Source of the DNA: Ensifer sp. IC4062
Lineage (GTDB): Bacteria > Pseudomonadota > Alphaproteobacteria > Rhizobiales > Rhizobiaceae
Reading direction: 5' to 3'
DNA: 64,000 nt
Assembly: GCF_020193575.1 (NCBI RefSeq)
Contig: NZ_JADYVD010000039.1
Coordinates: 1-64,000, forward strand
Made by a program: the position numbers and the translations under genes. Position 1 is the stretch's first letter. Every line of letters begins with the position of its first letter. Under the pieces are notes generated by a model. The model did not search any database and had not been told where the DNA came from. It saw only the letters and a list, made by a program, of their open reading frames with translations. Shown here piece after piece: positions 1 to 64,000 of the stretch.

Positions 1-157
1 CATAGGAGGCGATGTAGCCGCCGATCATGGCGAAGGCGCCATGCGCGAGATTGACCACCCGCATAAGCCCCATGGTGACGGAAAGACCGATCGAAATCAC
101 AAACAGCACCATGCCGTAAGCGAGCGCGTCGACCGCTATGCTGAAGACGGTTTGCAT
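1..157 (-). CDS. Branched-chain amino acid-type (HAAT) ABC permease, N-terminal part only
   Basis: Inner-membrane permease of the LivH type; the gene runs off the left edge and only about 52 residues are present. The reverse-strand ATG at 157 gives a hydrophobic start followed by GLSVTMGLMRVVNLAHG, which fits the conserved LivH motif GLNLIFGVMRVVNLAHG. It follows the HAAT substrate-binding protein at 225-1397 by 67 bases, so the two probably form one operon. The substrate is not readable from this fragment. The neighbouring pobA suggests an aromatic acid, but that is inference. Confidence 0.8.
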   Translation of the reverse strand, partial: MQTVFSIAVDALAYGMVLFVISIGLSVTMGLMRVVNLAHGAFAMIGGYIASY

Positions 158-178
158 GTGCCCATCCTGTTTCCCGAT

Positions 179-207
179 GATGCGGGGGCGATTCGCCAAC
201 CCGCATC
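179..207 (-). promoter_or_regulatory. Intercistronic stem-loop after the HAAT binding-protein gene
   Basis: The arms GATGCGGG (179-186) and CCCGCATC (200-207) are perfectly complementary and enclose a nested GGCGA-T-TCGCC. The structure lies just after the binding-protein stop codon and before the permease start. No T-run follows, so an mRNA-stabilising or partial-attenuation role is more likely than full termination (inference). Confidence 0.55.
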
Positions 208-224
208 CAAGTCGCTGGCCGTTG

Positions 225-1397
225 CTATTTCAGCGCCGCAAGGCCGGGATCGCCCTGCTTCTCGAAAGTCTGGATCTCCTTGTTGTAATAGGATCCGTCC
301 TCGGCTTTGGCGACCTCGCGCAGATAGATGTTTTGGGTGATGTGGCGCGATTCCGGGTCGATCGACACCGGCCCGCGTGGGCTTGTCCAGGAAAGCCCCT
401 TGACTGCATCGACGGCTTTTTGCGCGTCCTGCTCGCCGCCCGTCGCCTCGATCATCTTGTAGATGACATGCATGCCGTCATAGGCACCGACGGAAGGGAA
501 CGAGAGCTCGGCGGGATTGCCGATCGCCTTGCCGGCCGCCTCGACGAAGGCCTTGTTTTCGGGCGAGTCGTGCGAGACGGCATAGTGGAAGGTCGTCTGA
601 AGGCCGAGCGCGGCTTCACCGAGCGCCGGAAGATCGGACTCCTGCGTCAGGTCGCCCGGTGCAAAAAGCCTGATACCTGCATCCTTAAGCCTGTTTTCGT
701 TGTAGGCCTTGACGAAACCGAGCGTCGTCGGGCCGGACGGCAGGAAGGCGAAGACGCCCTCCGCGCCCGAATCCTTGATGCGCTGCATGATCGGCGAGAA
801 ATCGTTGGTGGCGAGCGGCATGCGGACCGCCTCGACGATCTGGCCGCCTACCGCTTCATAGGCTTTCTTGAAGGCGTTCTCTGCATCGACGCCCGGTCCA
901 TAATCGCTGACGACCGAAATGACCTTCGAGACGCCGGCATCCTTCGCGACCTTGGCGATCGGTGTGGAGGTCTGCCAGAGCGTGAACGAGGTGCGCACGA
1001 CCAGCGGGCTTTTGGTGACGATCGCCGAGGTCGCCGCATTCATGATCACCAGCGGCACATTCCCCTGCTCGAGCAGCGGCGTCACCGCCATCGCGTCGGG
1101 GGTGAAATAGAAGCCGGCGAGATACTGTACGCCCTCCTTGACGACGAGCTCCTGCGCCAATGCCTTGGACTGGGCGGGATCCGCCTGCGGAACGTCCCGG
1201 TAGATGACCTCGACGTCGTCGTCGCCGACCTTGCTGCCGTTCAGCGCCATATAGGCGTCGATGCCGGCCTTGAAGTTCTTGCCCTGCAGCGCGAAGGGGC
1301 CCGAGAAGGGTCCGATGACGCCGACCTTGATCGTGTCGGCCTCGGCTGCCCCGCTCATTGCCAATGCCGCCAGCGCGGCGAGAATGGTCCGTTTCAT
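225..1397 (-). CDS. HAAT-family ABC transporter substrate-binding protein (Peripla_BP_6)
   Basis: Periplasmic receptor of a branched-chain amino acid/aromatic acid type ABC importer, 390 aa. It starts with a Sec signal peptide (MKRTILAALAALAMSGAAEA, probable cleavage after AEA), followed by DTIKVGVIGPFSGPFALQG, the opening strand of the Leu/Ile/Val-binding fold. I chose the ATG at 1397 because GGGAGG lies just upstream and the signal peptide begins there; the open frame extends 20 codons further without a good site. A permease gene follows. The gene lies downstream of pobA on the same strand, separated by about 200 bases, so it may take up 4-hydroxybenzoate or a related acid, but no residue here proves the ligand. 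Confidence 0.85.
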   Translation of the reverse strand: MKRTILAALAALAMSGAAEADTIKVGVIGPFSGPFALQGKNFKAGIDAYMALNGSKVGDDDVEVIYRDVPQADPAQSKALAQELVVKEGVQYLAGFYFTPDAMAVTPLLEQGNVPLVIMNAATSAIVTKSPLVVRTSFTLWQTSTPIAKVAKDAGVSKVISVVSDYGPGVDAENAFKKAYEAVGGQIVEAVRMPLATNDFSPIMQRIKDSGAEGVFAFLPSGPTTLGFVKAYNENRLKDAGIRLFAPGDLTQESDLPALGEAALGLQTTFHYAVSHDSPENKAFVEAAGKAIGNPAELSFPSVGAYDGMHVIYKMIEATGGEQDAQKAVDAVKGLSWTSPRGPVSIDPESRHITQNIYLREVAKAEDGSYYNKEIQTFEKQGDPGLAALK

Positions 1398-1600
1398 TTT
1401 TCCTCCCCGCGACACCCGGCTCATTCCCGTCCGGCATCGCCTAGATATCAGCGACAAACTACATCAGTCTGTCATGTCCAACAGCGATAAATAATGAAAT
1501 GTCAGCGTTCCTCCCATAACTGGTGGGTTATGTTACCACGACGACGCTTGCGTCTAGGTCCTCCTGCCAAATGCAACGCGTCGCCATGTCGAAGTCGTGG

Positions 1601-3800
<2,200 letters not shown>

Positions 3801-3833
3801 CGGTGCGCTCGTCGCGGTGGATGAACGGGCAGC

Positions 3834-4217
3834 CTAAGACGCCGGCAATTCCTCGATCGAATCCACCCGATCCGGATAGAACGCCATGTGGTCCTTGATT
3901 TCACGCACGGCCGCATGCGGGTCTTCGTAGGTCCAGATGGCGTTCTTCGAGCGCTCGCCACCTGGTGTGATGCTGTAATAGGAAGCGTCGCCCTTGTAGG
4001 GGCAATGCGTCGAATGCTCGGTGCGTGCAAGCAGCGACATGTCGACGTCCTTGCGGGGAATATACTGGACCGGCGGATACGACGCCTCGCGCAGGGTCAG
4101 TGCATCGCGCGTATCGGCAACGACGCGGCCGTCGAGCCTGACGACGATGCGCGCTGGATTGTGGTCGATGGTGATCGGATGATCGGGTCCGGGAATCTTG
4201 ATCGACTTGTCTGGCAT
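3834..4217 (-). CDS. DUF427 domain protein
   Basis: Small soluble protein of 127 aa belonging to the DUF427 family. Visible family features are VRLDGRVVADTRDALTLREASYPPVQYIPRKDVDM, in pieces, followed by STHCPYKGDASYYSI and WTYEDPHAAVREIKDHMAFYPDRVD. These are the conserved HCPYKG and the YEDP...I.DHMAFYP blocks. GGAGGTG precedes the ATG. The molecular function is not known for the family. The gene is convergent with pobR and divergent from the thiamine operon, and nothing ties it to either. Confidence 0.85.
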   Translation of the reverse strand: MPDKSIKIPGPDHPITIDHNPARIVVRLDGRVVADTRDALTLREASYPPVQYIPRKDVDMSLLARTEHSTHCPYKGDASYYSITPGGERSKNAIWTYEDPHAAVREIKDHMAFYPDRVDSIEELPAS

Positions 4218-4328
4218 GGGCGAACACCTCCGGATTTTGATCCTTCTTACATAGGGTCAGGCCTCCCGCTTCCCAAGGGCGGAGTTGCCCACGCGCGCCG
4301 CACTCGGCCAGACGCCGAAAAAACAGGG

Positions 4329-4356
4329 TTGACGCAGCGGCGATATCGGTGACTAT
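4329..4356 (+). promoter_or_regulatory. Candidate sigma-70-type promoter of the thiamine operon
   Basis: TTGACG at 4329-4334 and GACTAT at 4351-4356 are separated by 16 bases and lie just upstream of the TPP riboswitch, where the thi operon transcript must begin. The -10 match is imperfect. Confidence 0.45.
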
Positions 4357-4367
4357 TTGCACTCATT

Positions 4368-4460
4368 CACCAGGGGGGTCCCGGCAAGGGGCTGAGATAC
4401 TGCTACAGCGCGCAGTGACCCGTTGAACCTGATCCAGTTCATACTGGCGTAGGGACGGTG
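4368..4460 (+). promoter_or_regulatory. TPP riboswitch (THI element) upstream of thiC
   Basis: All diagnostic blocks of the thiamine pyrophosphate aptamer are present in order: the GGGGTCCC-like P2 strand, GGCTGAGA at about 4390-4397, GACCCGTTGAACCTGATC at about 4417-4434, and ACTGGCGTAGGGA at 4443-4455. CACC and GGTG at the ends can close P1. Binding of TPP is expected to shut down the thi operon. About 110 bases separate the aptamer from the thiC start, leaving room for an expression platform. Confidence 0.97.
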
Positions 4461-4496
4461 CAGACGTGCGAAGGCCAGGATTCCGATTCTCCGTGA

Positions 4497-7383
<2,887 letters not shown>

Positions 7384-7384
<1 letters not shown>

Positions 7385-7581
7385 TGAGACTGATCGTCAA
7401 TGGCGAAGAACAGGACCTCTCCGCCGCCACACTTTCCGAGCTCCTGGCTCAGCTCGAATACGAGGGCGACTGGCTCGCAACCGCCGTCAACGGCGAACTC
7501 GTTCATCGGGCCGACAGGGCAAATCGTCGGCTCAGTGATCGCGACCGGATCGAAATTCTTTCACCGATGAAGGGAGGCTGA
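7384..7581 (+). CDS. thiS: Sulfur carrier protein ThiS
   Basis: Ubiquitin-like sulfur carrier of 65 aa that delivers sulfur as a C-terminal thiocarboxylate to ThiG. It ends in the required Gly-Gly (LSPMKGG), and the fold core [12 protein letters not shown]...[11 protein letters not shown] matches the family. It overlaps the thiO stop by one base (TGATG), so it is translationally coupled. The adenylating enzyme ThiF is not in this operon and is presumably encoded elsewhere. Confidence 0.94.
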
Positions 7582-7583
7582 AG

Positions 7584-8357
7584 ATGCTGACACTATACGG
7601 ACAGGAACTCCGCTCGCGCATGCTGCTCGGCACGGCGCGATACCCCTCCCCATCTATCCTCGCCGATGCCGTCCGGCAGGCGGGCACCGAGGTCGTCACG
7701 GTATCGCTCCGCCGCGAGACGGCCGGCGGCCGGCAGGGCGGCGCCTTCTTCGAACTCATCCGCGAACTCGGCGTGCGCGTTCTGCCGAACACCGCCGGCT
7801 GCTACACGGTATCGGAAGCGGTGCTGACCGCGAAGATGGCGCGCGAGGTCTTCGGCACGAACTGGATCAAGCTCGAGGTCATCGGCCATCACGATACGCT
7901 TCAGCCGGACGTCTTCGGGCTTGTCGAGGCCGCGCGCATCCTTGCCAGCGAAGGTTTCGAGGTCTTCCCCTATACGACAGATGATCTAGTGGTCGCTGAA
8001 CGGCTGGTCGAGGCGGGCTGCAAGGTGCTGATGCCCTGGTGCGCGCCGATCGGCAGCGCCATGGGGCCGCAGAACATCGCGGCGCTTCGAACCATGCGCG
8101 CACATTTTCCCGATGTGCCGCTGATCGTCGATGCCGGCATCGGCCGTCCCTCGCACGCGACGACCGTGATGGAGCTCGGCTATGACGCGGTGCTGCTCAA
8201 CACCGCCGTTGCCGGCGCCGGCAACCCGGCGCTGATGGCCGCAGCCTTCGCCCAGGCGATCGACGCCGGCCATGCCGCCTTCGAGGCGGGCATGCTCGAA
8301 CCGCGCGACATGGCCGTCCCCTCCACCCCTGTCATCGGAAAGGCAGTCTTCTCGTGA
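7584..8357 (+). CDS. thiG: Thiazole synthase ThiG
   Basis: TIM-barrel enzyme of 257 aa that joins deoxyxylulose phosphate, iminoglycine and the ThiS sulfur into the thiazole phosphate. Recognised from the N-terminal [19 protein letters not shown], the [22 protein letters not shown] block, [16 protein letters not shown] (family: WIKLEVIGD, with the catalytic Lys in this strand), and [16 protein letters not shown] plus [19 protein letters not shown] near the C terminus. It starts two bases after thiS with AGGGAGG in front and overlaps thiE by an ATGA-type junction. Confidence 0.96.
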
Positions 8358-8959
8358 AGCTCGACCCGTTCTACCTCATCGTCGACAGCGCCGACTGGAT
8401 CGAGCGCCTCGTGCCGCTCGGCGTGAAACTGGTGCAACTTCGGATCAAGGACCGGAGCGACGACGACATCCGGGCCAAAATCCGTGTCGCGAAGGCGATC
8501 TGCGCCGATCATGGCTGCCAGTTGATCGTCAATGACTATTGGCAGATCGCAATCGAGGAAGGCTGCGACTTCGTCCATCTCGGTCAGGAGGACCTTGCGG
8601 AGGCCGATATCGCGGCGATCCGCGCGGCCGGGCTGAAGCTCGGCCTCAGCACCCATGACGAGACGGAGCTCGAAACCGCGCTCGCCGCCAAGCCCGACTA
8701 CGTGGCGCTCGGTCCGATCTACCCGACGATTCTCAAGAAGATGAAATGGGAGCCGCAGGGGCTTTCTCGTATTTCCGCCTGGCGCGAGCGCGTGCGGTCC
8801 CTGCCATTGGTCGCAATCGGCGGATTGAACACCGACCGGCTTGAAGGTGTCTTCGCCCACGGAGCAGACAGTGCGGCCGTCGTCACGGACATCACGCTGA
8901 ATGCCGACCCGGAAGGCCGGACGCGGGAATGGGTCGAAAAGACTGCGCGCTGGCGCTGA
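8354..8959 (+). CDS. thiE: Thiamine-phosphate synthase ThiE
   Basis: TIM-barrel enzyme of 201 aa that couples hydroxymethylpyrimidine pyrophosphate and thiazole phosphate to thiamine phosphate. Motifs include [14 protein letters not shown], where family members have the pyrophosphate-binding [14 protein letters not shown] and [23 protein letters not shown], and [15 protein letters not shown] followed by VAIGGLN. The GTG start at 8354 overlaps the thiG stop. It is the last gene of the operon; a palindromic intergenic repeat follows within 10 bases. Confidence 0.95.
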
Positions 8960-8968
8960 ATCCGACCA

Positions 8969-9068
8969 CTGCATGATCCCTAAATCGGAATCGATTTAAG
9001 GACAAAATCACGCGGCGATTCAAAGCCTCACAGCGACGTTTGCGCGTCCGTTGGACGCGCGGCGCTGT
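8969..9068 (-). repeat. Rhizobial palindromic intergenic repeat, copy 1 (reverse orientation)
   Basis: Read on the reverse strand it has the order ACAGCGCCGCGCGTC-palindrome, GACGCGCAAA, CTTTGAATCG, TTAAATCG...CGATTTAG, ATCATGCAG. The GCGCGTCC/GGACGCGC stem spans 9042-9060. The same blocks occur at 55438-55534 and, without the first palindrome, at 11062-11125 and 43534-43601. I recall it as a common intergenic element in Rhizobium, Agrobacterium and Sinorhizobium; the family name (RIME-like) is from memory. It sits directly after thiE and may act as a 3' end structure. Confidence 0.75.
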
Positions 9069-9077
9069 ATGGGGAGG

Positions 9078-9386
9078 TCAAGCTGCGCGATGAGCAGGCC
9101 TATTGGAGGCGAGCGTCGGATCCTGGGCGTAAACCAGTCCAGGCTGGACGATCCATTCCCCAGTCTGGAGCGACTGGACATCGAACCTCCCTCGCTGGTC
9201 GCGCGGTGCAACACCGACAAACCGATACCGAAGCCCGTCACCGTCGACGACGGTCTCGCGGATCGGACGGCCGGCGAGATGCCCGATCACTCTTCCTTCG
9301 AAGTGCACATTCGCCAGGATGAAATACTCAATCGGCAGATTTCGGCTGGTCTTCCAGGTGATCCTGAAGCCATTCTTGATATTCAT
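9078..9386 (-). CDS. Hypothetical protein, 102 aa
   Basis: No family recognised. The reading frame has normal rhizobial composition and encodes a soluble, mixed alpha/beta-looking protein with no signal peptide, membrane segment or cysteine motif; recognisable stretches are RNLPIEYFILANVHFEGRVIGHLAG and GLRYRFVGVAPRD. The ATG at 9386 has only a weak purine-rich site (AAGAGACG). A perfect 13-bp inverted repeat lies 17 bases upstream in the leader. It is flanked by a repeat element and by about 300 bases without genes, so it would be monocistronic. An ORF on the opposite strand covers the same bases; this strand has the more protein-like sequence. Confidence 0.5.
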   Translation of the reverse strand: MNIKNGFRITWKTSRNLPIEYFILANVHFEGRVIGHLAGRPIRETVVDGDGLRYRFVGVAPRDQRGRFDVQSLQTGEWIVQPGLVYAQDPTLASNRPAHRAA

Positions 9387-9403
9387 CGTCTCTTGCTCAC
9401 TTG

Positions 9404-9433
9404 CGAGTATCGGCGGTACGCCGCCGATACTCG
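9404..9433 (-). promoter_or_regulatory. Perfect inverted repeat with a four-base loop in the leader of the 102-aa gene
   Basis: CGAGTATCGGCGG (9404-9416) and CCGCCGATACTCG (9421-9433) are exactly complementary around TACG. On the coding strand of the small gene the hairpin ends 17 bases before its ATG. It could be a leader attenuator, an operator or an RNA tetraloop hairpin; no T-run follows on either strand. Confidence 0.6.
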
Positions 9434-9749
9434 TCTTCAGGTCCGGCCCGCTTGACGCGACAACTATGGAATTCTGAAGGCACGGCCTTACTCGGTGTCC
9501 CGTTCCACGCCACTGTGACCGGAAGTCGCATGGGAAATCGATACGGAACTCATCCTTAAAGAAAAAACGAACACATAAGTTCCGGGCAGGCCCGTTCAGC
9601 CGCCTTGCTTTCGCTTGCCTCTTCGGTATCGCCGACCGTCAGTCCGGATCCTCGCCCGCGGCCACGCCGCTACGCACCTTTCCGGCGCGTGACGGTCTCC
9701 CGCAAGCCATGGCTTCACCGAGATTATTCTCGTTTGGAATCAGCGCGAT
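9434..9749. other. Intergenic stretch without a recognised gene
   Basis: Between the leader of the 102-aa gene and the cyclase stop codon. I see no supported gene, tRNA or strong hairpin. The short palindrome AAGCCATGGCTT occurs at about 9706-9717. The open frame on the plus strand that enters the cyclase gene is arginine- and proline-rich and looks like a shadow. Confidence 0.5.
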
Positions 9750-11006
9750 TTAAGGTGCTGCTGTCGACTCCGGCGACATGGAATTGCCGGAAAAAGCAAA
9801 GACGTCGATCGGTTCGTCGAGACCCCTCACAGGATAGGAGCCGAGATTTTCCAACTCGCCCTTGCATTTCGCCATTTCGACGAAGGCCCTGGAGAGCAGA
9901 ACCGGCCGTTTGATTTCCTTCGTCAGGCTCTCGAGACGGGAAGCGATATTGACGGCCGGTCCGATCACCGTGAAATCGAGGCGCCTGCGCGAGCCGATGT
10001 TGCCGTACATCACATCGCCGACATGGACGCCGATCCCGTAGCCGAGCGGATCGTGTCCCTTTTTCACATTCTCTTCGTTGAGTCGGGCAAGGGCCGCCTG
10101 TGCTTCGCCGATCGCGCTCAGAAGATTGCTGCAGGCCATCGGGTTGCTCAGCGGGAAAATCGCCAAAAGGCCATCGCCCATGAACTTGAGTATCTCGCCG
10201 CCATGCCGCTCGATCGGCTCACACATCGCGTCGAAATAACCGTTCAGCAGCTCGATAACGTCGTCCCGCGGCCAGAGGTCGGACAGTTTCGTGAAGTCGC
10301 GAAGATCGCAGATCAGGATCGCGGCACCGACCGTCACCCCGCTGCCGCGCGTCGTCGCACCGGCCAGGATCTGTTCGCTCGCATGTGGCCCGACATAGGT
10401 CTCCAGCAGCGTCCGGGCAAAGCGGTTCTTCAGCCTGATCTCGCTGACGAGCGCCAGCACCGGCAGGAGATCGGCAAAGACCGCCATGTCGTCCTCGCTG
10501 AAACCGCCCGGCCTATCGCTCGCGAAGGTCACCGCGTGCCGCTTGCCGAGCGTATGCTCGAGCGGCCAGATGAAATAGTCGGTGAGGCCGCTGGCGCGCA
10601 GCTCATCGTAGAGAGGGTACTGCGGGCCGTCCGCCGCCGGGTCATCGAGGTGCGCCCGCACCTCCGGCGCGCCGTTATTGAACTCGTGCAGCGGACTGTT
10701 CAGATATTGTTCCGTGTCCTCGATGCCGTATTCGTAGGTCTGGAGTTCCGCCTCAGACAGCCCTTTGCGCCAGAGGATGCGCGCGCCGATCCATTGCGGA
10801 TGGTGAATGCGAAAATGAAGCGTCGCCCGCGCGACCGGCACGCCGGCCGCCACCAATCGCTCGCACATTTCGACGAAGATGTTGTCGATGAAACGCTCGT
10901 CGCGCGTCTCGTTGATCAACCAGTCGACGATTTTCCGCCTCCGCATCGGCCGGTTTCCGTCGTCCTGGCGTGCCTCGGCGAGGTTTGGATTCAATAGCGA
11001 CTGCAT
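9750..11006 (-). CDS. Class III adenylate/guanylate cyclase
   Basis: Cytoplasmic nucleotide cyclase of 418 aa. Residues 1-190 form an N-terminal domain of the type found in many rhizobial cyclases, with no membrane segment. The catalytic domain starts near residue 225: ILICDLRDFTKLS supplies the first metal Asp, EILKFMGDGLLAIF has the purine-selecting Lys and the second metal Asp, and RRLDFTVIGPAVNIASRLE has the Asp-Thr for adenine recognition and the transition-state Asn and Arg. All key catalytic residues are therefore present, favouring an active adenylate cyclase. It is monocistronic, and the input signal is not readable. Confidence 0.9.
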   Translation of the reverse strand: MQSLLNPNLAEARQDDGNRPMRRRKIVDWLINETRDERFIDNIFVEMCERLVAAGVPVARATLHFRIHHPQWIGARILWRKGLSEAELQTYEYGIEDTEQYLNSPLHEFNNGAPEVRAHLDDPAADGPQYPLYDELRASGLTDYFIWPLEHTLGKRHAVTFASDRPGGFSEDDMAVFADLLPVLALVSEIRLKNRFARTLLETYVGPHASEQILAGATTRGSGVTVGAAILICDLRDFTKLSDLWPRDDVIELLNGYFDAMCEPIERHGGEILKFMGDGLLAIFPLSNPMACSNLLSAIGEAQAALARLNEENVKKGHDPLGYGIGVHVGDVMYGNIGSRRRLDFTVIGPAVNIASRLESLTKEIKRPVLLSRAFVEMAKCKGELENLGSYPVRGLDEPIDVFAFSGNSMSPESTAAP

Positions 11007-11061
11007 TGCGACACTCCGTCATCGCCGACAGCGCCCTTGCATATTCTCGCACGCATACAGC

Positions 11062-11125
11062 CGCTGTGGCACTTCCAATCGCTGCATGTATCCTCCAATC
11101 GACACCGATTTGAGCAAACATGCAG
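11062..11125 (+). repeat. Rhizobial palindromic intergenic repeat, copy 2 (partial)
   Basis: Contains CGCTGTGGCAC, TTCCAATCGCTGCATGTAT, AATCG...CGATTTGAG and AAACATGCAGG in the same order as the other copies, but lacks the GCGCGTC palindrome. It lies upstream of the cyclase start and downstream of the agaL2 terminator. Confidence 0.6.
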
Positions 11126-11183
11126 GATATACTTTGGGTAATGTGGCGCACCGCGGCACGATTTTTAAGAGGCCGGTTGTGGA

Positions 11184-11213
11184 AAAGCCCCGGAACGATT
11201 GTCCCGGGGCTTT
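11184..11213 (-). terminator. Intrinsic terminator of the alpha-galactoside operon
   Basis: AAAGCCCCGG (11184-11193) and CCGGGGCTTT (11204-11213) form a perfect 10-bp stem with a 10-base loop, 26 bases after the agaL2 stop codon. On the reverse strand the stem ends in TTTT. No other gene's 3' end is nearby, so it most likely ends the agp/aga transcript. Confidence 0.85.
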
Positions 11214-11238
11214 CTTGCCGCCTGACCGGGAGAAAAAA

Positions 11239-12612
11239 TCAGGCGGCCTGAACCTTTTTCGAAACACGCGCCCATTCGGGGATCCAGTCGCGATGCGCCG
11301 CGAGCAGATCATCGACGAGCGACCAGATCTGGTCGAGGTCGAGTTCGGCCGCCGTGTGCGGGTCCATCATCGCCGCGTGATAGAGGTGCTCGCGGTTCTC
11401 GGTGACGAGCGCCTGAACCGTCAGCTCCTGGACGTTGATGTTGGTGCGGATCAGCGCGGTGAGTTGCGGCGGCAGCGCGCCGATATAGGTCGGCTGGATA
11501 CCGGAAGCATCGACCAGGCACGGCACTTCCGCGGCGCAGTTTTCCGGCAGCGAGGTGATGCAGCCATTGTTCCTGAGATTGCCGTAGATGACCGAAGGCT
11601 CGCCGGTCCAGACCGAGTTCATGATCGAGGAGGCGTATTCATGGCTTTCCGCGACTTCGATCGTCTCGGCCTCCTTGAAGGCAGCTGCTTGGCCCTTCCA
11701 GCGTTCGATCTGCTCGATGCAGCGTTTCGGATATTCGTCGAGCGGTATGCCGAATTTCTCGATCAGATCCGGGCGCCCGTCCTTGATGAAGTAGGGCGTG
11801 TATTCCGCGAAATGCTCGGAGCTCTCGGTGACGAAATAGCCGAGCCGCGTCAGCATCTCGTAGCGCACCTTGTTCGGGCAGCGCGGGTTCCAGTGGCTGG
11901 GCTTCGGGAACCGCCCCTCGCGATAGCCGCGGATCAGATCCGGGTACAGATCGCGATAGCTGCCGTCCTTCTGCCGGTGCTCGAACCTTAGATAAAAGGC
12001 CATGTGATTGATGCCGGCGGCGCGATAGCGGATTTCCTCAAGTGGAATCTCGAGATCGCGGGCAAGCTCGAAGGCGGTGCCCTGAACCGAATGGCAGAGG
12101 CCGACCTGCCGGATCGTCGGGAATTTCTCCGCGATTGCCCAGGTGTTGATCGCCATCGGGTTCACGTACTGCAGCAGGATCGCCTCCGGGCAGACCCGCA
12201 GCATATCCTCGCAGATCTTCCAGAGATGCGGCACGGTGCGTAAGCCCCGCATGATGCCGCCGACGCCGAGCGTGTCGGCGATCGTCTGGCGCAGACCGTA
12301 TTTCTTCGGCACTTCGAAATCCGTGACGGTGCACGGCTCGTAACCGCCGATCTGGAAGGCGACGACGACGAAATCGGCCCCTTCGAGTGCCTTCAGCTGG
12401 TTCGAGTGAGTCTCGATTTTTGCGGTTACGCCGAGCGTGCGCACGAGCTTGCCGGCGACGATCTCGCTTTCTGCGAGACGTTCGGGGTTGACGTCCATTA
12501 GCGCGATGGTGGCGGCGGAGAGCGCCGGGCGCTGGAGCACGTCGCCGATGATGTTCTTCATGAAGACGGTGGAGCCGGCGCCGATGAAGGTGATCTTGGG
12601 TTGCCTGGTCAT
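11239..12612 (-). CDS. agaL2: Alpha-galactosidase, glycoside hydrolase family 4
   Basis: NAD- and metal-dependent GH4 enzyme of 457 aa, expected to cleave melibiose, raffinose and related alpha-galactosides in the cytoplasm. The N-terminal KITFIGAGSTVF is the NAD-binding strand, VGLCHSVQG near residue 175 carries the metal-binding Cys and GINHMAFYLRFE near residue 205 carries the metal-binding His. ATG 12612 is chosen because AGAGG precedes it; an in-frame ATG at 12636 overlaps the agpD stop and is possible. It is the last gene of the operon and a terminator follows. It differs clearly from the other GH4 gene at 18781-20238. The symbol is by position and recollection of S. meliloti; AgaL1 and AgaL2 could be swapped. 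Confidence 0.85.
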   Translation of the reverse strand: MTRQPKITFIGAGSTVFMKNIIGDVLQRPALSAATIALMDVNPERLAESEIVAGKLVRTLGVTAKIETHSNQLKALEGADFVVVAFQIGGYEPCTVTDFEVPKKYGLRQTIADTLGVGGIMRGLRTVPHLWKICEDMLRVCPEAILLQYVNPMAINTWAIAEKFPTIRQVGLCHSVQGTAFELARDLEIPLEEIRYRAAGINHMAFYLRFEHRQKDGSYRDLYPDLIRGYREGRFPKPSHWNPRCPNKVRYEMLTRLGYFVTESSEHFAEYTPYFIKDGRPDLIEKFGIPLDEYPKRCIEQIERWKGQAAAFKEAETIEVAESHEYASSIMNSVWTGEPSVIYGNLRNNGCITSLPENCAAEVPCLVDASGIQPTYIGALPPQLTALIRTNINVQELTVQALVTENREHLYHAAMMDPHTAAELDLDQIWSLVDDLLAAHRDWIPEWARVSKKVQAA

Positions 12613-12632
12613 TTGATACCTCTGTTTGAAGG

Positions 12633-14303
12633 TCATGCGGCTACATCGAAGGCGGCCCTGACGAGCCGCTCGGTATAGGCGGTCTTGGGATTGGAAAGTA
12701 TTTCGCTCACCGGCCCCTCTTCGACGATCTTGCCGTGCTGCATCACCACCACGCGGTGGCAGAGCGCACGCACGACCTTGAGGTCGTGGGAGATGAAGAG
12801 GTAGCTCAGGCCCCGCTCGTCCTGCAGCCTGCGCAGGAGGTCGATGATCTGCGCCTGTACCGAAAGGTCGAGCGCCGAGGTCGGCTCGTCGAGCAGGATG
12901 AACTCCGGCTCAAGCGCGATCGCCCGCGCGATTGCAATGCGCTGCCGCTGGCCGCCGGAAAACTCGTGCGGGAAGCGCGACAGGATGTTGGCCGGCATGC
13001 CGGCGCTGACAAGCGCGTCCTGGACGCGCGCCAATCGGTCCTGGCGGCTCTCGCCAATTCGGTTGACGATCAGACCTTCCTCAATGATTTGTCCGACCGA
13101 CATGCGTGGATTCAGCGAGGCGAACGGGTCCTGGAAGACGACCTGTATCCGCGAGCGAAGCGGCCGCATCGCCTTGCGGTCCTTGCCATGGATCGGCTGC
13201 CCGTCGAAGTAGATCTCGCCGGCATCGGTGTTGATGAGCCGGATCAGCGCCTGGCCAAAAGTGGTCTTGCCCGAGCCGGACTCCCCGACAAGGCCGAGCG
13301 TTTCGTGCCGTCGCAGGTGAAGGTTCAGGCTATCGACGGCGACGAGCTCCTTCAGCTCCGGCTTGAAGAAACCGCCCTTCTTCAGCATGAAGGAAACCCT
13401 GACATCCCGGCCCTCGAGCACGATCGGCGCATTGTCCGGCAGCGGATTGGCCGCGCCTGAGGGTTCGGACGCGAGCAGCCGGCGTGTGTAGGCGTGGAGC
13501 GGGTTGGCAAAGAGGGCGGCCGTCGTGTTGTGTTCCTTCACCTCGCCATATTGCATGACATAGACGTAGTCCGAGAACTGCCGGACGACCGTCAGGTCGT
13601 GGGTGATCAGGATCACGGCCATGCCGAGTTCCTTCTGCAGCTTGCGGATCAGGTTCAAGATCTGCGCCTGCACGGTGACGTCGAGCGCCGTCGTTGGCTC
13701 GTCGGCGATCAGCACGTCCGGATCGTTGGCGAGTGCCATGGCGATCATCACCCGCTGCCGCTGGCCGCCGGAAAGCTGGTGCGGATACTGGTTGAGCCGC
13801 GCTTCGGGGTCCGGGATCTGCACGTGACGCAGGAGTTCCAGTGCCCGTTCGTTCGCCGCGCGACGGCTCATGCGGCGATGGGCGCGGATCGCCTCGACGA
13901 TCTGGCTGCCGATCGTGTAGACAGGATTGAGCGAGCTCATCGGCTCCTGGAAGATCATCGAGATCCGGTCGCCGCGGAGCGCCCGGCGCTGCTTTTTCGA
14001 AAACTTCAGGACGTCGCGGCCGTCATATTCTATGCGCGCCTGCGGAGCGATCGTCGCACGTTTAGACAAAAGCCCCATGACAGTCCGTGCCGTCACCGAC
14101 TTTCCGGAGCCGGACTCGCCGACGATCGCCACCGTCTCGCCGCGATAGAGCTGGAAGGAGACGTCCTTCACAGCCTCGACGGTGCCATGCTCGACCTTGA
14201 AGGTGACCGCCACCTTGCGGGCGTCGATCACCGGTCGCGTATCCTTGGTGTGGCGGTCGCGCCTTTCTTCAGGAGCCGGGGCAATGGTTTCTGTGGTCGC
14301 CAT
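12633..14303 (-). CDS. agpD: Double-domain ABC ATPase of the alpha-galactoside (Opp-type) transporter
   Basis: Cytoplasmic ATPase of 556 aa with both nucleotide-binding domains in one chain (OppD-OppF fusion type). Domain 1: Walker A GESGSGKS near residue 58, signature LSGGQRQRV, Walker [13 protein letters not shown]. Domain 2: GESGSGKTT near residue 340, [21 protein letters not shown]. All catalytic motifs are intact in both halves. ATG 14303 has GGAG 8 bases upstream; an in-frame ATG five codons earlier lacks one. It follows agpC by about 11 bases and ends at the agaL2 junction. It powers uptake of alpha-galactosides bound by AgpA. Confidence 0.92.
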
Positions 14304-14314
14304 CGGCGTGCTCC

Positions 14315-15442
14315 TCAATAGGGATCGATTGCGTCGCGCAGGCCGTCACCAAGCGCGTTGAAGGCGAAGACGGTGACGAGCACGAAGGCGACGGGCGAGA
14401 GAATCCAGGGATAGGAACCGATCGCTGAGTAATTCGCCGTGTCCTGCAACATCAGCCCCCAGGAAATCAGCGGCGGTTTCACCGCAAATCCGAGGAAGCC
14501 GAGGAAGGATTCGAGCAGCACGACCTGCGGGATCGACAGCGTCACCGCGACGATGACGTGGCTCATCACATTCGGGAAGATGTGCTGGAAGATGATGCGC
14601 CGGTCCGTCGCGCCGATCGCGATCGCCGCCCGCACATAGTCGATCCGAGCAAGCGCCAGCGTCTTGCCGCGGACCTCGCGCGACATCTGCGCCCAGCCGA
14701 GCGCCGACATCACGATGATGACGAAGGCGAGAAACACGCTGGTCGGCGCCGTCACCGGGATCAGCGAGGCGAGCGCCAGATAAAGCGGCAATTGCGGAAA
14801 GGCGAGGACGAGCTCGACAAAGCGCTGTACCCAGGCATCGAAACGGCCACCGAAATAGCCTGATACCATGCCGACAGTCGTGCCGACCACGGTGACGATG
14901 AAGACGACGATGAGCGCGATCATCAGCGAAATGCGCGAGCCGTGGAGGATGCGCGAGAGTACGTCGCGGCCAAACTTGTCGGTGCCGAGGAAATGGACTG
15001 CCGTCCCGTCAACCGCGCCGAAGAGGTGGCGTTCCGCCGGAATGAGGCCCAGAAGGCGGTAGGGCGCTCCCTTGACGAAGAAGCCCAGGATCTGCGGGTT
15101 GTCGTAGTCCGGGCCGACCACCGGCTGGAAGGTGATCGGATCGAGTTCCTCCGTCTCGCGCACCGGATAGCTGCGCGGCGGGAAGACGAAATTGCCGTCC
15201 TTGTCGTGGATGCTGATCGCCTGCGGCGGAGCGAAGGCGATGCCGGTTGCCTTAGGGTCGACGGGCGACAGGAAATCGGCGAAGAGTGCCATGACGACCA
15301 GCAAGCTGACGAGGATCAGGCCAAGGACACCCGTCCAGGACCGTTTGAGGCGCCGCCAGACGAGAGCGGTATAGCTTTCGTTGTGGTGCTTTTCATGCGG
15401 CTGCATGGCGATCGGAATGGTGCTGTGTGTTTCGACGCTCAT
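14315..15442 (-). CDS. agpC: Opp-type ABC permease, alpha-galactoside uptake
   Basis: Inner-membrane permease of 375 aa of the OppC/DppC class. After an N-terminal tail there is one membrane segment (GVLGLILVSLLVVMALFADFL), then a long periplasmic insert (residues about 60-160), then the five-segment BPD_transp_1 core with LGTDKFGRDVLSRILHGSRISL and the EAA-type loop YVRAAIAIGATDRRIIFQHIFPNV. The ATG at 15442 overlaps the agpB stop (ATGA), which fixes the start; the open frame upstream lies inside agpB. The second permease of the AgpABCD importer. Confidence 0.9.
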   Translation of the reverse strand: MSVETHSTIPIAMQPHEKHHNESYTALVWRRLKRSWTGVLGLILVSLLVVMALFADFLSPVDPKATGIAFAPPQAISIHDKDGNFVFPPRSYPVRETEELDPITFQPVVGPDYDNPQILGFFVKGAPYRLLGLIPAERHLFGAVDGTAVHFLGTDKFGRDVLSRILHGSRISLMIALIVVFIVTVVGTTVGMVSGYFGGRFDAWVQRFVELVLAFPQLPLYLALASLIPVTAPTSVFLAFVIIVMSALGWAQMSREVRGKTLALARIDYVRAAIAIGATDRRIIFQHIFPNVMSHVIVAVTLSIPQVVLLESFLGFLGFAVKPPLISWGLMLQDTANYSAIGSYPWILSPVAFVLVTVFAFNALGDGLRDAIDPY

Positions 15443-16452
15443 GCGTAAGCCCCCCCTCCCATGCGGACCCGCGGATCGAGGGCCGCAAGCAGTAGGTCGG
15501 CTATGATGTTGCCGACGATCAGTGTTGCCGACAGGACGAGCATGAAGGTCGCGGTCACATAGACGTCGCCCACCCACATGGAGCCGACAATTGCCGGCCC
15601 GACTGTCGGCAGCGCGAAGATGATCGCCGTCTCGATCTCGCCAGTCAGCATGTAGGGAAGTACGACGCCCTGATACATGATCAGCGGATGAAGGGCGTTC
15701 GGAACGGCGTGGCGCATGACGACCGCGCCTTCGCTTAAGCCCTTCGCACGCGCCGTCTCGACGTATTGCGCGTTAAGCGTGTCGAGCAGATTGCCGCGCA
15801 TGACGCGCATATTGTAGGCGAGGCCGCCAAAGGTTGCGATCGCGACGACCGGCCAGACATGCTTCACCAGATCGACGAACTTGTCCCAGGACCAGGGCGC
15901 CCCGCCGTAGCGAGCGGAGTGGAAGCTGTTGATCTCGCTGACATTGAAGTGGAAAACGAGGATATAGACGATGATCAACGCCATCAGGAAGCGCGGCACC
16001 GTCATTCCGAGGAACGAGATGGTCGAAAGCAGGCTATCGACCCAGGAATATTGGCGGGTCGCGGCGATGATGCCAAAGGATATGCCGAGAAGCGACGCCA
16101 GAAGATGACACACCAGCGCCAGCGCCAGGGTTCGCGGCAGGCGCTCGCCGACGACGTCGGCAACCGGCTTGTTGTAATAGAGGCTGTGGCCAAAATCGCC
16201 CCGCGTGAGAATCCCGGTCATCCAGTTGATGTATTGGATCGGCAGCGGCTGATCGAGGCCGTGCTCCTTGCGATAAGCCTGCGCCTGCGCGTCGGCTTCC
16301 TCGAAGGAGGCTCCGCCCTGATTGATGAGCTGCGAGCGGATGTAGTCGCTGTAGTCGCCGGGTGGCGCCTGAATGATGGCAAAGGTCGCCACGCTCAGGA
16401 CAAGCAATACCGGAATGGCAGAGGCGATGCGGACAAGCAGAAATCTGAACAT
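15439..16452 (-). CDS. agpB: Opp-type ABC permease, alpha-galactoside uptake
   Basis: Inner-membrane permease of 337 aa of the OppB/DppB class. It opens with MFRFLLVRIASAIPVLLVLSVA, the typical first membrane segment (family: R-L...IP.L..VS...F). LDQPLPIQYINWMTGILTRGDFGHSL and the EAA loop YVETARAKGLSEGAVVMRHAVPNAL are family hallmarks. AAGGA lies in front of ATG 16452; the longer open frame has no ribosome site. Coupled to agpC by a four-base overlap. Confidence 0.9.
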   Translation of the reverse strand: MFRFLLVRIASAIPVLLVLSVATFAIIQAPPGDYSDYIRSQLINQGGASFEEADAQAQAYRKEHGLDQPLPIQYINWMTGILTRGDFGHSLYYNKPVADVVGERLPRTLALALVCHLLASLLGISFGIIAATRQYSWVDSLLSTISFLGMTVPRFLMALIIVYILVFHFNVSEINSFHSARYGGAPWSWDKFVDLVKHVWPVVAIATFGGLAYNMRVMRGNLLDTLNAQYVETARAKGLSEGAVVMRHAVPNALHPLIMYQGVVLPYMLTGEIETAIIFALPTVGPAIVGSMWVGDVYVTATFMLVLSATLIVGNIIADLLLAALDPRVRMGGGAYA

Positions 16453-16524
16453 GCCGTTTCCTTCTGTCGTTCGCCGCGCGGGCACCGGTCTTCCCGGCCT
16501 CCCGGGCGCATTGAAAGGGCGCGC

Positions 16525-16563
16525 CCATACTTCCGGCCCCCGCGATGGAAGCCGGAAGTATGG
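16525..16563 (-). promoter_or_regulatory. Intercistronic stem-loop after agpA
   Basis: CCATACTTCCGGC (16525-16537) and GCCGGAAGTATGG (16551-16563) are a perfect 13-bp inverted repeat, starting 9 bases after the agpA stop codon. Expected to protect the 5' agpA message or attenuate transcription into agpB, which would give more binding protein than permease. Confidence 0.75.
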
Positions 16564-16571
16564 CTCGAGGC

Positions 16572-18653
16572 TTAGTTACTCGGCCCGCTCTCGCCGGGCT
16601 TGCCGGGAAGCTGTTCCGGGTAGAGCTCGTAGTCGCCCTGCTTGTCGGCTGCGACGAAGACCCGCTCGCGGATGATCGTATCTTCGGCCCAGTTGAACAT
16701 GAAGATCGGAGCGCCGGTCGGAATGTTCGAGAAGCGCTTGTTGATGATCAGCGCGCCCGGATACTCCGTCAGGCCGACCGTATCGACGTTGGTCGTCGCC
16801 GTCTTCTGATACTGCTTCATCAACGCCGCCCGCTCGTCATTGTCGTTGCTGGCGATGAACTTGTTGACGAGATCGACGAGCTCCTGCTCGTACGGCATCA
16901 GGTCGACGGTACCGCTTTCAGGGGCACGGTGGTGCCAGCTTGTGCGGGGACCGGTCGGCGCAAGCTGCGTCGTATTCTGCACCACCGACGTCAGTTCCTG
17001 ATCGTTACGGCGGATAAGCCAGTCGAATTTGCCGGCATATTGCGTCGCGTCGCGCTTTGTGCCGTCAACCGCGTTGATAACGAGCTTGAGACCGAGCTGC
17101 TCCATCTGGCCGATCAGGCCCTCGGCAAGGTTGCGGTCGGTTCCGTAGTCGGAATTGACGAGCAGCACGATCTGGACGTCCGCGCCGCCGGCGGTTCCTT
17201 CCGGGAAGTTGACGAAGCCGTTGCCGTCCGTGTCCTTGAGCCCGGCCTTTTCGAGCAGCGCCTTGGCGCCTTCGAGGTCAAAGGGATAGTAGATCGTCGA
17301 CTGGCGGTCGTAGAAGCTCGTGCCGGAGGAAAGCCCGCCCGGATAGATGGCCGTGAACGGTCCCTTGACCAGCGCTTCGCCGAGCTTCTTGCGGTCGATC
17401 GCCATGGTGACGGCCTTGCGGAAGTCGAGATTGCGGTTGAGCTCGCGCACCGCCTGAGCCCGCGCATCCGGTTCGCCCCAACCATTTGCCGAGAAGTTCA
17501 GGCGCAGATTGTAGCCGATGACGCGGGGACCGAAGGCAAGCCGCGCAGGCGCCGCCTCATCGGCCGCACGTTTCAGCGACTCGACGAAATTTTCCGGCTG
17601 TTCCAGGTTCGAGAAGTCGCCCGAACCGGCAATCGCCTGCACGTCGCGGTCGGCCCAGGTCGACAGCTTGTAGTGCAATTCGTTGAGGTAAGGCAGCTGG
17701 TTGCCGGCTTCGTCCACTTTCCAGTAGTACGGATTGCGGCGCAGCACGATGATGTCATCCGGCCGATAAGCGACAGGCACCCATGCGCCCATGACAGGAA
17801 TGTTCAGGTATTCCGCCGGAAAGCCGTTCTTGTACTGGTCATAGGTCGTGCCGGCATATTTCGGATGCTTTGTCTTCAGGATATGCGACGGACCGGGGCA
17901 GAAGGTGCCGTAGGCCATGGCATAGAGATGCTGGCGCGGAAACGCCTCCTTGAAGGTCCATTCGACCGTGTATTTGTCGATCTGCTTCAGCGTGGTTCCG
18001 ACGCCGAAGGTCTCGGGGGTTGCACCGTTCAGCGGGGAAACGTTCGGATCGACGACGTTGTCCTCCCAGTAGAACATGACGTCCTCGGCGTCGAAGGGAT
18101 CGCCATCCGACCATTTAGCGCCCTCGATGAGGTGCATGGTCAGCTTGTGGCCGTCTTCGGACCACTCCCAGCTTTTCGCAAGGTTCGGCAGCGGCTCCAC
18201 GTCGGCAGCTTCCACCTGGAAGAGGGGTGCGGTGCGCGTCAGGCATTCGGACATGCCGATGTCGATGCCGCCCCAGCCCTGGGTCTGTCCGGCGCTGTAG
18301 TTCCAGCCTTCCGGCCGGCCGCCTATGACGTGGCGGAGCACGTCGCCGTAAACGCCGACGCCGTCGGGCATGTTGCCGGTCTTGAAAACCATCGGCTCCT
18401 TCGGCAGCCGCTCGGCAACCGGCGGCAGCTTGCCGGCCTTGACGAATTTCTCCGTGACCCAATCCGGCTCGTGATATTCCGGCAGGGCCTTGAACTCCAG
18501 AAGCGCGTCGCGCGGCACGTAGGTGATCTTGCCCTGCGCCGGGAACGGCGGCTGCTCGGGCACGACGGTCGGTTCCGACGCCCAGGCCTCGACGGCGAAG
18601 GCGGAAATACCAACCAGCAGGGCGGCCGTTATCTTCAATCGGTGCGTTTTCAT
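16572..18653 (-). CDS. agpA: Periplasmic alpha-galactoside-binding protein (SBP_bac_5 family)
   Basis: Extracytoplasmic receptor of 693 aa in the oligopeptide-binding (Opp/Dpp) fold, as known for S. meliloti AgpA, which binds melibiose and raffinose. The signal peptide MKTHRLKITAALLVGISAFAVEAWA ends at a plausible AWA site. The family core is visible at LAKSWEWSEDGHKLTMHLIEGAKWSDGDPF, in pieces, and VTMAIDRKKLGEALVKGP. It is longer than peptide receptors (about 540 aa), as usual for this subgroup. It follows agaL1 after an intergenic region with two hairpins and is followed by a strong stem-loop. An Opp-type system for an oligosaccharide is unusual but established for this cluster. Confidence 0.9.
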   Translation of the reverse strand: MKTHRLKITAALLVGISAFAVEAWASEPTVVPEQPPFPAQGKITYVPRDALLEFKALPEYHEPDWVTEKFVKAGKLPPVAERLPKEPMVFKTGNMPDGVGVYGDVLRHVIGGRPEGWNYSAGQTQGWGGIDIGMSECLTRTAPLFQVEAADVEPLPNLAKSWEWSEDGHKLTMHLIEGAKWSDGDPFDAEDVMFYWEDNVVDPNVSPLNGATPETFGVGTTLKQIDKYTVEWTFKEAFPRQHLYAMAYGTFCPGPSHILKTKHPKYAGTTYDQYKNGFPAEYLNIPVMGAWVPVAYRPDDIIVLRRNPYYWKVDEAGNQLPYLNELHYKLSTWADRDVQAIAGSGDFSNLEQPENFVESLKRAADEAAPARLAFGPRVIGYNLRLNFSANGWGEPDARAQAVRELNRNLDFRKAVTMAIDRKKLGEALVKGPFTAIYPGGLSSGTSFYDRQSTIYYPFDLEGAKALLEKAGLKDTDGNGFVNFPEGTAGGADVQIVLLVNSDYGTDRNLAEGLIGQMEQLGLKLVINAVDGTKRDATQYAGKFDWLIRRNDQELTSVVQNTTQLAPTGPRTSWHHRAPESGTVDLMPYEQELVDLVNKFIASNDNDERAALMKQYQKTATTNVDTVGLTEYPGALIINKRFSNIPTGAPIFMFNWAEDTIIRERVFVAADKQGDYELYPEQLPGKPGESGPSN

Positions 18654-18739
18654 TGCCTCAGGTTCTCCCTCCTGTCATCGCCACGCCGGGGCGGGTGGCG
18701 CTCCTCCTAACTGTCGCCGGCATCGAGCAGCCGGGGCAG

Positions 18740-18792
18740 CCGCGTCTCCTCACGCGGATGCCGTAAAGCACGGCCGCCGGTCAGCCGGCGGC
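18740..18792 (-). promoter_or_regulatory. Two hairpins in the agaL1-agpA junction
   Basis: GCCGCCGG (18773-18780) and CCGGCGGC (18785-18792) pair around TCAG and span the agaL1 stop codon. CCGCGT (18740-18745) and ACGCGG (18752-18757) form a second, smaller hairpin. They may set different message levels for agaL1 and agpA; neither has a T-run. Confidence 0.45.
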
Positions 18793-20238
18793 GCGTTTTT
18801 CCTGACGGATTTCCTCGATCGAGCGCACCTCGCGGCGCGCCGCGCCCTTCCAGTCGCGGGTCTTGACCGTCGCGCGGGCCAGCCGCTCCTTCGCGGCGTC
18901 GATCGCGTGGGCGTATTGCGGCAGCCATTCGGCCTCAGCGACGACCATCTCGTCGACCATCTGCCACACCTCTTCCGGCGTGCAGATGGCGCCGACCAGC
19001 GGGTCGTGCAGCACCGCGAGCTTCAGAAGCTCGATGTCGCCCGAAATCGCCGCATGGACCGACATGCGCTGGACATTGATCGACGAAATGCAGGTGGCCG
19101 CACAGGCCTCCGGCAGCGTGATACCCGACACCATGTTGATGCCAAAGCGATCGACGAAGCCGGGCGATTCGATAATCGCATCCGCCGGCAGGTTGGTGAT
19201 GACGCCGTTGTTCTTGACGTTGAAGTGGCCGCGATAGACCCGCCCCGTCTCGAGCGCCTCGAGAATATGGCTCGCATGCTCGTTCGAACGCTTCGCCGGA
19301 TCGATCGGCTTGCCGGCGGAAGCCAAGAGCTGCGGATATTCCGTTTCGAACCAGTTGCGGGTTTCGGTCGAGTAACGCAGATAACCGCCGGTCTCGCCAT
19401 GAATCCAGTCCGACATATCGATCCATTTGGTGATCTCTTCCGGACGCTTGCGGTACCAGGGCAGGTATTCCGAAAGATGGCCGTTGCTTTCCGTCGAATA
19501 GACGCCGAAGCGCTTCAGGACGTCGATCCTGAGCTTTTCCTGTTTGGAGAAGACCGGATGGGCCTCAAAGGCGGCAACAAGCTCGTCCTTGCCGACCTTG
19601 CGGCCGTTGACGCGCACGTCGATGAACCAGGTCTGGTGGTTGATGCCAGAGCAGATGTAGTCGAGCTCGCCGTCCGTGGCGCCGAGGATTTCCGCAATCT
19701 GCTCGGCCCCGTGCTGGACGCCATGGCAGAGACCGACCGTGTCGACCTTGCCGTATTCGATCGCGGCCCAGGTGTTCATCGCCATCGGGTTCGCATAGTT
19801 CAGGAATTTGGCGCCGGGTTCGGCGACCTCGCGGATGTCCTTGCAGAAGTCGAGGATGACCGGAATGTTGCGCTGGCCGTAGAGAATACCGCCAGCGCAG
19901 ATCGTATCGCCGACGCACTGGTCGACGCCGTATTTCAGCGGAATGCGGATATCGTCGGCATAGGCGCCGAGCCCGCCCACCCGAACGCAGCTGATGATAT
20001 AGCGCGCGCCTTCGAGCGCTTGGCGACGATCGGTGGTGGCCGTCACCCGCGTCGGCAGCCTGTTCGCCTCGACGATCCGGTCGAGGATCGTCTTGATCAT
20101 GCTGAGGTTGTGCTCGCTCAGATCGGTTAGCGCGAATTCGACGTCCTGGAGCTCCGGCACGGAAAGAATGTCGGTGAAAAGCTTCTTGGTGAAGCCGATG
20201 CTGCCGGCCCCGATAATGGCGATCTTGAAGCGGCTCAT
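18781..20238 (-). CDS. agaL1: Alpha-galactosidase, glycoside hydrolase family 4
   Basis: GH4 enzyme of 485 aa, first gene of the alpha-galactoside operon. FKIAIIGAGSIGFTKKLF is the NAD-binding strand, TVGLCHGVQHG has the metal Cys and SGINHQTWFIDV the metal His. ATG 20238 is chosen because the family start (MSRFKIAIIGAGS) is there and a purine-rich GGAGGGACGAG precedes it; the longer frame is unsupported. Family 4 includes alpha-galactosidases, alpha-glucosidases and alpha-glucuronidases; the agp context favours alpha-galactosidase. It is only distantly similar to the second GH4 enzyme of the operon, so the two may split the substrates. Confidence 0.85.
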   Translation of the reverse strand: MSRFKIAIIGAGSIGFTKKLFTDILSVPELQDVEFALTDLSEHNLSMIKTILDRIVEANRLPTRVTATTDRRQALEGARYIISCVRVGGLGAYADDIRIPLKYGVDQCVGDTICAGGILYGQRNIPVILDFCKDIREVAEPGAKFLNYANPMAMNTWAAIEYGKVDTVGLCHGVQHGAEQIAEILGATDGELDYICSGINHQTWFIDVRVNGRKVGKDELVAAFEAHPVFSKQEKLRIDVLKRFGVYSTESNGHLSEYLPWYRKRPEEITKWIDMSDWIHGETGGYLRYSTETRNWFETEYPQLLASAGKPIDPAKRSNEHASHILEALETGRVYRGHFNVKNNGVITNLPADAIIESPGFVDRFGINMVSGITLPEACAATCISSINVQRMSVHAAISGDIELLKLAVLHDPLVGAICTPEEVWQMVDEMVVAEAEWLPQYAHAIDAAKERLARATVKTRDWKGAARREVRSIEEIRQEKRAAG

Positions 20239-20368
20239 AGTCGTCTCGTCCCTCCTCGTCCTGCAGAATTCGCGCAATAAGGGTAAAATCAAGTCATCGG
20301 ATTGACCTTGATCGCAGAGTGCGATCTCTTCCTCCCGAGCCCTTCATCCTTGCGGAAAGGCATTCGTC

Positions 20369-20399
20369 TTGCGTGATCTGTCGCCATTATGTGTATAAT
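20369..20399 (+). promoter_or_regulatory. Candidate agpT promoter
   Basis: A perfect TATAAT lies at 20394-20399, 33 bases before the agpT ATG. TTGCGT at 20369-20374 is the best -35, but the spacing is 19 bases. The divergent agaL1 promoter must lie in the same 190-base region; I could not place it. Confidence 0.4.
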
Positions 20400-20431
20400 C
20401 GACCGTGCGACTAGAGAGGTATTGTGCTTTC

Positions 20432-21367
20432 ATGGGTAATTCTGTGCTGCAGGATTTGATCGACCATGGCCCGGTGATGCGGACCGTTTCCCTGCCCCGG
20501 GGAAGGCAGAGCCTGCACACCATGCCGACCAGCACCGGTTATGAAATAAGGACCGACGCGACCTACAACTGGGACGGACGGAAGCGCGGTCAGACGCCGT
20601 TCACCGTGCTGCAGCACACGATCGGCGGCGCTGGCAACCTGCGCTACGAGAACCGCACCTATCGCCTGCGCGAAGGCGACACGTTGCTCCTGCTTGTGCC
20701 GCACAATCATCGCTACTGGCTGGAGGACGGCGGCCGCTGGGAGTTCTTCTGGATATCGATGAACGGCGAGGAGGCTCTGCGCATCCATCGCGCGATCCTG
20801 GCAGTCACGGGCCCGGTGCTGCAGCTGCAGCCTGAAACGATCGAGCATCTCGCCGATTGCAGCCTGCGGCTCATCACCGGCGGCGAGACGCCGGGTCGCG
20901 CCTCGGCGATCGCCTACGAGGCGGCGATGGCGCTCTATGACGACGTCTTCGGCTCGCACCCGGTTTTCAGCCAGGAATACCGGACGATGCAACACGTCAT
21001 CGATTACATCATGGCGAACCTCGAAAAGCCGCTGCCGGTCGAGGAACTGGCAAGGGTCTCGGGCCTCAGCCGTGCGCATTTCTCGCGCGTCTTCGCCGCC
21101 AGCGAAGGCATGCCGCCCGCTGAATTCGTCCTGCAAAAGCGGCTGCAGCGGGCGGTGAAGCTGCTTACCAAGGCCGCGGACCTGCCGGTCAAGGAAGTCG
21201 CCATCATGTCCGGCTTTGACGACCCGAACTACTTCGCCAAGGTCTTTCGCCGCGTCTTCGGCGCAAGCCCCACCGAGTTCCGCACCACGGGGATGTATGC
21301 GAGCGTACCCGCCAAAACTTCGAAGGCGACCGAATCCGTGACTGCGCTGGCTGCTGCTCGCGATTGA
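20432..21367 (+). CDS. agpT: AraC-family activator of the alpha-galactoside operon
   Basis: Transcription factor of 311 aa. The N-terminal cupin half (RYENRTYRLREGDTLLLLVPHNHRYWLE, in pieces) is a sugar-sensing arm; the C-terminal part has the two AraC helix-turn-helix motifs, LPVEELARVSGLSRAHFSRVF and VKEVAIMSGFDDPNYFAKVFRRVFGASPTEFR. It is divergent from agaL1, matching the S. meliloti arrangement where AgpT is needed for induction by alpha-galactosides. ATG 20432 has AGAGG about 13 bases upstream; a GTG nine codons earlier is the open-frame limit and would place the ribosome site inside the coding region. Confidence 0.88.
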   Translation: MGNSVLQDLIDHGPVMRTVSLPRGRQSLHTMPTSTGYEIRTDATYNWDGRKRGQTPFTVLQHTIGGAGNLRYENRTYRLREGDTLLLLVPHNHRYWLEDGGRWEFFWISMNGEEALRIHRAILAVTGPVLQLQPETIEHLADCSLRLITGGETPGRASAIAYEAAMALYDDVFGSHPVFSQEYRTMQHVIDYIMANLEKPLPVEELARVSGLSRAHFSRVFAASEGMPPAEFVLQKRLQRAVKLLTKAADLPVKEVAIMSGFDDPNYFAKVFRRVFGASPTEFRTTGMYASVPAKTSKATESVTALAAARD

Positions 21368-21390
21368 AGCGGTGAGTTGCCGCTTGAGCA

Positions 21391-21414
21391 GGCGAGCGGG
21401 ATCGCTCGCTCGCC
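21391..21414 (+). terminator. Candidate stem-loop after agpT
   Basis: GGCGAGCG (21391-21398) and CGCTCGCC (21407-21414) pair with an 8-base loop, 24 bases after the agpT stop codon. There is no T-run, so termination is uncertain. Confidence 0.4.
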
Positions 21415-21514
21415 GCGCGGGGGTCGGCCGCCCGAGGAACAAAGCATGGGCTTCCCTGTTGGATGCAAAGGTCCGGCTCACGGCATGGACTGATGACACC
21501 CGCGAGGAACAGAC

Positions 21515-23014
21515 ATGCCCGAAGCACCGGATTCAAGCAGCTATTGGAACGCCACCTGCGACGCTCCGAACTTTCCCAGTCTGCAGCAGGATACCACCAC
21601 CGATATCGTCATTGTCGGCGGCGGCATCGTCGGTGTCACGACGGCGCGCCTCCTCAAGGACCAAGGCTTGCGTGTCGTCCTGCTGGAGGCGCACAGGATA
21701 GGCCGGCAGGTGACGGGCAGGTCAACCGCCAAGGTGACCTCCCAGCACGGGCTCATCTATCAGACGCTCGAGCAGAAGTTCGATGCGGACCGCGCCCGCC
21801 TATATGGCGAGGCGCAGCAGAGCGCGATCGGAAAGATCCGCAGTCTCGCCCGCGAGCATTCGATCGATTGCGACATCGAGGAGAAGTCGGCCTTCGTCTA
21901 TACCCGCGAGCAAAAATCGGTCGCTCGAATAGAGAAGGAAGCGGAAGTGGCGCGGCGCCTCGGACTGCCGGCCGCCCTCACCCGCGACACAGGACTGCCC
22001 TTCGAAGTATCGAGCGCGATACGCTTCGATGGCCAGGCGCAATTCCACCCCACCAAATATGTGGCGGGACTGGCGCAGACGATCCCCGGCGATGACAGCC
22101 ATGTTTTCGAGAACAGCGCGGTCACGGATTGGGAGCCGACGCGTGTGGTCACGCGGATGGGCAGCGTCAGCGCACGCCAGGTCGTCATGGCAACCCATCT
22201 TCCGCTCGGCCAGATCGGCGGCTTCTACGCCGCGGCTCACCCCTATGCGGAGCCCGTTGCCGCCGCTCGTATCCAGAGCCCGCCGCCGGGCATGTATATC
22301 AGTGTCGATCATCCCGGTCACTCGATCCGCACCCATAGGCGGGAAAACGGAGAGGTTTACGCGATCGTCGCGGGCGAAAGCTTCAAGCCGGGCCATACCG
22401 ATGATGAGCGCCAATACATGGTGGATCTGCAGCGCTGGCTGCGGGAAAACTTCGATGCGGGACCCATCGAGTACCGGTGGGTCAACGAGGATTACTCGTC
22501 CGTCGACAAGCTGCCCTTCGTCGGCTGGTCCGCGAGCAAGGACGGCTACCTTGTCGCAACCGGGTTCGCCGCCTGGGGAATTTCAAACGGGACCGCCGCC
22601 GCGATGATTCTTGCGGAGCTTGCGGCTGGCAATGACCACCGCTGGCTGTCGCTGTTCGACGCCAACCGTACGACGGTCATCGGCGGAGCCGCGCAGTACG
22701 TAAAGGAGAATGCGATGGTCGGCGCCCACCTGGTGGGCGGCTATCTCTCTCGCAAACTGCATTCCTTTGACGAGCTTCCGCCGGGGCAGGCGGCGATCAT
22801 GCGGATCGACGGCAAACATGTTGCCGCCTACAAGGACGATGAGGGCCGCGTGCACAGCGTGTCGGCCGTATGCTCGCACATGGGCTGCATCGTGGGCTGG
22901 AACGAGACCGATCGCACTTGGGACTGTCCCTGCCACGGATCGCGTTTCCGGCTCGATGGAGAGGTTCTACACGGGCCGGCAATCAAGCCGCTCGGCTCCG
23001 GCATCGCCCGGTGA
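21515..23014 (+). CDS. FAD-dependent oxidoreductase with C-terminal Rieske domain
   Basis: Two-domain redox protein of 499 aa. Residues about 25-385 are a DAO-type FAD oxidoreductase (TDIVIVGGGIVGVTTARLL at the start; DKLPFVGWSASKDGYLVATGFAAWGISNG near residue 330 for the FAD C-terminal loop). Residues about 410-499 are a Rieske 2Fe-2S domain with both ligand boxes, CSHMGC (C, H) and CPCHGS (C, H). This architecture is known in bacteria and plasmids of rhizobia, but the substrate is not established. No signal peptide, so cytoplasmic. GAGGAA precedes the ATG. It stands alone between agpT and lacR with nothing tying it to sugar metabolism. Confidence 0.88.
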   Translation: MPEAPDSSSYWNATCDAPNFPSLQQDTTTDIVIVGGGIVGVTTARLLKDQGLRVVLLEAHRIGRQVTGRSTAKVTSQHGLIYQTLEQKFDADRARLYGEAQQSAIGKIRSLAREHSIDCDIEEKSAFVYTREQKSVARIEKEAEVARRLGLPAALTRDTGLPFEVSSAIRFDGQAQFHPTKYVAGLAQTIPGDDSHVFENSAVTDWEPTRVVTRMGSVSARQVVMATHLPLGQIGGFYAAAHPYAEPVAAARIQSPPPGMYISVDHPGHSIRTHRRENGEVYAIVAGESFKPGHTDDERQYMVDLQRWLRENFDAGPIEYRWVNEDYSSVDKLPFVGWSASKDGYLVATGFAAWGISNGTAAAMILAELAAGNDHRWLSLFDANRTTVIGGAAQYVKENAMVGAHLVGGYLSRKLHSFDELPPGQAAIMRIDGKHVAAYKDDEGRVHSVSAVCSHMGCIVGWNETDRTWDCPCHGSRFRLDGEVLHGPAIKPLGSGIAR

Positions 23015-23112
23015 ACGGCCGCTGCAGTACGCGCACCCGCTCCGATTTCGACAGCTTTAGCTTCTCTCGAGGCGAGTTTCCAAAAACTGCCGCTTGCAAA
23101 TGAAGCGGCGTT

Positions 23113-23126
23113 AGTAAAAATTTACC
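23113..23126. promoter_or_regulatory. LacR-type operator upstream of lacR
   Basis: AGTAAAAATTTACC, a palindrome GTAAA-AA-TTTAC, lies 100 bases before the lacR ATG. The same 13 bases recur in front of lacE at 24268, so this is probably an autoregulatory LacR site. Confidence 0.65.
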
Positions 23127-23225
23127 GATGCACTCGCGCCAAGATCGTGTTCCCACGCTTGCCGCGTGGCATCGACCAATGATTCCTGATAATCGGCGGG
23201 CGGCTGAGACGAGGACAAGTGCAAC

Positions 23226-24260
23226 ATGGTTACGATAAAGGAAATCGCTTCGGCGGTCGGCGTTTCATCGGCGACCGTTTCGCGGGTCTTGAACTACGAT
23301 CCGACGTTGTCGATTTCCACCAGGAAGCGCCAGGCAATCATCGAGACGGCGGAGGCGCTCAACTATGCAACGCCGCGCAACCGCAGCCGGGCCGCAGCAC
23401 AGGGCGTCGGCGCCGGGCTGAAGATCGCACTCGTCCATTTCCTCGATCCGGCCCAGGAACTTGCAGATCCCTATTATGTCGGCGTCAGGCTCGGCATCGA
23501 AAGCCGCTGCCAGGCGCTGAAGAGCGAGGTCGTCAAGGTCTTCCTGACCGGGAGCGCACCCGAAGCGGCAATGCTGGAGGGAGCCTCGGGCGTGGTGGCC
23601 GTTGGCCACTACTATGGCGATGAGCTCGAGTGGCTGCGCCGCCATAGCCGGCATCTGGTGTTCGCCGATTATGCGCCTGCCGGAGACGTGGACGACGCCG
23701 TGCTGAGCGACGTTTCCCTCGCCATGAGCCGGCTCTTGGCAGCCATTCACGGCATGGGCTATCGCCGCATCGGCTTCATCGGCTGGATCGACGCCTTCTA
23801 CGGCCCCGACAACATCCATGCGGAACGTCGCTGCCGCACCTACATCGACTGGATGAGCAAAGCCGGGCTCTATGATCCGGAATTGTGCATGGTCGAGCGA
23901 ATGACACCAGACAGCGGCTATACGCTCGCCAAGGCGATGCTGACGAAGCCCAATCCACCGACAGTCCTGATCACCTGCAACGACAACATGGCCCTTGGCG
24001 CCTACAGGGCGATCCACGAGATGGGCCTCCGGATCCCGCAGGACGTCGCGGTCGCGAGTTTCAACGACATTCCCGTCGCCCAGTTTCTGGGTCCTCCGCT
24101 GTCCACAGTGAAGATCCCAGCGGAATTGATCGGCGAGACGGCGGTCGACCTGCTTCTTGAGCGCCTTTCCGGGCGCGAGATCGCCAAAAAGGTGGTTCTC
24201 GGAACCGAGATCATCTGGCGCGGCAGCACGCCCGCACCTGCCGCCGCCGCGGCTGAGTGA
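23226..24260 (+). CDS. lacR: LacI-family repressor of the lac operon
   Basis: DNA-binding repressor of 344 aa. The helix-turn-helix VTIKEIASAVGVSSATVSRVLNYDPTLSIS occupies residues 2-30, with the hinge helix near residues 47-57. The remainder is a periplasmic-binding-protein-like sensor domain (LKIALVHF, HYYGDELEWL, GYRRIGFIGW, TCNDNMALGAYRAIHEMGLRIPQDVAVASFNDI). It is immediately upstream of and co-directional with lacE. Matching palindromes in front of both lacR and lacE suggest that it controls both. The inducer is presumably lactose or a derivative. Confidence 0.85.
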   Translation: MVTIKEIASAVGVSSATVSRVLNYDPTLSISTRKRQAIIETAEALNYATPRNRSRAAAQGVGAGLKIALVHFLDPAQELADPYYVGVRLGIESRCQALKSEVVKVFLTGSAPEAAMLEGASGVVAVGHYYGDELEWLRRHSRHLVFADYAPAGDVDDAVLSDVSLAMSRLLAAIHGMGYRRIGFIGWIDAFYGPDNIHAERRCRTYIDWMSKAGLYDPELCMVERMTPDSGYTLAKAMLTKPNPPTVLITCNDNMALGAYRAIHEMGLRIPQDVAVASFNDIPVAQFLGPPLSTVKIPAELIGETAVDLLLERLSGREIAKKVVLGTEIIWRGSTPAPAAAAAE

Positions 24261-24267
24261 AAACCGA

Positions 24268-24281
24268 AGTAAAAATTTACT
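24268..24281. promoter_or_regulatory. LacR-type operator upstream of lacE
   Basis: AGTAAAAATTTACT is a perfect inverted repeat AGTAAA-AA-TTTACT, 8 bases after the lacR stop and 91 bases before the lacE ATG. It matches the site at 23113-23126 in 13 of 14 bases. Confidence 0.7.
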
Positions 24282-24372
24282 GAAAATATTGCCTCCTTCC
24301 CGATTTTGAGAAATACTCCGCGCCGAGACAGGGAGGACTGTCTCGGGGAACACGAGATTCCGGGAGGAAACA

Positions 24373-25647
24373 ATGGACAATCTGGCCCGTGCCTATCTGC
24401 CACGGATTGCCGGCCTTGCGCTGGCGAGCGTGAGCTTCCTAGCGGTGAGCGCCGCGGAGGCAAAGGAAATCACCATCTGGTGCTGGGATCCGAACTTCAA
24501 TGTCGCGATCATGAAGGAGGCCGGCGCCCGCTACACGAAGACTCATCCCGACGTCACCTTCAACGTCGTCGATTTCGCCAAGACTGACGTCGAGCAGAAG
24601 CTTCAGACGGGTCTTGCCTCCGGCACCGCCGAGGCGCTGCCCGACATTGTTCTGATCGAGGACTACGGCGCGCAGAAATATCTCCAATCCTTCCCCGGCG
24701 CCTTTGCGCCCCTCTCCGGCACGGTCGATTATTCCGGCTTCGCCCCCTACAAGGTCGAGGTGATGACCATTGACGGCCAGGTCTATGGCATGCCGTTCGA
24801 TTCGGGCGTTACCGGCCTCTATTACCGCAAGGATTACCTCGAACAGGCCGGCTTCAAGCCGGAGGACATGCAGAACCTCACCTGGGACCGTTTCATCGAG
24901 ATCGGCCAGCAGGTCGAGGAAAAAACCGGCAAGAAGATGATGGGGCTCGATCCCAATGATGCCGGCCTCGTCCGCATCATCATGCAGTCGGCGGGACAGT
25001 GGTATTTCGACAAGGAGGGCAAGACCAACGTCACCGGCAACCCGGCGCTGAAGGCGGCGCTCGAGACCGTCGGCAAGATCATGTCGACCAATATCTACAA
25101 GCCGGCGGCTGGCTGGTCCGACTGGGTCGGAACCTTCACCTCCGGCGATGTGGCGGCAGTCGTCACCGGTGTCTGGATCACCGGCACTGTCAAGGCGCAG
25201 CCGGATCAGGCCGGCAAATGGGGCGTCGCACCCATTCCGAAGCTTTCGATCGATGGCGCGACGCATGCCTCGAACCTCGGCGGGTCGAGCTGGTATGTGC
25301 TTGAAAGCTCGGCGGAGAAAGCCGAGGCGATCGATTTCCTGAACGAGATCTACGGCAAGGACATCGACTTCTACCAGAAGATCCTGCAGGAGCGCGGCGC
25401 CGTCGGCTCGCTGCTCGCCGCGCGCGGCGGAGCGGCTTACGAGCAGGCCGATCCCTTCTTCGGCGGCGAGAAGGTCTGGCAGAACTTCTCTGATTGGCTG
25501 GCGAAGGTGCCCTCGGTGAACTACGGCATCTTCACCAATGAGGCGGATACCGCCGTCACGGCACAGCTCCCGGCGCTAACGCAGGGAACGCCGGTCGACG
25601 ACATCCTCAAGGCGATCGACGCCGAGGTCAGTGCGCAGATCCAGTGA
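24373..25647 (+). CDS. lacE: Lactose ABC transporter substrate-binding protein
   Basis: Periplasmic sugar receptor of 424 aa, family SBP_bac_1. A signal peptide covers about residues 1-31 (LALASVSFLAVSAAEA) and is followed by KEITIWCWDPNFN, the usual first strand of this family. DGQVYGMPFDSGVTGLYYRKDYLEQAGF and AAVVTGVWITG fit the ligand cleft. GGGAGG lies in front of the ATG. First gene of lacEFGZ1K1; a 12-bp stem-loop follows its stop. The order binding protein, two permeases, beta-galactosidase, ATPase matches the S. meliloti lac operon. Confidence 0.9.
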   Translation: MDNLARAYLPRIAGLALASVSFLAVSAAEAKEITIWCWDPNFNVAIMKEAGARYTKTHPDVTFNVVDFAKTDVEQKLQTGLASGTAEALPDIVLIEDYGAQKYLQSFPGAFAPLSGTVDYSGFAPYKVEVMTIDGQVYGMPFDSGVTGLYYRKDYLEQAGFKPEDMQNLTWDRFIEIGQQVEEKTGKKMMGLDPNDAGLVRIIMQSAGQWYFDKEGKTNVTGNPALKAALETVGKIMSTNIYKPAAGWSDWVGTFTSGDVAAVVTGVWITGTVKAQPDQAGKWGVAPIPKLSIDGATHASNLGGSSWYVLESSAEKAEAIDFLNEIYGKDIDFYQKILQERGAVGSLLAARGGAAYEQADPFFGGEKVWQNFSDWLAKVPSVNYGIFTNEADTAVTAQLPALTQGTPVDDILKAIDAEVSAQIQ

Positions 25648-25655
25648 CCCGACGA

Positions 25656-25685
25656 GGAAGATGGGCGGACAACCGCCCACCTTCC
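25656..25685 (+). promoter_or_regulatory. Intercistronic stem-loop after lacE
   Basis: GGAAG-A-TGGGCGG (25656-25668) pairs with CCGCCCA-C-CTTCC (25673-25685) around ACAA, with one mismatch. It starts 9 bases after the lacE stop and sits before lacF. Probably stabilises the lacE message. Confidence 0.7.
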
Positions 25686-25740
25686 GGCCGCAATTCGATG
25701 GGCGGCCGATAGGTTTCCGTTCCTTCCCACGAGGATGACG

Positions 25741-26640
25741 ATGGTTCACGCGCGCCGCGGCAGCATCGGCCGCTACTACGACATCAATGGCTGGCTCTTC
25801 GTCGCCCCGGTACTGGGGCTGATCGGCCTTTTCATGATCTATCCGATCGTCTGGTCGCTCTGGATGTCCTTCCAGTCCGGCCGCGGCATGATGATGAAGT
25901 TCGCCGGCTTCGCGAACATCGTCCGCCTCTGGAACGACCCGGTTTTCATCAAGGCGCTCACCAACACGATGACCTATTTCGTCGTGCAGGTGCCAATCAT
26001 GATCGTTTTGGCGCTGATTCTGGCGTCGATCCTCAACAATCCACGGATCTTCGGGCGCGGGCTGTTTCGCACCGCGATCTTCCTGCCCTGCGTCACCTCA
26101 CTGGTCGCCTATTCGGTGCTGTTCAAGGGCATGTTCGCCCCCGACGGCGTCGTCAATTCGACGCTCGCAGCGATCGGGGTGATTTCGTCGCCCATTCCGT
26201 GGCTGACCCATCCCTTCTGGGCGAAGGTGCTCGTCATCATCGCCATCACCTGGCGCTGGACCGGCTACAATATGATCTTCTATCTCGCGGCGCTCCAAAA
26301 CATCGACAGGTCGATATACGAGGTGGCGCGCATCGACGGCGTCCCTGCCTGGGCACGCTTCACCCACATCACCATCCCGCTCCTGAAACCGGTCATCCTC
26401 TTCACGACAGTGATCTCGACGATCGGCACGCTGCAGCTCTTCGACGAGGTCTACAATCTCACCGAAGGCCGGGGCGGACCGTCCAATGCGACGCTGACGC
26501 TGTCGCTCTACATCTACAATCTCACCTTCCGGTTCATGCCGAATTTCGGCTACGCGGCGACCGTCTCCTATGTCATCGTCGTGCTCGTCGCGCTTCTCGC
26601 CTTCCTGCAATTCTTTGCAGCACGGGAGCGCGACAAATGA
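25741..26640 (+). CDS. lacF: Lactose ABC transporter permease
   Basis: Inner-membrane permease of 299 aa, MalF/UgpA-like, with six membrane segments beginning GWLFVAPVLGLIGLFMIYPIVWSLWMSF. The EAA loop is YEVARIDGVPAWARFTHITIPLLKP. ATG 25741 (MVHARRG) is preferred over ATG 25735 because GAGG is directly before the latter and 6 bases before the former. It overlaps lacG by ATGA. Confidence 0.92.
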   Translation: MVHARRGSIGRYYDINGWLFVAPVLGLIGLFMIYPIVWSLWMSFQSGRGMMMKFAGFANIVRLWNDPVFIKALTNTMTYFVVQVPIMIVLALILASILNNPRIFGRGLFRTAIFLPCVTSLVAYSVLFKGMFAPDGVVNSTLAAIGVISSPIPWLTHPFWAKVLVIIAITWRWTGYNMIFYLAALQNIDRSIYEVARIDGVPAWARFTHITIPLLKPVILFTTVISTIGTLQLFDEVYNLTEGRGGPSNATLTLSLYIYNLTFRFMPNFGYAATVSYVIVVLVALLAFLQFFAARERDK

Positions 26641-27458
26641 CGAACGGCATCGGACGCGCCGCTGGCGGACTTCTCACCTACGGTTTCCTGGGGCTGATGG
26701 CCTTTCTCTCCGTCTTCCCCTTCTTCTGGATGGCACTCGGCGCCACCAATTCGTCGATCGATATCATCAAAGGCAGAGTGCTGCCGGGCGCAGCACTGGC
26801 AACCAATGTCAGCACCTTCTTCACCCAGGTGAACGCGCCGCTGGTCTTCTGGAATTCCGCAAAGATCGCGATCCTGTCGACAGTGCTGACGCTCGCCGTC
26901 TCGTCGCTCGCCGGCTATGGTTTCGAGATATTCCGCTCGCGCCACCGCGAGCGTCTCTATCGCGCCATGCTCTTGACGCTGATGATCCCGTTCGCGGCGC
27001 TGATGATCCCGCTCTTCATCATGATGGGCAAGGCAGGCCTCATCAACACGCACATCGCGGTCGTGCTGCCGACTATCGGCTCGGCCTTCGTCGTCTTCTA
27101 TTTCCGCCAATGCACCAAGGCGTTTCCGTCGGAACTGCGCGACGCCGCGAAGGTCGACGGCCTCAAGGAATGGCAGATTTTTCTTTTTATCTACGTGCCG
27201 GTGATGCGCTCCACCTATGCGGCGGCCTTCATCATCGTCTTCATGACGGCGTGGAACAACTATCTATGGCCGCTGATCGTGCTGCAGTCGAACGACACGA
27301 AGACGATCACGCTGGTCATCTCCTCGCTCGCCTCCGCCTATTACCCGGATTACGGCGTCGTCATGGTCGGAACCATTCTGGCAACGCTTCCGACCCTTGC
27401 CGTGTTCTTCTTCATGCAACGTCAGTTCGTCCAGGGCATGCTGGGCTCAGTCAAATAG
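26637..27458 (+). CDS. lacG: Lactose ABC transporter permease
   Basis: Inner-membrane permease of 273 aa, MalG/UgpE-like, starting at the ATGA overlap with lacF. Six membrane segments; the EAA loop is LRDAAKVDGLKEWQIFLFIYVPVMRS. The C-terminal YYPDYGVVMVGTILATLPTLAVFFFMQRQFVQGMLGSVK, in pieces, is the family ending. The open frame extends back into lacF, but those codons are out of frame with lacF and not real. Confidence 0.93.
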   Translation: MTNGIGRAAGGLLTYGFLGLMAFLSVFPFFWMALGATNSSIDIIKGRVLPGAALATNVSTFFTQVNAPLVFWNSAKIAILSTVLTLAVSSLAGYGFEIFRSRHRERLYRAMLLTLMIPFAALMIPLFIMMGKAGLINTHIAVVLPTIGSAFVVFYFRQCTKAFPSELRDAAKVDGLKEWQIFLFIYVPVMRSTYAAAFIIVFMTAWNNYLWPLIVLQSNDTKTITLVISSLASAYYPDYGVVMVGTILATLPTLAVFFFMQRQFVQGMLGSVK

Positions 27459-27460
27459 GA

Positions 27461-29721
27461 ATGATGATGCGCTCTGTTACTTCCTTCAACGATTCATGGA
27501 CCTTTTCCGCGGGCTTCGCGGCTGCCGAAGCCGGCAAACCACTGGCTGGAAGGACCGTCAGCCTGCCGCACAATGCCGTCGAGCTGCCGTTCAACTATTT
27601 CGACGAGACATCCTATCAGCGCGCCTTCACCTATCAGAAGGTGCTGCCCTGGCGCGCGGACTTCGCGGGGCGCGAAGTCTCGCTCGTCTTCGATGCCGCC
27701 ATGGCGGATGCCGTCGTATATCTCAACGGCGAGGAGATCATCGCCCACAAGGACGGCTACACGCCGTTCGAGGCGCGGCTGACGGGCAAGCTCCGGCAGG
27801 GCGACAACCTGATAACCGTCAAGATCGACGGCAGCGAGAATCCTGAGATCCCGCCCTTCGGCGGCCGGATCGACTATCTCACCTATGCCGGCATCTATCG
27901 CGATGTCTGGCTGAAGATCACCGACGCGGTGTCGATCGCCAATATCAAGATCGAGACCCATGACGTGCTCGCCGAGACGAAATCGGTCACCGCCCGCTGC
28001 GATCTTTCCAATCCGCAAGGGCTCGGCTTCTCCGGAACGGTGACGGCACTCTTGAAAGACGCGGAAGGCGAACTCCTGGCTGAGGCGGTCGGCGAGACCC
28101 GCGGAGAAAGCGTCACCCTCGAAATGACCGGCCTCAGGGGTCTTTCGCTCTGGGATATCGACAATCCGGTGCTCCACCAGATCGAGGTGCAGCTCAGGAC
28201 AGATCACGGCCGCGACTTGCTTTCCTCGCATTTCGGCTTCCGCACGGCGGAGTTCACGACCGACGGCTTCCGGCTGAATGGCCGCTCGCTCAAGATCCGT
28301 GGTCTCAACCGCCACCAGTCCTTCCCCTATGTCGGCTATGCCATGGGCCGCAGCGCCCAGGAACGCGACGCGGAGATCCTCAAGCACACGCTCCATTGCA
28401 ACCTCGTCCGCACCTCGCATTACCCGCAGTCGAAATGGTTCCTCGACCATTGCGACCGGATCGGCCTCTTGGTCTTCGAGGAGATTCCGGGCTGGCAGCA
28501 CATCGGCGGCGAGGCGTGGAAACAGGAGGCGATCCAGAACGTTCGCCGGATGATCGAGCGCGACTGGAACCACCCGTCGATCGTCATCTGGGGCGTACGC
28601 ATCAACGAGTCGCAGGATTCACACGACTTCTACGTCGAGACCAATCGGCTGGCGCGCGAACTCGACCCGACGCGGCAGACCGGCGGCGTGCGCTACATCA
28701 CCGACAGCGAATTCTTGGAAGACGTCTACACGATGAACGACTTCATCCTCGGCAACGAGGAACTGCCGGGGGCGAACCGGCCGCGCACGGCGCTTCGGCC
28801 GCAACAGGAATGCACCGGCCTCGATCGCAAGGTGCCCTATCTCATCACCGAGTTCGGCGGCCACATGTACCCGACGAAGATCTACGATCAGGAGCAGCGG
28901 CAGGCCGAGCATGTGCGGCGGCACCTCGAAGTGTTGAACGCCGCCCACAGCGACCCGGGCATTTCCGGGGCGATAGGCTGGTGCATGTTCGATTACAACA
29001 CCCACAAGGACTTCGGCTCCGGCGACCGCATCTGCTATCACGGCGTCTTGGACATGTTCCGCGAGCCCAAGTTCGCGGCTTACGTCTATGCCAGCCAATG
29101 CGATCCGTCGGAGGAAGTGGTGATGAAGCCCGTCACCTTTTGGGCGCGCGGCGAGCGCAACATCGGCGGCGTGCTGCCCTTGATCGTGCTCACAAATTGC
29201 GACGAGATCGAACTGAGATACGGCTCGCTCACAAAACGCGTCGGACCCGACCGCCAGAACTTCCCCCATCTGCCGCACGCCCCTGTTATCATCGACCATC
29301 GCCACTTCACCAAGGACGAGCTCGGTGTCTGGGGCATGAAATGGGAGGATGCAGCGTTTACTGGTTTCATCGCCGGCAAGCCCGTCGTCACTCTGCACAT
29401 GGTTGCCGATCCTGTTCCCACGACGCTGGAGGTCAGGGCCGATAGCAGGACACTCCATGCCGAGGGCCGCGACAGTGTGCGGGTGACCGTCCGCGCGCTG
29501 GATCAGGTCGGCAACATCTTGCCCTTCCTCAACGACGCGGTCGACATTGCTGTTGACGGGCCGGCGCGGCTCATCGGCCCGGGCCGGATTGTCTTCCAGG
29601 GAGGTTCGACCGGCTTCTGGCTGGAATCGACGGGGGCCACGGGCGACGTTGTCGTGACCGTCACTTCGTCACGGCTCGGCTCGGCAAAGGTGGAGCTCTC
29701 CGTCGAGGGAGCCGCGAGCGC

Positions 29722-29725
<4 letters not shown>
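27461..29725 (+). CDS. lacZ1: Beta-galactosidase, glycoside hydrolase family 2
   Basis: Cytoplasmic GH2 enzyme of about 754 aa that hydrolyses lactose. Residues about 10-165 are the sugar-binding domain, 165-270 the Ig-like domain and 275-555 the TIM barrel. [16 protein letters not shown] and [30 protein letters not shown] are barrel hallmarks. WGVRINES carries the Asn-Glu acid/base pair and [13 protein letters not shown] the nucleophile Glu. The C-terminal 200 residues are Ig-like. It is shorter than E. coli LacZ (1024 aa). Three ATGs in a row (27461, 27464, 27467) follow AGGA; the exact start is undecided. Overlaps lacK1 by ATGA. Confidence 0.93.
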
Positions 29726-30798
<1,073 letters not shown>

Positions 30799-30835
30799 GG
30801 ATAGCTGCCCGCGTTGCGTAACCGAGGAGCTATCC
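30799..30835. terminator. Inverted repeat between convergent lacK1 and dhaL-type gene
   Basis: GGATAGCT (30799-30806) and AGCTATCC (30828-30835) are complementary with a 21-base loop; the second arm includes the stop codon of the reverse-strand gene. The position between convergent operons suggests a bidirectional terminator, though without a T-run and with a large loop. Confidence 0.35.
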
Positions 30836-31465
30836 AACAAAATCGGCCATGCTTCTGATCAGGAAATAGCCGACGGTTGCTCCCGCATCCTGCAGGCCGA
30901 TCGTTTTTTCCTGGAAAGCAGCAGCCTTACCGTGTTGCGCGAGCATCGACTTGGTTGATTGAAGCGCCTGCGCGGCCGCGGCGGAGGTAGCAGCCAGCGC
31001 TTCGGCGAGCGACGCGCCGCGTTCGGCCTGCGCCTCGAGCGTTACGGCAATCGGGTCCAGCACGTCCAGCAGCGTTTTGTCGCCGAGCTTGGCCTTGCCT
31101 CGCTCCGCGACGCCGTCGCGGAACGCCCGCCAAAAACCGGCAACCTCGGCCGTCCCCAACACCTCCGCGCCTTCGGTCGCTTTGCTCGCGCGCAGGAAGC
31201 CGGTCGCAGTCAGTGTTCCCATCGTGGAGGGCGCGGTGCGGGCCATCGTCGCTCCGGCGGTGCGCAACAACTTGGAAATTCCTGCCGCCTCGCCCTCGGC
31301 CGCAACCGCCTCGGCGGCCGCGGCGAACGATTTGCTCATGGTGATGCCGAGGTCGCTGTCGCCCACCTTGCCATCGAGCGAGATGAGGAAGTCACGCTGT
31401 TCTACGAAAAGCGCCTTCCAGGTTTCGAAAAGCCGGATCAGGTCGGAAGCCTTTATCGCGTCCAT
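30830..31465 (-). CDS. DhaL-type dihydroxyacetone kinase subunit (ADP/ATP-binding)
   Basis: Nucleotide-binding subunit of 211 aa of the two-part dihydroxyacetone kinase family. GKVGDSDLGITMSKSFAAA fits the metal/ATP-binding D..H.D..TG..M region of DhaL; family members have NxADGDTGxTM, so the Asp pattern is retained as DSDLGITM with the central His changed. ATMARTAPSTMGTLTATGF resembles the ATP-site GGTSGPLYGTLL region. No DhaM gene is nearby, so ATP rather than a PTS donor is likely (inference). Last gene of the ABC/kinase operon, 15 bases after the DhaK gene. Confidence 0.8.
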   Translation of the reverse strand: MDAIKASDLIRLFETWKALFVEQRDFLISLDGKVGDSDLGITMSKSFAAAAEAVAAEGEAAGISKLLRTAGATMARTAPSTMGTLTATGFLRASKATEGAEVLGTAEVAGFWRAFRDGVAERGKAKLGDKTLLDVLDPIAVTLEAQAERGASLAEALAATSAAAAQALQSTKSMLAQHGKAAAFQEKTIGLQDAGATVGYFLIRSMADFVG

Positions 31466-31480
31466 GGTGTGGCCTCAGGA

Positions 31481-32476
31481 TTAAACGTGCTTGAAGAACG
31501 GGGTATTGGCGGGCGCCGCGACGAGCCGGTCGAGCTCTTCGTCAAGATGCAGCACCGAAACCGAAGCACCGGCCATCTCCATGGAGGTGGCAAACTCGCC
31601 GACCCAAACATGCTTCGCCTTGACGCCACGCTCCCCGAGAAGCTGAGAGACGCGACGGAACAGGATGTAGAGCTCCTCCATCGGCGTGCCGCCGAGGCCG
31701 TTGACAAGCACGGCGACGTCGTCGCCCCGCTTGTAGTCCTGCTCGGCGAATATGCGCTCCATCATCTCGTCAATGACCCGGTCGGCGGGCGCCAGCTTCT
31801 TGCGGCTGATGCCGGGCTCGCCATGGATGCCCATGCCGATTTCCATCTCGTCCTCTCCGATCGAGAACGTGGCATGCCCGATCTCCGGCACGACGCAACT
31901 CGAGAGCGCGACGCCCATGGTCCGGGTTCTCGAGCGCGCCTTGTCGGCAATCCGGATCACGTCGTCGAGCGACAGGCCCTCGGCCGCGGCCGCGCCCGCC
32001 GCCTTGTAAACGAAGAAGATGCCGGCGACGCCGCGGCGCTTGTGCTCCTCGCCCACGATCGAAGAGGCCACGTCGTCATTGCCGACCACCTGCTTCACCT
32101 GAATGCCATCGAGATCGGCAAGTTCGGCAGCCATGTCGAAATTGATGATGTCGCCGCTGTAATTGCCGTAGATGTAAAGGACGCCGGCGCCCTGGTCGAT
32201 GTGCTTGGTGACCTGATACATCTGCTCGGCACTCGGCGACTGGAAGACGCCACCGACCGCCGCACCGTCGAGCATGCCATCGCCGACATAGCCGAGAAAG
32301 AGCGGAAGATGGCCGGAGCCGCCGCCGGTCGCGATCCCGACCTTGCCGGCCCGCGGCTTCGCCGTCACCATGCAGCGCTTGTCATCGGCGACATAGGTCA
32401 GCTCCTTGTGCGCGCCGTAGATGCCCTCCAGCATCTCGTCGACGAAATTGACCGGATCGTTCAGAAACTTCTTCAT
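31481..32476 (-). CDS. DhaK-type ketose kinase subunit
   Basis: Substrate-binding subunit of 331 aa of the dihydroxyacetone kinase family. GGGSGHLPLFLGYVGDGMLDGAAVG near residue 52 (shown in pieces: GGGSGH, GYVGDGML) fits the first substrate loop; NYSGDIINFDMAAE near 105 gives the catalytic Asp; GMGIHGEPG near 222 has the His that forms a hemiaminal with the substrate carbonyl. The first loop reads GHLP rather than the usual GHEP, so the substrate may not be dihydroxyacetone; C4 ketoses (erythruloses) and apulose are used by relatives. Cotranscribed with a ribose-type ABC importer. Confidence 0.85.
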   Translation of the reverse strand: MKKFLNDPVNFVDEMLEGIYGAHKELTYVADDKRCMVTAKPRAGKVGIATGGGSGHLPLFLGYVGDGMLDGAAVGGVFQSPSAEQMYQVTKHIDQGAGVLYIYGNYSGDIINFDMAAELADLDGIQVKQVVGNDDVASSIVGEEHKRRGVAGIFFVYKAAGAAAAEGLSLDDVIRIADKARSRTRTMGVALSSCVVPEIGHATFSIGEDEMEIGMGIHGEPGISRKKLAPADRVIDEMMERIFAEQDYKRGDDVAVLVNGLGGTPMEELYILFRRVSQLLGERGVKAKHVWVGEFATSMEMAGASVSVLHLDEELDRLVAAPANTPFFKHV

Positions 32477-32498
32477 GGATTCCTCTCTGGGTAGGGGC

Positions 32499-33533
32499 TT
32501 ATTTCTTGCGCTGGCGGGTGACGAAGAAGGCCGCGGCGAGCAGGATGAAAATGCCCACGACGAGCCGCTGCCACGTGCTCGGAATTCCCACCATCACGAG
32601 CACGCTGTTGATGACGACGATCAGAAGCACGCCGAGAAGCGTGCCAAGCACGGTGCCCGTGCCGCCGGTGATCCGCGCACCGCCAAGAACGACGGCTGCG
32701 ATCACGTTGATTTCGGTGCCAACCAGATCGAAGGGGTTTGCCTGCCGGTTGGCACAGACATGGATGATGCCAGCGAGCCCTGCCAGCGCTCCGGCATAGC
32801 CGAACAGGAAGATCTGGACGGTGCGCAGATTGTAGCCGAGGCGGCTGGCGACGTTGGCGTTTCCGCCGACGGCGAAAATCGCGCGACCCATCAGTGTCCG
32901 GTTCAGGATCCACCATGTGACCAAGGCCGCAAGGGGAAGGACCAGAAAGTAGAATGGGAGCGTGACTACGGCGCCATTCGCGGATTCGAACTGGAAGAGC
33001 GGCATGCGGCCGAACGCACCCATCTGCGGCGGCAGCGACATGATCCAGACCGTGCCGATGAAGGAGAGCAGAAAACCGCGGAACAGATATTGCGTGCCGA
33101 TCGTCACGATCAGCGACGGTACCTTCAGATGATGCACCAGGAGGCCGTTGACGATGCCGAGAAGCATGCCGCCCAGGATAGCGACGAGCAGGATGAGGAC
33201 AATCGGCATGGCGGGGAAGTAGTTCAGCACTAGCACCGTCAGCGAATACATGGTGAAGGCTGCGATCGCCGTGAACGACACGTCGATGCCGCCTGCCGCC
33301 AGGATGATGAACACGCCGAGGGCGAAGAGACCCATCACCACGCTCGCGCGGCCGATGTCGATCAGCGTCGAAGGCTGAAGGAAAGCGGGATTGATTACCG
33401 CAACGATCACGCAAATCGCCACCAAAAGCGCAAAGGTGATCGATTCCGGCCGCCTGCGGATCAGGTCTCTTAGGCTGAAGGACCGGGTCTCAGAGGCGCT
33501 CTCCTGAAGCTCCTCGATCCGTGAAGCACTCAT
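32499..33533 (-). CDS. Ribose-type sugar ABC permease
   Basis: Inner-membrane permease of 344 aa, BPD_transp_2 (RbsC/XylH) class, with about ten hydrophobic segments. ALGVFIILAAGGIDVSFTAIAAF is the conserved family motif (GGIDLSVG in most members), and AVVLGGARITGGTGTVLGTLLGVLL matches the C-terminal glycine-rich block. Overlaps the ATPase gene by ATGA. One of two permeases in this cluster; the other is at the front of the operon, so the transporter is probably a heterodimer. Confidence 0.9.
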   Translation of the reverse strand: MSASRIEELQESASETRSFSLRDLIRRRPESITFALLVAICVIVAVINPAFLQPSTLIDIGRASVVMGLFALGVFIILAAGGIDVSFTAIAAFTMYSLTVLVLNYFPAMPIVLILLVAILGGMLLGIVNGLLVHHLKVPSLIVTIGTQYLFRGFLLSFIGTVWIMSLPPQMGAFGRMPLFQFESANGAVVTLPFYFLVLPLAALVTWWILNRTLMGRAIFAVGGNANVASRLGYNLRTVQIFLFGYAGALAGLAGIIHVCANRQANPFDLVGTEINVIAAVVLGGARITGGTGTVLGTLLGVLLIVVINSVLVMVGIPSTWQRLVVGIFILLAAAFFVTRQRKK

Positions 33534-35083
33534 TGAACAGTCTCCATCTTCGAAGTCAGCATTGCCCGGTAGAGCTGGTCCTCGCTCCCCTGCTCCGCGT
33601 CGAACTCGGCGACGACGCGTCCGCTGTTCATGACTAGGATGCGATCCGCGTTCTGGATGAGCTCCGGCAGATCGTCGCTGACGATGATCAGGCCCATCCC
33701 GGCTTCGGCGAGCGATTGGATGGCGCGATAGATCGTGTCCTTCGACCCAACGTCCACACCGACCGTCGGCCCATGCAGGACGAGCAGCTTGGGTGCGATG
33801 CTGAGCCAGCGGCCGATCAGAACGCGCTGCTGGTTGCCGCCGGAGAGCGCACCCACCGGAAGGTCGAGGTTTTTGGTGTTGAGGCGCATTTCCTCGGAAA
33901 GACGGGCAGCGATCGCGCGGCCCTCGTCTTTGTCGACGATGCCGAGCGCATTGCTGAGCCTGGTGATGATCAGCGCGATCTCGTTCTCGAAGATCGACTT
34001 GTCGAGAAACAGGCCTTCGGCAAGGCGGTCCTCGGGCACATAACCGATCCCATGCTGAATCGCGTCAGCGGGACGACGGATGGAGACGGCCCGCCCGTCC
34101 AGCGTGATCGTGCCCGAATCCGCGGGCTCGACGCCGGCGATCGCCATGGCAAGTTCGTTGCGTCCCGAGTCCGCGAGGCCGGTGATGCCGAGAATTTCAC
34201 CGTGCCGGACATCGAAGCTGACCTCCTGCACGCCTGGGGCAGTTAGTCGGCTGACCTTCAGAAGCTCCGTCGCCTTAGGCTTGCCCGTCCGGTAGCGCTC
34301 GGAGTCGATGACACGCCCCGTCATCAGCTCCGCAAGCTGCCTCTTGCTATAATCTTTGATCGGCCCCTGCGCGACACATTGGCCGTCGCGGAACACGATG
34401 GCATGGCCGCCGATGCGATAGCACTCGTCCAGCTTGTGGGTGACGAACAGCACCGCGACGTTCTCCGAACGCAGCCGTTCGACGACGCGGATCAGGTTGT
34501 CGACCTCGCGCCGGGTGAGCGAGGTGGTCGGCTCGTCCATGATCACCAGCTTGGCGCGGGTGGCGATGGCGCGGGCGATCGCCACGAGCTGGCGAGCCGC
34601 CAGCGGCAGATCGGCAACGGTGGTGTTGAGGAACGTGCGGTCGGTCGGCAAACCGACGGTGGCAAGCGCCTTCTCGGCAGTCTGCCTGAGACGTGAGCGG
34701 TCGAAGAGGCGCGCCAGCCGGCCATTGGCGCCGACGAGTTGCTCATTCAGGGCCACATTCTCGGCGACGGTCAGGTTCGGCAGAAGCGAGAGATCCTGGT
34801 AGACGGTCTCGATCCCTGCGGCCAGCGACTGGATCGGGGTGAGCGCAGCGAAGGCCTGGCCGTCCAGCACGATCTCGCCCGCGCTCGGTTCGAGCGCCCC
34901 GGACATGATCTTGATGACCGTGCTCTTGCCGCAGCCGTTCTCGCCCAGGAGGTGATAGGCCTCGCCAAGCTGAAGCGTGAGGTCGATGCCGCGCAGGGCA
35001 TGCACACCGCCAAACCATTTCTGGATGTTCCGGAGTTCTAGAAACCGGCCTAAGCCTTGCTCGCTCGTTGCTCTTGCCAACAC
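33530..35083 (-). CDS. Ribose-type sugar ABC ATPase (two domains)
   Basis: Cytoplasmic ATPase of 517 aa in RbsA/MglA form. Domain 1 has an intact Walker A GENGCGKST and Walker B LVIMDEPTTSLT with a degenerate signature LPLAARQ. Domain 2 has the usual degenerate Walker A and an intact LSGGNQQRV signature, but its Walker B reads LLVLHGPTVGVDVGSKD where LLILDEPTRGVDVGAK is usual, so the Asp and the catalytic Glu are replaced by His-Gly. The competent composite site (domain 1 Walker motifs with domain 2 signature) is untouched. GTG start at 35083 with AAGGA 7 bases before it; a TTG one codon later is the alternative. Confidence 0.9.
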   Translation of the reverse strand: MLARATSEQGLGRFLELRNIQKWFGGVHALRGIDLTLQLGEAYHLLGENGCGKSTVIKIMSGALEPSAGEIVLDGQAFAALTPIQSLAAGIETVYQDLSLLPNLTVAENVALNEQLVGANGRLARLFDRSRLRQTAEKALATVGLPTDRTFLNTTVADLPLAARQLVAIARAIATRAKLVIMDEPTTSLTRREVDNLIRVVERLRSENVAVLFVTHKLDECYRIGGHAIVFRDGQCVAQGPIKDYSKRQLAELMTGRVIDSERYRTGKPKATELLKVSRLTAPGVQEVSFDVRHGEILGITGLADSGRNELAMAIAGVEPADSGTITLDGRAVSIRRPADAIQHGIGYVPEDRLAEGLFLDKSIFENEIALIITRLSNALGIVDKDEGRAIAARLSEEMRLNTKNLDLPVGALSGGNQQRVLIGRWLSIAPKLLVLHGPTVGVDVGSKDTIYRAIQSLAEAGMGLIIVSDDLPELIQNADRILVMNSGRVVAEFDAEQGSEDQLYRAMLTSKMETVQ

Positions 35084-35133
35084 GTCGCGATCCTTCGTGA
35101 ATTGCCAACGACCGCGCCGGGCGCGGCGGTTAA

Positions 35134-35166
35134 CGGCCGGGGAGCCCCTTGGTACCCCCCCGGCCG
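35134..35166 (-). promoter_or_regulatory. Intercistronic stem-loop after the binding-protein gene
   Basis: CGGCCGGGG (35134-35142) and CCCCGGCCG (35158-35166) form a perfect 9-bp GC stem in the 97-base gap between the binding-protein stop and the ATPase start. Comparable structures follow the other binding-protein genes in the window. Confidence 0.7.
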
Positions 35167-35180
35167 GCTTGGGAGAGCGA

Positions 35181-36191
35181 TCAGAAAAGGTGTTCCTTGT
35201 AGGTGGCCTTGTCGGCGAGAACCATGCCGTTGCCGACGATCAGCACGCCCTCGCCCGCTCCCTTCTTCACGGTCACCTTGTTGTAACCCTCGACGCCGAG
35301 ATCCATGCCGTTCGTGACTTCCTTCTTCTCGAGCAGGAGCTTGGCAACGGCGTTCATTGCCATGCCGGCCTTTTGCGGATCCCAGAAGCCGATGGCGGTG
35401 ATAGCACCAGACTCGAGCAGGTCAGCGGAAGGATTGGGCAGACCGGTACCGACCAGGCATACCTTGCCTGTCAGGCCGGCTTCGTCGATGGCGCGCCCGA
35501 CGCCGAGCACGTCGTTGCCGGCCGACGTCTGGAAGCCCTTGATGTCCGGGTGCTTGCGCAGGATCTCCTTGGCCTTCTCATAGGTGCCGTTCGCATCGTC
35601 GAAGGACTCGTTGTTGGGATCGACGAGTTCCATGCCCAGATATTTCTTGGCGTTCTCCTCGCCGGCGCCAACCCACTGCATGTGGGTGCGGCTGCCGAGC
35701 GAACCGACGAAGGTGGTCCACTTGCCTTCCTTGCCCATGCACTCGGCCAGGCGCTCGTTCAGCGCAGCGCCATAATCGGAATTGTCGAACGCCTCGACAT
35801 CCGCGTGGGTGTTCGTCTGATTGTCGGCTTCATGGGTCACGACGACGATGCCGCGCTCCATTGCGCGCTTGAAGGTGCCTTCGAGAACGGCCGGATCCAT
35901 CGGAACGACTGCCAGCGCGTTGACGCCCTTGGCGACGAGGTCCTGAATGATCTGGAGCTGCTGGGCGGAATCGGCGGTTGCCGGGCCGCTCTGGCTGGCG
36001 TCCACGTCCGGGTTAGCCTCGGCGAAAGCATCGACGCCCGTGTTCATGCGGTCGAACCACGGAATGCCACTGATCTTCACGACGGTCGCGATGACCGGCT
36101 TTTCCTGCGCCACGAGGGCGCCTGCGGAACCGGCGAGCATCGCGGCGGCGACAGCCGTGCCTGCGAGCATCTTCTTCGAAAGTGACTTCAT
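35181..36191 (-). CDS. Ribose-type sugar ABC substrate-binding protein
   Basis: Periplasmic receptor of 336 aa, Peripla_BP_4 class. Signal peptide MKSLSKKMLAGTAVAAAMLA, mature part beginning near QEKPVIATVVKISGIPWFDRM. GVNALAVVPMDPAVLEGTFKRAMERGIVVVTHEAD, in pieces, is the core of the family, and GNDVLGVGRAIDEAG the second lobe. ATG 36191 has GGAGG 6 bases upstream; four extra codons are open upstream. It lies between the first permease and the ATPase gene. The ligand is unknown; a C4-C5 sugar or ketose is suggested only by the downstream kinase. Confidence 0.88.
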   Translation of the reverse strand: MKSLSKKMLAGTAVAAAMLAGSAGALVAQEKPVIATVVKISGIPWFDRMNTGVDAFAEANPDVDASQSGPATADSAQQLQIIQDLVAKGVNALAVVPMDPAVLEGTFKRAMERGIVVVTHEADNQTNTHADVEAFDNSDYGAALNERLAECMGKEGKWTTFVGSLGSRTHMQWVGAGEENAKKYLGMELVDPNNESFDDANGTYEKAKEILRKHPDIKGFQTSAGNDVLGVGRAIDEAGLTGKVCLVGTGLPNPSADLLESGAITAIGFWDPQKAGMAMNAVAKLLLEKKEVTNGMDLGVEGYNKVTVKKGAGEGVLIVGNGMVLADKATYKEHLF

Positions 36192-36215
36192 GTTTTCCTC
36201 CACGACAAGTTTCCC

Positions 36216-37247
36216 TCAGTTGTCTTGCTTCGGCGCGTGAGGGCGCGGCGCCAAAGAAACCGCTTGGCGATTGCCAGGGAATAGGAAGCCGGTCAGGTCA
36301 TAGCGACCGACGGCAAGGAAAGTGAGCAGCAGCAGCCCCCAGGCGAAATCACGCACGAAGTTGGACAGGCCGCCGAAGTTCAGAAGGCTCGACATAAGCT
36401 GCAGCGCCACGGCGCTCAGCACCACACAGATCACACGACCGTAGCCGCCTTCAGGCTTCACGCCGGCCATGACGGCGATCAGGATCGCGATCAGCAGGTA
36501 GGAGCTGCCGTAGTCGAACTTAACATTGACGTTGCGTGCGGCGATGATGACGCCCGCCAGACCCGACAGCGTGCCGCTGATCGCATAGGTCGCCACCAGC
36601 ACGCCGTTCCTCGGAAAGCCGGCATAAACTGCTGCCTTCGGATTGGTGCCCATCAGCATCAGCCAGAGCCCATAGGGCGTGAACTTCAGCGCGGCTGCGA
36701 CCAACCCCGCCACGACGACGAAGACCAGGAAGCTGATCGGGACTTCCAGGAACATGTCGTTGCCGATGCTGGACAAGAGCGCCGGGCTGCCGACCATCAC
36801 GGCCTTACCGCCGGAGACGACGACCGCGAGGCCCATGAACGCCATCTGCGTGCCGAGCGTGCAAAGGATCGGCGTGATGTTGAGTTTCGAGATCAGCAGC
36901 CCGTTGATCACGCCGCCGGAAAGCCCAATCGCCAAGGCGCCGCCGATGAAGGCCAGGCTGAAAGCCAAATCGCTTTCGCCGCTCGACAGGAACGAGGAGA
37001 CGATCACCGCGGAGAGGACGCCGGAGAGGTTCGCAAGCGCAATACCCGAGAGGTCGATGCCGCCATTGCCGGCGCACATGGCGAGCATGACACCGATCGC
37101 AAGAAGGCCGATTTCCGGCAGCTGGCTCGCCATCGACTGGAGATTGAACAGCGACAGGAAGGAGCCGCCAGATATGACAGCGCCAAGGACCAGCAGCACG
37201 CAATTGATGGCAACGAGCATGACCAGCTGCCCGCCAGTCTTCTGCAT
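36216..37247 (-). CDS. Ribose-type sugar ABC permease, first gene of the operon
   Basis: Inner-membrane permease of 343 aa, BPD_transp_2 class. LLAIGVMLAMCAGNGGIDLSGIALANLSG is the family motif region (in pieces: CAGNGGIDLS). About nine membrane segments, ending with a short polar tail. GGGAGGAG precedes the ATG. It leads an operon of permease, binding protein, ATPase, permease, DhaK, DhaL, an order with a permease first that is less common. The GTTTAGTAAAC operator starts 14 bases upstream of its ATG. Confidence 0.88.
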   Translation of the reverse strand: MQKTGGQLVMLVAINCVLLVLGAVISGGSFLSLFNLQSMASQLPEIGLLAIGVMLAMCAGNGGIDLSGIALANLSGVLSAVIVSSFLSSGESDLAFSLAFIGGALAIGLSGGVINGLLISKLNITPILCTLGTQMAFMGLAVVVSGGKAVMVGSPALLSSIGNDMFLEVPISFLVFVVVAGLVAAALKFTPYGLWLMLMGTNPKAAVYAGFPRNGVLVATYAISGTLSGLAGVIIAARNVNVKFDYGSSYLLIAILIAVMAGVKPEGGYGRVICVVLSAVALQLMSSLLNFGGLSNFVRDFAWGLLLLTFLAVGRYDLTGFLFPGNRQAVSLAPRPHAPKQDN

Positions 37248-37260
37248 GGTCTCCTCCCAT

Positions 37261-37291
37261 GTTTAGTAAACTGCCGTATGCTTTACTAAAC
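37261..37291. promoter_or_regulatory. Two LacI-type operators in front of the ABC/kinase operon
   Basis: GTTTAGTAAAC (37261-37271) is a perfect palindrome with a central G. CTTTACTAAAC (37281-37291) is the same site on the other strand with one mismatch, centred 20 bases away. They lie just upstream of the permease ribosome site, where a repressor would block transcription. Confidence 0.65.
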
Positions 37292-37391
37292 TGGTTATCA
37301 AAGCCGATTGCCGTCTGCAAGCTGATTTCAACGAAATTTGGTTGCGGAAGCGCGTCTTTTGTCCTACGCCTCCAAATCAGGTCGGAGATCT

Positions 37392-37402
37392 GTTTACTAA
37401 AC
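37392..37402. promoter_or_regulatory. Third GTTTACTAAAC operator near the divergent LacI gene
   Basis: GTTTACTAAAC is a perfect palindrome with the same arms as the pair at 37261-37291 and lies 46 bases before the LacI ATG. The 111-base distance between the middle and third sites could permit DNA looping and would allow autoregulation. Confidence 0.6.
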
Positions 37403-37448
37403 GCTTCGCCTTCGCAGCACAAAAATTGGGGAATCCGGACAGGCGCGC

Positions 37449-38540
37449 ATGAAGGAAAAGAAGACTCTGACGATCCGGGACATTGCCGACGCCGCAGGCG
37501 TTTCGCCGGCCACGGTCTCCCTCGTGCTGAACGGAAAGGGGGATATTTCCGGCGTCACGCGAGCGCGCGTGCTGGAGGCGGTCGCCAACCTGAATTACGT
37601 CCCACGCGCGACCAAGAGCAGTTCCGAGCCTGGGGAAACTTTGCGGTTCCTGAAAATTGCGAAACACGGCCATACGGTCAATCGCGACCACAGTGTCTTC
37701 ATCTCCGACTACATCGACGGCATGTCGGCGGAGGCGACGCGCCGGAACTACACGCTGGAGGTCGTCAGTTTCGAAGGCCAACCCATCAGCTCCGTCGCCG
37801 AATCGCTGGCCGGAGCCCCGATCAGCGGCGTCGTTGCGCTCGGCACCGAGCTTACCGAGGCGGATATACGCCTGATACAGGGCCTGGGGCTGCCGACGGT
37901 CTTCATCGATACCTTCTACGACGTGATCGACGCCAACTTCGTCGACATGAACAATGAGGACGCGGTCTATAAGGTGCTGTCGCGATTCCAGCGGCAGGGG
38001 TTCAAGCGAATCGGCTTCGTGGCGAGCCATGTCGATACCACCAACTTCAGGCTGCGGCGGGACGCCTTCTTCAAGAACATGGCGCGCCTCGGCCTGAAGC
38101 CGCGCGAGGAAGACGTCATCTCGGTAGAGTCGACCTATGACGGCGCCTATGCCGATACGCGCGCGCTCCTGCACTCCGGCATTGAGCTCGCCGAATGCTA
38201 CTTCTGCACCAACGACATCATCGCCTATGGCTTCATACGGGCGCTCAAGGAATACGGCATCCGCATTCCCGACGATGTCTCCGTCATCGGCTTCGATAAT
38301 CTGCCGCAGAGCGCGACGATGGAACCGTCATTGACAACCATCGAGGTTTCCAAGCGCAAGATCGGCTACCTGGCCGTGACCGTTCTGGACGACCTGATCA
38401 ATGCTTCCGAGCCGCAACCGTCGGTGAAGATCCTGGTGGGCGCTGACCTTGTCTTGCGCGCGAGCGACTCGCGCGGAGAAAACCAGCCGAGGGGACGGCG
38501 GTCGGGCAAGACCTCGACGGCGAAGCTGCCCGCAGATTAA
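37449..38540 (+). CDS. LacI-family regulator of the ABC/kinase cluster
   Basis: Repressor-type protein of 363 aa. Helix-turn-helix LTIRDIADAAGVSPATVSLVLNGKGDISG at residues 7-35, then a sensor domain (GFKRIGFVASHVD, CYFCTNDIIAYGFIRALKEYGIRIPDDVSVIGFDNLPQS, in pieces). The C-terminal 30 residues are basic and low-complexity. Divergent from the ABC/kinase operon and upstream of a racemase-fold gene and an aldo/keto reductase in the same direction. Three identical palindromes in the shared 200-base region are its likely sites. Confidence 0.85.
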   Translation: MKEKKTLTIRDIADAAGVSPATVSLVLNGKGDISGVTRARVLEAVANLNYVPRATKSSSEPGETLRFLKIAKHGHTVNRDHSVFISDYIDGMSAEATRRNYTLEVVSFEGQPISSVAESLAGAPISGVVALGTELTEADIRLIQGLGLPTVFIDTFYDVIDANFVDMNNEDAVYKVLSRFQRQGFKRIGFVASHVDTTNFRLRRDAFFKNMARLGLKPREEDVISVESTYDGAYADTRALLHSGIELAECYFCTNDIIAYGFIRALKEYGIRIPDDVSVIGFDNLPQSATMEPSLTTIEVSKRKIGYLAVTVLDDLINASEPQPSVKILVGADLVLRASDSRGENQPRGRRSGKTSTAKLPAD

Positions 38541-38582
38541 ACGCCAAACTAGCTTTTTAGCCTGCCATGGGAGGAACTTGCG

Positions 38583-39275
38583 ATGCCGTCGCTGGCCCTG
38601 ATACACACGGTGCCCGATCTCGTGGCCCGGTTTCGGCCGCTGGTCACGCGTTCCTTTCCTGACTGGACGAGCTTCAACATCGTCGATGAGAGCCTGCTCG
38701 CCAACACCGTGCGTGAGGGCGTGCTTTCGCAGAAGACGATGCAGCGGCTCGGCAGTTACGTCTTCTCCGCCGCCGACGCTGGCGCGGATGCGATCGTTGT
38801 CACATGCTCGACGCTTGGCGGCGCGGTGGATCTTATTCGGCCACTCTCGTCCGTGCCGCTCTTCCGCATCGATCAAGGCATGGCCGAGGCGGCCGTGGAG
38901 CGCGCCCGACGCATCGGCGTGCTGGCGAGGGTCCCCACGACCCTGGCCCCGACAAGTGCGCTGTTGCAGCACTGCGCCGACGCCGCCGGGAAGGACTGCA
39001 CGGTCGTGCCGATGCTGTGCGACGGCGCCTTCGAGCGGCTCGCCGCCGGCGACCGAGAGGTGCATGACCTGCGGGTGATGGAGGGCTACCGGTCGCTGGC
39101 GGAGTCCGTCGATCTCGTCGTTCTTGCCCAGGCGTCGATGGCCGCGGCACTTGCCGACCGCGGCGATGAAACGCCCGTGCCGTTCCTGACCAGCCCGGAG
39201 CTTGGCGTGGCCCATGTCGCCAAGCAGTTGACATCTTCTAAGGGCGCCTCGGCGTCCTCGGCTTGCATTCATTGA
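38583..39275 (+). CDS. Asp/Glu racemase-superfamily protein, probably not a classic racemase
   Basis: Protein of 230 aa in the two-domain Asp/Glu/hydantoin racemase fold. The first catalytic-type Cys is present in DAIVVTCSTLGGAVD near residue 80. The position where the second Cys would stand reads LVVLAQASMAAAL, that is, without Cys. Two-Cys proton transfer is therefore not possible, and a lyase, isomerase or non-racemising role is likelier. AGGAA precedes the ATG. Starts 42 bases after the LacI gene and 12 bases before the aldo/keto reductase gene, so it is probably in one operon with both. Confidence 0.75.
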   Translation: MPSLALIHTVPDLVARFRPLVTRSFPDWTSFNIVDESLLANTVREGVLSQKTMQRLGSYVFSAADAGADAIVVTCSTLGGAVDLIRPLSSVPLFRIDQGMAEAAVERARRIGVLARVPTTLAPTSALLQHCADAAGKDCTVVPMLCDGAFERLAAGDREVHDLRVMEGYRSLAESVDLVVLAQASMAAALADRGDETPVPFLTSPELGVAHVAKQLTSSKGASASSACIH

Positions 39276-39287
39276 CGGGAGTGAACA

Positions 39288-40349
39288 ATGGAATACAGGA
39301 CACTCGGCCGGTCCGGCCTCAAGGTTTCAGCCATCACCATGGGAACCTTCTCCTTCGGCGGCGTGGGCGCCTTCGCTAAGGTCGCAAACCAGGACGTGAA
39401 GGATGCCCGGCGGCTCATCGATGTCTGCATCGATAGCGGCGTGAACCTCTTTGACACGGCCAACATGTATTCGCTCGGCCGCTCCGAGGAGATCCTTGGC
39501 GAGGCACTCGAGAGCAAACGAGACCGCGTGCTGATCTCCTCAAAGGCGCGCATGCGGATCGGCGATGGTCCGAACGACGAGGGCGTTTCCCGCTACCACC
39601 TCATCCGCGAATGCGAGAAGAGCCTCAAACGCCTCAGGACAGACCACATCGATGTCTATTTCATGCACGAATGGGACGGCCTGACGCCGGTCGAGGAGAT
39701 GCTCTCCGCCCTCGACATGCTGATGCGGCAGGGCAAGATCCGATACATCGGCTGCTCCAATTATTCGGGCTGGCACATTATGAAGGCGCTCGGCGTCGCC
39801 GAAATGAAAAATCTGCCGCGCTTCGTTACGCAGCAGATCCACTACACGCTCGAGGCGCGCGAAGCCGAATACGAGCTGTTGCCGATCTCCGTCGACCAGG
39901 GCCTCGGCGTAATGGTCTGGAGCCCGCTCGCCGCCGGCCTGCTCTCGGGTGCCTTCGGCCGCGACAAGGCGCCGGCGGATTCGCGGCAGGCGGCCGGCTG
40001 GACGGAACCGCCAATCCGCGATCAGGAGCGCCTGTGGAACATCATTGACGTGCTTGAAGAAATCGCCACGGAGCGCGGCGTGAGCGTCGCCCAAGTCAAT
40101 CTTGCCTGGACACTGACCCGGCCAGGCATCGCAACGCTCGTCGTTGGCGGACTGAGCGAGCAGCAGTTCAGGGACAATATCGGCGCAGTCGATCTCAAGC
40201 TTTCGCGAGAAGAACTGGAACGACTGAACCGGGTCAGCCGCCCGCCCTACATCTATCCCTATTGGCACCAGCACAATTTCGCCAAGGACCGCTTCTGCTC
40301 CGCCGACTGGGCCCTGCACGCGAGCTACGAGGATCTCGGGCTGGTCTGA
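39288..40349 (+). CDS. Aldo/keto reductase
   Basis: NADPH-type oxidoreductase of 353 aa, (beta/alpha)8 barrel. Start MEYRTLGRSGLKVSAITMGTFSFGG, in pieces, is typical. The catalytic tetrad is visible: Asp in NLFDTANMYSLGRSEE with the Tyr, Lys in LISSKARM, His in VYFMHEWD. IRYIGCSNYSGWHIMKAL and GVMVWSPLAAGLLSGAF are the substrate- and cofactor-side blocks. Short-chain sugars and aldehydes are common substrates of this YajO-like group. It may interconvert a sugar and the ketose handled by the divergent DhaK/DhaL kinase (inference from context only). Confidence 0.9.
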   Translation: MEYRTLGRSGLKVSAITMGTFSFGGVGAFAKVANQDVKDARRLIDVCIDSGVNLFDTANMYSLGRSEEILGEALESKRDRVLISSKARMRIGDGPNDEGVSRYHLIRECEKSLKRLRTDHIDVYFMHEWDGLTPVEEMLSALDMLMRQGKIRYIGCSNYSGWHIMKALGVAEMKNLPRFVTQQIHYTLEAREAEYELLPISVDQGLGVMVWSPLAAGLLSGAFGRDKAPADSRQAAGWTEPPIRDQERLWNIIDVLEEIATERGVSVAQVNLAWTLTRPGIATLVVGGLSEQQFRDNIGAVDLKLSREELERLNRVSRPPYIYPYWHQHNFAKDRFCSADWALHASYEDLGLV

Positions 40350-40479
40350 TCACACCTCGCAAGAGAGGGTGGTTCGTTCATCATCCGTGACCACCGATAG
40401 GAACGCTTTTTATGTCGACGTAGCTTCGATGCCCTGATTCCCACCTTCGCAGCCGGGGGCCAAAATGAGAATGAGGCCT

Positions 40480-40773
40480 TCACACATAGAAGCTCAGGCA
40501 GAGAATCGAGGCAGCTAACATCGGCAGCCTCTGGCTCTTCCCGCGAAAGCTCGCGGCGACGGCGAGTGCCGCAAGGGAAGCAAGCGCGGCAGCAAAAGTG
40601 GCACCGGCAGAGAGGTACAGGCCCAAGGCTCCGACAAAAACCGAAGTTCCGACCGTCGTTTCGACGGCGGATTTCCAATCATTGACTCCATCTGCAAAAG
40701 CCGTGAGAAACGCCGGGCCGCTCAGTCCCAGAGCAAGCCAAATCAGCGCGGAGGAAAAGTCGAAGAAGTCCAA
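40480..40773 (-). CDS. Small hydrophobic protein, likely membrane
   Basis: No family recognised. The 97-aa frame has three hydrophobic stretches, ALIWLALGLSGPAFLTAF, GTSVFVGALGLYL with GATFAAALASLAALAVAA, and LPMLAASILCLSFYV, as expected of a small inner-membrane protein. The only start at the frame limit is TTG at 40773 with GGGTG upstream; no ATG is available before residue 80, so the evidence for translation is weak. Isolated between the aldo/keto reductase and the HPP protein. Confidence 0.4.
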   Translation of the reverse strand: MDFFDFSSALIWLALGLSGPAFLTAFADGVNDWKSAVETTVGTSVFVGALGLYLSAGATFAAALASLAALAVAASFRGKSQRLPMLAASILCLSFYV

Positions 40774-41002
40774 GCTGCACCCATACCGACTGTTGTCGAC
40801 TAGGGAAGTGCAATTTTCGTGCCAATTTCCATGCTCAGGAGAACGCCCGAAATCATCGCGCTTCCCTCATCACACCCGGTCATGGCCAGAAAATTTCCGA
40901 AATGGCGACCGCGCGACATAGAATTCCGTTCACGCTATTGCCTCGCCCTTTTTATAGGCACATAAGCCTCGAAAAATAAGCAACTGCATTTTGACGCTCT
41001 GA

Positions 41003-42148
41003 ATGATTGTCCCGCCTCCGCCCCACCAGAAATCAGGCTATGTGCCCAAGTTTAAGCTGTTCTCGCCGATCCTGGCGGGTGCAACGCTAAAAGAGCGCTT
41101 GATCGGCTGCCTTGGGGCATTGATCGGGATTTGTCTCACCGGTCTGGTCTGCGGTTTTGTGTTCGGCGACGATCCCCAGCTGCCGTTGATCGTTGCCCCC
41201 ATCGGCGCCTCGGCGGTCTTGCTCTTTGCCGTTCCGGCCAGTCCGCTTGCGCAGCCCTGGTCTATCATCGGCGGGAACACGATTTCCGCCCTGATCGGCG
41301 TCACCGTGAGCTATTTTGTGAAGGACCAAATGCTTGCCATCGGCCTTGCAGTCGCTCTGGCGATCCTTGCGATGTCGCTCACGCGGTCACTTCATCCGCC
41401 GGGAGGCGCCTCCGCGCTGACGGCCGTAATCGGTGGAGCTGCGGTCGCACGCGCAGGTTTTTGGTTCCCATTCATACCGGTGGCTATCAACTCCTTGATC
41501 CTCGTCGCATTGGGCGTGGTGTTTCATCGGTTGGCTCGCCGCCAATATCCTCACCGACCGGCAGCTGCGCCGGCGAATACGCATAAGACGGCGGATCCTC
41601 CACCTGCGCTTCGTGTCGGTTTCAATTCCGAGGACATAGATGAGGCAATCGCGCGCTTGAACGAGACACTTGATATCAGCCGGGATGACATCGACGCCCT
41701 TCTGAGGGAAGTCGAACTGCAAGCGCTTGTCAGGCAGAGGGGAGAGCTGACTTGTGCCGACATCATGTCCCGCGACGTGGTTACGGTCCCAAGCAACGCG
41801 ACGCCCGACCATGCACGATACCTCTTGTTGAAGCACGACATCCGTACACTTCCAGTGCTCGACGAGAATGAGAAGCTGGAGGGCACAGTGGGCCTAAGAG
41901 AACTCGCCGGCGAAGACCTCGACAGCAAACTGCCGATAACCGCGGCAGCTACCGCCAAGCCATCCGACCCTGCGATTGGCCTGCTTCCGCGGCTGACGGA
42001 CGGCAAAACACACGCCGTCGTCATACTTGATGGCGACGGCAAGGTCGTGGGCATCATATCCCAAACCGACCTGCTCGCGACTTTAGCCAAGAGTCTCTCG
42101 CAAAATGGTTTGTCCGAAATCATGCACGGCAACGGGCAAGGCATCTGA
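41003..42148 (+). CDS. HPP-family membrane protein with C-terminal CBS domains
   Basis: Protein of 381 aa. Residues about 25-180 form an HPP domain with four to five membrane segments; LTRSLHPPGGASALTAVIGG contains the HPP signature, and APIGASAVLLFAVPASPLAQPWSIIGGN the second conserved block. Residues about 245-375 are a tandem CBS pair (CADIMSRDVVTVPSNATPDHARYLLLKHDIRTLPVL, in pieces; VVGIISQTDLLATL) that would bind adenosine ligands. Plant HPP proteins transport nitrite; the function of bacterial ones is largely unknown. No neighbouring gene supports a substrate. Confidence 0.9.
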   Translation: MIVPPPPHQKSGYVPKFKLFSPILAGATLKERLIGCLGALIGICLTGLVCGFVFGDDPQLPLIVAPIGASAVLLFAVPASPLAQPWSIIGGNTISALIGVTVSYFVKDQMLAIGLAVALAILAMSLTRSLHPPGGASALTAVIGGAAVARAGFWFPFIPVAINSLILVALGVVFHRLARRQYPHRPAAAPANTHKTADPPPALRVGFNSEDIDEAIARLNETLDISRDDIDALLREVELQALVRQRGELTCADIMSRDVVTVPSNATPDHARYLLLKHDIRTLPVLDENEKLEGTVGLRELAGEDLDSKLPITAAATAKPSDPAIGLLPRLTDGKTHAVVILDGDGKVVGIISQTDLLATLAKSLSQNGLSEIMHGNGQGI

Positions 42149-42356
42149 GGGCAGGCCAGGGACGACGTCTCTTCTGTCGCCCCGACCGGGAAGCAGGACA
42201 AGACCGCCAGGGCAAGCGAGGGCGTTAGGTTTTTATTCGTACGCTGCCGTCCCGACGCAGCAGCCACCGCACAAGCGGGTGACGCAGGCAGGCTAAGGTC
42301 GAGCGCAGGGACGAGCAGCAAGGCTGCTCATCTAACCGTTCTAACGGCTCAGCCAG

Positions 42357-42650
42357 TTAGCCCTTCTTGGTGCGAGATTTGGAAGCGGTGCTCCTCTTCG
42401 GCCTTGCATCGTCTTTCTGCTTCGTCGCTGCGGATTTCCTCGGTTTCCTCCCTTCGGAAGCGTCTGCAGATACAACAGCGTCGCCAGGAAGCGCGGCCTT
42501 CCCGGGCTCACCACCCCGATTGGTCCTTGCGGACTTCATCTCTTCCGCCGCCTCGAACCAGTGCTTCAGGCCGTCACCCTCCGGCCGTCCCGCTTTCTCC
42601 CACAGTTCATAGGCCCGCTTCCTGATCAGTTCTTCGCCGTCCGTCTTCAT
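42357..42650 (-). CDS. DUF2934 domain protein
   Basis: Small protein of 97 aa. Residues 5-40 are the DUF2934 motif (IRKRAYELWEKAGRPEG, then HWFEAAEEM). The rest is a low-complexity Lys/Ser/Thr/Ala-rich tail ending SKSRTKKG, which is strongly basic and could bind nucleic acid (inference). Common in rhizobia in single copies without operon context. Function unknown. Confidence 0.85.
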   Translation of the reverse strand: MKTDGEELIRKRAYELWEKAGRPEGDGLKHWFEAAEEMKSARTNRGGEPGKAALPGDAVVSADASEGRKPRKSAATKQKDDARPKRSTASKSRTKKG

Positions 42651-43031
42651 GGCAAACGCTCCTTATCAGCTGAGGTGGAAAATGGCCGGTGGGTGGCCGT
42701 GAGCCCGATGATATCGTCCCGATGACGAGTTTAGGCAGAATGCTCGATGCTCGCAATCGCAACACGTCTGCACTTGGTCACTTGTTGCAACTCATGAGAC
42801 GTGTGGCGCTCGCCGCGCGCAGCGCGCAATTGCGATGACGGTGCGGTTCGTTGTAAACATACCGCACGCTTGATCTGAGAGAACCGTTTGAAAACGGGGT
42901 GGCGGTTTGAGGCGGTCCATGATTCAAGCTTATGATGTGGACAACAGCGAATCGGGCTCGGATGGCCATCGGTATTGGGGGCACCTCAAGCGTCCGTTGT
43001 TAGACTAGGCGCCACCTAGGAGATTGGAAAC
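42651..43031. other. Intergenic stretch without a recognised gene
   Basis: 381 bases between the DUF2934 and VOC genes. A 68-codon reverse frame is present but has no ribosome site or protein-like composition. No tRNA or strong hairpin seen. The divergent promoters must lie here. Confidence 0.5.
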
Positions 43032-43469
43032 ATGGCGCTCAAGCGGATGGACAACGTAGGAATCGTCGTCGAAGACCTCGGAGGCACGATTGATTTCTTT
43101 CGCGAACTCGGCCTCGAGCTCGAAGGGCGGGCCATGATCGAAGGAGAATGGGCCGGACGTGTCACTGGACTGGGCGATCAGCGTGTCGAGATTGCCATGA
43201 TGCGTACACCCGACGGCCACAGCCGGCTCGAGCTCTCCCGCTTCCTCACGCCGCCTGTCGTCGCAGATCACCGGAACGCCCCGGTCAATGCTCTAGGCTA
43301 CCTCCGCGTCATGTTTGCCGTGGACGACCTCGACGAGACGCTTGAAAGGCTCCACACGCGCGGCGCGCAGCTCGTAGGCGAAGTAGTCGAGTATAAGGAC
43401 GCGTATCGGCTCTGCTACATCCGTGGGCCTGAAGGGCTTCTCATCGGACTCGCCCAGGAACTCAGCTGA
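43032..43469 (+). CDS. VOC-family (glyoxalase/dioxygenase fold) protein
   Basis: Protein of 145 aa with two beta-alpha-beta3 units: MDNVGIVVEDLGGTIDFFRELGLELEG starts the first, and YLRVMFAVDDLDETLERLHTRGAQL the second, ending RLCYIRGPEGLLIGLAQEL with the usual C-terminal metal Glu position (GPEG). The first metal-ligand position is Asn (DNVGIVV) where most members have His, so an unusual site is possible. AGGAG precedes the ATG. Function is not assignable; monocistronic. Confidence 0.85.
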   Translation: MALKRMDNVGIVVEDLGGTIDFFRELGLELEGRAMIEGEWAGRVTGLGDQRVEIAMMRTPDGHSRLELSRFLTPPVVADHRNAPVNALGYLRVMFAVDDLDETLERLHTRGAQLVGEVVEYKDAYRLCYIRGPEGLLIGLAQELS

Positions 43470-43533
43470 GCGCAATACGAAGACAATGGCGAAGAGTGAC
43501 CAATGTCAGCGAGCTCGTCCGAGGCCGACCCGC

Positions 43534-43601
43534 CTGTAGCATTTTGAATTGCTGCATGTTTCTATTCTTAAATCGGCTAAAATTTAAGAGACATGCAGTA
43601 G
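43534..43601 (+). repeat. Rhizobial palindromic intergenic repeat, copy 3 (partial)
   Basis: CTGTAGCATTTTGAATTGCT, GCATGTTTC, TTAAATCGGCTAAAATTTAAG and ACATGCAGTAG in the same order as the other copies, lacking the GCGCGTC palindrome. TTAAAT and ATTTAA arms can pair. It ends 12 bases before the GFA-family gene, so it lies in its leader. Confidence 0.75.
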
Positions 43602-43613
43602 AGGAGACGCAGC

Positions 43614-44006
43614 ATGGACCGATTCACGGGCGGTTGCCTGTGTGGCAAAGTCCGAATTGTGGCGTCGGGACGCCCATACCGGGTCGGCCTTTGTCACTGT
43701 CTCGACTGCCGCAAGCATCATGGGGCCCTTTTTCACGCTTCCGCGATATTCCCTCAGGACGCGGTGACGGTCGAGGGCGAAACACGCGACTACGCCGGGC
43801 GGTTTTTCTGTCCCCGCTGCGGCTCGTCCGTTTTCGGGCGCACCGCAGACGAAATCGAAGTGAACCTGGGTTCCCTGGACACCCCTGACCAATTGACGCC
43901 AACCTATGAACTCTGGACTGTCCGTCGCGAGTCCTGGTTGCCGCCGTTTCCGCTTGCGAGACGGTACGAGCGCGATCGTGACTCTACGAGTCGCTTCGAG
44001 GAGTAG
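43614..44006 (+). CDS. GFA-family (CENP-V/GFA domain) zinc protein
   Basis: Protein of 130 aa with the complete zinc-binding set of the GFA family: GGCLCGKVRI, then CHCLDCRKHHGALF, then FFCPRCGSSVFGR, and the family ending NLGSLDTPDQLTPTYELWTVRRESWL, in pieces. Some relatives act on glutathione adducts such as S-hydroxymethyl-glutathione, but most are uncharacterised. GAGGAG lies upstream of the ATG at 43614. A palindromic repeat occupies the leader. Confidence 0.88.
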   Translation: MDRFTGGCLCGKVRIVASGRPYRVGLCHCLDCRKHHGALFHASAIFPQDAVTVEGETRDYAGRFFCPRCGSSVFGRTADEIEVNLGSLDTPDQLTPTYELWTVRRESWLPPFPLARRYERDRDSTSRFEE

Positions 44007-44045
44007 GTCGCACGAGTGGTGCAAAGGCGCCGTTACGAGGTCTCG

Positions 44046-45563
44046 TCAATCCGGAAGGCCGGCCTTGCGGAAGCCGTCGACGAAATGCCCAAGCGTCGCC
44101 ATGTTGCGGAATGGCTCCGTCGCCGCCCAGCGGCGGGTTGAGAAGTGCGGGTTGGCGACGAGGAACAATTCGACCTCTGCGCGCGCCTCGTCAAGTCTCC
44201 CCAGCTGGGCAAGGCTTGCCGCCAGGAAACGGCGTGAGCTTGTGCGATAAGTCTCGTCCCTGCGCAGTGTCTCGACGGCCGCTTCGTATTCGCGCGCCGC
44301 ATATTGCGCCTGGCCGAGCGTCAGATAGTACCAGCTTGCCGGAAACGGATTCAGCCGGAGCGCTTTGCGAATGTGCTCAAGGCCCTCCTCGACCCGGCCG
44401 GCCAGGACTGCGATGTCGGACAATGTCGCCCAGGTGTCGGCCTCGTTCGGGTCGAGCTCGATCGCCCTGGCGAATTCCGCATCCGCCTCGGCGAAGCTGC
44501 GCTCATAGGCAAGCAGGTTGGCCAGAACCCAGCGGCAGCCAGCATCGTGGGCATCGATCGCTACGGCTTTGCGCGCCAATTCCAAGGCAATGCTGCGGTG
44601 AGTTTCAATCGGTTCGCCCCAATGCACCCATCTCGTCCAGTGGTTCATGGCGAGCCAGCGATAGGCTTCGGCATATTCCGGATCGAGCGAAACCGCGCGT
44701 GTCAGCATTAGATGCGCTTCCCGCGCCGTCTGCGGCGAATCATCGATCAGCTTGCGCGCCCGCACGCAGAGATCATAAGCCTCGAGATTCTTAGGCCGAT
44801 TGCGCGGCGGCGGTGCGCGCAGCCGGCCGAGTAGCGCCTCCACGATCTTGCCGGTGACCTCATCCTGAACGGCAAAGATGTCTTCCAGGCTGCGATCGAA
44901 GCGCTCCGCCCATAGATGTTCGCCACTTGCCGCGTCGACCAGCTGGGCGTTGATGCGCACGCGCCCCGCGGCACGTCTCGCGCTGCCCTCCAGCAGATAG
45001 CGCACGCCAAGCTCCTCAGCGATCGCGCGCACGTCCATTGCCTTTCCTTTGTAGGCAAAGGCCGAGTTGCGTGCGATCACGAACAGGCCGGAGATCCTGG
45101 ACAGATCGGTGATCAGGTCTTCGGTCAAACCATCCGCGAAGGATTCCTGCTCGGGATCGTTGCTGACATTCACGAAAGGCAGCACGGCTATCGATGGTTT
45201 GCCGGGCAGCGGCAAAGGTTTTCGTTTCGCGCTGTCGAGCTGTTCAATGGGCCCCGTGAAGCGGTAGCCGACGCGCGGAACCGTGGAGATCCATTCACCG
45301 CCGTCGGCCGCAGGACCAAGCAGCTTGCGCAGTTGCGCAATCTGAACGGTTAGATTGCCTTCCTCGACCGCCATGCCCGGCCACGCCGCGTCCATCAGCT
45401 CGGCCTTGCCCAGGATTTCGCCGGGCCGTCCGACGAGCGCCGAAAGAAGCTTCAGCCCGCGATAGCCAACGGCAACGGGATCGTCGTTCCGGAGGAGCGT
45501 TCCCGCACCCGGATCAAGCACGAACGGACCAAAGGCAAAGCGCGATCCCTGCATGCGGCGCAT
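44046..45563 (-). CDS. Winged-helix (CadC/OmpR-type) regulator with TolB-like and TPR domains
   Basis: Protein of 505 aa. Residues about 8-105 are a Trans_reg_C winged helix (FAFGPFVLDPGAGTLLRN; GNLTVQIAQLRKLLG; WISTVPRVGYRFTGP). Residues about 128-250 match the TolB-like region often fused in such proteins (SIAVLPFVNVSNDPEQESFADGLTEDLITDLSR, in pieces; GEHLWAERFDRSLEDIFAVQDEVTGKIV, in pieces). The rest contains TPR-like repeats. Unlike CadC there is no membrane segment, so it is cytoplasmic. Signal unknown. The start is uncertain: ATG 45563 and ATG 45554 both lack a good ribosome site. Confidence 0.85.
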   Translation of the reverse strand: MRRMQGSRFAFGPFVLDPGAGTLLRNDDPVAVGYRGLKLLSALVGRPGEILGKAELMDAAWPGMAVEEGNLTVQIAQLRKLLGPAADGGEWISTVPRVGYRFTGPIEQLDSAKRKPLPLPGKPSIAVLPFVNVSNDPEQESFADGLTEDLITDLSRISGLFVIARNSAFAYKGKAMDVRAIAEELGVRYLLEGSARRAAGRVRINAQLVDAASGEHLWAERFDRSLEDIFAVQDEVTGKIVEALLGRLRAPPPRNRPKNLEAYDLCVRARKLIDDSPQTAREAHLMLTRAVSLDPEYAEAYRWLAMNHWTRWVHWGEPIETHRSIALELARKAVAIDAHDAGCRWVLANLLAYERSFAEADAEFARAIELDPNEADTWATLSDIAVLAGRVEEGLEHIRKALRLNPFPASWYYLTLGQAQYAAREYEAAVETLRRDETYRTSSRRFLAASLAQLGRLDEARAEVELFLVANPHFSTRRWAATEPFRNMATLGHFVDGFRKAGLPD

Positions 45564-45664
45564 GTATAGTCCGTTTGGAAGTTTTTGAGAACTATTTGGA
45601 AGGGTTTAAGTACGTCGCTGTTCATATTCTGCAGACTCCAACCTCCAACCAAATGGAGGTTGCT

Positions 45665-45922
45665 ATGAAGGATACCCTCACCCTTGCTTCGGCCCCGCAC
45701 CAGCCAGCACGGCCAGGAAGGCCTGCGGAGTTGGCAGACGTGTGCCGCCGCCACTACAGCCTGGCGACCCTGCGAAGCATTCTCGTGACCTGGGACGAGC
45801 GAATACGCTTCCGCTGGGACCTTGCGCAAAAGGCGAAGGACAATCCCCATTTGATCGACGATATCGGTCTGACGAGACATGAGGTCGAGGCGGAGGTCGC
45901 CAAGCCCTTCTGGCGCCGGTAG
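45665..45922 (+). CDS. DUF1127 domain protein
   Basis: Small protein of 85 aa. The C-terminal part TLRSILVTWDERIRFRWDLAQ...LIDDIGLTRHEVEAEVAKPFWRR is the DUF1127 pattern (basic amphipathic helix, then L.DIGL.R.E...E..KPFW), here in a longer form. GGAGG lies 8 bases before ATG 45665; the open frame extends 30 codons further without such a site. Related small proteins in Agrobacterium and Rhodobacter affect RNA turnover and phosphate or carbon metabolism. Divergent from the winged-helix regulator. Confidence 0.85.
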   Translation: MKDTLTLASAPHQPARPGRPAELADVCRRHYSLATLRSILVTWDERIRFRWDLAQKAKDNPHLIDDIGLTRHEVEAEVAKPFWRR

Positions 45923-46006
45923 GCTGCAATGACACGGGATCGCCAGTTCCCGCGTGCCGCATTGGTTCGCTGGCACTTTCGCTTCATGCCTCTCTCATGG
46001 GTGCGC

Positions 46007-46774
46007 CTAACGCGCACCCATCCGCAGCGCGCCGTCGAGGCGGATGACCTCGCCGTTCAGCATGTCGTTCTCGCAGATATGCCGAACAAGCGCGGCATAT
46101 TCTGCCGGCCGGCCGAGGCGCGGCGGGAAGGGCACGCTTTTGCCAAGCGAATCCTGCACCTCCTGCGGCATGCCGGCCATCATCGGCGTCTCGAAGATGC
46201 CCGGTGCGATCGAGACGACGCGGATGCCGAAGCGCGCGAGCTCGCGAGCGATCGGCAGCGTCATCGCGACGACCCCGCCCTTCGAGGCCGAATAGGCTGC
46301 CTGGCCGATCTGCCCATCGAAGGCGGCAACCGAGGCTGTGTTGATAATGACGCCGCGGGCGCCGCCGTCATCCGGTTCTTCCTTCGCGATCGCCGCCGCG
46401 GCAAGGCGGATCATGTTGAATGTGCCGACGAGATTGATGCCGATCGCCCGCGTGAAGCTTTCGAGACGATGCGGCCCGTCGCGCCCGAGCACTTTCTCGC
46501 CTGGCGCAACGCCGGCGCAGTTCACCAGCCCATGGAGATGTCCGAAGCTCTCGAGCGCGACGGCGACCGCCGCCTCGCCTTCCGCCTCGCTAGCGACATC
46601 GGTCGGCGCGAAACGCGCCTTCGCACCAAGCTCGGAGGCGATCGTCGAGCCCGCGTCGGTATTGATATCGGCGATGACGACGGAGGCGCCGTCGGCGACG
46701 AGTGCACGTGCGACGGCGGCTCCGAGCCCTGACCCGCCGCCGGTCACCAGAAAGACCTTGTCTCGGATCAGCAT
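46007..46774 (-). CDS. SDR-family 3-hydroxyacyl-CoA dehydrogenase-like protein
   Basis: NAD(P)-dependent short-chain dehydrogenase of 255 aa. Cofactor motif [15 protein letters not shown] at residues 11-25, Asp after the second strand (VVIADIN) favouring [13 protein letters not shown], catalytic Ser in [10 protein letters not shown] and the YSASK motif in [13 protein letters not shown], then [10 protein letters not shown]. The overall pattern resembles type II 3-hydroxyacyl-CoA dehydrogenase (HSD10). It is separated from the Gfo/Idh gene by 170 bases, so membership of that operon is not shown. Confidence 0.85.
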
Positions 46775-46943
46775 GGGAATGCTCCCTGAGCCCGGTTGGC
46801 TGTGTTCCTCTGCATCCTATTTTCCTCCCGTCCGTATCTGGGATCACGTATGTCCCGCGCATCTGACAAGACGCGCAGCGCGATAGGCGCGGACTATAGC
46901 CAGACGTTCCGTCCGAGGCGATACCGAAAGGGCGCTGGATCCG

Positions 46944-48188
46944 TTACGCGCGCGTGCGCGCGACGGCCGGAACATAGGTTTCGAGCTCCGGCGCCGGAAA
47001 CGTGAGCGTCGCGCCGATCTCGGCCGACCGATAAAGCCCCATCAAAATCTCGACCACGGCGAGGCCGTCCTCGAAGGTTTCGAGCGGCTTCACGCCCTTG
47101 CGGAAACACTCGACCATGTGCCGGTTTTCGTCCGTGTAGCCATAGACGCCGGCCTCGTCCTCGAGGATCGGCATCAGCCCCTGCTCGGCATTCTGCTTTT
47201 CGACGAGATCCTCGCCCTCGGCGCCCGCAACGGCGCGCGACATGAAGATCTTCAAGCCAGTACCGAGCGAATTGTATTCCAGGGCATATTCGGGACCGAG
47301 GAGTTCGAGTTGGATGCGCAAGCCTGCGCCGACATAGGCCCAGGATGTGGTCGCCTCGATCATCAGCTCGTTGCCGTTTTCGTCCTCGAGTGTCACCGTC
47401 GCGCGCGCAAAATCCTCGGACGGTCGGTTGCGATAGTCGACTTCCCTTCCGAACCGCTCGCGCAGCTGGTCCGCATAAATCGGCCGGGTCCATTTCAGGT
47501 TCGCGACCGTACCGTTCACCGCTTTCACCTTGAGTGAGTTGCGCGGTGCACCGGGCGCCGTCAGGAGATGACGTGCCACCTCGACGCTGTGGCACATCAT
47601 GTCGGAGAGCACCCCGCCGCCCTGTTTGTCTCCCTGCCAGAACCATGGCTCATGCGGACCGGAATGTTCTTCCGCGGCGCGTGCGAGATAGGGACGGCCG
47701 GTAGTCGACGCTGCGCGGCGCCAGATGATCTCCTTCCCGCGCAATACCGGCGTGCAGAACACCTGGTTTTCGAGATAGCCATGGTTGAGCCCAGCGCCCT
47801 CGGCGAGCCGCAGCATTTCGCGGGCCTCGGCGACCGTACGCGCAAGCGGCTTTTCACAGGCAACGGCGAAGACTCTGCTGCGTCCCGCCTTCACCGCTGC
47901 GTGGAGCGCCCGCATCACGTCGAGCCGCGTGTAGTTCGGTGATAGAATCCAGATTGCGTCGACGTCGTCGGCACAGAGGAGCGCGTCTAGGCTTTCATGC
48001 ATGCGGCATCTGCCGATCCCCAGCGCCTCGACATCCTTTGCCAGGCGCGCTCGGTTTTCCGCCTTGCGGCTGTAGACGCCCGTCACCTCGACATTGCGCA
48101 CGCCGATCATCGATCTTAAGTGAAAATGGGCGATGAAGCCTGTTCCTACGAATCCCACCCGCAGCGTCTGCTTTGGCAGTTCAGTCAT
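46944..48188 (-). CDS. Gfo/Idh/MocA-family oxidoreductase
   Basis: NAD(P)-dependent sugar or polyol dehydrogenase of 414 aa. The Rossmann start is LRVGFVGTGFIAHFHLRSMIG and the conserved EKP motif is in FAVACEKPLARTV. GGGVLSDMMCHSVEVARHLL provides the usual Asp and His of the active-site helix. GGAGGAG lies in front of ATG 48188; the longer open frame overlaps the LacI gene. It follows the LacI gene of the second sugar ABC operon by 46 bases and probably handles the imported sugar or its derivative. Substrate unknown. Confidence 0.87.
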   Translation of the reverse strand: MTELPKQTLRVGFVGTGFIAHFHLRSMIGVRNVEVTGVYSRKAENRARLAKDVEALGIGRCRMHESLDALLCADDVDAIWILSPNYTRLDVMRALHAAVKAGRSRVFAVACEKPLARTVAEAREMLRLAEGAGLNHGYLENQVFCTPVLRGKEIIWRRAASTTGRPYLARAAEEHSGPHEPWFWQGDKQGGGVLSDMMCHSVEVARHLLTAPGAPRNSLKVKAVNGTVANLKWTRPIYADQLRERFGREVDYRNRPSEDFARATVTLEDENGNELMIEATTSWAYVGAGLRIQLELLGPEYALEYNSLGTGLKIFMSRAVAGAEGEDLVEKQNAEQGLMPILEDEAGVYGYTDENRHMVECFRKGVKPLETFEDGLAVVEILMGLYRSAEIGATLTFPAPELETYVPAVARTRA

Positions 48189-48234
48189 TCTCTCCTCCGA
48201 CTGTACGTGACGGGACTGGAGTCCCGCGCATTTG

Positions 48235-49254
48235 TCATCCCCGTGGCGGAGCCGTGCTGCCTCGGATGTGCAAAACCGTCGGCAGGATGATCGGTTCGTC
48301 GCAATCGATCTCCGCGCCGGACAGGATATCCAGAAGCAGGCCCATGGCGGCATGTCCGATCTCCGCCCGCGGCTGGCCGACGGTCGTCAATGGCGGATAG
48401 AAGGCCTTGCTCAGGTAGAGATCGTCGAAACCGACCACCGACACGTCGCCAGGCACATCGCGTCCCATGCGGCGCAATTCGTATGCGGCACCATAGGCCA
48501 TTTCGTCGTTGGCAACGAAAAGCGCGGTCGGCGGCTCCCGCAGGGAGAAAAGTTTGCGGCAGCACTCCTGCCCGCTTTCGAGCAGAAAGTCGCCGCGGAC
48601 CTCGTAAGTGTCGGGCACGTCGAGCCCGGCATCGCGCATGGCCTGGCGGTAGCCCTCGCGGCGATGAAGGCTCATCAGCTCCGGCAGCGGTCCGCTGATA
48701 TGGGCGATGCGCCGATGTCCGAGGGAGATGAGATGCTCGACCGCTTCCCGCGCCGCGTCCGCATTGTCCACCTGCACATGCGGCAAGCCCGCACCTTCGA
48801 TGATCTCCAGCGCGACCACGACGGGCAGGCGGGCTAGGCCGCCGGTCCAGCCGCCGCCGGCCGGCGGCAGCTTGCCGGTCATCAGGATCATGCCGTCGGC
48901 ATGGCCGTCGCGCAGCATGTTGAAGTACTCGGTTTCGCGCGCCGGATCGTTCTCGGTATTGCCCATCAGCACCGAATAGCCGGCCTCCCGCGCCGTCGCC
49001 TCCACCCCTTTCAGGATGTCGAGGTAGAAGGGATTGCCGACGTCGCGCACCACCAGCAACACCGACATCGCCCTGCGCGTCCTCAAACTGCGGGCGCTGA
49101 CATTCGGGCGGTAATTGAGCTCACGTGCGAGATCATGAATGCGCTGGCGCGTCTCGGTCGTCACCAGCGGCGAGTCGCTGAGCGCCCGCGATACCGTCGC
49201 AACCGATACGCCCGCCCGCTCGGCGATATCCTTGATCTTCGGCCGCTCTCTCAT
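48235..49254 (-). CDS. LacI-family regulator within the sugar ABC operon
   Basis: Repressor-type protein of 339 aa. Helix-turn-helix IKDIAERAGVSVATVSRALSDSPLVTTETRQRI at residues 6-38 (in pieces), hinge NVSARSLRTRRAM, then a sensor domain (VLLVVRDVGNPFYLDILKGVEATAREAG; ALFVANDEMAYGAAYELRRMGRDVPGDVSVVGFDDLYLS, in pieces). It resembles CytR/PurR. Its ATG overlaps the upstream permease stop (ATGA), so it is cotranscribed with the transporter that it probably controls. A matching CG-centred operator candidate lies at 53835-53848. Confidence 0.87.
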   Translation of the reverse strand: MRERPKIKDIAERAGVSVATVSRALSDSPLVTTETRQRIHDLARELNYRPNVSARSLRTRRAMSVLLVVRDVGNPFYLDILKGVEATAREAGYSVLMGNTENDPARETEYFNMLRDGHADGMILMTGKLPPAGGGWTGGLARLPVVVALEIIEGAGLPHVQVDNADAAREAVEHLISLGHRRIAHISGPLPELMSLHRREGYRQAMRDAGLDVPDTYEVRGDFLLESGQECCRKLFSLREPPTALFVANDEMAYGAAYELRRMGRDVPGDVSVVGFDDLYLSKAFYPPLTTVGQPRAEIGHAAMGLLLDILSGAEIDCDEPIILPTVLHIRGSTAPPRG

Positions 49255-50207
49255 GCGCGCATCGCCCGCCCCCGGCCATAGAACATCATGAGCAGGAGCA
49301 GCGTCGCCCCGAATACCATCTGGCGCCCGGATTCATCGATGTTCACCGTCGTCAGGATGCTCTGGAGAATGACGAGCAGGATCGCACCGGCCATGGTGCC
49401 GGTATAGCCGCCCTTGCCGCCGGCAAGCGACGTGCCGCCGAAGACGACCGCGATGATGGATGCGAGCGTGTACTGCTCACCGACATTGGCGAATGACGAC
49501 CCGGAATAGCCGAGCAGGCAAAGGCCGGCGATCGCAGCAAACATGCCGGAGATCATGAAAAGGGCGATGCGCATCAACCTGACCGGAACACCTGCCATGT
49601 AGGCCGCATGCTCGTTCGAGCCGATGGCATAGATGCGATGGCCGAAGACCGTGCGGTGGAGCATGAAAGCCATGAGCACGCCGATCATGATCCACAGCCA
49701 GATGATGCCGGGAATGCCGGCGGCGAGCGGTTGCGTGACGAAACCCGAAAGGCCCGGCGCCGTACGGCCGGATGGAATGCCCATGCGGATGACGACAAGC
49801 AGGCCCTGGAGGACGCCGAGCATGCCAAGCGTCATGACGAGCGGTGGGATCCGCAGGAGCGTCACGCCCAATCCGTTGAGCAGGCCGAAGAAGGCGCCGG
49901 CGGCGAGGCAGGCAAGGATCGCCGGCACAATACCGCTGTCTGCGCCATTCATGACGTTGCCGGCGATGATCGCCGACAGTGAAACCACGCCGCCGACCGA
50001 AAGATCGATGCCCTCGCGCCCGCCGAGAATGACGACGTTCTGGCCCGCCGCGACGATGCCGAGCAGCGAGGCAACGATCAAGAGCCGCAGAACCTGTCCG
50101 CCGGAGGCAAAGCCCGGCGATAGCGTTTGGCCGAGGTGAAGCAACAGCGCGATCAGCACGAGCGCGACGACGAGCGGTTGACGCATGAGAGAGACGATCC
50201 GGCTCAT
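49251..50207 (-). CDS. Ribose-type sugar ABC permease
   Basis: Inner-membrane permease of 318 aa, BPD_transp_2 class. AGQNVVILGGREGIDLSVGGVVSLSAI carries the family motif GGxEGIDLSVG, and GGTSLAGGKGGYTGTMAGAILLVILQS the C-terminal glycine block (in pieces). About nine membrane segments. ATG 50207 overlaps the preceding permease stop by ATGA; the longer frame lies inside that gene. Second of two permeases in the operon. Confidence 0.88.
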   Translation of the reverse strand: MSRIVSLMRQPLVVALVLIALLLHLGQTLSPGFASGGQVLRLLIVASLLGIVAAGQNVVILGGREGIDLSVGGVVSLSAIIAGNVMNGADSGIVPAILACLAAGAFFGLLNGLGVTLLRIPPLVMTLGMLGVLQGLLVVIRMGIPSGRTAPGLSGFVTQPLAAGIPGIIWLWIMIGVLMAFMLHRTVFGHRIYAIGSNEHAAYMAGVPVRLMRIALFMISGMFAAIAGLCLLGYSGSSFANVGEQYTLASIIAVVFGGTSLAGGKGGYTGTMAGAILLVILQSILTTVNIDESGRQMVFGATLLLLMMFYGRGRAMRA

Positions 50208-51193
50208 GCGCGCGCCCTCCTGCCCGCCAGCACGCCTGCCATCAGCACGACCAGAATGGCGAGGCCCTGGACGAAATTCTGCCATTCCGACGGCGTGCCC
50301 ATGAAGAAGACGACCGAGTTGATGAGACCGATCGTCAACGCTCCGAGCAACGAGCCAACCACCGTTCCCCAGCCGCCTGAAAGCGCGCTGCCGCCGAGCA
50401 CCACGGCGGCGACGCTGTAGAGCGTCATCTTGCCGCCGACCAGGGGGTCGCCGCTCGCCGTGTCACCAGTGATGCAGAAGGCGGCGAGCGCGGAGAAAAA
50501 CCCGCAGAGAAGATAGCCCTTGATCCGTATGGGCACGACCGGGAGCCCGCTCTGGAAGGCCGCCTGCTGGTCGTCGCCGACGGCAAGCAGTTGCGTGACG
50601 AGGCGTGTGCGGCTGAGCACCAGGAGCAGGATGACGAGCCCCGCCAGGATATAAAAGACGAAGGGTACGCCGAGCAGCCGGCCGCCATAGGTTCGCCAGA
50701 AGAGCGCCGGCGCCGGCGTGCCGGCAACGGGAAGGATGTAGAGGGCGAGCCCGGTGAAGAAAATGCTTGTTGCGAAAGTCGCAACGATCGCCTGCAGCCG
50801 CAGTGCGGCGACGACGATGCCGTTCAAGAGCCCGCAGGCAAGGCCCAGCAGAAGGCCGAGGGCAAGGGCGAGCAGCACGGCGCCGGCCCCGCCGCCCCAT
50901 CGCTCCATCAAGACGACGATCGCGACATTGACGAGCGACAGGATCGATCCGGCGGACAGATCGATGTCCCCGGCATAGACGACATAGGTCTGGGCAATCG
51001 CGAGCAGAACCAACGCCATGTAAGTGCTAAGCAGCCCCGTCAGCGACCGATAACTGAGACTGTTCGGCGAGAAGAAGCCATTGAGCAACAGCAGCGCCAC
51101 GACGATCGCGAGCGCCGGCAGAAAGGGGTAGCGCTCCAGAAGCCTGCGCATGCCGCCCGCGCGCCCCCTCGGAGTGATTGTGATCTCTGCCAT
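50204..51193 (-). CDS. Ribose-type sugar ABC permease
   Basis: Inner-membrane permease of 329 aa, BPD_transp_2 class. AGDIDLSAGSILSLVNVAIVVL holds the family motif, and AAVVLGGSALSGGWGTVVGSLLGAL the C-terminal block (in pieces). The ATG at 51193 overlaps the ATPase stop codon (TGATG), and GAGG is 10 bases upstream. About nine membrane segments. Confidence 0.88.
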   Translation of the reverse strand: MAEITITPRGRAGGMRRLLERYPFLPALAIVVALLLLNGFFSPNSLSYRSLTGLLSTYMALVLLAIAQTYVVYAGDIDLSAGSILSLVNVAIVVLMERWGGGAGAVLLALALGLLLGLACGLLNGIVVAALRLQAIVATFATSIFFTGLALYILPVAGTPAPALFWRTYGGRLLGVPFVFYILAGLVILLLVLSRTRLVTQLLAVGDDQQAAFQSGLPVVPIRIKGYLLCGFFSALAAFCITGDTASGDPLVGGKMTLYSVAAVVLGGSALSGGWGTVVGSLLGALTIGLINSVVFFMGTPSEWQNFVQGLAILVVLMAGVLAGRRARA

Positions 51194-52698
51194 CACGCTG
51201 CCTCGTAAGCGGCTTGATAAAGATTGTAGCGCGTGCGGTCGGCGCCCGTCAGTTCACGGCTGACCGAACCGCCGTTGAAGACAAGAATGCGGTTGGCGTT
51301 CCCGAGCAGTTCGGCGTCCTCGGATGAATAGAGCAGAATGCCGAGGCCCTCGGCCGCCAACTGGCGGATCAGCGCGAAGAGGTCGGCCTTCGCCGAAAGG
51401 TCGATGCCCTTGGTCGGGTCGTCGAGCAGCAGCACATCGGGGCGGTCGATCAGCCAGCGGGCAATGATCACCTTCTGCTGGTTGCCGCCGGAAAGCGAAT
51501 TGATCGGATGGAACAGGCTCTGAAACTTGGTGTGCATGCTTTGAAGCGCCGGCACGACCTTGTCGCGCAGCTTGGAGGGCCGCGCGATCATCAGGCGATC
51601 GCGCAGGTAATGGATCGGCGTGACGTTCTCAATGATCGGCCTGCCGCTGATCACTCCGTCGCGGCCGCGATCGCCGGAAACATAGGCGCAGCCCCGCCGG
51701 ATGGCGTCGCGAGGGCTCGACGCGTCAAAGCGGCTGTCGCCGATCAACACTTCGCCGGACGAGATGGAGCTAGCGCCGAAGATCGCCCGGAGCAGCGCCG
51801 ACTGGCCCTGGCCGTGAAGGCCGCCGAAGCCGAGGATTTCGCCCTTGGCGACTTCGAAACTGACATCACGGAAACCGCGACCGGAGAGATTGCGGACGGT
51901 CATCGCCGCGCCATCCTTGCCTTCGACGACGGCGGGGGCCGACGATTGCGATGCGGGCATGTCGCCGGACCGGCCGACCATCAGCCGGATAACCGAGGCT
52001 GCGTCCGTTTCGGCGAGATTGAGCGTCGTGATCGTCTCGCCGTCGCGAATGATCGTTACCCGGTCGCCGATCGCCTTGATCTCGTCCATGCGATGGGAAA
52101 TGAAGATGATACCCCGGTCCTGCCACGTCAAATCACGCAGGATCTCGAAGAAACAATCGACCTGCGCTCGGTCAAGTGCCGAGGTCGGCTCGTCGAAGAT
52201 CAGAATCGGGGCCTCGCTCGCGAGCGCCTTCATGATCTCCACCAATTGCCGCTGGTCGGGACGCAAGTTGCCGACGAGAGCATCGGCGGAAAATCCTTCT
52301 CCGGCTACCTCCTCGAACAGCCTGATGTAGCGGGCAGCGCGCTGCTTCAGCAAAGCCCGGTCGACGAACAGGCGAGACTTGGTCGGCAACGCCGCAAGAC
52401 AGATGTTTTCCTCGACCGAGCGATGAGCGGCAAGGCTGAGCTCCTGATAGAAAATGCCGATCCCCTGCGCGCGCGCCGAACGCGGCCCCGTGATCGTGAC
52501 CGGCCTGTTGTCGATGAGAATTCTCCCGGCGTCCGGCCGCACGCTGCCGGCGATGATCTTGCAAAGCGTGCTTTTGCCCGATCCGTTCGAGCCCATGAGC
52601 ACATGGACTTCGCCGGCCAGCACTTCCAGATCGCCGCGACGTAATGCCAAAGTGGCGCCGTAAGCCTTGCTTACGCCACTCAGTTTCAGTTTCGACAT
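51193..52698 (-). CDS. Sugar ABC ATPase (two domains), as a stand-alone gene
   Basis: If translated separately the ATPase starts at ATG 52698 (MSKLKLSGVSKAYGATLALR) and has 501 aa, the normal RbsA/MglA length. Domain 1: Walker A GSNGSGKST near residue 38, signature replaced by LRPDQRQ, Walker [13 protein letters not shown]. Domain 2: degenerate Walker A, intact LSGGNQQKV and Walker B VLLLDDPTKGIDLSAKAD (Asp in place of the catalytic Glu, DDP for DEP). The ribosome site before this ATG is weak (GGACGAAG). It shares the reading frame with the upstream binding-protein gene; I consider two proteins more likely than one. Confidence 0.7.
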   Translation of the reverse strand: MSKLKLSGVSKAYGATLALRRGDLEVLAGEVHVLMGSNGSGKSTLCKIIAGSVRPDAGRILIDNRPVTITGPRSARAQGIGIFYQELSLAAHRSVEENICLAALPTKSRLFVDRALLKQRAARYIRLFEEVAGEGFSADALVGNLRPDQRQLVEIMKALASEAPILIFDEPTSALDRAQVDCFFEILRDLTWQDRGIIFISHRMDEIKAIGDRVTIIRDGETITTLNLAETDAASVIRLMVGRSGDMPASQSSAPAVVEGKDGAAMTVRNLSGRGFRDVSFEVAKGEILGFGGLHGQGQSALLRAIFGASSISSGEVLIGDSRFDASSPRDAIRRGCAYVSGDRGRDGVISGRPIIENVTPIHYLRDRLMIARPSKLRDKVVPALQSMHTKFQSLFHPINSLSGGNQQKVIIARWLIDRPDVLLLDDPTKGIDLSAKADLFALIRQLAAEGLGILLYSSEDAELLGNANRILVFNGGSVSRELTGADRTRYNLYQAAYEAA

Positions 52699-53793
52699 GG
52701 AACTTCGTCCGTTGCGGTGCGAAGGGAAGCGCGGGCCGAGACTCGGACCGCGCAACCAGTGGAAACACTCACTTGAAAAGAGCTTCCGCGTCTCGATCGA
52801 AAGCGAGCTGGTATACGAATAGTAGCCGGGTTTGCCTTCGAGCTGCTTTGCCGCATCGCCGACGTTCTTGCTGTCGATGAACGGGATCGGCAGGTAGAGA
52901 GCGTTACCGTATTGGCCGGCCTTGGCGGGCTCCTTCAGCTCCTTGCCCTGCAGCATCAGCACCGCGACATTCAGCGCGCTCGCCATCACGCCCGGCGGGT
53001 TGACGGTTGCGCCGGAGTTCAGCTTGTCCTTGACCCAGAGGTCGATGAAATCCTTGCGTATCTCGCCCGTTGCGGCGATCTGGCCCGTCTTGCCGGCGTC
53101 CATGATCGATTTCCAGGCGCCGGCGGCCATGCCGTCCTGCACCACCACGCCGTTCACGTCCGGATAGGTGGCAAGAATGTTCTGCATCGCCTGCTGGCCC
53201 TGCGCCTGATCCCAGTTGGCATTGACTTCGTTGACGATCTGGATGTCCGGGTAGTCCTTGAAGACCTGCTTGTAGCCCGCCACGCGCATCTCGTTGGCCG
53301 GGTGACCGGCAACGCCGTTGATCGCGACGACCTTGCCCTTGCCGCCGAGCGTCTCGGCGAGCCATTTCGCACCGGCGGCACCCCAAGCGGTCTGGTCGAT
53401 GCCGACATAGAGCGCATCCGGAGACGAGACTTCCGCATCCGTCGCGATGACCAGGATGCCGGCTTCCTTCGCCTGGGCGAAGATCGGGTCGAACGCCGTC
53501 GGGCTGTTCGGGTTGACGATGATGGCGTTCACGCCTTCGGCGATGAAGTTGCGGATATGGGCGATCTGCCCGGGAACGTCGACATTCGCGCTCTGGACCG
53601 AGACTTCGACGTCGACGCCCTTTTCCTTCCACTTCTCCGCGGCGGCCTTGGCCTCGTCGATCATCTGGGTGCGCCACTCGCTGCCGACCCAACCGTTCGA
53701 GAGACCAATCTTGAAGGTCTCCGCGTTGACTGCCGATGCCGAGATGACAATGGATGCAACTGTGCTGAGCGCTACTGCGATGAGTTTTTTCAT
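51193..53793 (-). CDS. Continuous ORF: sugar ABC binding protein fused in frame to a two-domain ABC ATPase
   Basis: One uninterrupted frame of 866 codons. Residues 1-340 are a secreted Peripla_BP_4 receptor (signal peptide MKKLIAVALSTVASIVISAS; ETFKIGLSNGWVGSEWR; GVNAIIVNPNSPTAFDPIFAQAKEAG, in pieces), and residues 366-866 are a complete RbsA-type ATPase. A receptor works outside and an ATPase inside the membrane, so a single polypeptide would be hard to reconcile with function. The receptor ends GYYSYTSSLSIETRKLF, after which family members stop almost at once; here the frame goes on through 25 atypical residues. In the -1 frame, TTC-AAG-TGA (stop at 52769-52771) follows CTCTTT and would give the usual ...LFK-type end. 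A one- or two-base indel in the TTTT run, real or technical, is the simplest cause. GGGAGG precedes ATG 53793. Confidence 0.6.
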   Translation of the reverse strand: MKKLIAVALSTVASIVISASAVNAETFKIGLSNGWVGSEWRTQMIDEAKAAAEKWKEKGVDVEVSVQSANVDVPGQIAHIRNFIAEGVNAIIVNPNSPTAFDPIFAQAKEAGILVIATDAEVSSPDALYVGIDQTAWGAAGAKWLAETLGGKGKVVAINGVAGHPANEMRVAGYKQVFKDYPDIQIVNEVNANWDQAQGQQAMQNILATYPDVNGVVVQDGMAAGAWKSIMDAGKTGQIAATGEIRKDFIDLWVKDKLNSGATVNPPGVMASALNVAVLMLQGKELKEPAKAGQYGNALYLPIPFIDSKNVGDAAKQLEGKPGYYSYTSSLSIETRKLFSSECFHWLRGPSLGPRFPSHRNGRSSMSKLKLSGVSKAYGATLALRRGDLEVLAGEVHVLMGSNGSGKSTLCKIIAGSVRPDAGRILIDNRPVTITGPRSARAQGIGIFYQELSLAAHRSVEENICLAALPTKSRLFVDRALLKQRAARYIRLFEEVAGEGFSADALVGNLRPDQRQLVEIMKALASEAPILIFDEPTSALDRAQVDCFFEILRDLTWQDRGIIFISHRMDEIKAIGDRVTIIRDGETITTLNLAETDAASVIRLMVGRSGDMPASQSSAPAVVEGKDGAAMTVRNLSGRGFRDVSFEVAKGEILGFGGLHGQGQSALLRAIFGASSISSGEVLIGDSRFDASSPRDAIRRGCAYVSGDRGRDGVISGRPIIENVTPIHYLRDRLMIARPSKLRDKVVPALQSMHTKFQSLFHPINSLSGGNQQKVIIARWLIDRPDVLLLDDPTKGIDLSAKADLFALIRQLAAEGLGILLYSSEDAELLGNANRILVFNGGSVSRELTGADRTRYNLYQAAYEAA
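52729..52753 (-). promoter_or_regulatory. Stem-loop at the binding protein/ATPase junction
   Basis: GCGCGGGCCGA (52729-52739) and TCGGACCGCGC (52743-52753) pair at 10 of 11 positions around a three-base loop. It lies in the same place as the hairpins after the other binding-protein genes, 15 bases after the -1 frame stop codon. The continuous ORF passes through it. Confidence 0.65.
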
Positions 53794-53834
53794 AAGATCC
53801 TCCCAAATCTTAAGGAGGACATGAAGCCAGAAAA

Positions 53835-53848
53835 TGTAATCGATTTCA
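53835..53848. promoter_or_regulatory. Candidate LacI-type operator of the second sugar ABC operon
   Basis: TGTAATCGATTTCA is a CG-centred near-palindrome (TGTAAtCG-type, one mismatch) like those of CytR/PurR-group LacI proteins. It lies 41 bases upstream of the operon's first ATG at 53793. Confidence 0.45.
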
Positions 53849-53986
53849 ATGACGCTGACGGCTGCACTGTCGCGGTCGGGCCGAAATGGCGGCAAAGACG
53901 TCCAGAGGCGGCCGACGCAGCGCCGGCGGACCATTCGAAGCGTGACTTGCCGCGGCCGGGCGCTGTCTCAACACATGCCGCGAGCG

Positions 53987-55234
53987 TCAGACCACGACGT
54001 TTCCGACGAGGTCGCTTTCACAGAGAACGAGGTTCGGCGAATAGCCTTGCGAGAGGAACTGCTGGCGATCGTTTTCGGCAACGACGAAGACGGCCGTGCG
54101 CGCGATCTCCGTCGGCTCGAGCTCAGGCGCGGGGGAGACGACGGCGATGTCCTGGCGCAGGCCTAATTCGCGCAGCAGACCTTCAAGTGACGAGGGACTG
54201 TCGACGCCATGTAGGATCACGCGGTCGACCTCGGCAGCCGCATTGACCTGCCAGGCAAGCGTTTGCACTGCCACCATCAGCGGCAGAGAATCCTTCAGTT
54301 GCCGCGCCGTCGGATGGTGCTCGAATCCGGCGAGCGCCATGCGGGTATAGATTTCATAGGCCCTGACGTAATCTTTCTTGGCCGCCCACATCCGCATGGC
54401 GACGGCCATGCGGATCGAGGTGAAGTGCCTGATCTGCGCGTCCCGCGCGGTACGACGGTCGGGTGTCGTGCGCAAGGCTCCACGCTTGGCTCCGACGTGG
54501 AGGAAATATTCCAGGCCGCCCCGGTAGCGGTCCCAAGAGGTCAACAGTTCGTCGTGGCCTGCCTGGGGGCGATCTCGTCCCAACTTCGATTGGATGACCT
54601 GCCTGTAAAAGGGCCTCTTCAGAAACGCGACGCCGCCGCCTTCGAGAAAATGCGCGAGATTTGAGAACGCCCAGTAGGCGAAATGACGCGGCAGCCACGA
54701 AGTGCGAAGCGCCGCGGTCCGGTAGATTCCGATTTCGGGAAAGATGTGCCGCTCGACGATGAAGGCGAAAAGCCGCTCGAATTCGTCCTTGTCGAACTTG
54801 GTGTTGGCATCGATCTCGTAGAAAAGTTCGGTGTCCCGGCCTTCGACCTCGTTGTGGACATACCACGGCGCATAACAGGCGGAAAGCGCGGGGTTCCTGT
54901 CGAGGTAGGCAATGGCTTCGACAAGACCATCGACTGCCAGCATGTCGTCGTCGGCGAGATAAATCGCATAGGCTCCCGCCGCATGGCGGAAGGCGCTGCC
55001 GAGATTCGCGTCGACGCCGCGATTTTCCGGCTGGCGGAAATAGCGGATCGGCAACCCTTTGCCGGCGAACGTCTCGACAATTTCACGGGTGTTGTCCGTG
55101 GAAGCGTTGTCGGAGATGACGATCTCGAAGCTGAACGGGATCTGGTAGCTTTCGATAAAGCGGCCGAGCGCATTCTCCAGGAAGCGTGCGCGGTTGTAGG
55201 TCGGGATGCAGATGCTGAGCTTGACGGGATCCAC
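53987..55234 (-). CDS. Family 2 glycosyltransferase
   Basis: Protein of 415 aa. Residues 1-110 are the GT-A fold: VKLSICIPTYNRARFLENAL, EIVISDNASTDNTREIV and the DXD region YAIYLADDDMLAV, where DDD binds the sugar-nucleotide metal. The C-terminal half has no family I recognise and no clear membrane segments. GTG 55234 is chosen because AGGA is 9 bases upstream; the frame opens at a TTG eight codons earlier. Product and acceptor (exopolysaccharide, LPS) are unknown, and no polysaccharide genes are nearby. Divergent from neither operon: it is followed by the ABC operon promoter. Confidence 0.82.
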   Translation of the reverse strand: MDPVKLSICIPTYNRARFLENALGRFIESYQIPFSFEIVISDNASTDNTREIVETFAGKGLPIRYFRQPENRGVDANLGSAFRHAAGAYAIYLADDDMLAVDGLVEAIAYLDRNPALSACYAPWYVHNEVEGRDTELFYEIDANTKFDKDEFERLFAFIVERHIFPEIGIYRTAALRTSWLPRHFAYWAFSNLAHFLEGGGVAFLKRPFYRQVIQSKLGRDRPQAGHDELLTSWDRYRGGLEYFLHVGAKRGALRTTPDRRTARDAQIRHFTSIRMAVAMRMWAAKKDYVRAYEIYTRMALAGFEHHPTARQLKDSLPLMVAVQTLAWQVNAAAEVDRVILHGVDSPSSLEGLLRELGLRQDIAVVSPAPELEPTEIARTAVFVVAENDRQQFLSQGYSPNLVLCESDLVGNVVV

Positions 55235-55437
55235 CCAAGTGTTCCTGATAAAAAGCAATTCCAGGGAAAGCGTGCAACGGTTTTCCGTCCGGAACTGCGT
55301 GTTTCAAAGGGTTAAATCATCTCGAATGGCGCTTGCTCGCCCCCGAGTGAGGTCGCTCTCCCAAAGCCTACGCAACCTGCGCAAGGCAGAGAACCGATAA
55401 GAACACTTATTCCGGTGCGATCTTGTGTGAGGCTTGC

Positions 55438-55534
55438 TGCTGCATGTTTCCCCACAGCGCCGCGCGTCTAATTAGACGCGCAAAGGACGCTGGAGCACTT
55501 TGAATTGTCGTAGCCGATTTAAGGGACCATGCAG
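55438..55534 (+). repeat. Rhizobial palindromic intergenic repeat, copy 4
   Basis: Contains the perfect 20-base palindrome GCGCGTCTAATTAGACGCGC at 55462-55481, then CAAAGGACGCTGGAGCACT, TTGAATTG, CCGATTTAAGG and ACCATGCAG. Compared with copy 3 about 20 bases around the inner GCATGTTT block are missing. It lies between the glycosyltransferase start and the uxuB stop, ending 6 bases before that stop codon. Confidence 0.75.
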
Positions 55535-55540
55535 CCGGCT

Positions 55541-57004
55541 TCACGCGTAGGATTTGACCGTCGCGGCAGCGCCTTCCGACATCAACCCGGCGAGGGTACG
55601 GACGAGCGTGTCGCGGAACGCTTCGTCCGACGACAGATCATCGCCGAACACCTCCGTGATGCGGAGAAGCGCGGCCACGATCTCTTCGGGCCGTTGCAGC
55701 GGCTGCGCGACGCCGGCGATCCGGCCGGCAAGCGGGTCGCGGACATCGATGGCGTTGCCGTTTTCATCTATGCCGCGCGCGTAGCGCATCCAGGCGGCGA
55801 CGCCGAGCGCAAGGCGGTCATAGGACGATTTCGCAGCGATGCGGTCCCGGATGGTCCCGAGCAGTCGCTGCGGCAGCTTCTGGGAGCCGTCCATGGCGAT
55901 CTGCCATGTCCGGTGGCGCAGCGCCGGATTGCGGAACCGCTGAAGCAGCGCCCGGCGATAGGCGGCAAGATCGAAGCCCGGGAGCGCCGGCAAGGTGGGC
56001 GAGACCTCCTCGACCATCAATCCTTCGATCAGCGCCTCCATGCCCGGCAGCGCCATGGCTTCGGCGACCGTTTCCGCTCCCGCGAGGTAGCCGAGATAGG
56101 CGAGCGTCGAATGGCTGCCGTTGAGCAACCGCAGTTTCATCATCTCGAAGACTGCGACGTCGTCGACGAAAACGGCCCCCGCCCTCTCCCAGGCTGGACG
56201 GCCAAGCGGAAAATCGTCCTCCACCACCCACTGCCGGAACGGTTCGGTGACGATCGGCCAGGCATCGATGACGCCGATCGCCGTGGAAATGTCCGCCCGG
56301 TCCTTTTCCGTCGTCGCTGGGACGATCCGGTCCACCATCGTCGACGGCGAGGCAACCTGCTGAACGATACGCCCAAGGGCCGGATCGCGCAGTTCCGCGA
56401 AGCGCGTGACCACGTTTTTCAGCACGTGGCCGTTGGATGGAAGATTGTCGCAGGAGAGCAGCGTGAACAGAGGCGCGCCTGCGCTCGCCCGCCGCGCGAG
56501 CGCTTCCACGATGAAGCCGACCGCAGACTTCGGTCGCGCCGGGTTCTCAAGATCATGGACGACGTCGGGATGAGCTTCATCGAGCTTTCCCGTCGCCGGG
56601 TTGTGGCAATAGCCCTTCTCGGTGATCGTCAGCGACACGATCCGCGTCGCCGGGTCGGCCATGCGGGCAAGCACGGCTTCCGGGTCCTCCGGCGCGCAGA
56701 GAAGCTCGACGACGCTCGCGATCACCTGCAGTTCCTCGCCTTCGCCATCCTGGACGTTGAGCGTATAGAGCCCGTCCTGCGGCGCCAGCGCATCGCGCGT
56801 CTCGGGGCTGCGCAGCGAGACGCCGCAAATTCCCCAGGAAGGATCCTCCGCGAGCACCGCGTCGGTGAAGACGGCCTGGTGCGCCCGGTGGAACGCGCCG
56901 ATGCCGAGGTGGACGATGCCGACGGCAAGCCGGGCGGGATCGTACTCCGGCTGTTTGATGGTAGCCGGCAACCGGTCAAGTGTCTGTCGTGAGAGTCGCA
57001 TCAT
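55541..57004 (-). CDS. uxuB: D-mannonate oxidoreductase (fructuronate reductase), long-chain polyol dehydrogenase family
   Basis: NAD-dependent enzyme of 487 aa, matching the length of E. coli UxuB, converting D-fructuronate to D-mannonate. The N-terminal VGIVHLGIGAFHRAHQAVF fits the mannitol dehydrogenase family dinucleotide motif GxGxFHRAHQ, and MMKLRLLNGSHSTLAYLG contains the catalytic K-x4-N-x2-H pattern. Mannitol or arabinitol dehydrogenase would be the alternative, but uxaC and uxuA nearby favour UxuB. ATG 57004 and ATG 57001 are both possible with CAGG upstream; the longer open frame is unsupported. 76 bases after uxaC. Confidence 0.87.
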   Translation of the reverse strand: MMRLSRQTLDRLPATIKQPEYDPARLAVGIVHLGIGAFHRAHQAVFTDAVLAEDPSWGICGVSLRSPETRDALAPQDGLYTLNVQDGEGEELQVIASVVELLCAPEDPEAVLARMADPATRIVSLTITEKGYCHNPATGKLDEAHPDVVHDLENPARPKSAVGFIVEALARRASAGAPLFTLLSCDNLPSNGHVLKNVVTRFAELRDPALGRIVQQVASPSTMVDRIVPATTEKDRADISTAIGVIDAWPIVTEPFRQWVVEDDFPLGRPAWERAGAVFVDDVAVFEMMKLRLLNGSHSTLAYLGYLAGAETVAEAMALPGMEALIEGLMVEEVSPTLPALPGFDLAAYRRALLQRFRNPALRHRTWQIAMDGSQKLPQRLLGTIRDRIAAKSSYDRLALGVAAWMRYARGIDENGNAIDVRDPLAGRIAGVAQPLQRPEEIVAALLRITEVFGDDLSSDEAFRDTLVRTLAGLMSEGAAATVKSYA

Positions 57005-57080
57005 GAAGCCTGCTGTTGTTTGGCCCGCGCGACGATCTGCGTCGGGCTGACGAATCGTAGCGCAAGGACCTTGAATTGAC

Positions 57081-58481
57081 TCACAAGCGGTACGCCCGCT
57101 TGGCGAGCCCGTAGGCGAGTTCACGCGCAAGGTCGTGCGCCTCCTCTTCATCGAGGCGGTGGTCGGCGACGAGGCGGGCGAGATAGGCGCAATCCACCCG
57201 GCGTGCCATGTCGTGCCGCGCCGGAATCGACAGATAGGCGCGGGTATCGTCGTTGAAGCCGACAGTGTTGTAGAAGCCGCAGGTCTCCGTGGTCGTCTCG
57301 CGGAAGCGGCGCATGCCTTCCGGGCTGTCGAAGAACCACCAGGCGGGCCCGAGCCGCAGTGCCGGATAGTGGCCGGCGAGCGGCGCGAGCTCGCGCGAAT
57401 AGGCGGTCTCGTCGAGCGTGAAGAGAATGATCGTCAGCGAAGGGTCGTTCCCCACCGCATCGAGCAACGGCTTCAGCGCATGCACATAGTCGGTCGCCTT
57501 CGGGATATCGGCGCCCTTGTCCGGTCCGAACTTGGCAAACAGCGACGGATTGTGATTGCGGTAAGAGCCGGGATGGATCTGCATGACGAGGCCGTCCTCC
57601 TGGCTCATCCGCGCCATTTCCGTCAGCATCTGGCCGCGGAAGGCGTCGGCCTCCGCTGGTCCCGCCTTGCCGGATAGGACCTTCTCGAACAGGCTTGCAG
57701 CGTCGGCGGACGAAAGGTTCTCCGTCCGGGCAGTCGCGTGGCCGTGGTCGGTCGCCGTCGCGTCGCGCGCCTTGAAGAAGGCGCGGCGGGCCCGATGCGC
57801 GTTGAGATAGCCGGTCCAGGTCGCGGGTTCCCCGGTCAGTGCAAGCAGTTTTCCGACATTCTCTACAAAACCCAGCGCCTCGGCATCCACGACCGCGTCC
57901 GGGCGATAGGTCGGCACGACCCGGCCATGCCATCCCGAGCTGCGGACTGCATCGTGATGCGCGAGGTCATCCAGCGCGCCATCGGTCGTCGCAATCACCT
58001 CGATGCCGAATTTGTCGTAGAGGGCGCGCGGCCGAAGCTGAGGTGTCGCAATCGCTTCCGCAATGCGATCGTAGAGGGCGTCGGCATTGGCCGCCCCCAG
58101 CCGTTCGGTAATCCCGAAGACGGCATCCAGCGAATGCTCGAACCAGAGCCTCGTCGGCGTGCCGGCAAAGAGATGGAAATGTTCGGCGAAAAGCCGCCAG
58201 ATCGCGCGGCCTTCCGGGGCAGTGCCCGACCCGTCGCGCCTCCTGACCCCGAGGTCCTCCAGCCTGACGCCCTGCGAATAGAGCATGCGCGTCGCATAAT
58301 GGTCCGGCGTGATGAAGAGTGCCGCGGGGTCGGGGAAGGCCCGATCTTCGGCATACCAGGCCGGTTCCGTATGGCCGTGCGGGGAAATGATCTTCAAGCC
58401 GGCGACAGCATCGTAAAGGCGCCGGGCGATGACCCTCGCCTCCGGCTCGACTGGAAGCAACCGATCGGGATGCAATGCCAT
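57081..58481 (-). CDS. uxaC: Glucuronate (uronate) isomerase
   Basis: Metal-dependent isomerase of 466 aa, amidohydrolase-like barrel, converting D-glucuronate to D-fructuronate (and galacturonate to tagaturonate). IISPHGHTEPAWY holds the HxH metal motif near residue 30; LWFEHSLDAVFGI, MQIHPGSYRNHNPSLFAKFG and WWFFDSPEGMRRFRE plus GFNDDTRAYLSIPARHDMARR, in pieces, are family hallmarks. GGGAGG lies 8 bases before ATG 58481. It is the first gene of a uxaC-uxuB operon, divergent from the GntR regulator across a short region with an ATACTAGTAT palindrome. Confidence 0.94.
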   Translation of the reverse strand: MALHPDRLLPVEPEARVIARRLYDAVAGLKIISPHGHTEPAWYAEDRAFPDPAALFITPDHYATRMLYSQGVRLEDLGVRRRDGSGTAPEGRAIWRLFAEHFHLFAGTPTRLWFEHSLDAVFGITERLGAANADALYDRIAEAIATPQLRPRALYDKFGIEVIATTDGALDDLAHHDAVRSSGWHGRVVPTYRPDAVVDAEALGFVENVGKLLALTGEPATWTGYLNAHRARRAFFKARDATATDHGHATARTENLSSADAASLFEKVLSGKAGPAEADAFRGQMLTEMARMSQEDGLVMQIHPGSYRNHNPSLFAKFGPDKGADIPKATDYVHALKPLLDAVGNDPSLTIILFTLDETAYSRELAPLAGHYPALRLGPAWWFFDSPEGMRRFRETTTETCGFYNTVGFNDDTRAYLSIPARHDMARRVDCAYLARLVADHRLDEEEAHDLARELAYGLAKRAYRL

Positions 58482-58525
58482 GTCCGGGCCTCCCTTCCCT
58501 GTCCATATTGGCAATCTGAGCGGAT

Positions 58526-58542
58526 TGATATACTAGTATCCA
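58526..58542. promoter_or_regulatory. Candidate GntR operator between uxaC and the regulator
   Basis: TGATATACTAGTATCCA contains the perfect palindrome ATACTAGTAT (58530-58539) with near-symmetric flanks. It lies 45 bases upstream of uxaC and 16 bases upstream of the regulator start, so bound regulator would control both directions. FadR-subgroup GntR proteins bind such AT-rich palindromes. Confidence 0.55.
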
Positions 58543-58557
58543 AAACCGAGTCAACCG

Positions 58558-59289
58558 ATGGAATTCGCCTCCATGTCGAAACGCCAACGTTCGGATGTGT
58601 CGTCGCCGACCTTCGCAAGCGGCGCCAAGATTCGCCGGGTCACGACGGCATCGGCGATCTATGAGCAGCTCCATGCGGCAATCCTCTCGCTGCAGATGAA
58701 GCCGGGCGTCGCCTTGCAGGAGAAGCGCATTGCCGAGGAGTTCGGCGTCAGCCGCACACCAGTACGCGAAGCGCTTCTGAGGCTCGCGGAAGCCGGGCTC
58801 GTCGAAATCTTCCCGCAATCGGGGACCTTCGTGTCGCCCATTCCGGTATCCGCCATTCCCGAGGCGGTCGTCATCCGCAAATCGCTGGAGCGCACGACGG
58901 TCGAACACGCCGCGGAGATCGCGACTGCCGGCGATATCGCCAGGCTCGACGCGATCATCGCGCGCCAGCGCGTTCACGCCGCGCTCAACGAGCCATCGCA
59001 ATTCCACGAAGAGGACGAGGCCTTCCACGAGGCCATCTCGGCGATCGCCGGCTATCCCGGCATCTGGAGCATCCTGAAATCCGTGAAGCTGCAGATCGAC
59101 CGCGCCCGCCGTCTGACGCTGCCGGTGCGCGGCCGCATGGATAGCGTTATCGAGGAACATATGACGATCCGCGACGCCATCGCCGCGCATGATGTGGACC
59201 ATGCGCGCGGCGCGATGATGCGTCATCTGAGCGCCGTCATTCCCGACATCGACGAGCTGCGACTTCTCTATCCGGGCTATTTCAGCTGA
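58558..59289 (+). CDS. GntR-family regulator (FadR subgroup) of glucuronate genes
   Basis: Transcription factor of 243 aa. The winged helix occupies residues about 35-95 (IYEQLHAAILSLQMKPGVALQEKRIAEEFGVSRTPVREALLRLAEAGLVEI, in pieces). The FCD all-helical ligand domain follows, with the metal-binding pattern in EDEAFHEAISAIAG (Asp, His) and EEHMTIRDAIAAHD (His) then MMRHLS. Divergent from uxaC-uxuB and co-directional with uxuA, which suits a uronate-sensing repressor like UxuR or ExuR. An alternative start is ATG 58573 (MSKRQR). Confidence 0.87.
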   Translation: MEFASMSKRQRSDVSSPTFASGAKIRRVTTASAIYEQLHAAILSLQMKPGVALQEKRIAEEFGVSRTPVREALLRLAEAGLVEIFPQSGTFVSPIPVSAIPEAVVIRKSLERTTVEHAAEIATAGDIARLDAIIARQRVHAALNEPSQFHEEDEAFHEAISAIAGYPGIWSILKSVKLQIDRARRLTLPVRGRMDSVIEEHMTIRDAIAAHDVDHARGAMMRHLSAVIPDIDELRLLYPGYFS

Positions 59290-59346
59290 ACGGCGCCTCG
59301 GACCACGCTCAAGAAAAGAATCACGACTGACAGGAGGAACATCAAT

Positions 59347-60534
59347 ATGCGGCAAGGCTGGAGATGGTTTGGACCGGATGCGCCGGTCACGCTGGACGAT
59401 GTGCGTCAGGCGGGCGCGACCAATGTCGTCTCGGCGCTGCATCAGGTGCCGATCGGCGAAGCCTGGACCGAAAATGCCGTGCGCGAGCGCCAGTCGCTCA
59501 TCGAGACCACGCCCGCCGGCCGCAGGGCGCTCAAGTGGTCGGTCGTCGAGAGCATACCGATTCCCGATCTGGTGAAGCGCAAGGGCGGCAAAGCAAAGGC
59601 CGAGATCGAAGCGTGGATTGCCAGTCTCGAGGCTGTCGCTTCCTGCGGCATCAAGATCATCTGCTACAACTTCATGCCGGTCGTCGACTGGACCCGCACC
59701 GAGCTCGACTTCGTCACGCCAACGGGCGCGACCGCGATGCGCTTCGACCACGAGCGGTTCGCGGCCTTCGAGCTTTTCGTCCTGAAACGGCCCGGCGCGG
59801 AAAACGAATACTCGCAGGAGGATCGCGAACGGGCCGAGGCGGTTTTCCGCTCGATGCCGGAGGAGGAGATCGCCGAAATCACCCGCATCATCACCTCCGC
59901 CCTCCCCGGCTCCACCACGGAACCACTGACGATCCCCGCCTTCCGCGAGCGCCTTGCGGCATATCAGGGCATAGACGCCGCACGTCTGCGCCAGCATCTG
60001 ATCGAATTTCTCGAGGCAGTAACACCGGCAGCGGAAGCACGGGGCGTCAAGCTGACGCTCCACCCGGACGATCCGCCGCGCCCCCTCTTCGGCCTGCCAC
60101 GCATCGCCTCGACCGAGGCCGATTATGCGGCGCTGTTCGACGCCGTGCCCTCGGAAGCGAACGGCATGTGCTACTGCACCGGAAGCCTCGGCGTCAGGGC
60201 CGACAATGACCTGCCGGAGATCGCCCGGCGCTTTGCTTCGCGCATTCATTTCGCCCATCTTCGCGCCACCACCCGCGAAGGCGATGGCCGAAGCTTCCAT
60301 GAAAGCGCGCATCTCGAAGGCGACGTCTCGATGGTCGATGTCCTGAAGGAGCTGGTCGTCGAGGACCAACGCCGCGGGCCCGAGGACACCATCGTGTTCC
60401 GCTCGGACCATGGCCACCGGATGCTCGACGATTTGCAGAAGACGGTCACGCCGGGCTATCCGGCGATCGGCCGCCTGCGCGGCCTCGCGGAACTGCGCGG
60501 CATCCTTCACGCACTAGGCTCGCCGCCGACCTGA
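59347..60534 (+). CDS. uxuA: Mannonate dehydratase
   Basis: Metal-dependent TIM-barrel enzyme of 395 aa that dehydrates D-mannonate to 2-keto-3-deoxygluconate. The four metal ligands are in place: His in LTLHPDDPPRPLFGLPRI, Cys in NGMCYCTGSLGV, His in IHFAHLRAT, Asp in FRSDHGHRMLDD. Start MRQGWRWFGPDAPVTLDDVRQAGA, in pieces, is typical. GGAGGAAC precedes the ATG. It follows the GntR gene by 57 bases. With UxaC and UxuB it completes glucuronate to KDG; KDG kinase and aldolase are not in the window. Convergent with selB. Confidence 0.95.
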   Translation: MRQGWRWFGPDAPVTLDDVRQAGATNVVSALHQVPIGEAWTENAVRERQSLIETTPAGRRALKWSVVESIPIPDLVKRKGGKAKAEIEAWIASLEAVASCGIKIICYNFMPVVDWTRTELDFVTPTGATAMRFDHERFAAFELFVLKRPGAENEYSQEDRERAEAVFRSMPEEEIAEITRIITSALPGSTTEPLTIPAFRERLAAYQGIDAARLRQHLIEFLEAVTPAAEARGVKLTLHPDDPPRPLFGLPRIASTEADYAALFDAVPSEANGMCYCTGSLGVRADNDLPEIARRFASRIHFAHLRATTREGDGRSFHESAHLEGDVSMVDVLKELVVEDQRRGPEDTIVFRSDHGHRMLDDLQKTVTPGYPAIGRLRGLAELRGILHALGSPPT

Positions 60535-60547
60535 TCGGTCGCGGCGA

Positions 60548-62623
60548 CTATTTCCGGATTTCGAGCGATGGCGGAAGAGAGTGGGAGTCGAACCCACCAA
60601 AGGCCGTCTCTCGACCCCTCCCGGATTTGAAGTCCGGACGCCCCACCGGGGACGAATCTCCTCCTGAAACATCTGCCTTGTCACCGACACCATTCGACAA
60701 ATTGCCGAAAAGGTCCAGACGGTTGCGATTGAGGCGGCGCATGTCGCCGCGCCTGAGCGTGACGCTGTGACGATCGAAGAAGTCGAGGATCTGGATCGCA
60801 ACCTTGCGGCCGTTTTCGAGCCGATCGCGGAACTGCATCGCCGTGAACCACCCCTTGTCGGCGGCCGCGCTGATCTCGGCGATCACAGCGACCATCTCCG
60901 CCACCACCTCGCGCAAGAAGAAATGATCGTGCGCCACCTCATGCACCTTGCCCATGCGGCTGCCGAGCTTCATGAGGCGGCGGACCTGCGCTTCGGGCAC
61001 CGCCAGCAATGCGGCAATGTCGCGCACGCGCGGCGGGCGGAACCGCTCGGCTCCATCAAGCATGGGTGCGATATCATGCCAGAGCCGTTCGTCGGCCAAG
61101 GTCATCGTCACCCGGTGGTCGGCAAGCCGGACCCAGGCTCCATCGAGCGCGATCGCTCCCGACCGAGCGAGTACCTGCAGGGCCGCCCGAAAAGCCGGCA
61201 CCGGCAAGCGAAGCTCCGCCTGCGTGCGCAGCCGCTCGACACCCATTCCCAAGAGGTCCGGATTGTCGGCATGGAAGGCCTTGAGCCGGGCAAGGATATC
61301 GTTGCGGAAACTCTCCCAACTCGTCTGAGACACAACGAGCGTCGTCGCCTCCAGCGACAGTTGCACGACGCCCAAGGCTTGCGCCAACGCGGGCGCTTCC
61401 GTCGCAGCGATAGCCCGGTCGCGGGCGAAGGCGCCGAGGTCGAGATAAAACGGCGGCGCGGCAAGCAACGCCTCGATCGCCCGCTTCGGCTCGGTCAGCG
61501 CGTGGCCTTCGAGCTGCGCCATCCGCTCCGGTGTGCGGCGCTTGCGCGCCGGCGCGCGCAGATCCAGGAAGCGACCGCCGCCGATCGTGCGGCGCGCGGA
61601 GGTGTCGCGAACAACAAAACGGTCGCCGGCCGCGGCCGCGATCGGCCGCTCCAGCACGAGTTGGACCAGCGTTCGCGCACCGGGCGCGACCGGCTCTTCA
61701 GCCAAAAGGACGATGCGGGCTCCGACCTCCACGGATGCATGATGAAGCCGCACGGGAAACCAGTGTCCGATCGGCTTGGGTTCCGAGCCAAGCACGCGCA
61801 GCGTCGCGTCGATTCGGCCCGTCGGTGCATGCAGGCCCGGGTCGCAGACTATGTCGCCGCGGCCGACTGCCGTTTTTGTGATGCCGGGACCGGCGAGATT
61901 GAGGGCGCAACGGTCGCCCGCACTGCCGGTTTCGCTTGGTCTGTTCTGCGCATGGATCGAACGTATCCGGGCGTTGAGGCCGGACGGGCTGATGGTGACA
62001 TGGTCCTCCACCGACACCTGCCCCGAAAGCACGGTTCCGGTGACGACAGTGCCGACGCCTTGAATGGTGAAGGAGCGATCGACCGCAAGCCGGAAGCGCC
62101 CGCTCGTCTGCCGCCGCGCAAAGCGGCGTGCCGCACCGACTACTTCGTCACGAAGTAGCGCCACGCCCCTGCCCGACACTGTCGAGACCGGAATCATCGA
62201 AATATCGGCAAGCGTCGTGCCGGCGAGCTCGTAGCGCATCTGCCGTTCGACTTCGTGAAGGCGATCCTCCGCAACGAGATCGGCCTTGGTGATGGCGACG
62301 ATGCCATGCTCGATGCCGAGAAGATCGACGATTGCCAGATGTTCGCGCGTCTGCGGCATGACGCCATCGTCGGCTGCGACCACCAGGAGCACGAAGTCGA
62401 TGCCGCCGGCGCCCGCCAGCATGGTGTGGATGAATTTCTCGTGGCCCGGGACGTCGACGAAGCCCAGGATCTCCGCGCCCTCGACCGGCATATAGGCAAA
62501 GCCGAGATCGATCGAGATGCCGCGGTCCTTCTCCTCCTTCAGCCGGTCGGTGTCGACACCCGTCAGCGCGCCGATGAGCGACGTCTTGCCATGATCGATA
62601 TGACCGGCTGTGCCGACGATCAC
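60548..62623 (-). CDS. selB: Selenocysteine-specific elongation factor SelB
   Basis: GTPase of 691 aa that carries Sec-tRNA to UGA codons with a SECIS hairpin. G1 GHIDHGKTS at residues 7-15, G3 DVPGHEKF near 59, G4 TKAD near 113. EF-Tu-like domains 2 and 3 run to about 330 and are followed by the C-terminal winged-helix array that binds SECIS. SelB homologues end soon after the block RRGDMRRLNRNRLDLFG (about residues 628-644). Here the frame continues for nearly 50 codons, through the whole tRNA-Sec gene (residues about 654-685), to a TAG at 60548-60550. No earlier in-frame stop exists. ATG 62623 overlaps the SEL1-repeat gene stop. Confidence 0.93.
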   Translation of the reverse strand: MIVGTAGHIDHGKTSLIGALTGVDTDRLKEEKDRGISIDLGFAYMPVEGAEILGFVDVPGHEKFIHTMLAGAGGIDFVLLVVAADDGVMPQTREHLAIVDLLGIEHGIVAITKADLVAEDRLHEVERQMRYELAGTTLADISMIPVSTVSGRGVALLRDEVVGAARRFARRQTSGRFRLAVDRSFTIQGVGTVVTGTVLSGQVSVEDHVTISPSGLNARIRSIHAQNRPSETGSAGDRCALNLAGPGITKTAVGRGDIVCDPGLHAPTGRIDATLRVLGSEPKPIGHWFPVRLHHASVEVGARIVLLAEEPVAPGARTLVQLVLERPIAAAAGDRFVVRDTSARRTIGGGRFLDLRAPARKRRTPERMAQLEGHALTEPKRAIEALLAAPPFYLDLGAFARDRAIAATEAPALAQALGVVQLSLEATTLVVSQTSWESFRNDILARLKAFHADNPDLLGMGVERLRTQAELRLPVPAFRAALQVLARSGAIALDGAWVRLADHRVTMTLADERLWHDIAPMLDGAERFRPPRVRDIAALLAVPEAQVRRLMKLGSRMGKVHEVAHDHFFLREVVAEMVAVIAEISAAADKGWFTAMQFRDRLENGRKVAIQILDFFDRHSVTLRRGDMRRLNRNRLDLFGNLSNGVGDKADVSGGDSSPVGRPDFKSGRGRETAFGGFDSHSLPPSLEIRK
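60569..60664 (-). tRNA. selC: tRNA-Sec (anticodon TCA)
   Basis: 96 bases including encoded CCA. The 8-bp acceptor stem GGAGGAGA (60657-60664) pairs with TCTCTTCC with one G-T wobble and is followed by discriminator G and CCA (60569-60571). The anticodon loop is CTTCAAA with TCA, between GGA and TCC stem bases. A long variable arm and the T arm GTGGG-TTCGACT-CCCAC follow. The long acceptor arm, extra arm and TCA are diagnostic. It lies wholly inside the selB reading frame, on the same strand. Confidence 0.95.
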
Positions 62624-63447
62624 GTTTCTTTCCTCTCGCTTGCCGGCTGGGACGGATCCGCCGTCTCGGACAGCGGCATCGCGGCGCGGCGCTCGGCCTC
62701 CGTCAGTTCCTCCGCGTCGAGCGCGTCGCGCACGGCGTCAAAAAACGGCGTAGCGAGCGCGCTACCGCCGTCACGTGCCCGCAAAAGCCAGGCGAAGGCT
62801 TCGACGGGATCGCGGGAGATGCCACGTCCCAGATGATAGGCGGCGCCAAGCATCGCCTGCCCGTCAGCGTCGCCGGCGCGCGCGCCAAGTCCCCACCAGT
62901 AGACCGCCTCGATCGGATCGCGCGCGACGCCGATGGCATTGTGGTAGAGCATCCCGAGCCGTGTCATCGAGGCAGCCGAACCGTTCTTTGCGGCAGCGAG
63001 TGCCCAGCGATGCGCTTCCGCAAAGTCGGGCTCGACGAGTTCGCCCTCCAAAAGCATCCAGCTCAGCATGTCCTGGGCCTCGGCGTCATCCTGTTCGGCG
63101 GCCTTACGGTAGAGCGTGGCCGCCCTTTGATAGTCCGGTGTGATCCCCTCACCCTTGAAGAGCAGCGAGGCGAGGTTGCGCTGGCCGACCGGATCGCCTG
63201 CCTCGGCGGCGAGACTGAGCCAGCGATAGGCAAGATCGGCGTCGCGGGCGACGCCCAGTCCACCGGCAAAACATGCGCCGATATTGTTCTGCGCCCGCGG
63301 ATTCCCCGCCCGCGCCAAGGGCATCCAGATCGCAAGCGCAGTGTCGTAGTCGCCGCTGCGGGCGGCGGCGAGCGCCTTCTCCATCGGTGCTTCGCCGGAT
63401 TGATCGCTCCCGGTCGTTCTTCGCAAAAGGCGGCTGAAGAGGCTCAC
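62620..63447 (-). CDS. SEL1-like (TPR) repeat protein between selA and selB
   Basis: Protein of 275 aa built of about five to six SEL1-type repeats of roughly 36 residues: GNPRAQNNIGACFAGGLGVARDADLAYRWLSLAAEAG, GDPVGQRNLASLLFKGEGITPDYQRAATLYRKAAEQ, DAEAQDMLSWMLLEG, SAASMTRLGMLYHNAIGVARD and DGQAMLGAAYHLGRGISRD (each shown from separate stretches). No signal peptide, so a cytoplasmic scaffold. It overlaps selA and selB by four bases on either side, so it is translationally coupled to both. The SEL1 repeat name is unrelated to selenium; a role in Sec metabolism is suggested only by this placement. Confidence 0.88.
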   Translation of the reverse strand: MSLFSRLLRRTTGSDQSGEAPMEKALAAARSGDYDTALAIWMPLARAGNPRAQNNIGACFAGGLGVARDADLAYRWLSLAAEAGDPVGQRNLASLLFKGEGITPDYQRAATLYRKAAEQDDAEAQDMLSWMLLEGELVEPDFAEAHRWALAAAKNGSAASMTRLGMLYHNAIGVARDPIEAVYWWGLGARAGDADGQAMLGAAYHLGRGISRDPVEAFAWLLRARDGGSALATPFFDAVRDALDAEELTEAERRAAMPLSETADPSQPASERKET

Positions 63448-64000
63448 AACAACGATCCTTCGCTCGGGGGATCGAGATGGGCGAGATTGGCGACGAAACC
63501 GTCCTCGTCCTCAAGGCAGCGCAAATCGAGGATGAGCGACCCGCGTTCGACGCGGCCGATGACCGGCATCGGCAGACGTCTCATCGCCGCGGCCAGCTCG
63601 GCAAGCGTGCCGCCGCTGCCCGAACGCGGCGTCAGGGCGAGCCCCGCGCTTGGCACCGCGGAGAGCGGCAAGGCGCCGGAGCCGATCTGACTTTCGCAAT
63701 CCACGACCGAAACGCGGAATGCGCCCTTCACCGCGCGCTCCACCAAGGCTGCCAGCCGCGCCGCCTGATCACCGATGTCCGTCTTCGGACGGGAAAGCAG
63801 CCGCATCGTCGGAAGCCGCTCGCCGAGCCGATCCGGATCGCGATAGAGCCTGAGCGTCGCTTCCAGCGCCGCAAGGCGGATCTTGTCGACCCGCAGCGCG
63901 CGCTTCATCGGGTTGCTGTTGATCTTTTCGATGAAGGCGCTGCGCCCGACGATGAAGCCGGCCTGCGGTCCACCGAGCAGCTTGTCGCCGGAAAAGGTGA
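63444..64000 (-). CDS. selA: L-seryl-tRNA(Sec) selenium transferase, C-terminal part
   Basis: PLP enzyme that converts Ser-tRNA(Sec) to Sec-tRNA(Sec). The gene runs off the right edge; about 184 residues are present. The visible sequence starts TFSGDKLLGGPQAGFIVG, containing the PLP-binding Lys (SGDKLLGGPQAG), then IEKINSNPMKRALRVDKIRLAALEATLRLY, in pieces, a family hallmark. The shorter open frame beginning at ATG 63908 is only the internal Met of SNPMKRALR. The gene overlaps the SEL1-repeat gene start by four bases, and selA, SEL1 gene, selB and selC run in one direction. Selenoprotein genes are not in the window. Confidence 0.95.
   Translation of the reverse strand, partial: TFSGDKLLGGPQAGFIVGRSAFIEKINSNPMKRALRVDKIRLAALEATLRLYRDPDRLGERLPTMRLLSRPKTDIGDQAARLAALVERAVKGAFRVSVVDCESQIGSGALPLSAVPSAGLALTPRSGSGGTLAELAAAMRRLPMPVIGRVERGSLILDLRCLEDEDGFVANLAHLDPPSEGSLL

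Follow-up and report, generated by a model that had tools for sequence, protein, structure and literature searches.

We analysed a 64,000-nt stretch of contig NZ_JADYVD010000039.1 (hereafter the window) from the 7.1-Mb genome of Ensifer sp. IC4062, a draft assembly of 175 contigs. On its minus strand, a selB reading frame runs through a whole tRNA-Sec gene (selC) of the same orientation. The genes and features of this locus are the following:

59347..60534, plus strand: uxuA (mannonate dehydratase; TIGR00695, 455 bits), convergent, ending 13 nt from the selB stop
60548..62623, minus strand: selB reading frame, 691 codons, with a GTG start and a TAG stop at 60550-60548
60548..60568, minus strand: end of SelB past the tRNA, six codons and the TAG stop
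60569..60664, minus strand: selC, tRNA-Sec of 96 nt with encoded CCA, equal to selB codons 654-685 (ARAGORN and RF01852)
60628..60630, minus strand: tRNA-Sec anticodon TCA (ARAGORN; tRNA position 35)
60664..60665, minus strand: RNase P cut expected from general tRNA biology, at the boundary of selB codons 653 and 654
60665..60727, minus strand: linker, codons 633-653, from the last SelB winged-helix domain to the tRNA (the TIGR00475 match ends at residue 632)
62620..63447, minus strand: Sel1-repeat protein gene (PF08238, 137 bits), with a 4-nt overlap between its end and the start of selB
63444..64000, minus strand: 3' part of selA, which continues beyond the window and whose end overlaps the start of the Sel1 gene by 4 nt

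The protein identity of the frame is given by the TIGR00475 profile, which matched residues 1-632 with 418 bits (cut-off 242), and by the alignment of residues 1-630 with E. coli SelB (5lzb, 614 aa). Seven Pfam models matched as well, four of them SelB-specific (winged helices and beta-barrel) and three corresponding to EF-Tu domains, two of the seven scoring below their curated cut-off. Beyond the linker the frame adds a tail of 38 residues, made up of the 32 tRNA codons and the six codons behind them; the peptide reads GGDSS...SLPP, and the tryptic peptide predicted from it in Ensifer sp. IC4062 is ETAFGGFDSHSLPPSLEIR. The coordinates and the count of about 38 codons that an earlier note had assigned to this overlap from the letters alone were confirmed with the open reading frame, ARAGORN and Rfam.

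The tRNA is a genuine tRNA-Sec by both ARAGORN and Rfam, with a RF01852 score of 75.1 bits across 60664-60573 (cut-off 47), the encoded CCA at 60571-60569 and a minimum-energy fold that is a cloverleaf with a long variable arm. The only other match to RF01852 above the cut-off in the same genome was identified by ARAGORN as a tRNA-Ser(TGA), and we rejected it as a second selC. Since 62623 minus 60664 equals 1959, or 653 codons, the first base of the tRNA is the first base of codon 654. The 5' end of the tRNA, GGAGGAG (60658-60664), resembles a Shine-Dalgarno sequence inside the selB frame. Elsewhere in the window we observed a TPP riboswitch (RF00059, 74.2 bits) at 4362-4473.

In the longer contig stretch that continues past the window, the selA reading frame matched TIGR00474 with 594 bits, and the genes fdoGHI were found just outside the window (contig C108; stretch L203), with fdoG containing an in-frame TGA within a SECIS_3 element (82.1 bits). 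The cluster therefore reads fdoG-fdoH-fdoI-fdhE-selA-sel1-selB/selC, all in the same direction. A consensus scan of 60300-61200 returned neither sigma-70-like promoters nor terminator-like sites, but shuffled sequences were expected to give only 0.2 and 0.5 of them, respectively, and rhizobial promoters may differ from the sigma-70-like consensus, so this result hardly bears on whether the transcript is shared.

The nesting of tRNA-Sec in selB across the Rhizobiales and some other Alphaproteobacteria was described in 2021 (Mukai 2021, IJMS 22:4605, PMC8124441). The same work reported related overlaps from Gammaproteobacteria and Nitrospirae, found remnants of the tRNA in S. meliloti and noted that some Ensifer have lost the overlap. 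It also hypothesised that processing of the tRNA leaves the selB message without a stop codon and so keeps SelB low, an idea that is repeated in the relevant section of a 2026 review (PMC13188914) with Mukai 2021 as its only citation there. Both the arrangement and the idea of a cut message have thus been known since 2021, and the locus in the window is an ordinary member of the published class: a SelB protein, a whole same-strand tRNA-Sec of 96 nt, a length which together with 93 nt covers most published cases, within its frame with no earlier stop, an initial Gly from GGA and a final Pro from CCA, and an fdoGHI-selAB cluster with a Sel1-like gene and a Sec formate dehydrogenase. It lacks one frequent though not required feature of the published cases, the overlap of the selB stop with the start of a downstream reading frame (ORF1/ORF2), and has the convergent uxuA 13 nt away instead. 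Our search of the literature by title, mostly outside subscription journals, found no laboratory test of the nesting.

The open frame across this single tRNA has little significance, because selC is free of stop trinucleotides in all three forward frames; what significance the nesting has comes from a comparison among 233 distinct loci. We searched for SelB in four overlapping genome sets drawn from the order (397 genomes, 30 matched), the family (394, 48 matched), the class (385, 55 matched) and the phylum (398, 52 matched), and added genome contigs (75 loci) and plasmids (8 records taken of 280 matching). The first 149 loci were reduced to 125 by removing 8 tRNA matches from the own genome, 3 loci without an aligned SelB C terminus (L046, L144 and L146) and 13 duplicates; the next 111 were reduced to 108 with the removal of L241, L243 and L261, which had no anchor. 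The matching genomes G1080, G1105, G1108, G1179 and G1341 were left out. Of the resulting loci, 69 have a nested selC; the selB stop falls within the tRNA in 6 and precedes it in 92, and 66 have no tRNA-Sec in the stretch examined. A tree of the C-terminal part of SelB included 225 of these loci. Two loci from records named Brucella oryzae and B. cytisi (L142 and L143) had selB matches fragmented across frames; in these, selB looks broken or the assembly faulty.

The tRNA was entered at codon position 1 in 68 of the 69 nested loci, the exception being L216, which enters at position 3 (phase 2). By comparison, the 92 controls with a stop before selC were distributed evenly over the three entry phases (31/31/30). 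The constancy of the phase does not reflect a constant linker: the first set of 66 nested loci had 15 linker lengths, 138-207 nt from the anchor. By parsimony on the C-terminal tree, the nested loci underwent at least 23 changes of linker length and 1 change of phase, compared with at least 38 length changes and 21 phase changes in the 54 control loci of the tree with a stop up to 60 nt before selC (Fisher p = 3e-5 for phase changes). When the six partial overlaps were added to the nested loci, the counts were 29 and 3 (p = 2e-4), and the 66 nested loci likewise had 23 length changes on an initial tree of 125 loci built from residues 1-632. When random indels of 1-2 nt were simulated in the 68 phase-0 linkers, 72.6% of the cases stayed nested, 8.8% became partial overlaps and 18.6% acquired a stop before selC; since most stayed nested, a shifted frame is not barred from the nested class by the way the class is defined.

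A second property of the nested loci lies behind the tRNA. In the 68 phase-0 loci a stop occurs 1-40 nt past the tRNA in 67 cases in frame 0, but only in 16 and 6 cases in frames 1 and 2. The same count in 91 controls gave 16, 23 and 25 for frames 0, 1 and 2, with no preference for frame 0. Stops inside the tRNA numbered 32, 14 and 30 in these controls. As a test of selection, the distribution of in-tRNA stops over the frames is of limited use, since the nested phase-0 tRNAs have no frame-0 stops by definition and the stops of the other loci come from few lineages. The variability by codon position inside the tRNA showed no third-position excess specific to the nested loci. Together, the kept frame and the stop just past the tRNA indicate that selB is probably translated through selC in the kept frame and ends just behind it. 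This frame test is what the present analysis adds to the published description, as comparative evidence which suggests that the tail is translated.

An error of sequencing or assembly that erased a stop before the tRNA might be suspected in a draft of 175 contigs, but 68 of the 69 nested loci share the frame. Among them are complete plasmid records of Sinorhizobium terangae and S. mexicanum, the closest listed plasmid records, with ~91% DNA identity. Moreover, in the nine-row tree clade of the window, seven relatives are nested too (L075, L076, L009, L010, L078, L079 and L080) and only L011 is not. We therefore consider such an artefact extremely improbable. The earlier note had stated that its proposal would be refuted if related strains had a stop codon ahead of the tRNA. 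Such stops do exist, in L011 and L082. The frame is kept in all nested loci except one. That one, L216, belongs to a small clade with L210 and L213 in which the frame from selB into selC has slipped, and which consists of one phase-0 partial overlap, one phase-2 partial overlap and the sole phase-2 nested locus. L213 and L123 are frame-shifted partial overlaps.

Our preferred reading is that one transcript serves as both SelB message and tRNA-Sec precursor, that it is read through in frame 0 and that translation competes with processing; we give it a probability of about 0.6. RNase P cleaves at the 5' end of tRNAs. At the end of the gene cluster, a single transcript would probably be at once SelB message and tRNA-Sec precursor. 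Judging from the comparison of relatives, ribosomes would pass through the tRNA sequence in frame 0, add the 38-residue tail and stop just behind it. If instead the tRNA folds, RNase P and the processing of the 3' end would cut the message at the boundary of codons 653 and 654 and remove the SelB stop codon. From what is established for tRNAs, the cut message would then be nonstop, and translation and tRNA maturation would compete for one stretch of RNA. The tail would be tolerated and not required, and it is the actual translation of SelB into and beyond the tRNA that would keep the frame. The earlier note had proposed that tRNA processing cuts the selB message within its coding region. That proposal holds up insofar as the frame appears translated through selC and a cut at codons 653/654 is expected, but its claim that one RNA cannot make both products was too strong, because the same molecule may be translated first and processed later.

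Coupling of selB to a downstream gene was tried as a full account of the kept frame and rejected, given that the frame is also kept where no reading frame lies near. Among the 69 nested loci, a same-strand reading frame of at least 100 aa has a start overlapping the selB stop in 30 (including L216), starts within 60 nt in 22 and within 100 nt in 2, and is absent in 15; these frames were called mechanically and some are surely due to chance, including the one of the window itself. A count by another criterion, with a 4-nt overlap and 60 aa in the phase-0 loci only, gave 29 of 68. The overlap with a start of a frame of at least 100 aa is thus missing in 39 of the 69, and the 15 loci without such a same-strand frame starting within 100 nt still showed at least 8 length changes and 0 phase changes. 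For the 22 loci with a start within 60 nt, re-initiation is not excluded.

We then considered whether the residues encoded by the linker and the tRNA are themselves under constraint. Within clades of relatives, dN/dS was ~0.70 for the linker and 0.21 for the SelB core, totals that include the two-locus clade L050/L053, in which the core has a pN/pS of 0.84 and is probably out of register. In a frame control restricted to pairs of equal length, the linker had a pN/pS of 0.94 in the right frame and of 1.13 and 0.63 in the wrong ones. These ratios give no clear sign of protein constraint on the linker.

A functional role of the tRNA-encoded tail, for example as an extra RNA-binding end of SelB, would explain why the frame is kept in the nested loci, and an in-frame first half of the tail does persist in five loci whose selB does not end in a complete selC (L012, L051, L014, L060 and L069). 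However, among the loci in which selC has disappeared or lies separately, the tail was lost or is hardly recognisable in L072, L028, L204, L205, L209 and L211 and is degraded in L129, the nested ancestry of these loci being read from the tree. Furthermore, the median end of the 158 non-nested SelBs, those with remnant tails counted in, is residue 644 in the numbering of the SelB in the window. This agrees with the earlier note, which had placed the end of homologues near residue 645, and its suggestion that SelB may work without the tail is supported by the many relatives in which the selB stop precedes selC or falls within it, or in which selC has gone from the end of selB. We consequently regard a functional tail as improbable.

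The loci with a remnant selC provided a further observation. In S. meliloti (L014), L051, S. chiapasense S24 (L012) and L069, the remnant in selB follows tRNA-Sec up to about nucleotide 40, in the anticodon loop, and then switches to similar sequence; the sequence of L051 is identical to that of E. sesbaniae L089. In S. meliloti RCAM1115 (L262:17000-20956) selB is followed after ~3.9 kb by a complete selC, which stands 68 nt downstream of a phage-type integrase fragment of 71 aa (PF00589) and whose D arm differs from that of the remnant. No integrase was recognised in the lists of reading frames of L263 and L265, which were inspected by eye. These arrangements suggest that a mobile element may have integrated repeatedly into the nested selC, which would have shortened SelB while preserving the gene.

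The nested state itself changed at least 17 times on the tree. Nesting was lost by in-frame stops about 4-6 times, as counted by eye on a collapsed tree, and the neutral expectation is ~10 (linker, 8.5; tRNA, 1.9), a rough figure in view of the poor alignment of linkers between clades. Since the losses are not far below this expectation, nesting would be at most weakly protected. A shifted frame thus seems to be avoided, whereas a stop before the tRNA seems nearly free. This pattern fits a tail that is translated but dispensable and lends modest support to a control device; the near-neutral rate of losses argues against an important switch. The balancing of tRNA-Sec against SelB that the earlier note had suggested would thus be no more than a possibility.

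These same results bear on the possibility that the overlap is simply tolerated. In that case, selC would have its own promoter or be processed independently of ribosomes, an ancestral loss of the stop would have given SelB a harmless tail, and frameshifts would be disfavoured only where they lead to longer or more hydrophobic tails. The nearly unconstrained linker residues, the repeated loss of nesting with retention of SelB and the appearance of in-frame stops at not far below the rough neutral rate are all congruent with it. So are the next stops of frames 1 and 2, which usually lie over 40 nt beyond the end of the tRNA (45 and 53 of the 68 loci), and the greater hydrophobicity of frame 2 (0.31, compared with 0.19 in frame 0). 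Nevertheless, frame 1 is barely more hydrophobic than frame 0 (0.225 and 0.187), which makes the harm of a shifted tail not obvious, and the tRNA closes a gene cluster with overlaps between selA, the Sel1 gene and selB; the lack of a promoter-like site in the scan is a weaker point in the same direction. We consider tolerated overlap possible, although on the unlikely side.

The common-transcript reading has to accommodate several points that count against it, namely the 17 or more changes of nesting, the phase 2 of L216, the shifted frames of L213 and L123 and the near-neutral losses by stops. A stronger version, about which we are a little more doubtful than about tolerated overlap, would make the passage of ribosomes through selC a selected device: translation would block the folding and cutting of the tRNA, slack translation would let tRNA-Sec be made, and selection would hold the entry frame and the near stop but not the linker or the tail residues. 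If it were true, the supply of the tRNA would be set by the translation of its own elongation factor.

Several known systems resemble parts of this arrangement. In E. coli, autoregulation of SelB uses a SECIS-like element in the message, and the locus in the window has an embedded tRNA instead. The two would have in common a way to keep the level of SelB in check, E. coli autoregulation being named in PMC8124441, the work that also proposed the competition of tRNA processing with SelB synthesis. The partial overlaps of Dyella and Luteibacter (PMC8124441) are similar in that selB enters selC on the same strand, but there the stop falls at tRNA positions 46-48, while the frame of the window passes the whole tRNA. 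A whole tRNA in direct orientation within a coding region is also found in the tRNA-Lys of cox1 in the mitochondrion of Armadillidium vulgare (described in PMC8124441), there in a compact mitochondrial genome and here in one of 7.1 Mb.

In summary, the locus has a whole tRNA gene within a bacterial protein gene, and one stretch of RNA thereby has two uses that cannot be met at the same moment. The frame test speaks against explaining the nesting entirely by a tail peptide or by coupling to a downstream gene. Should the competition between the two uses be regulatory, the supply of a tRNA would be linked to its carrier protein in a new manner, for which the nested selB-selC locus is a useful natural system.
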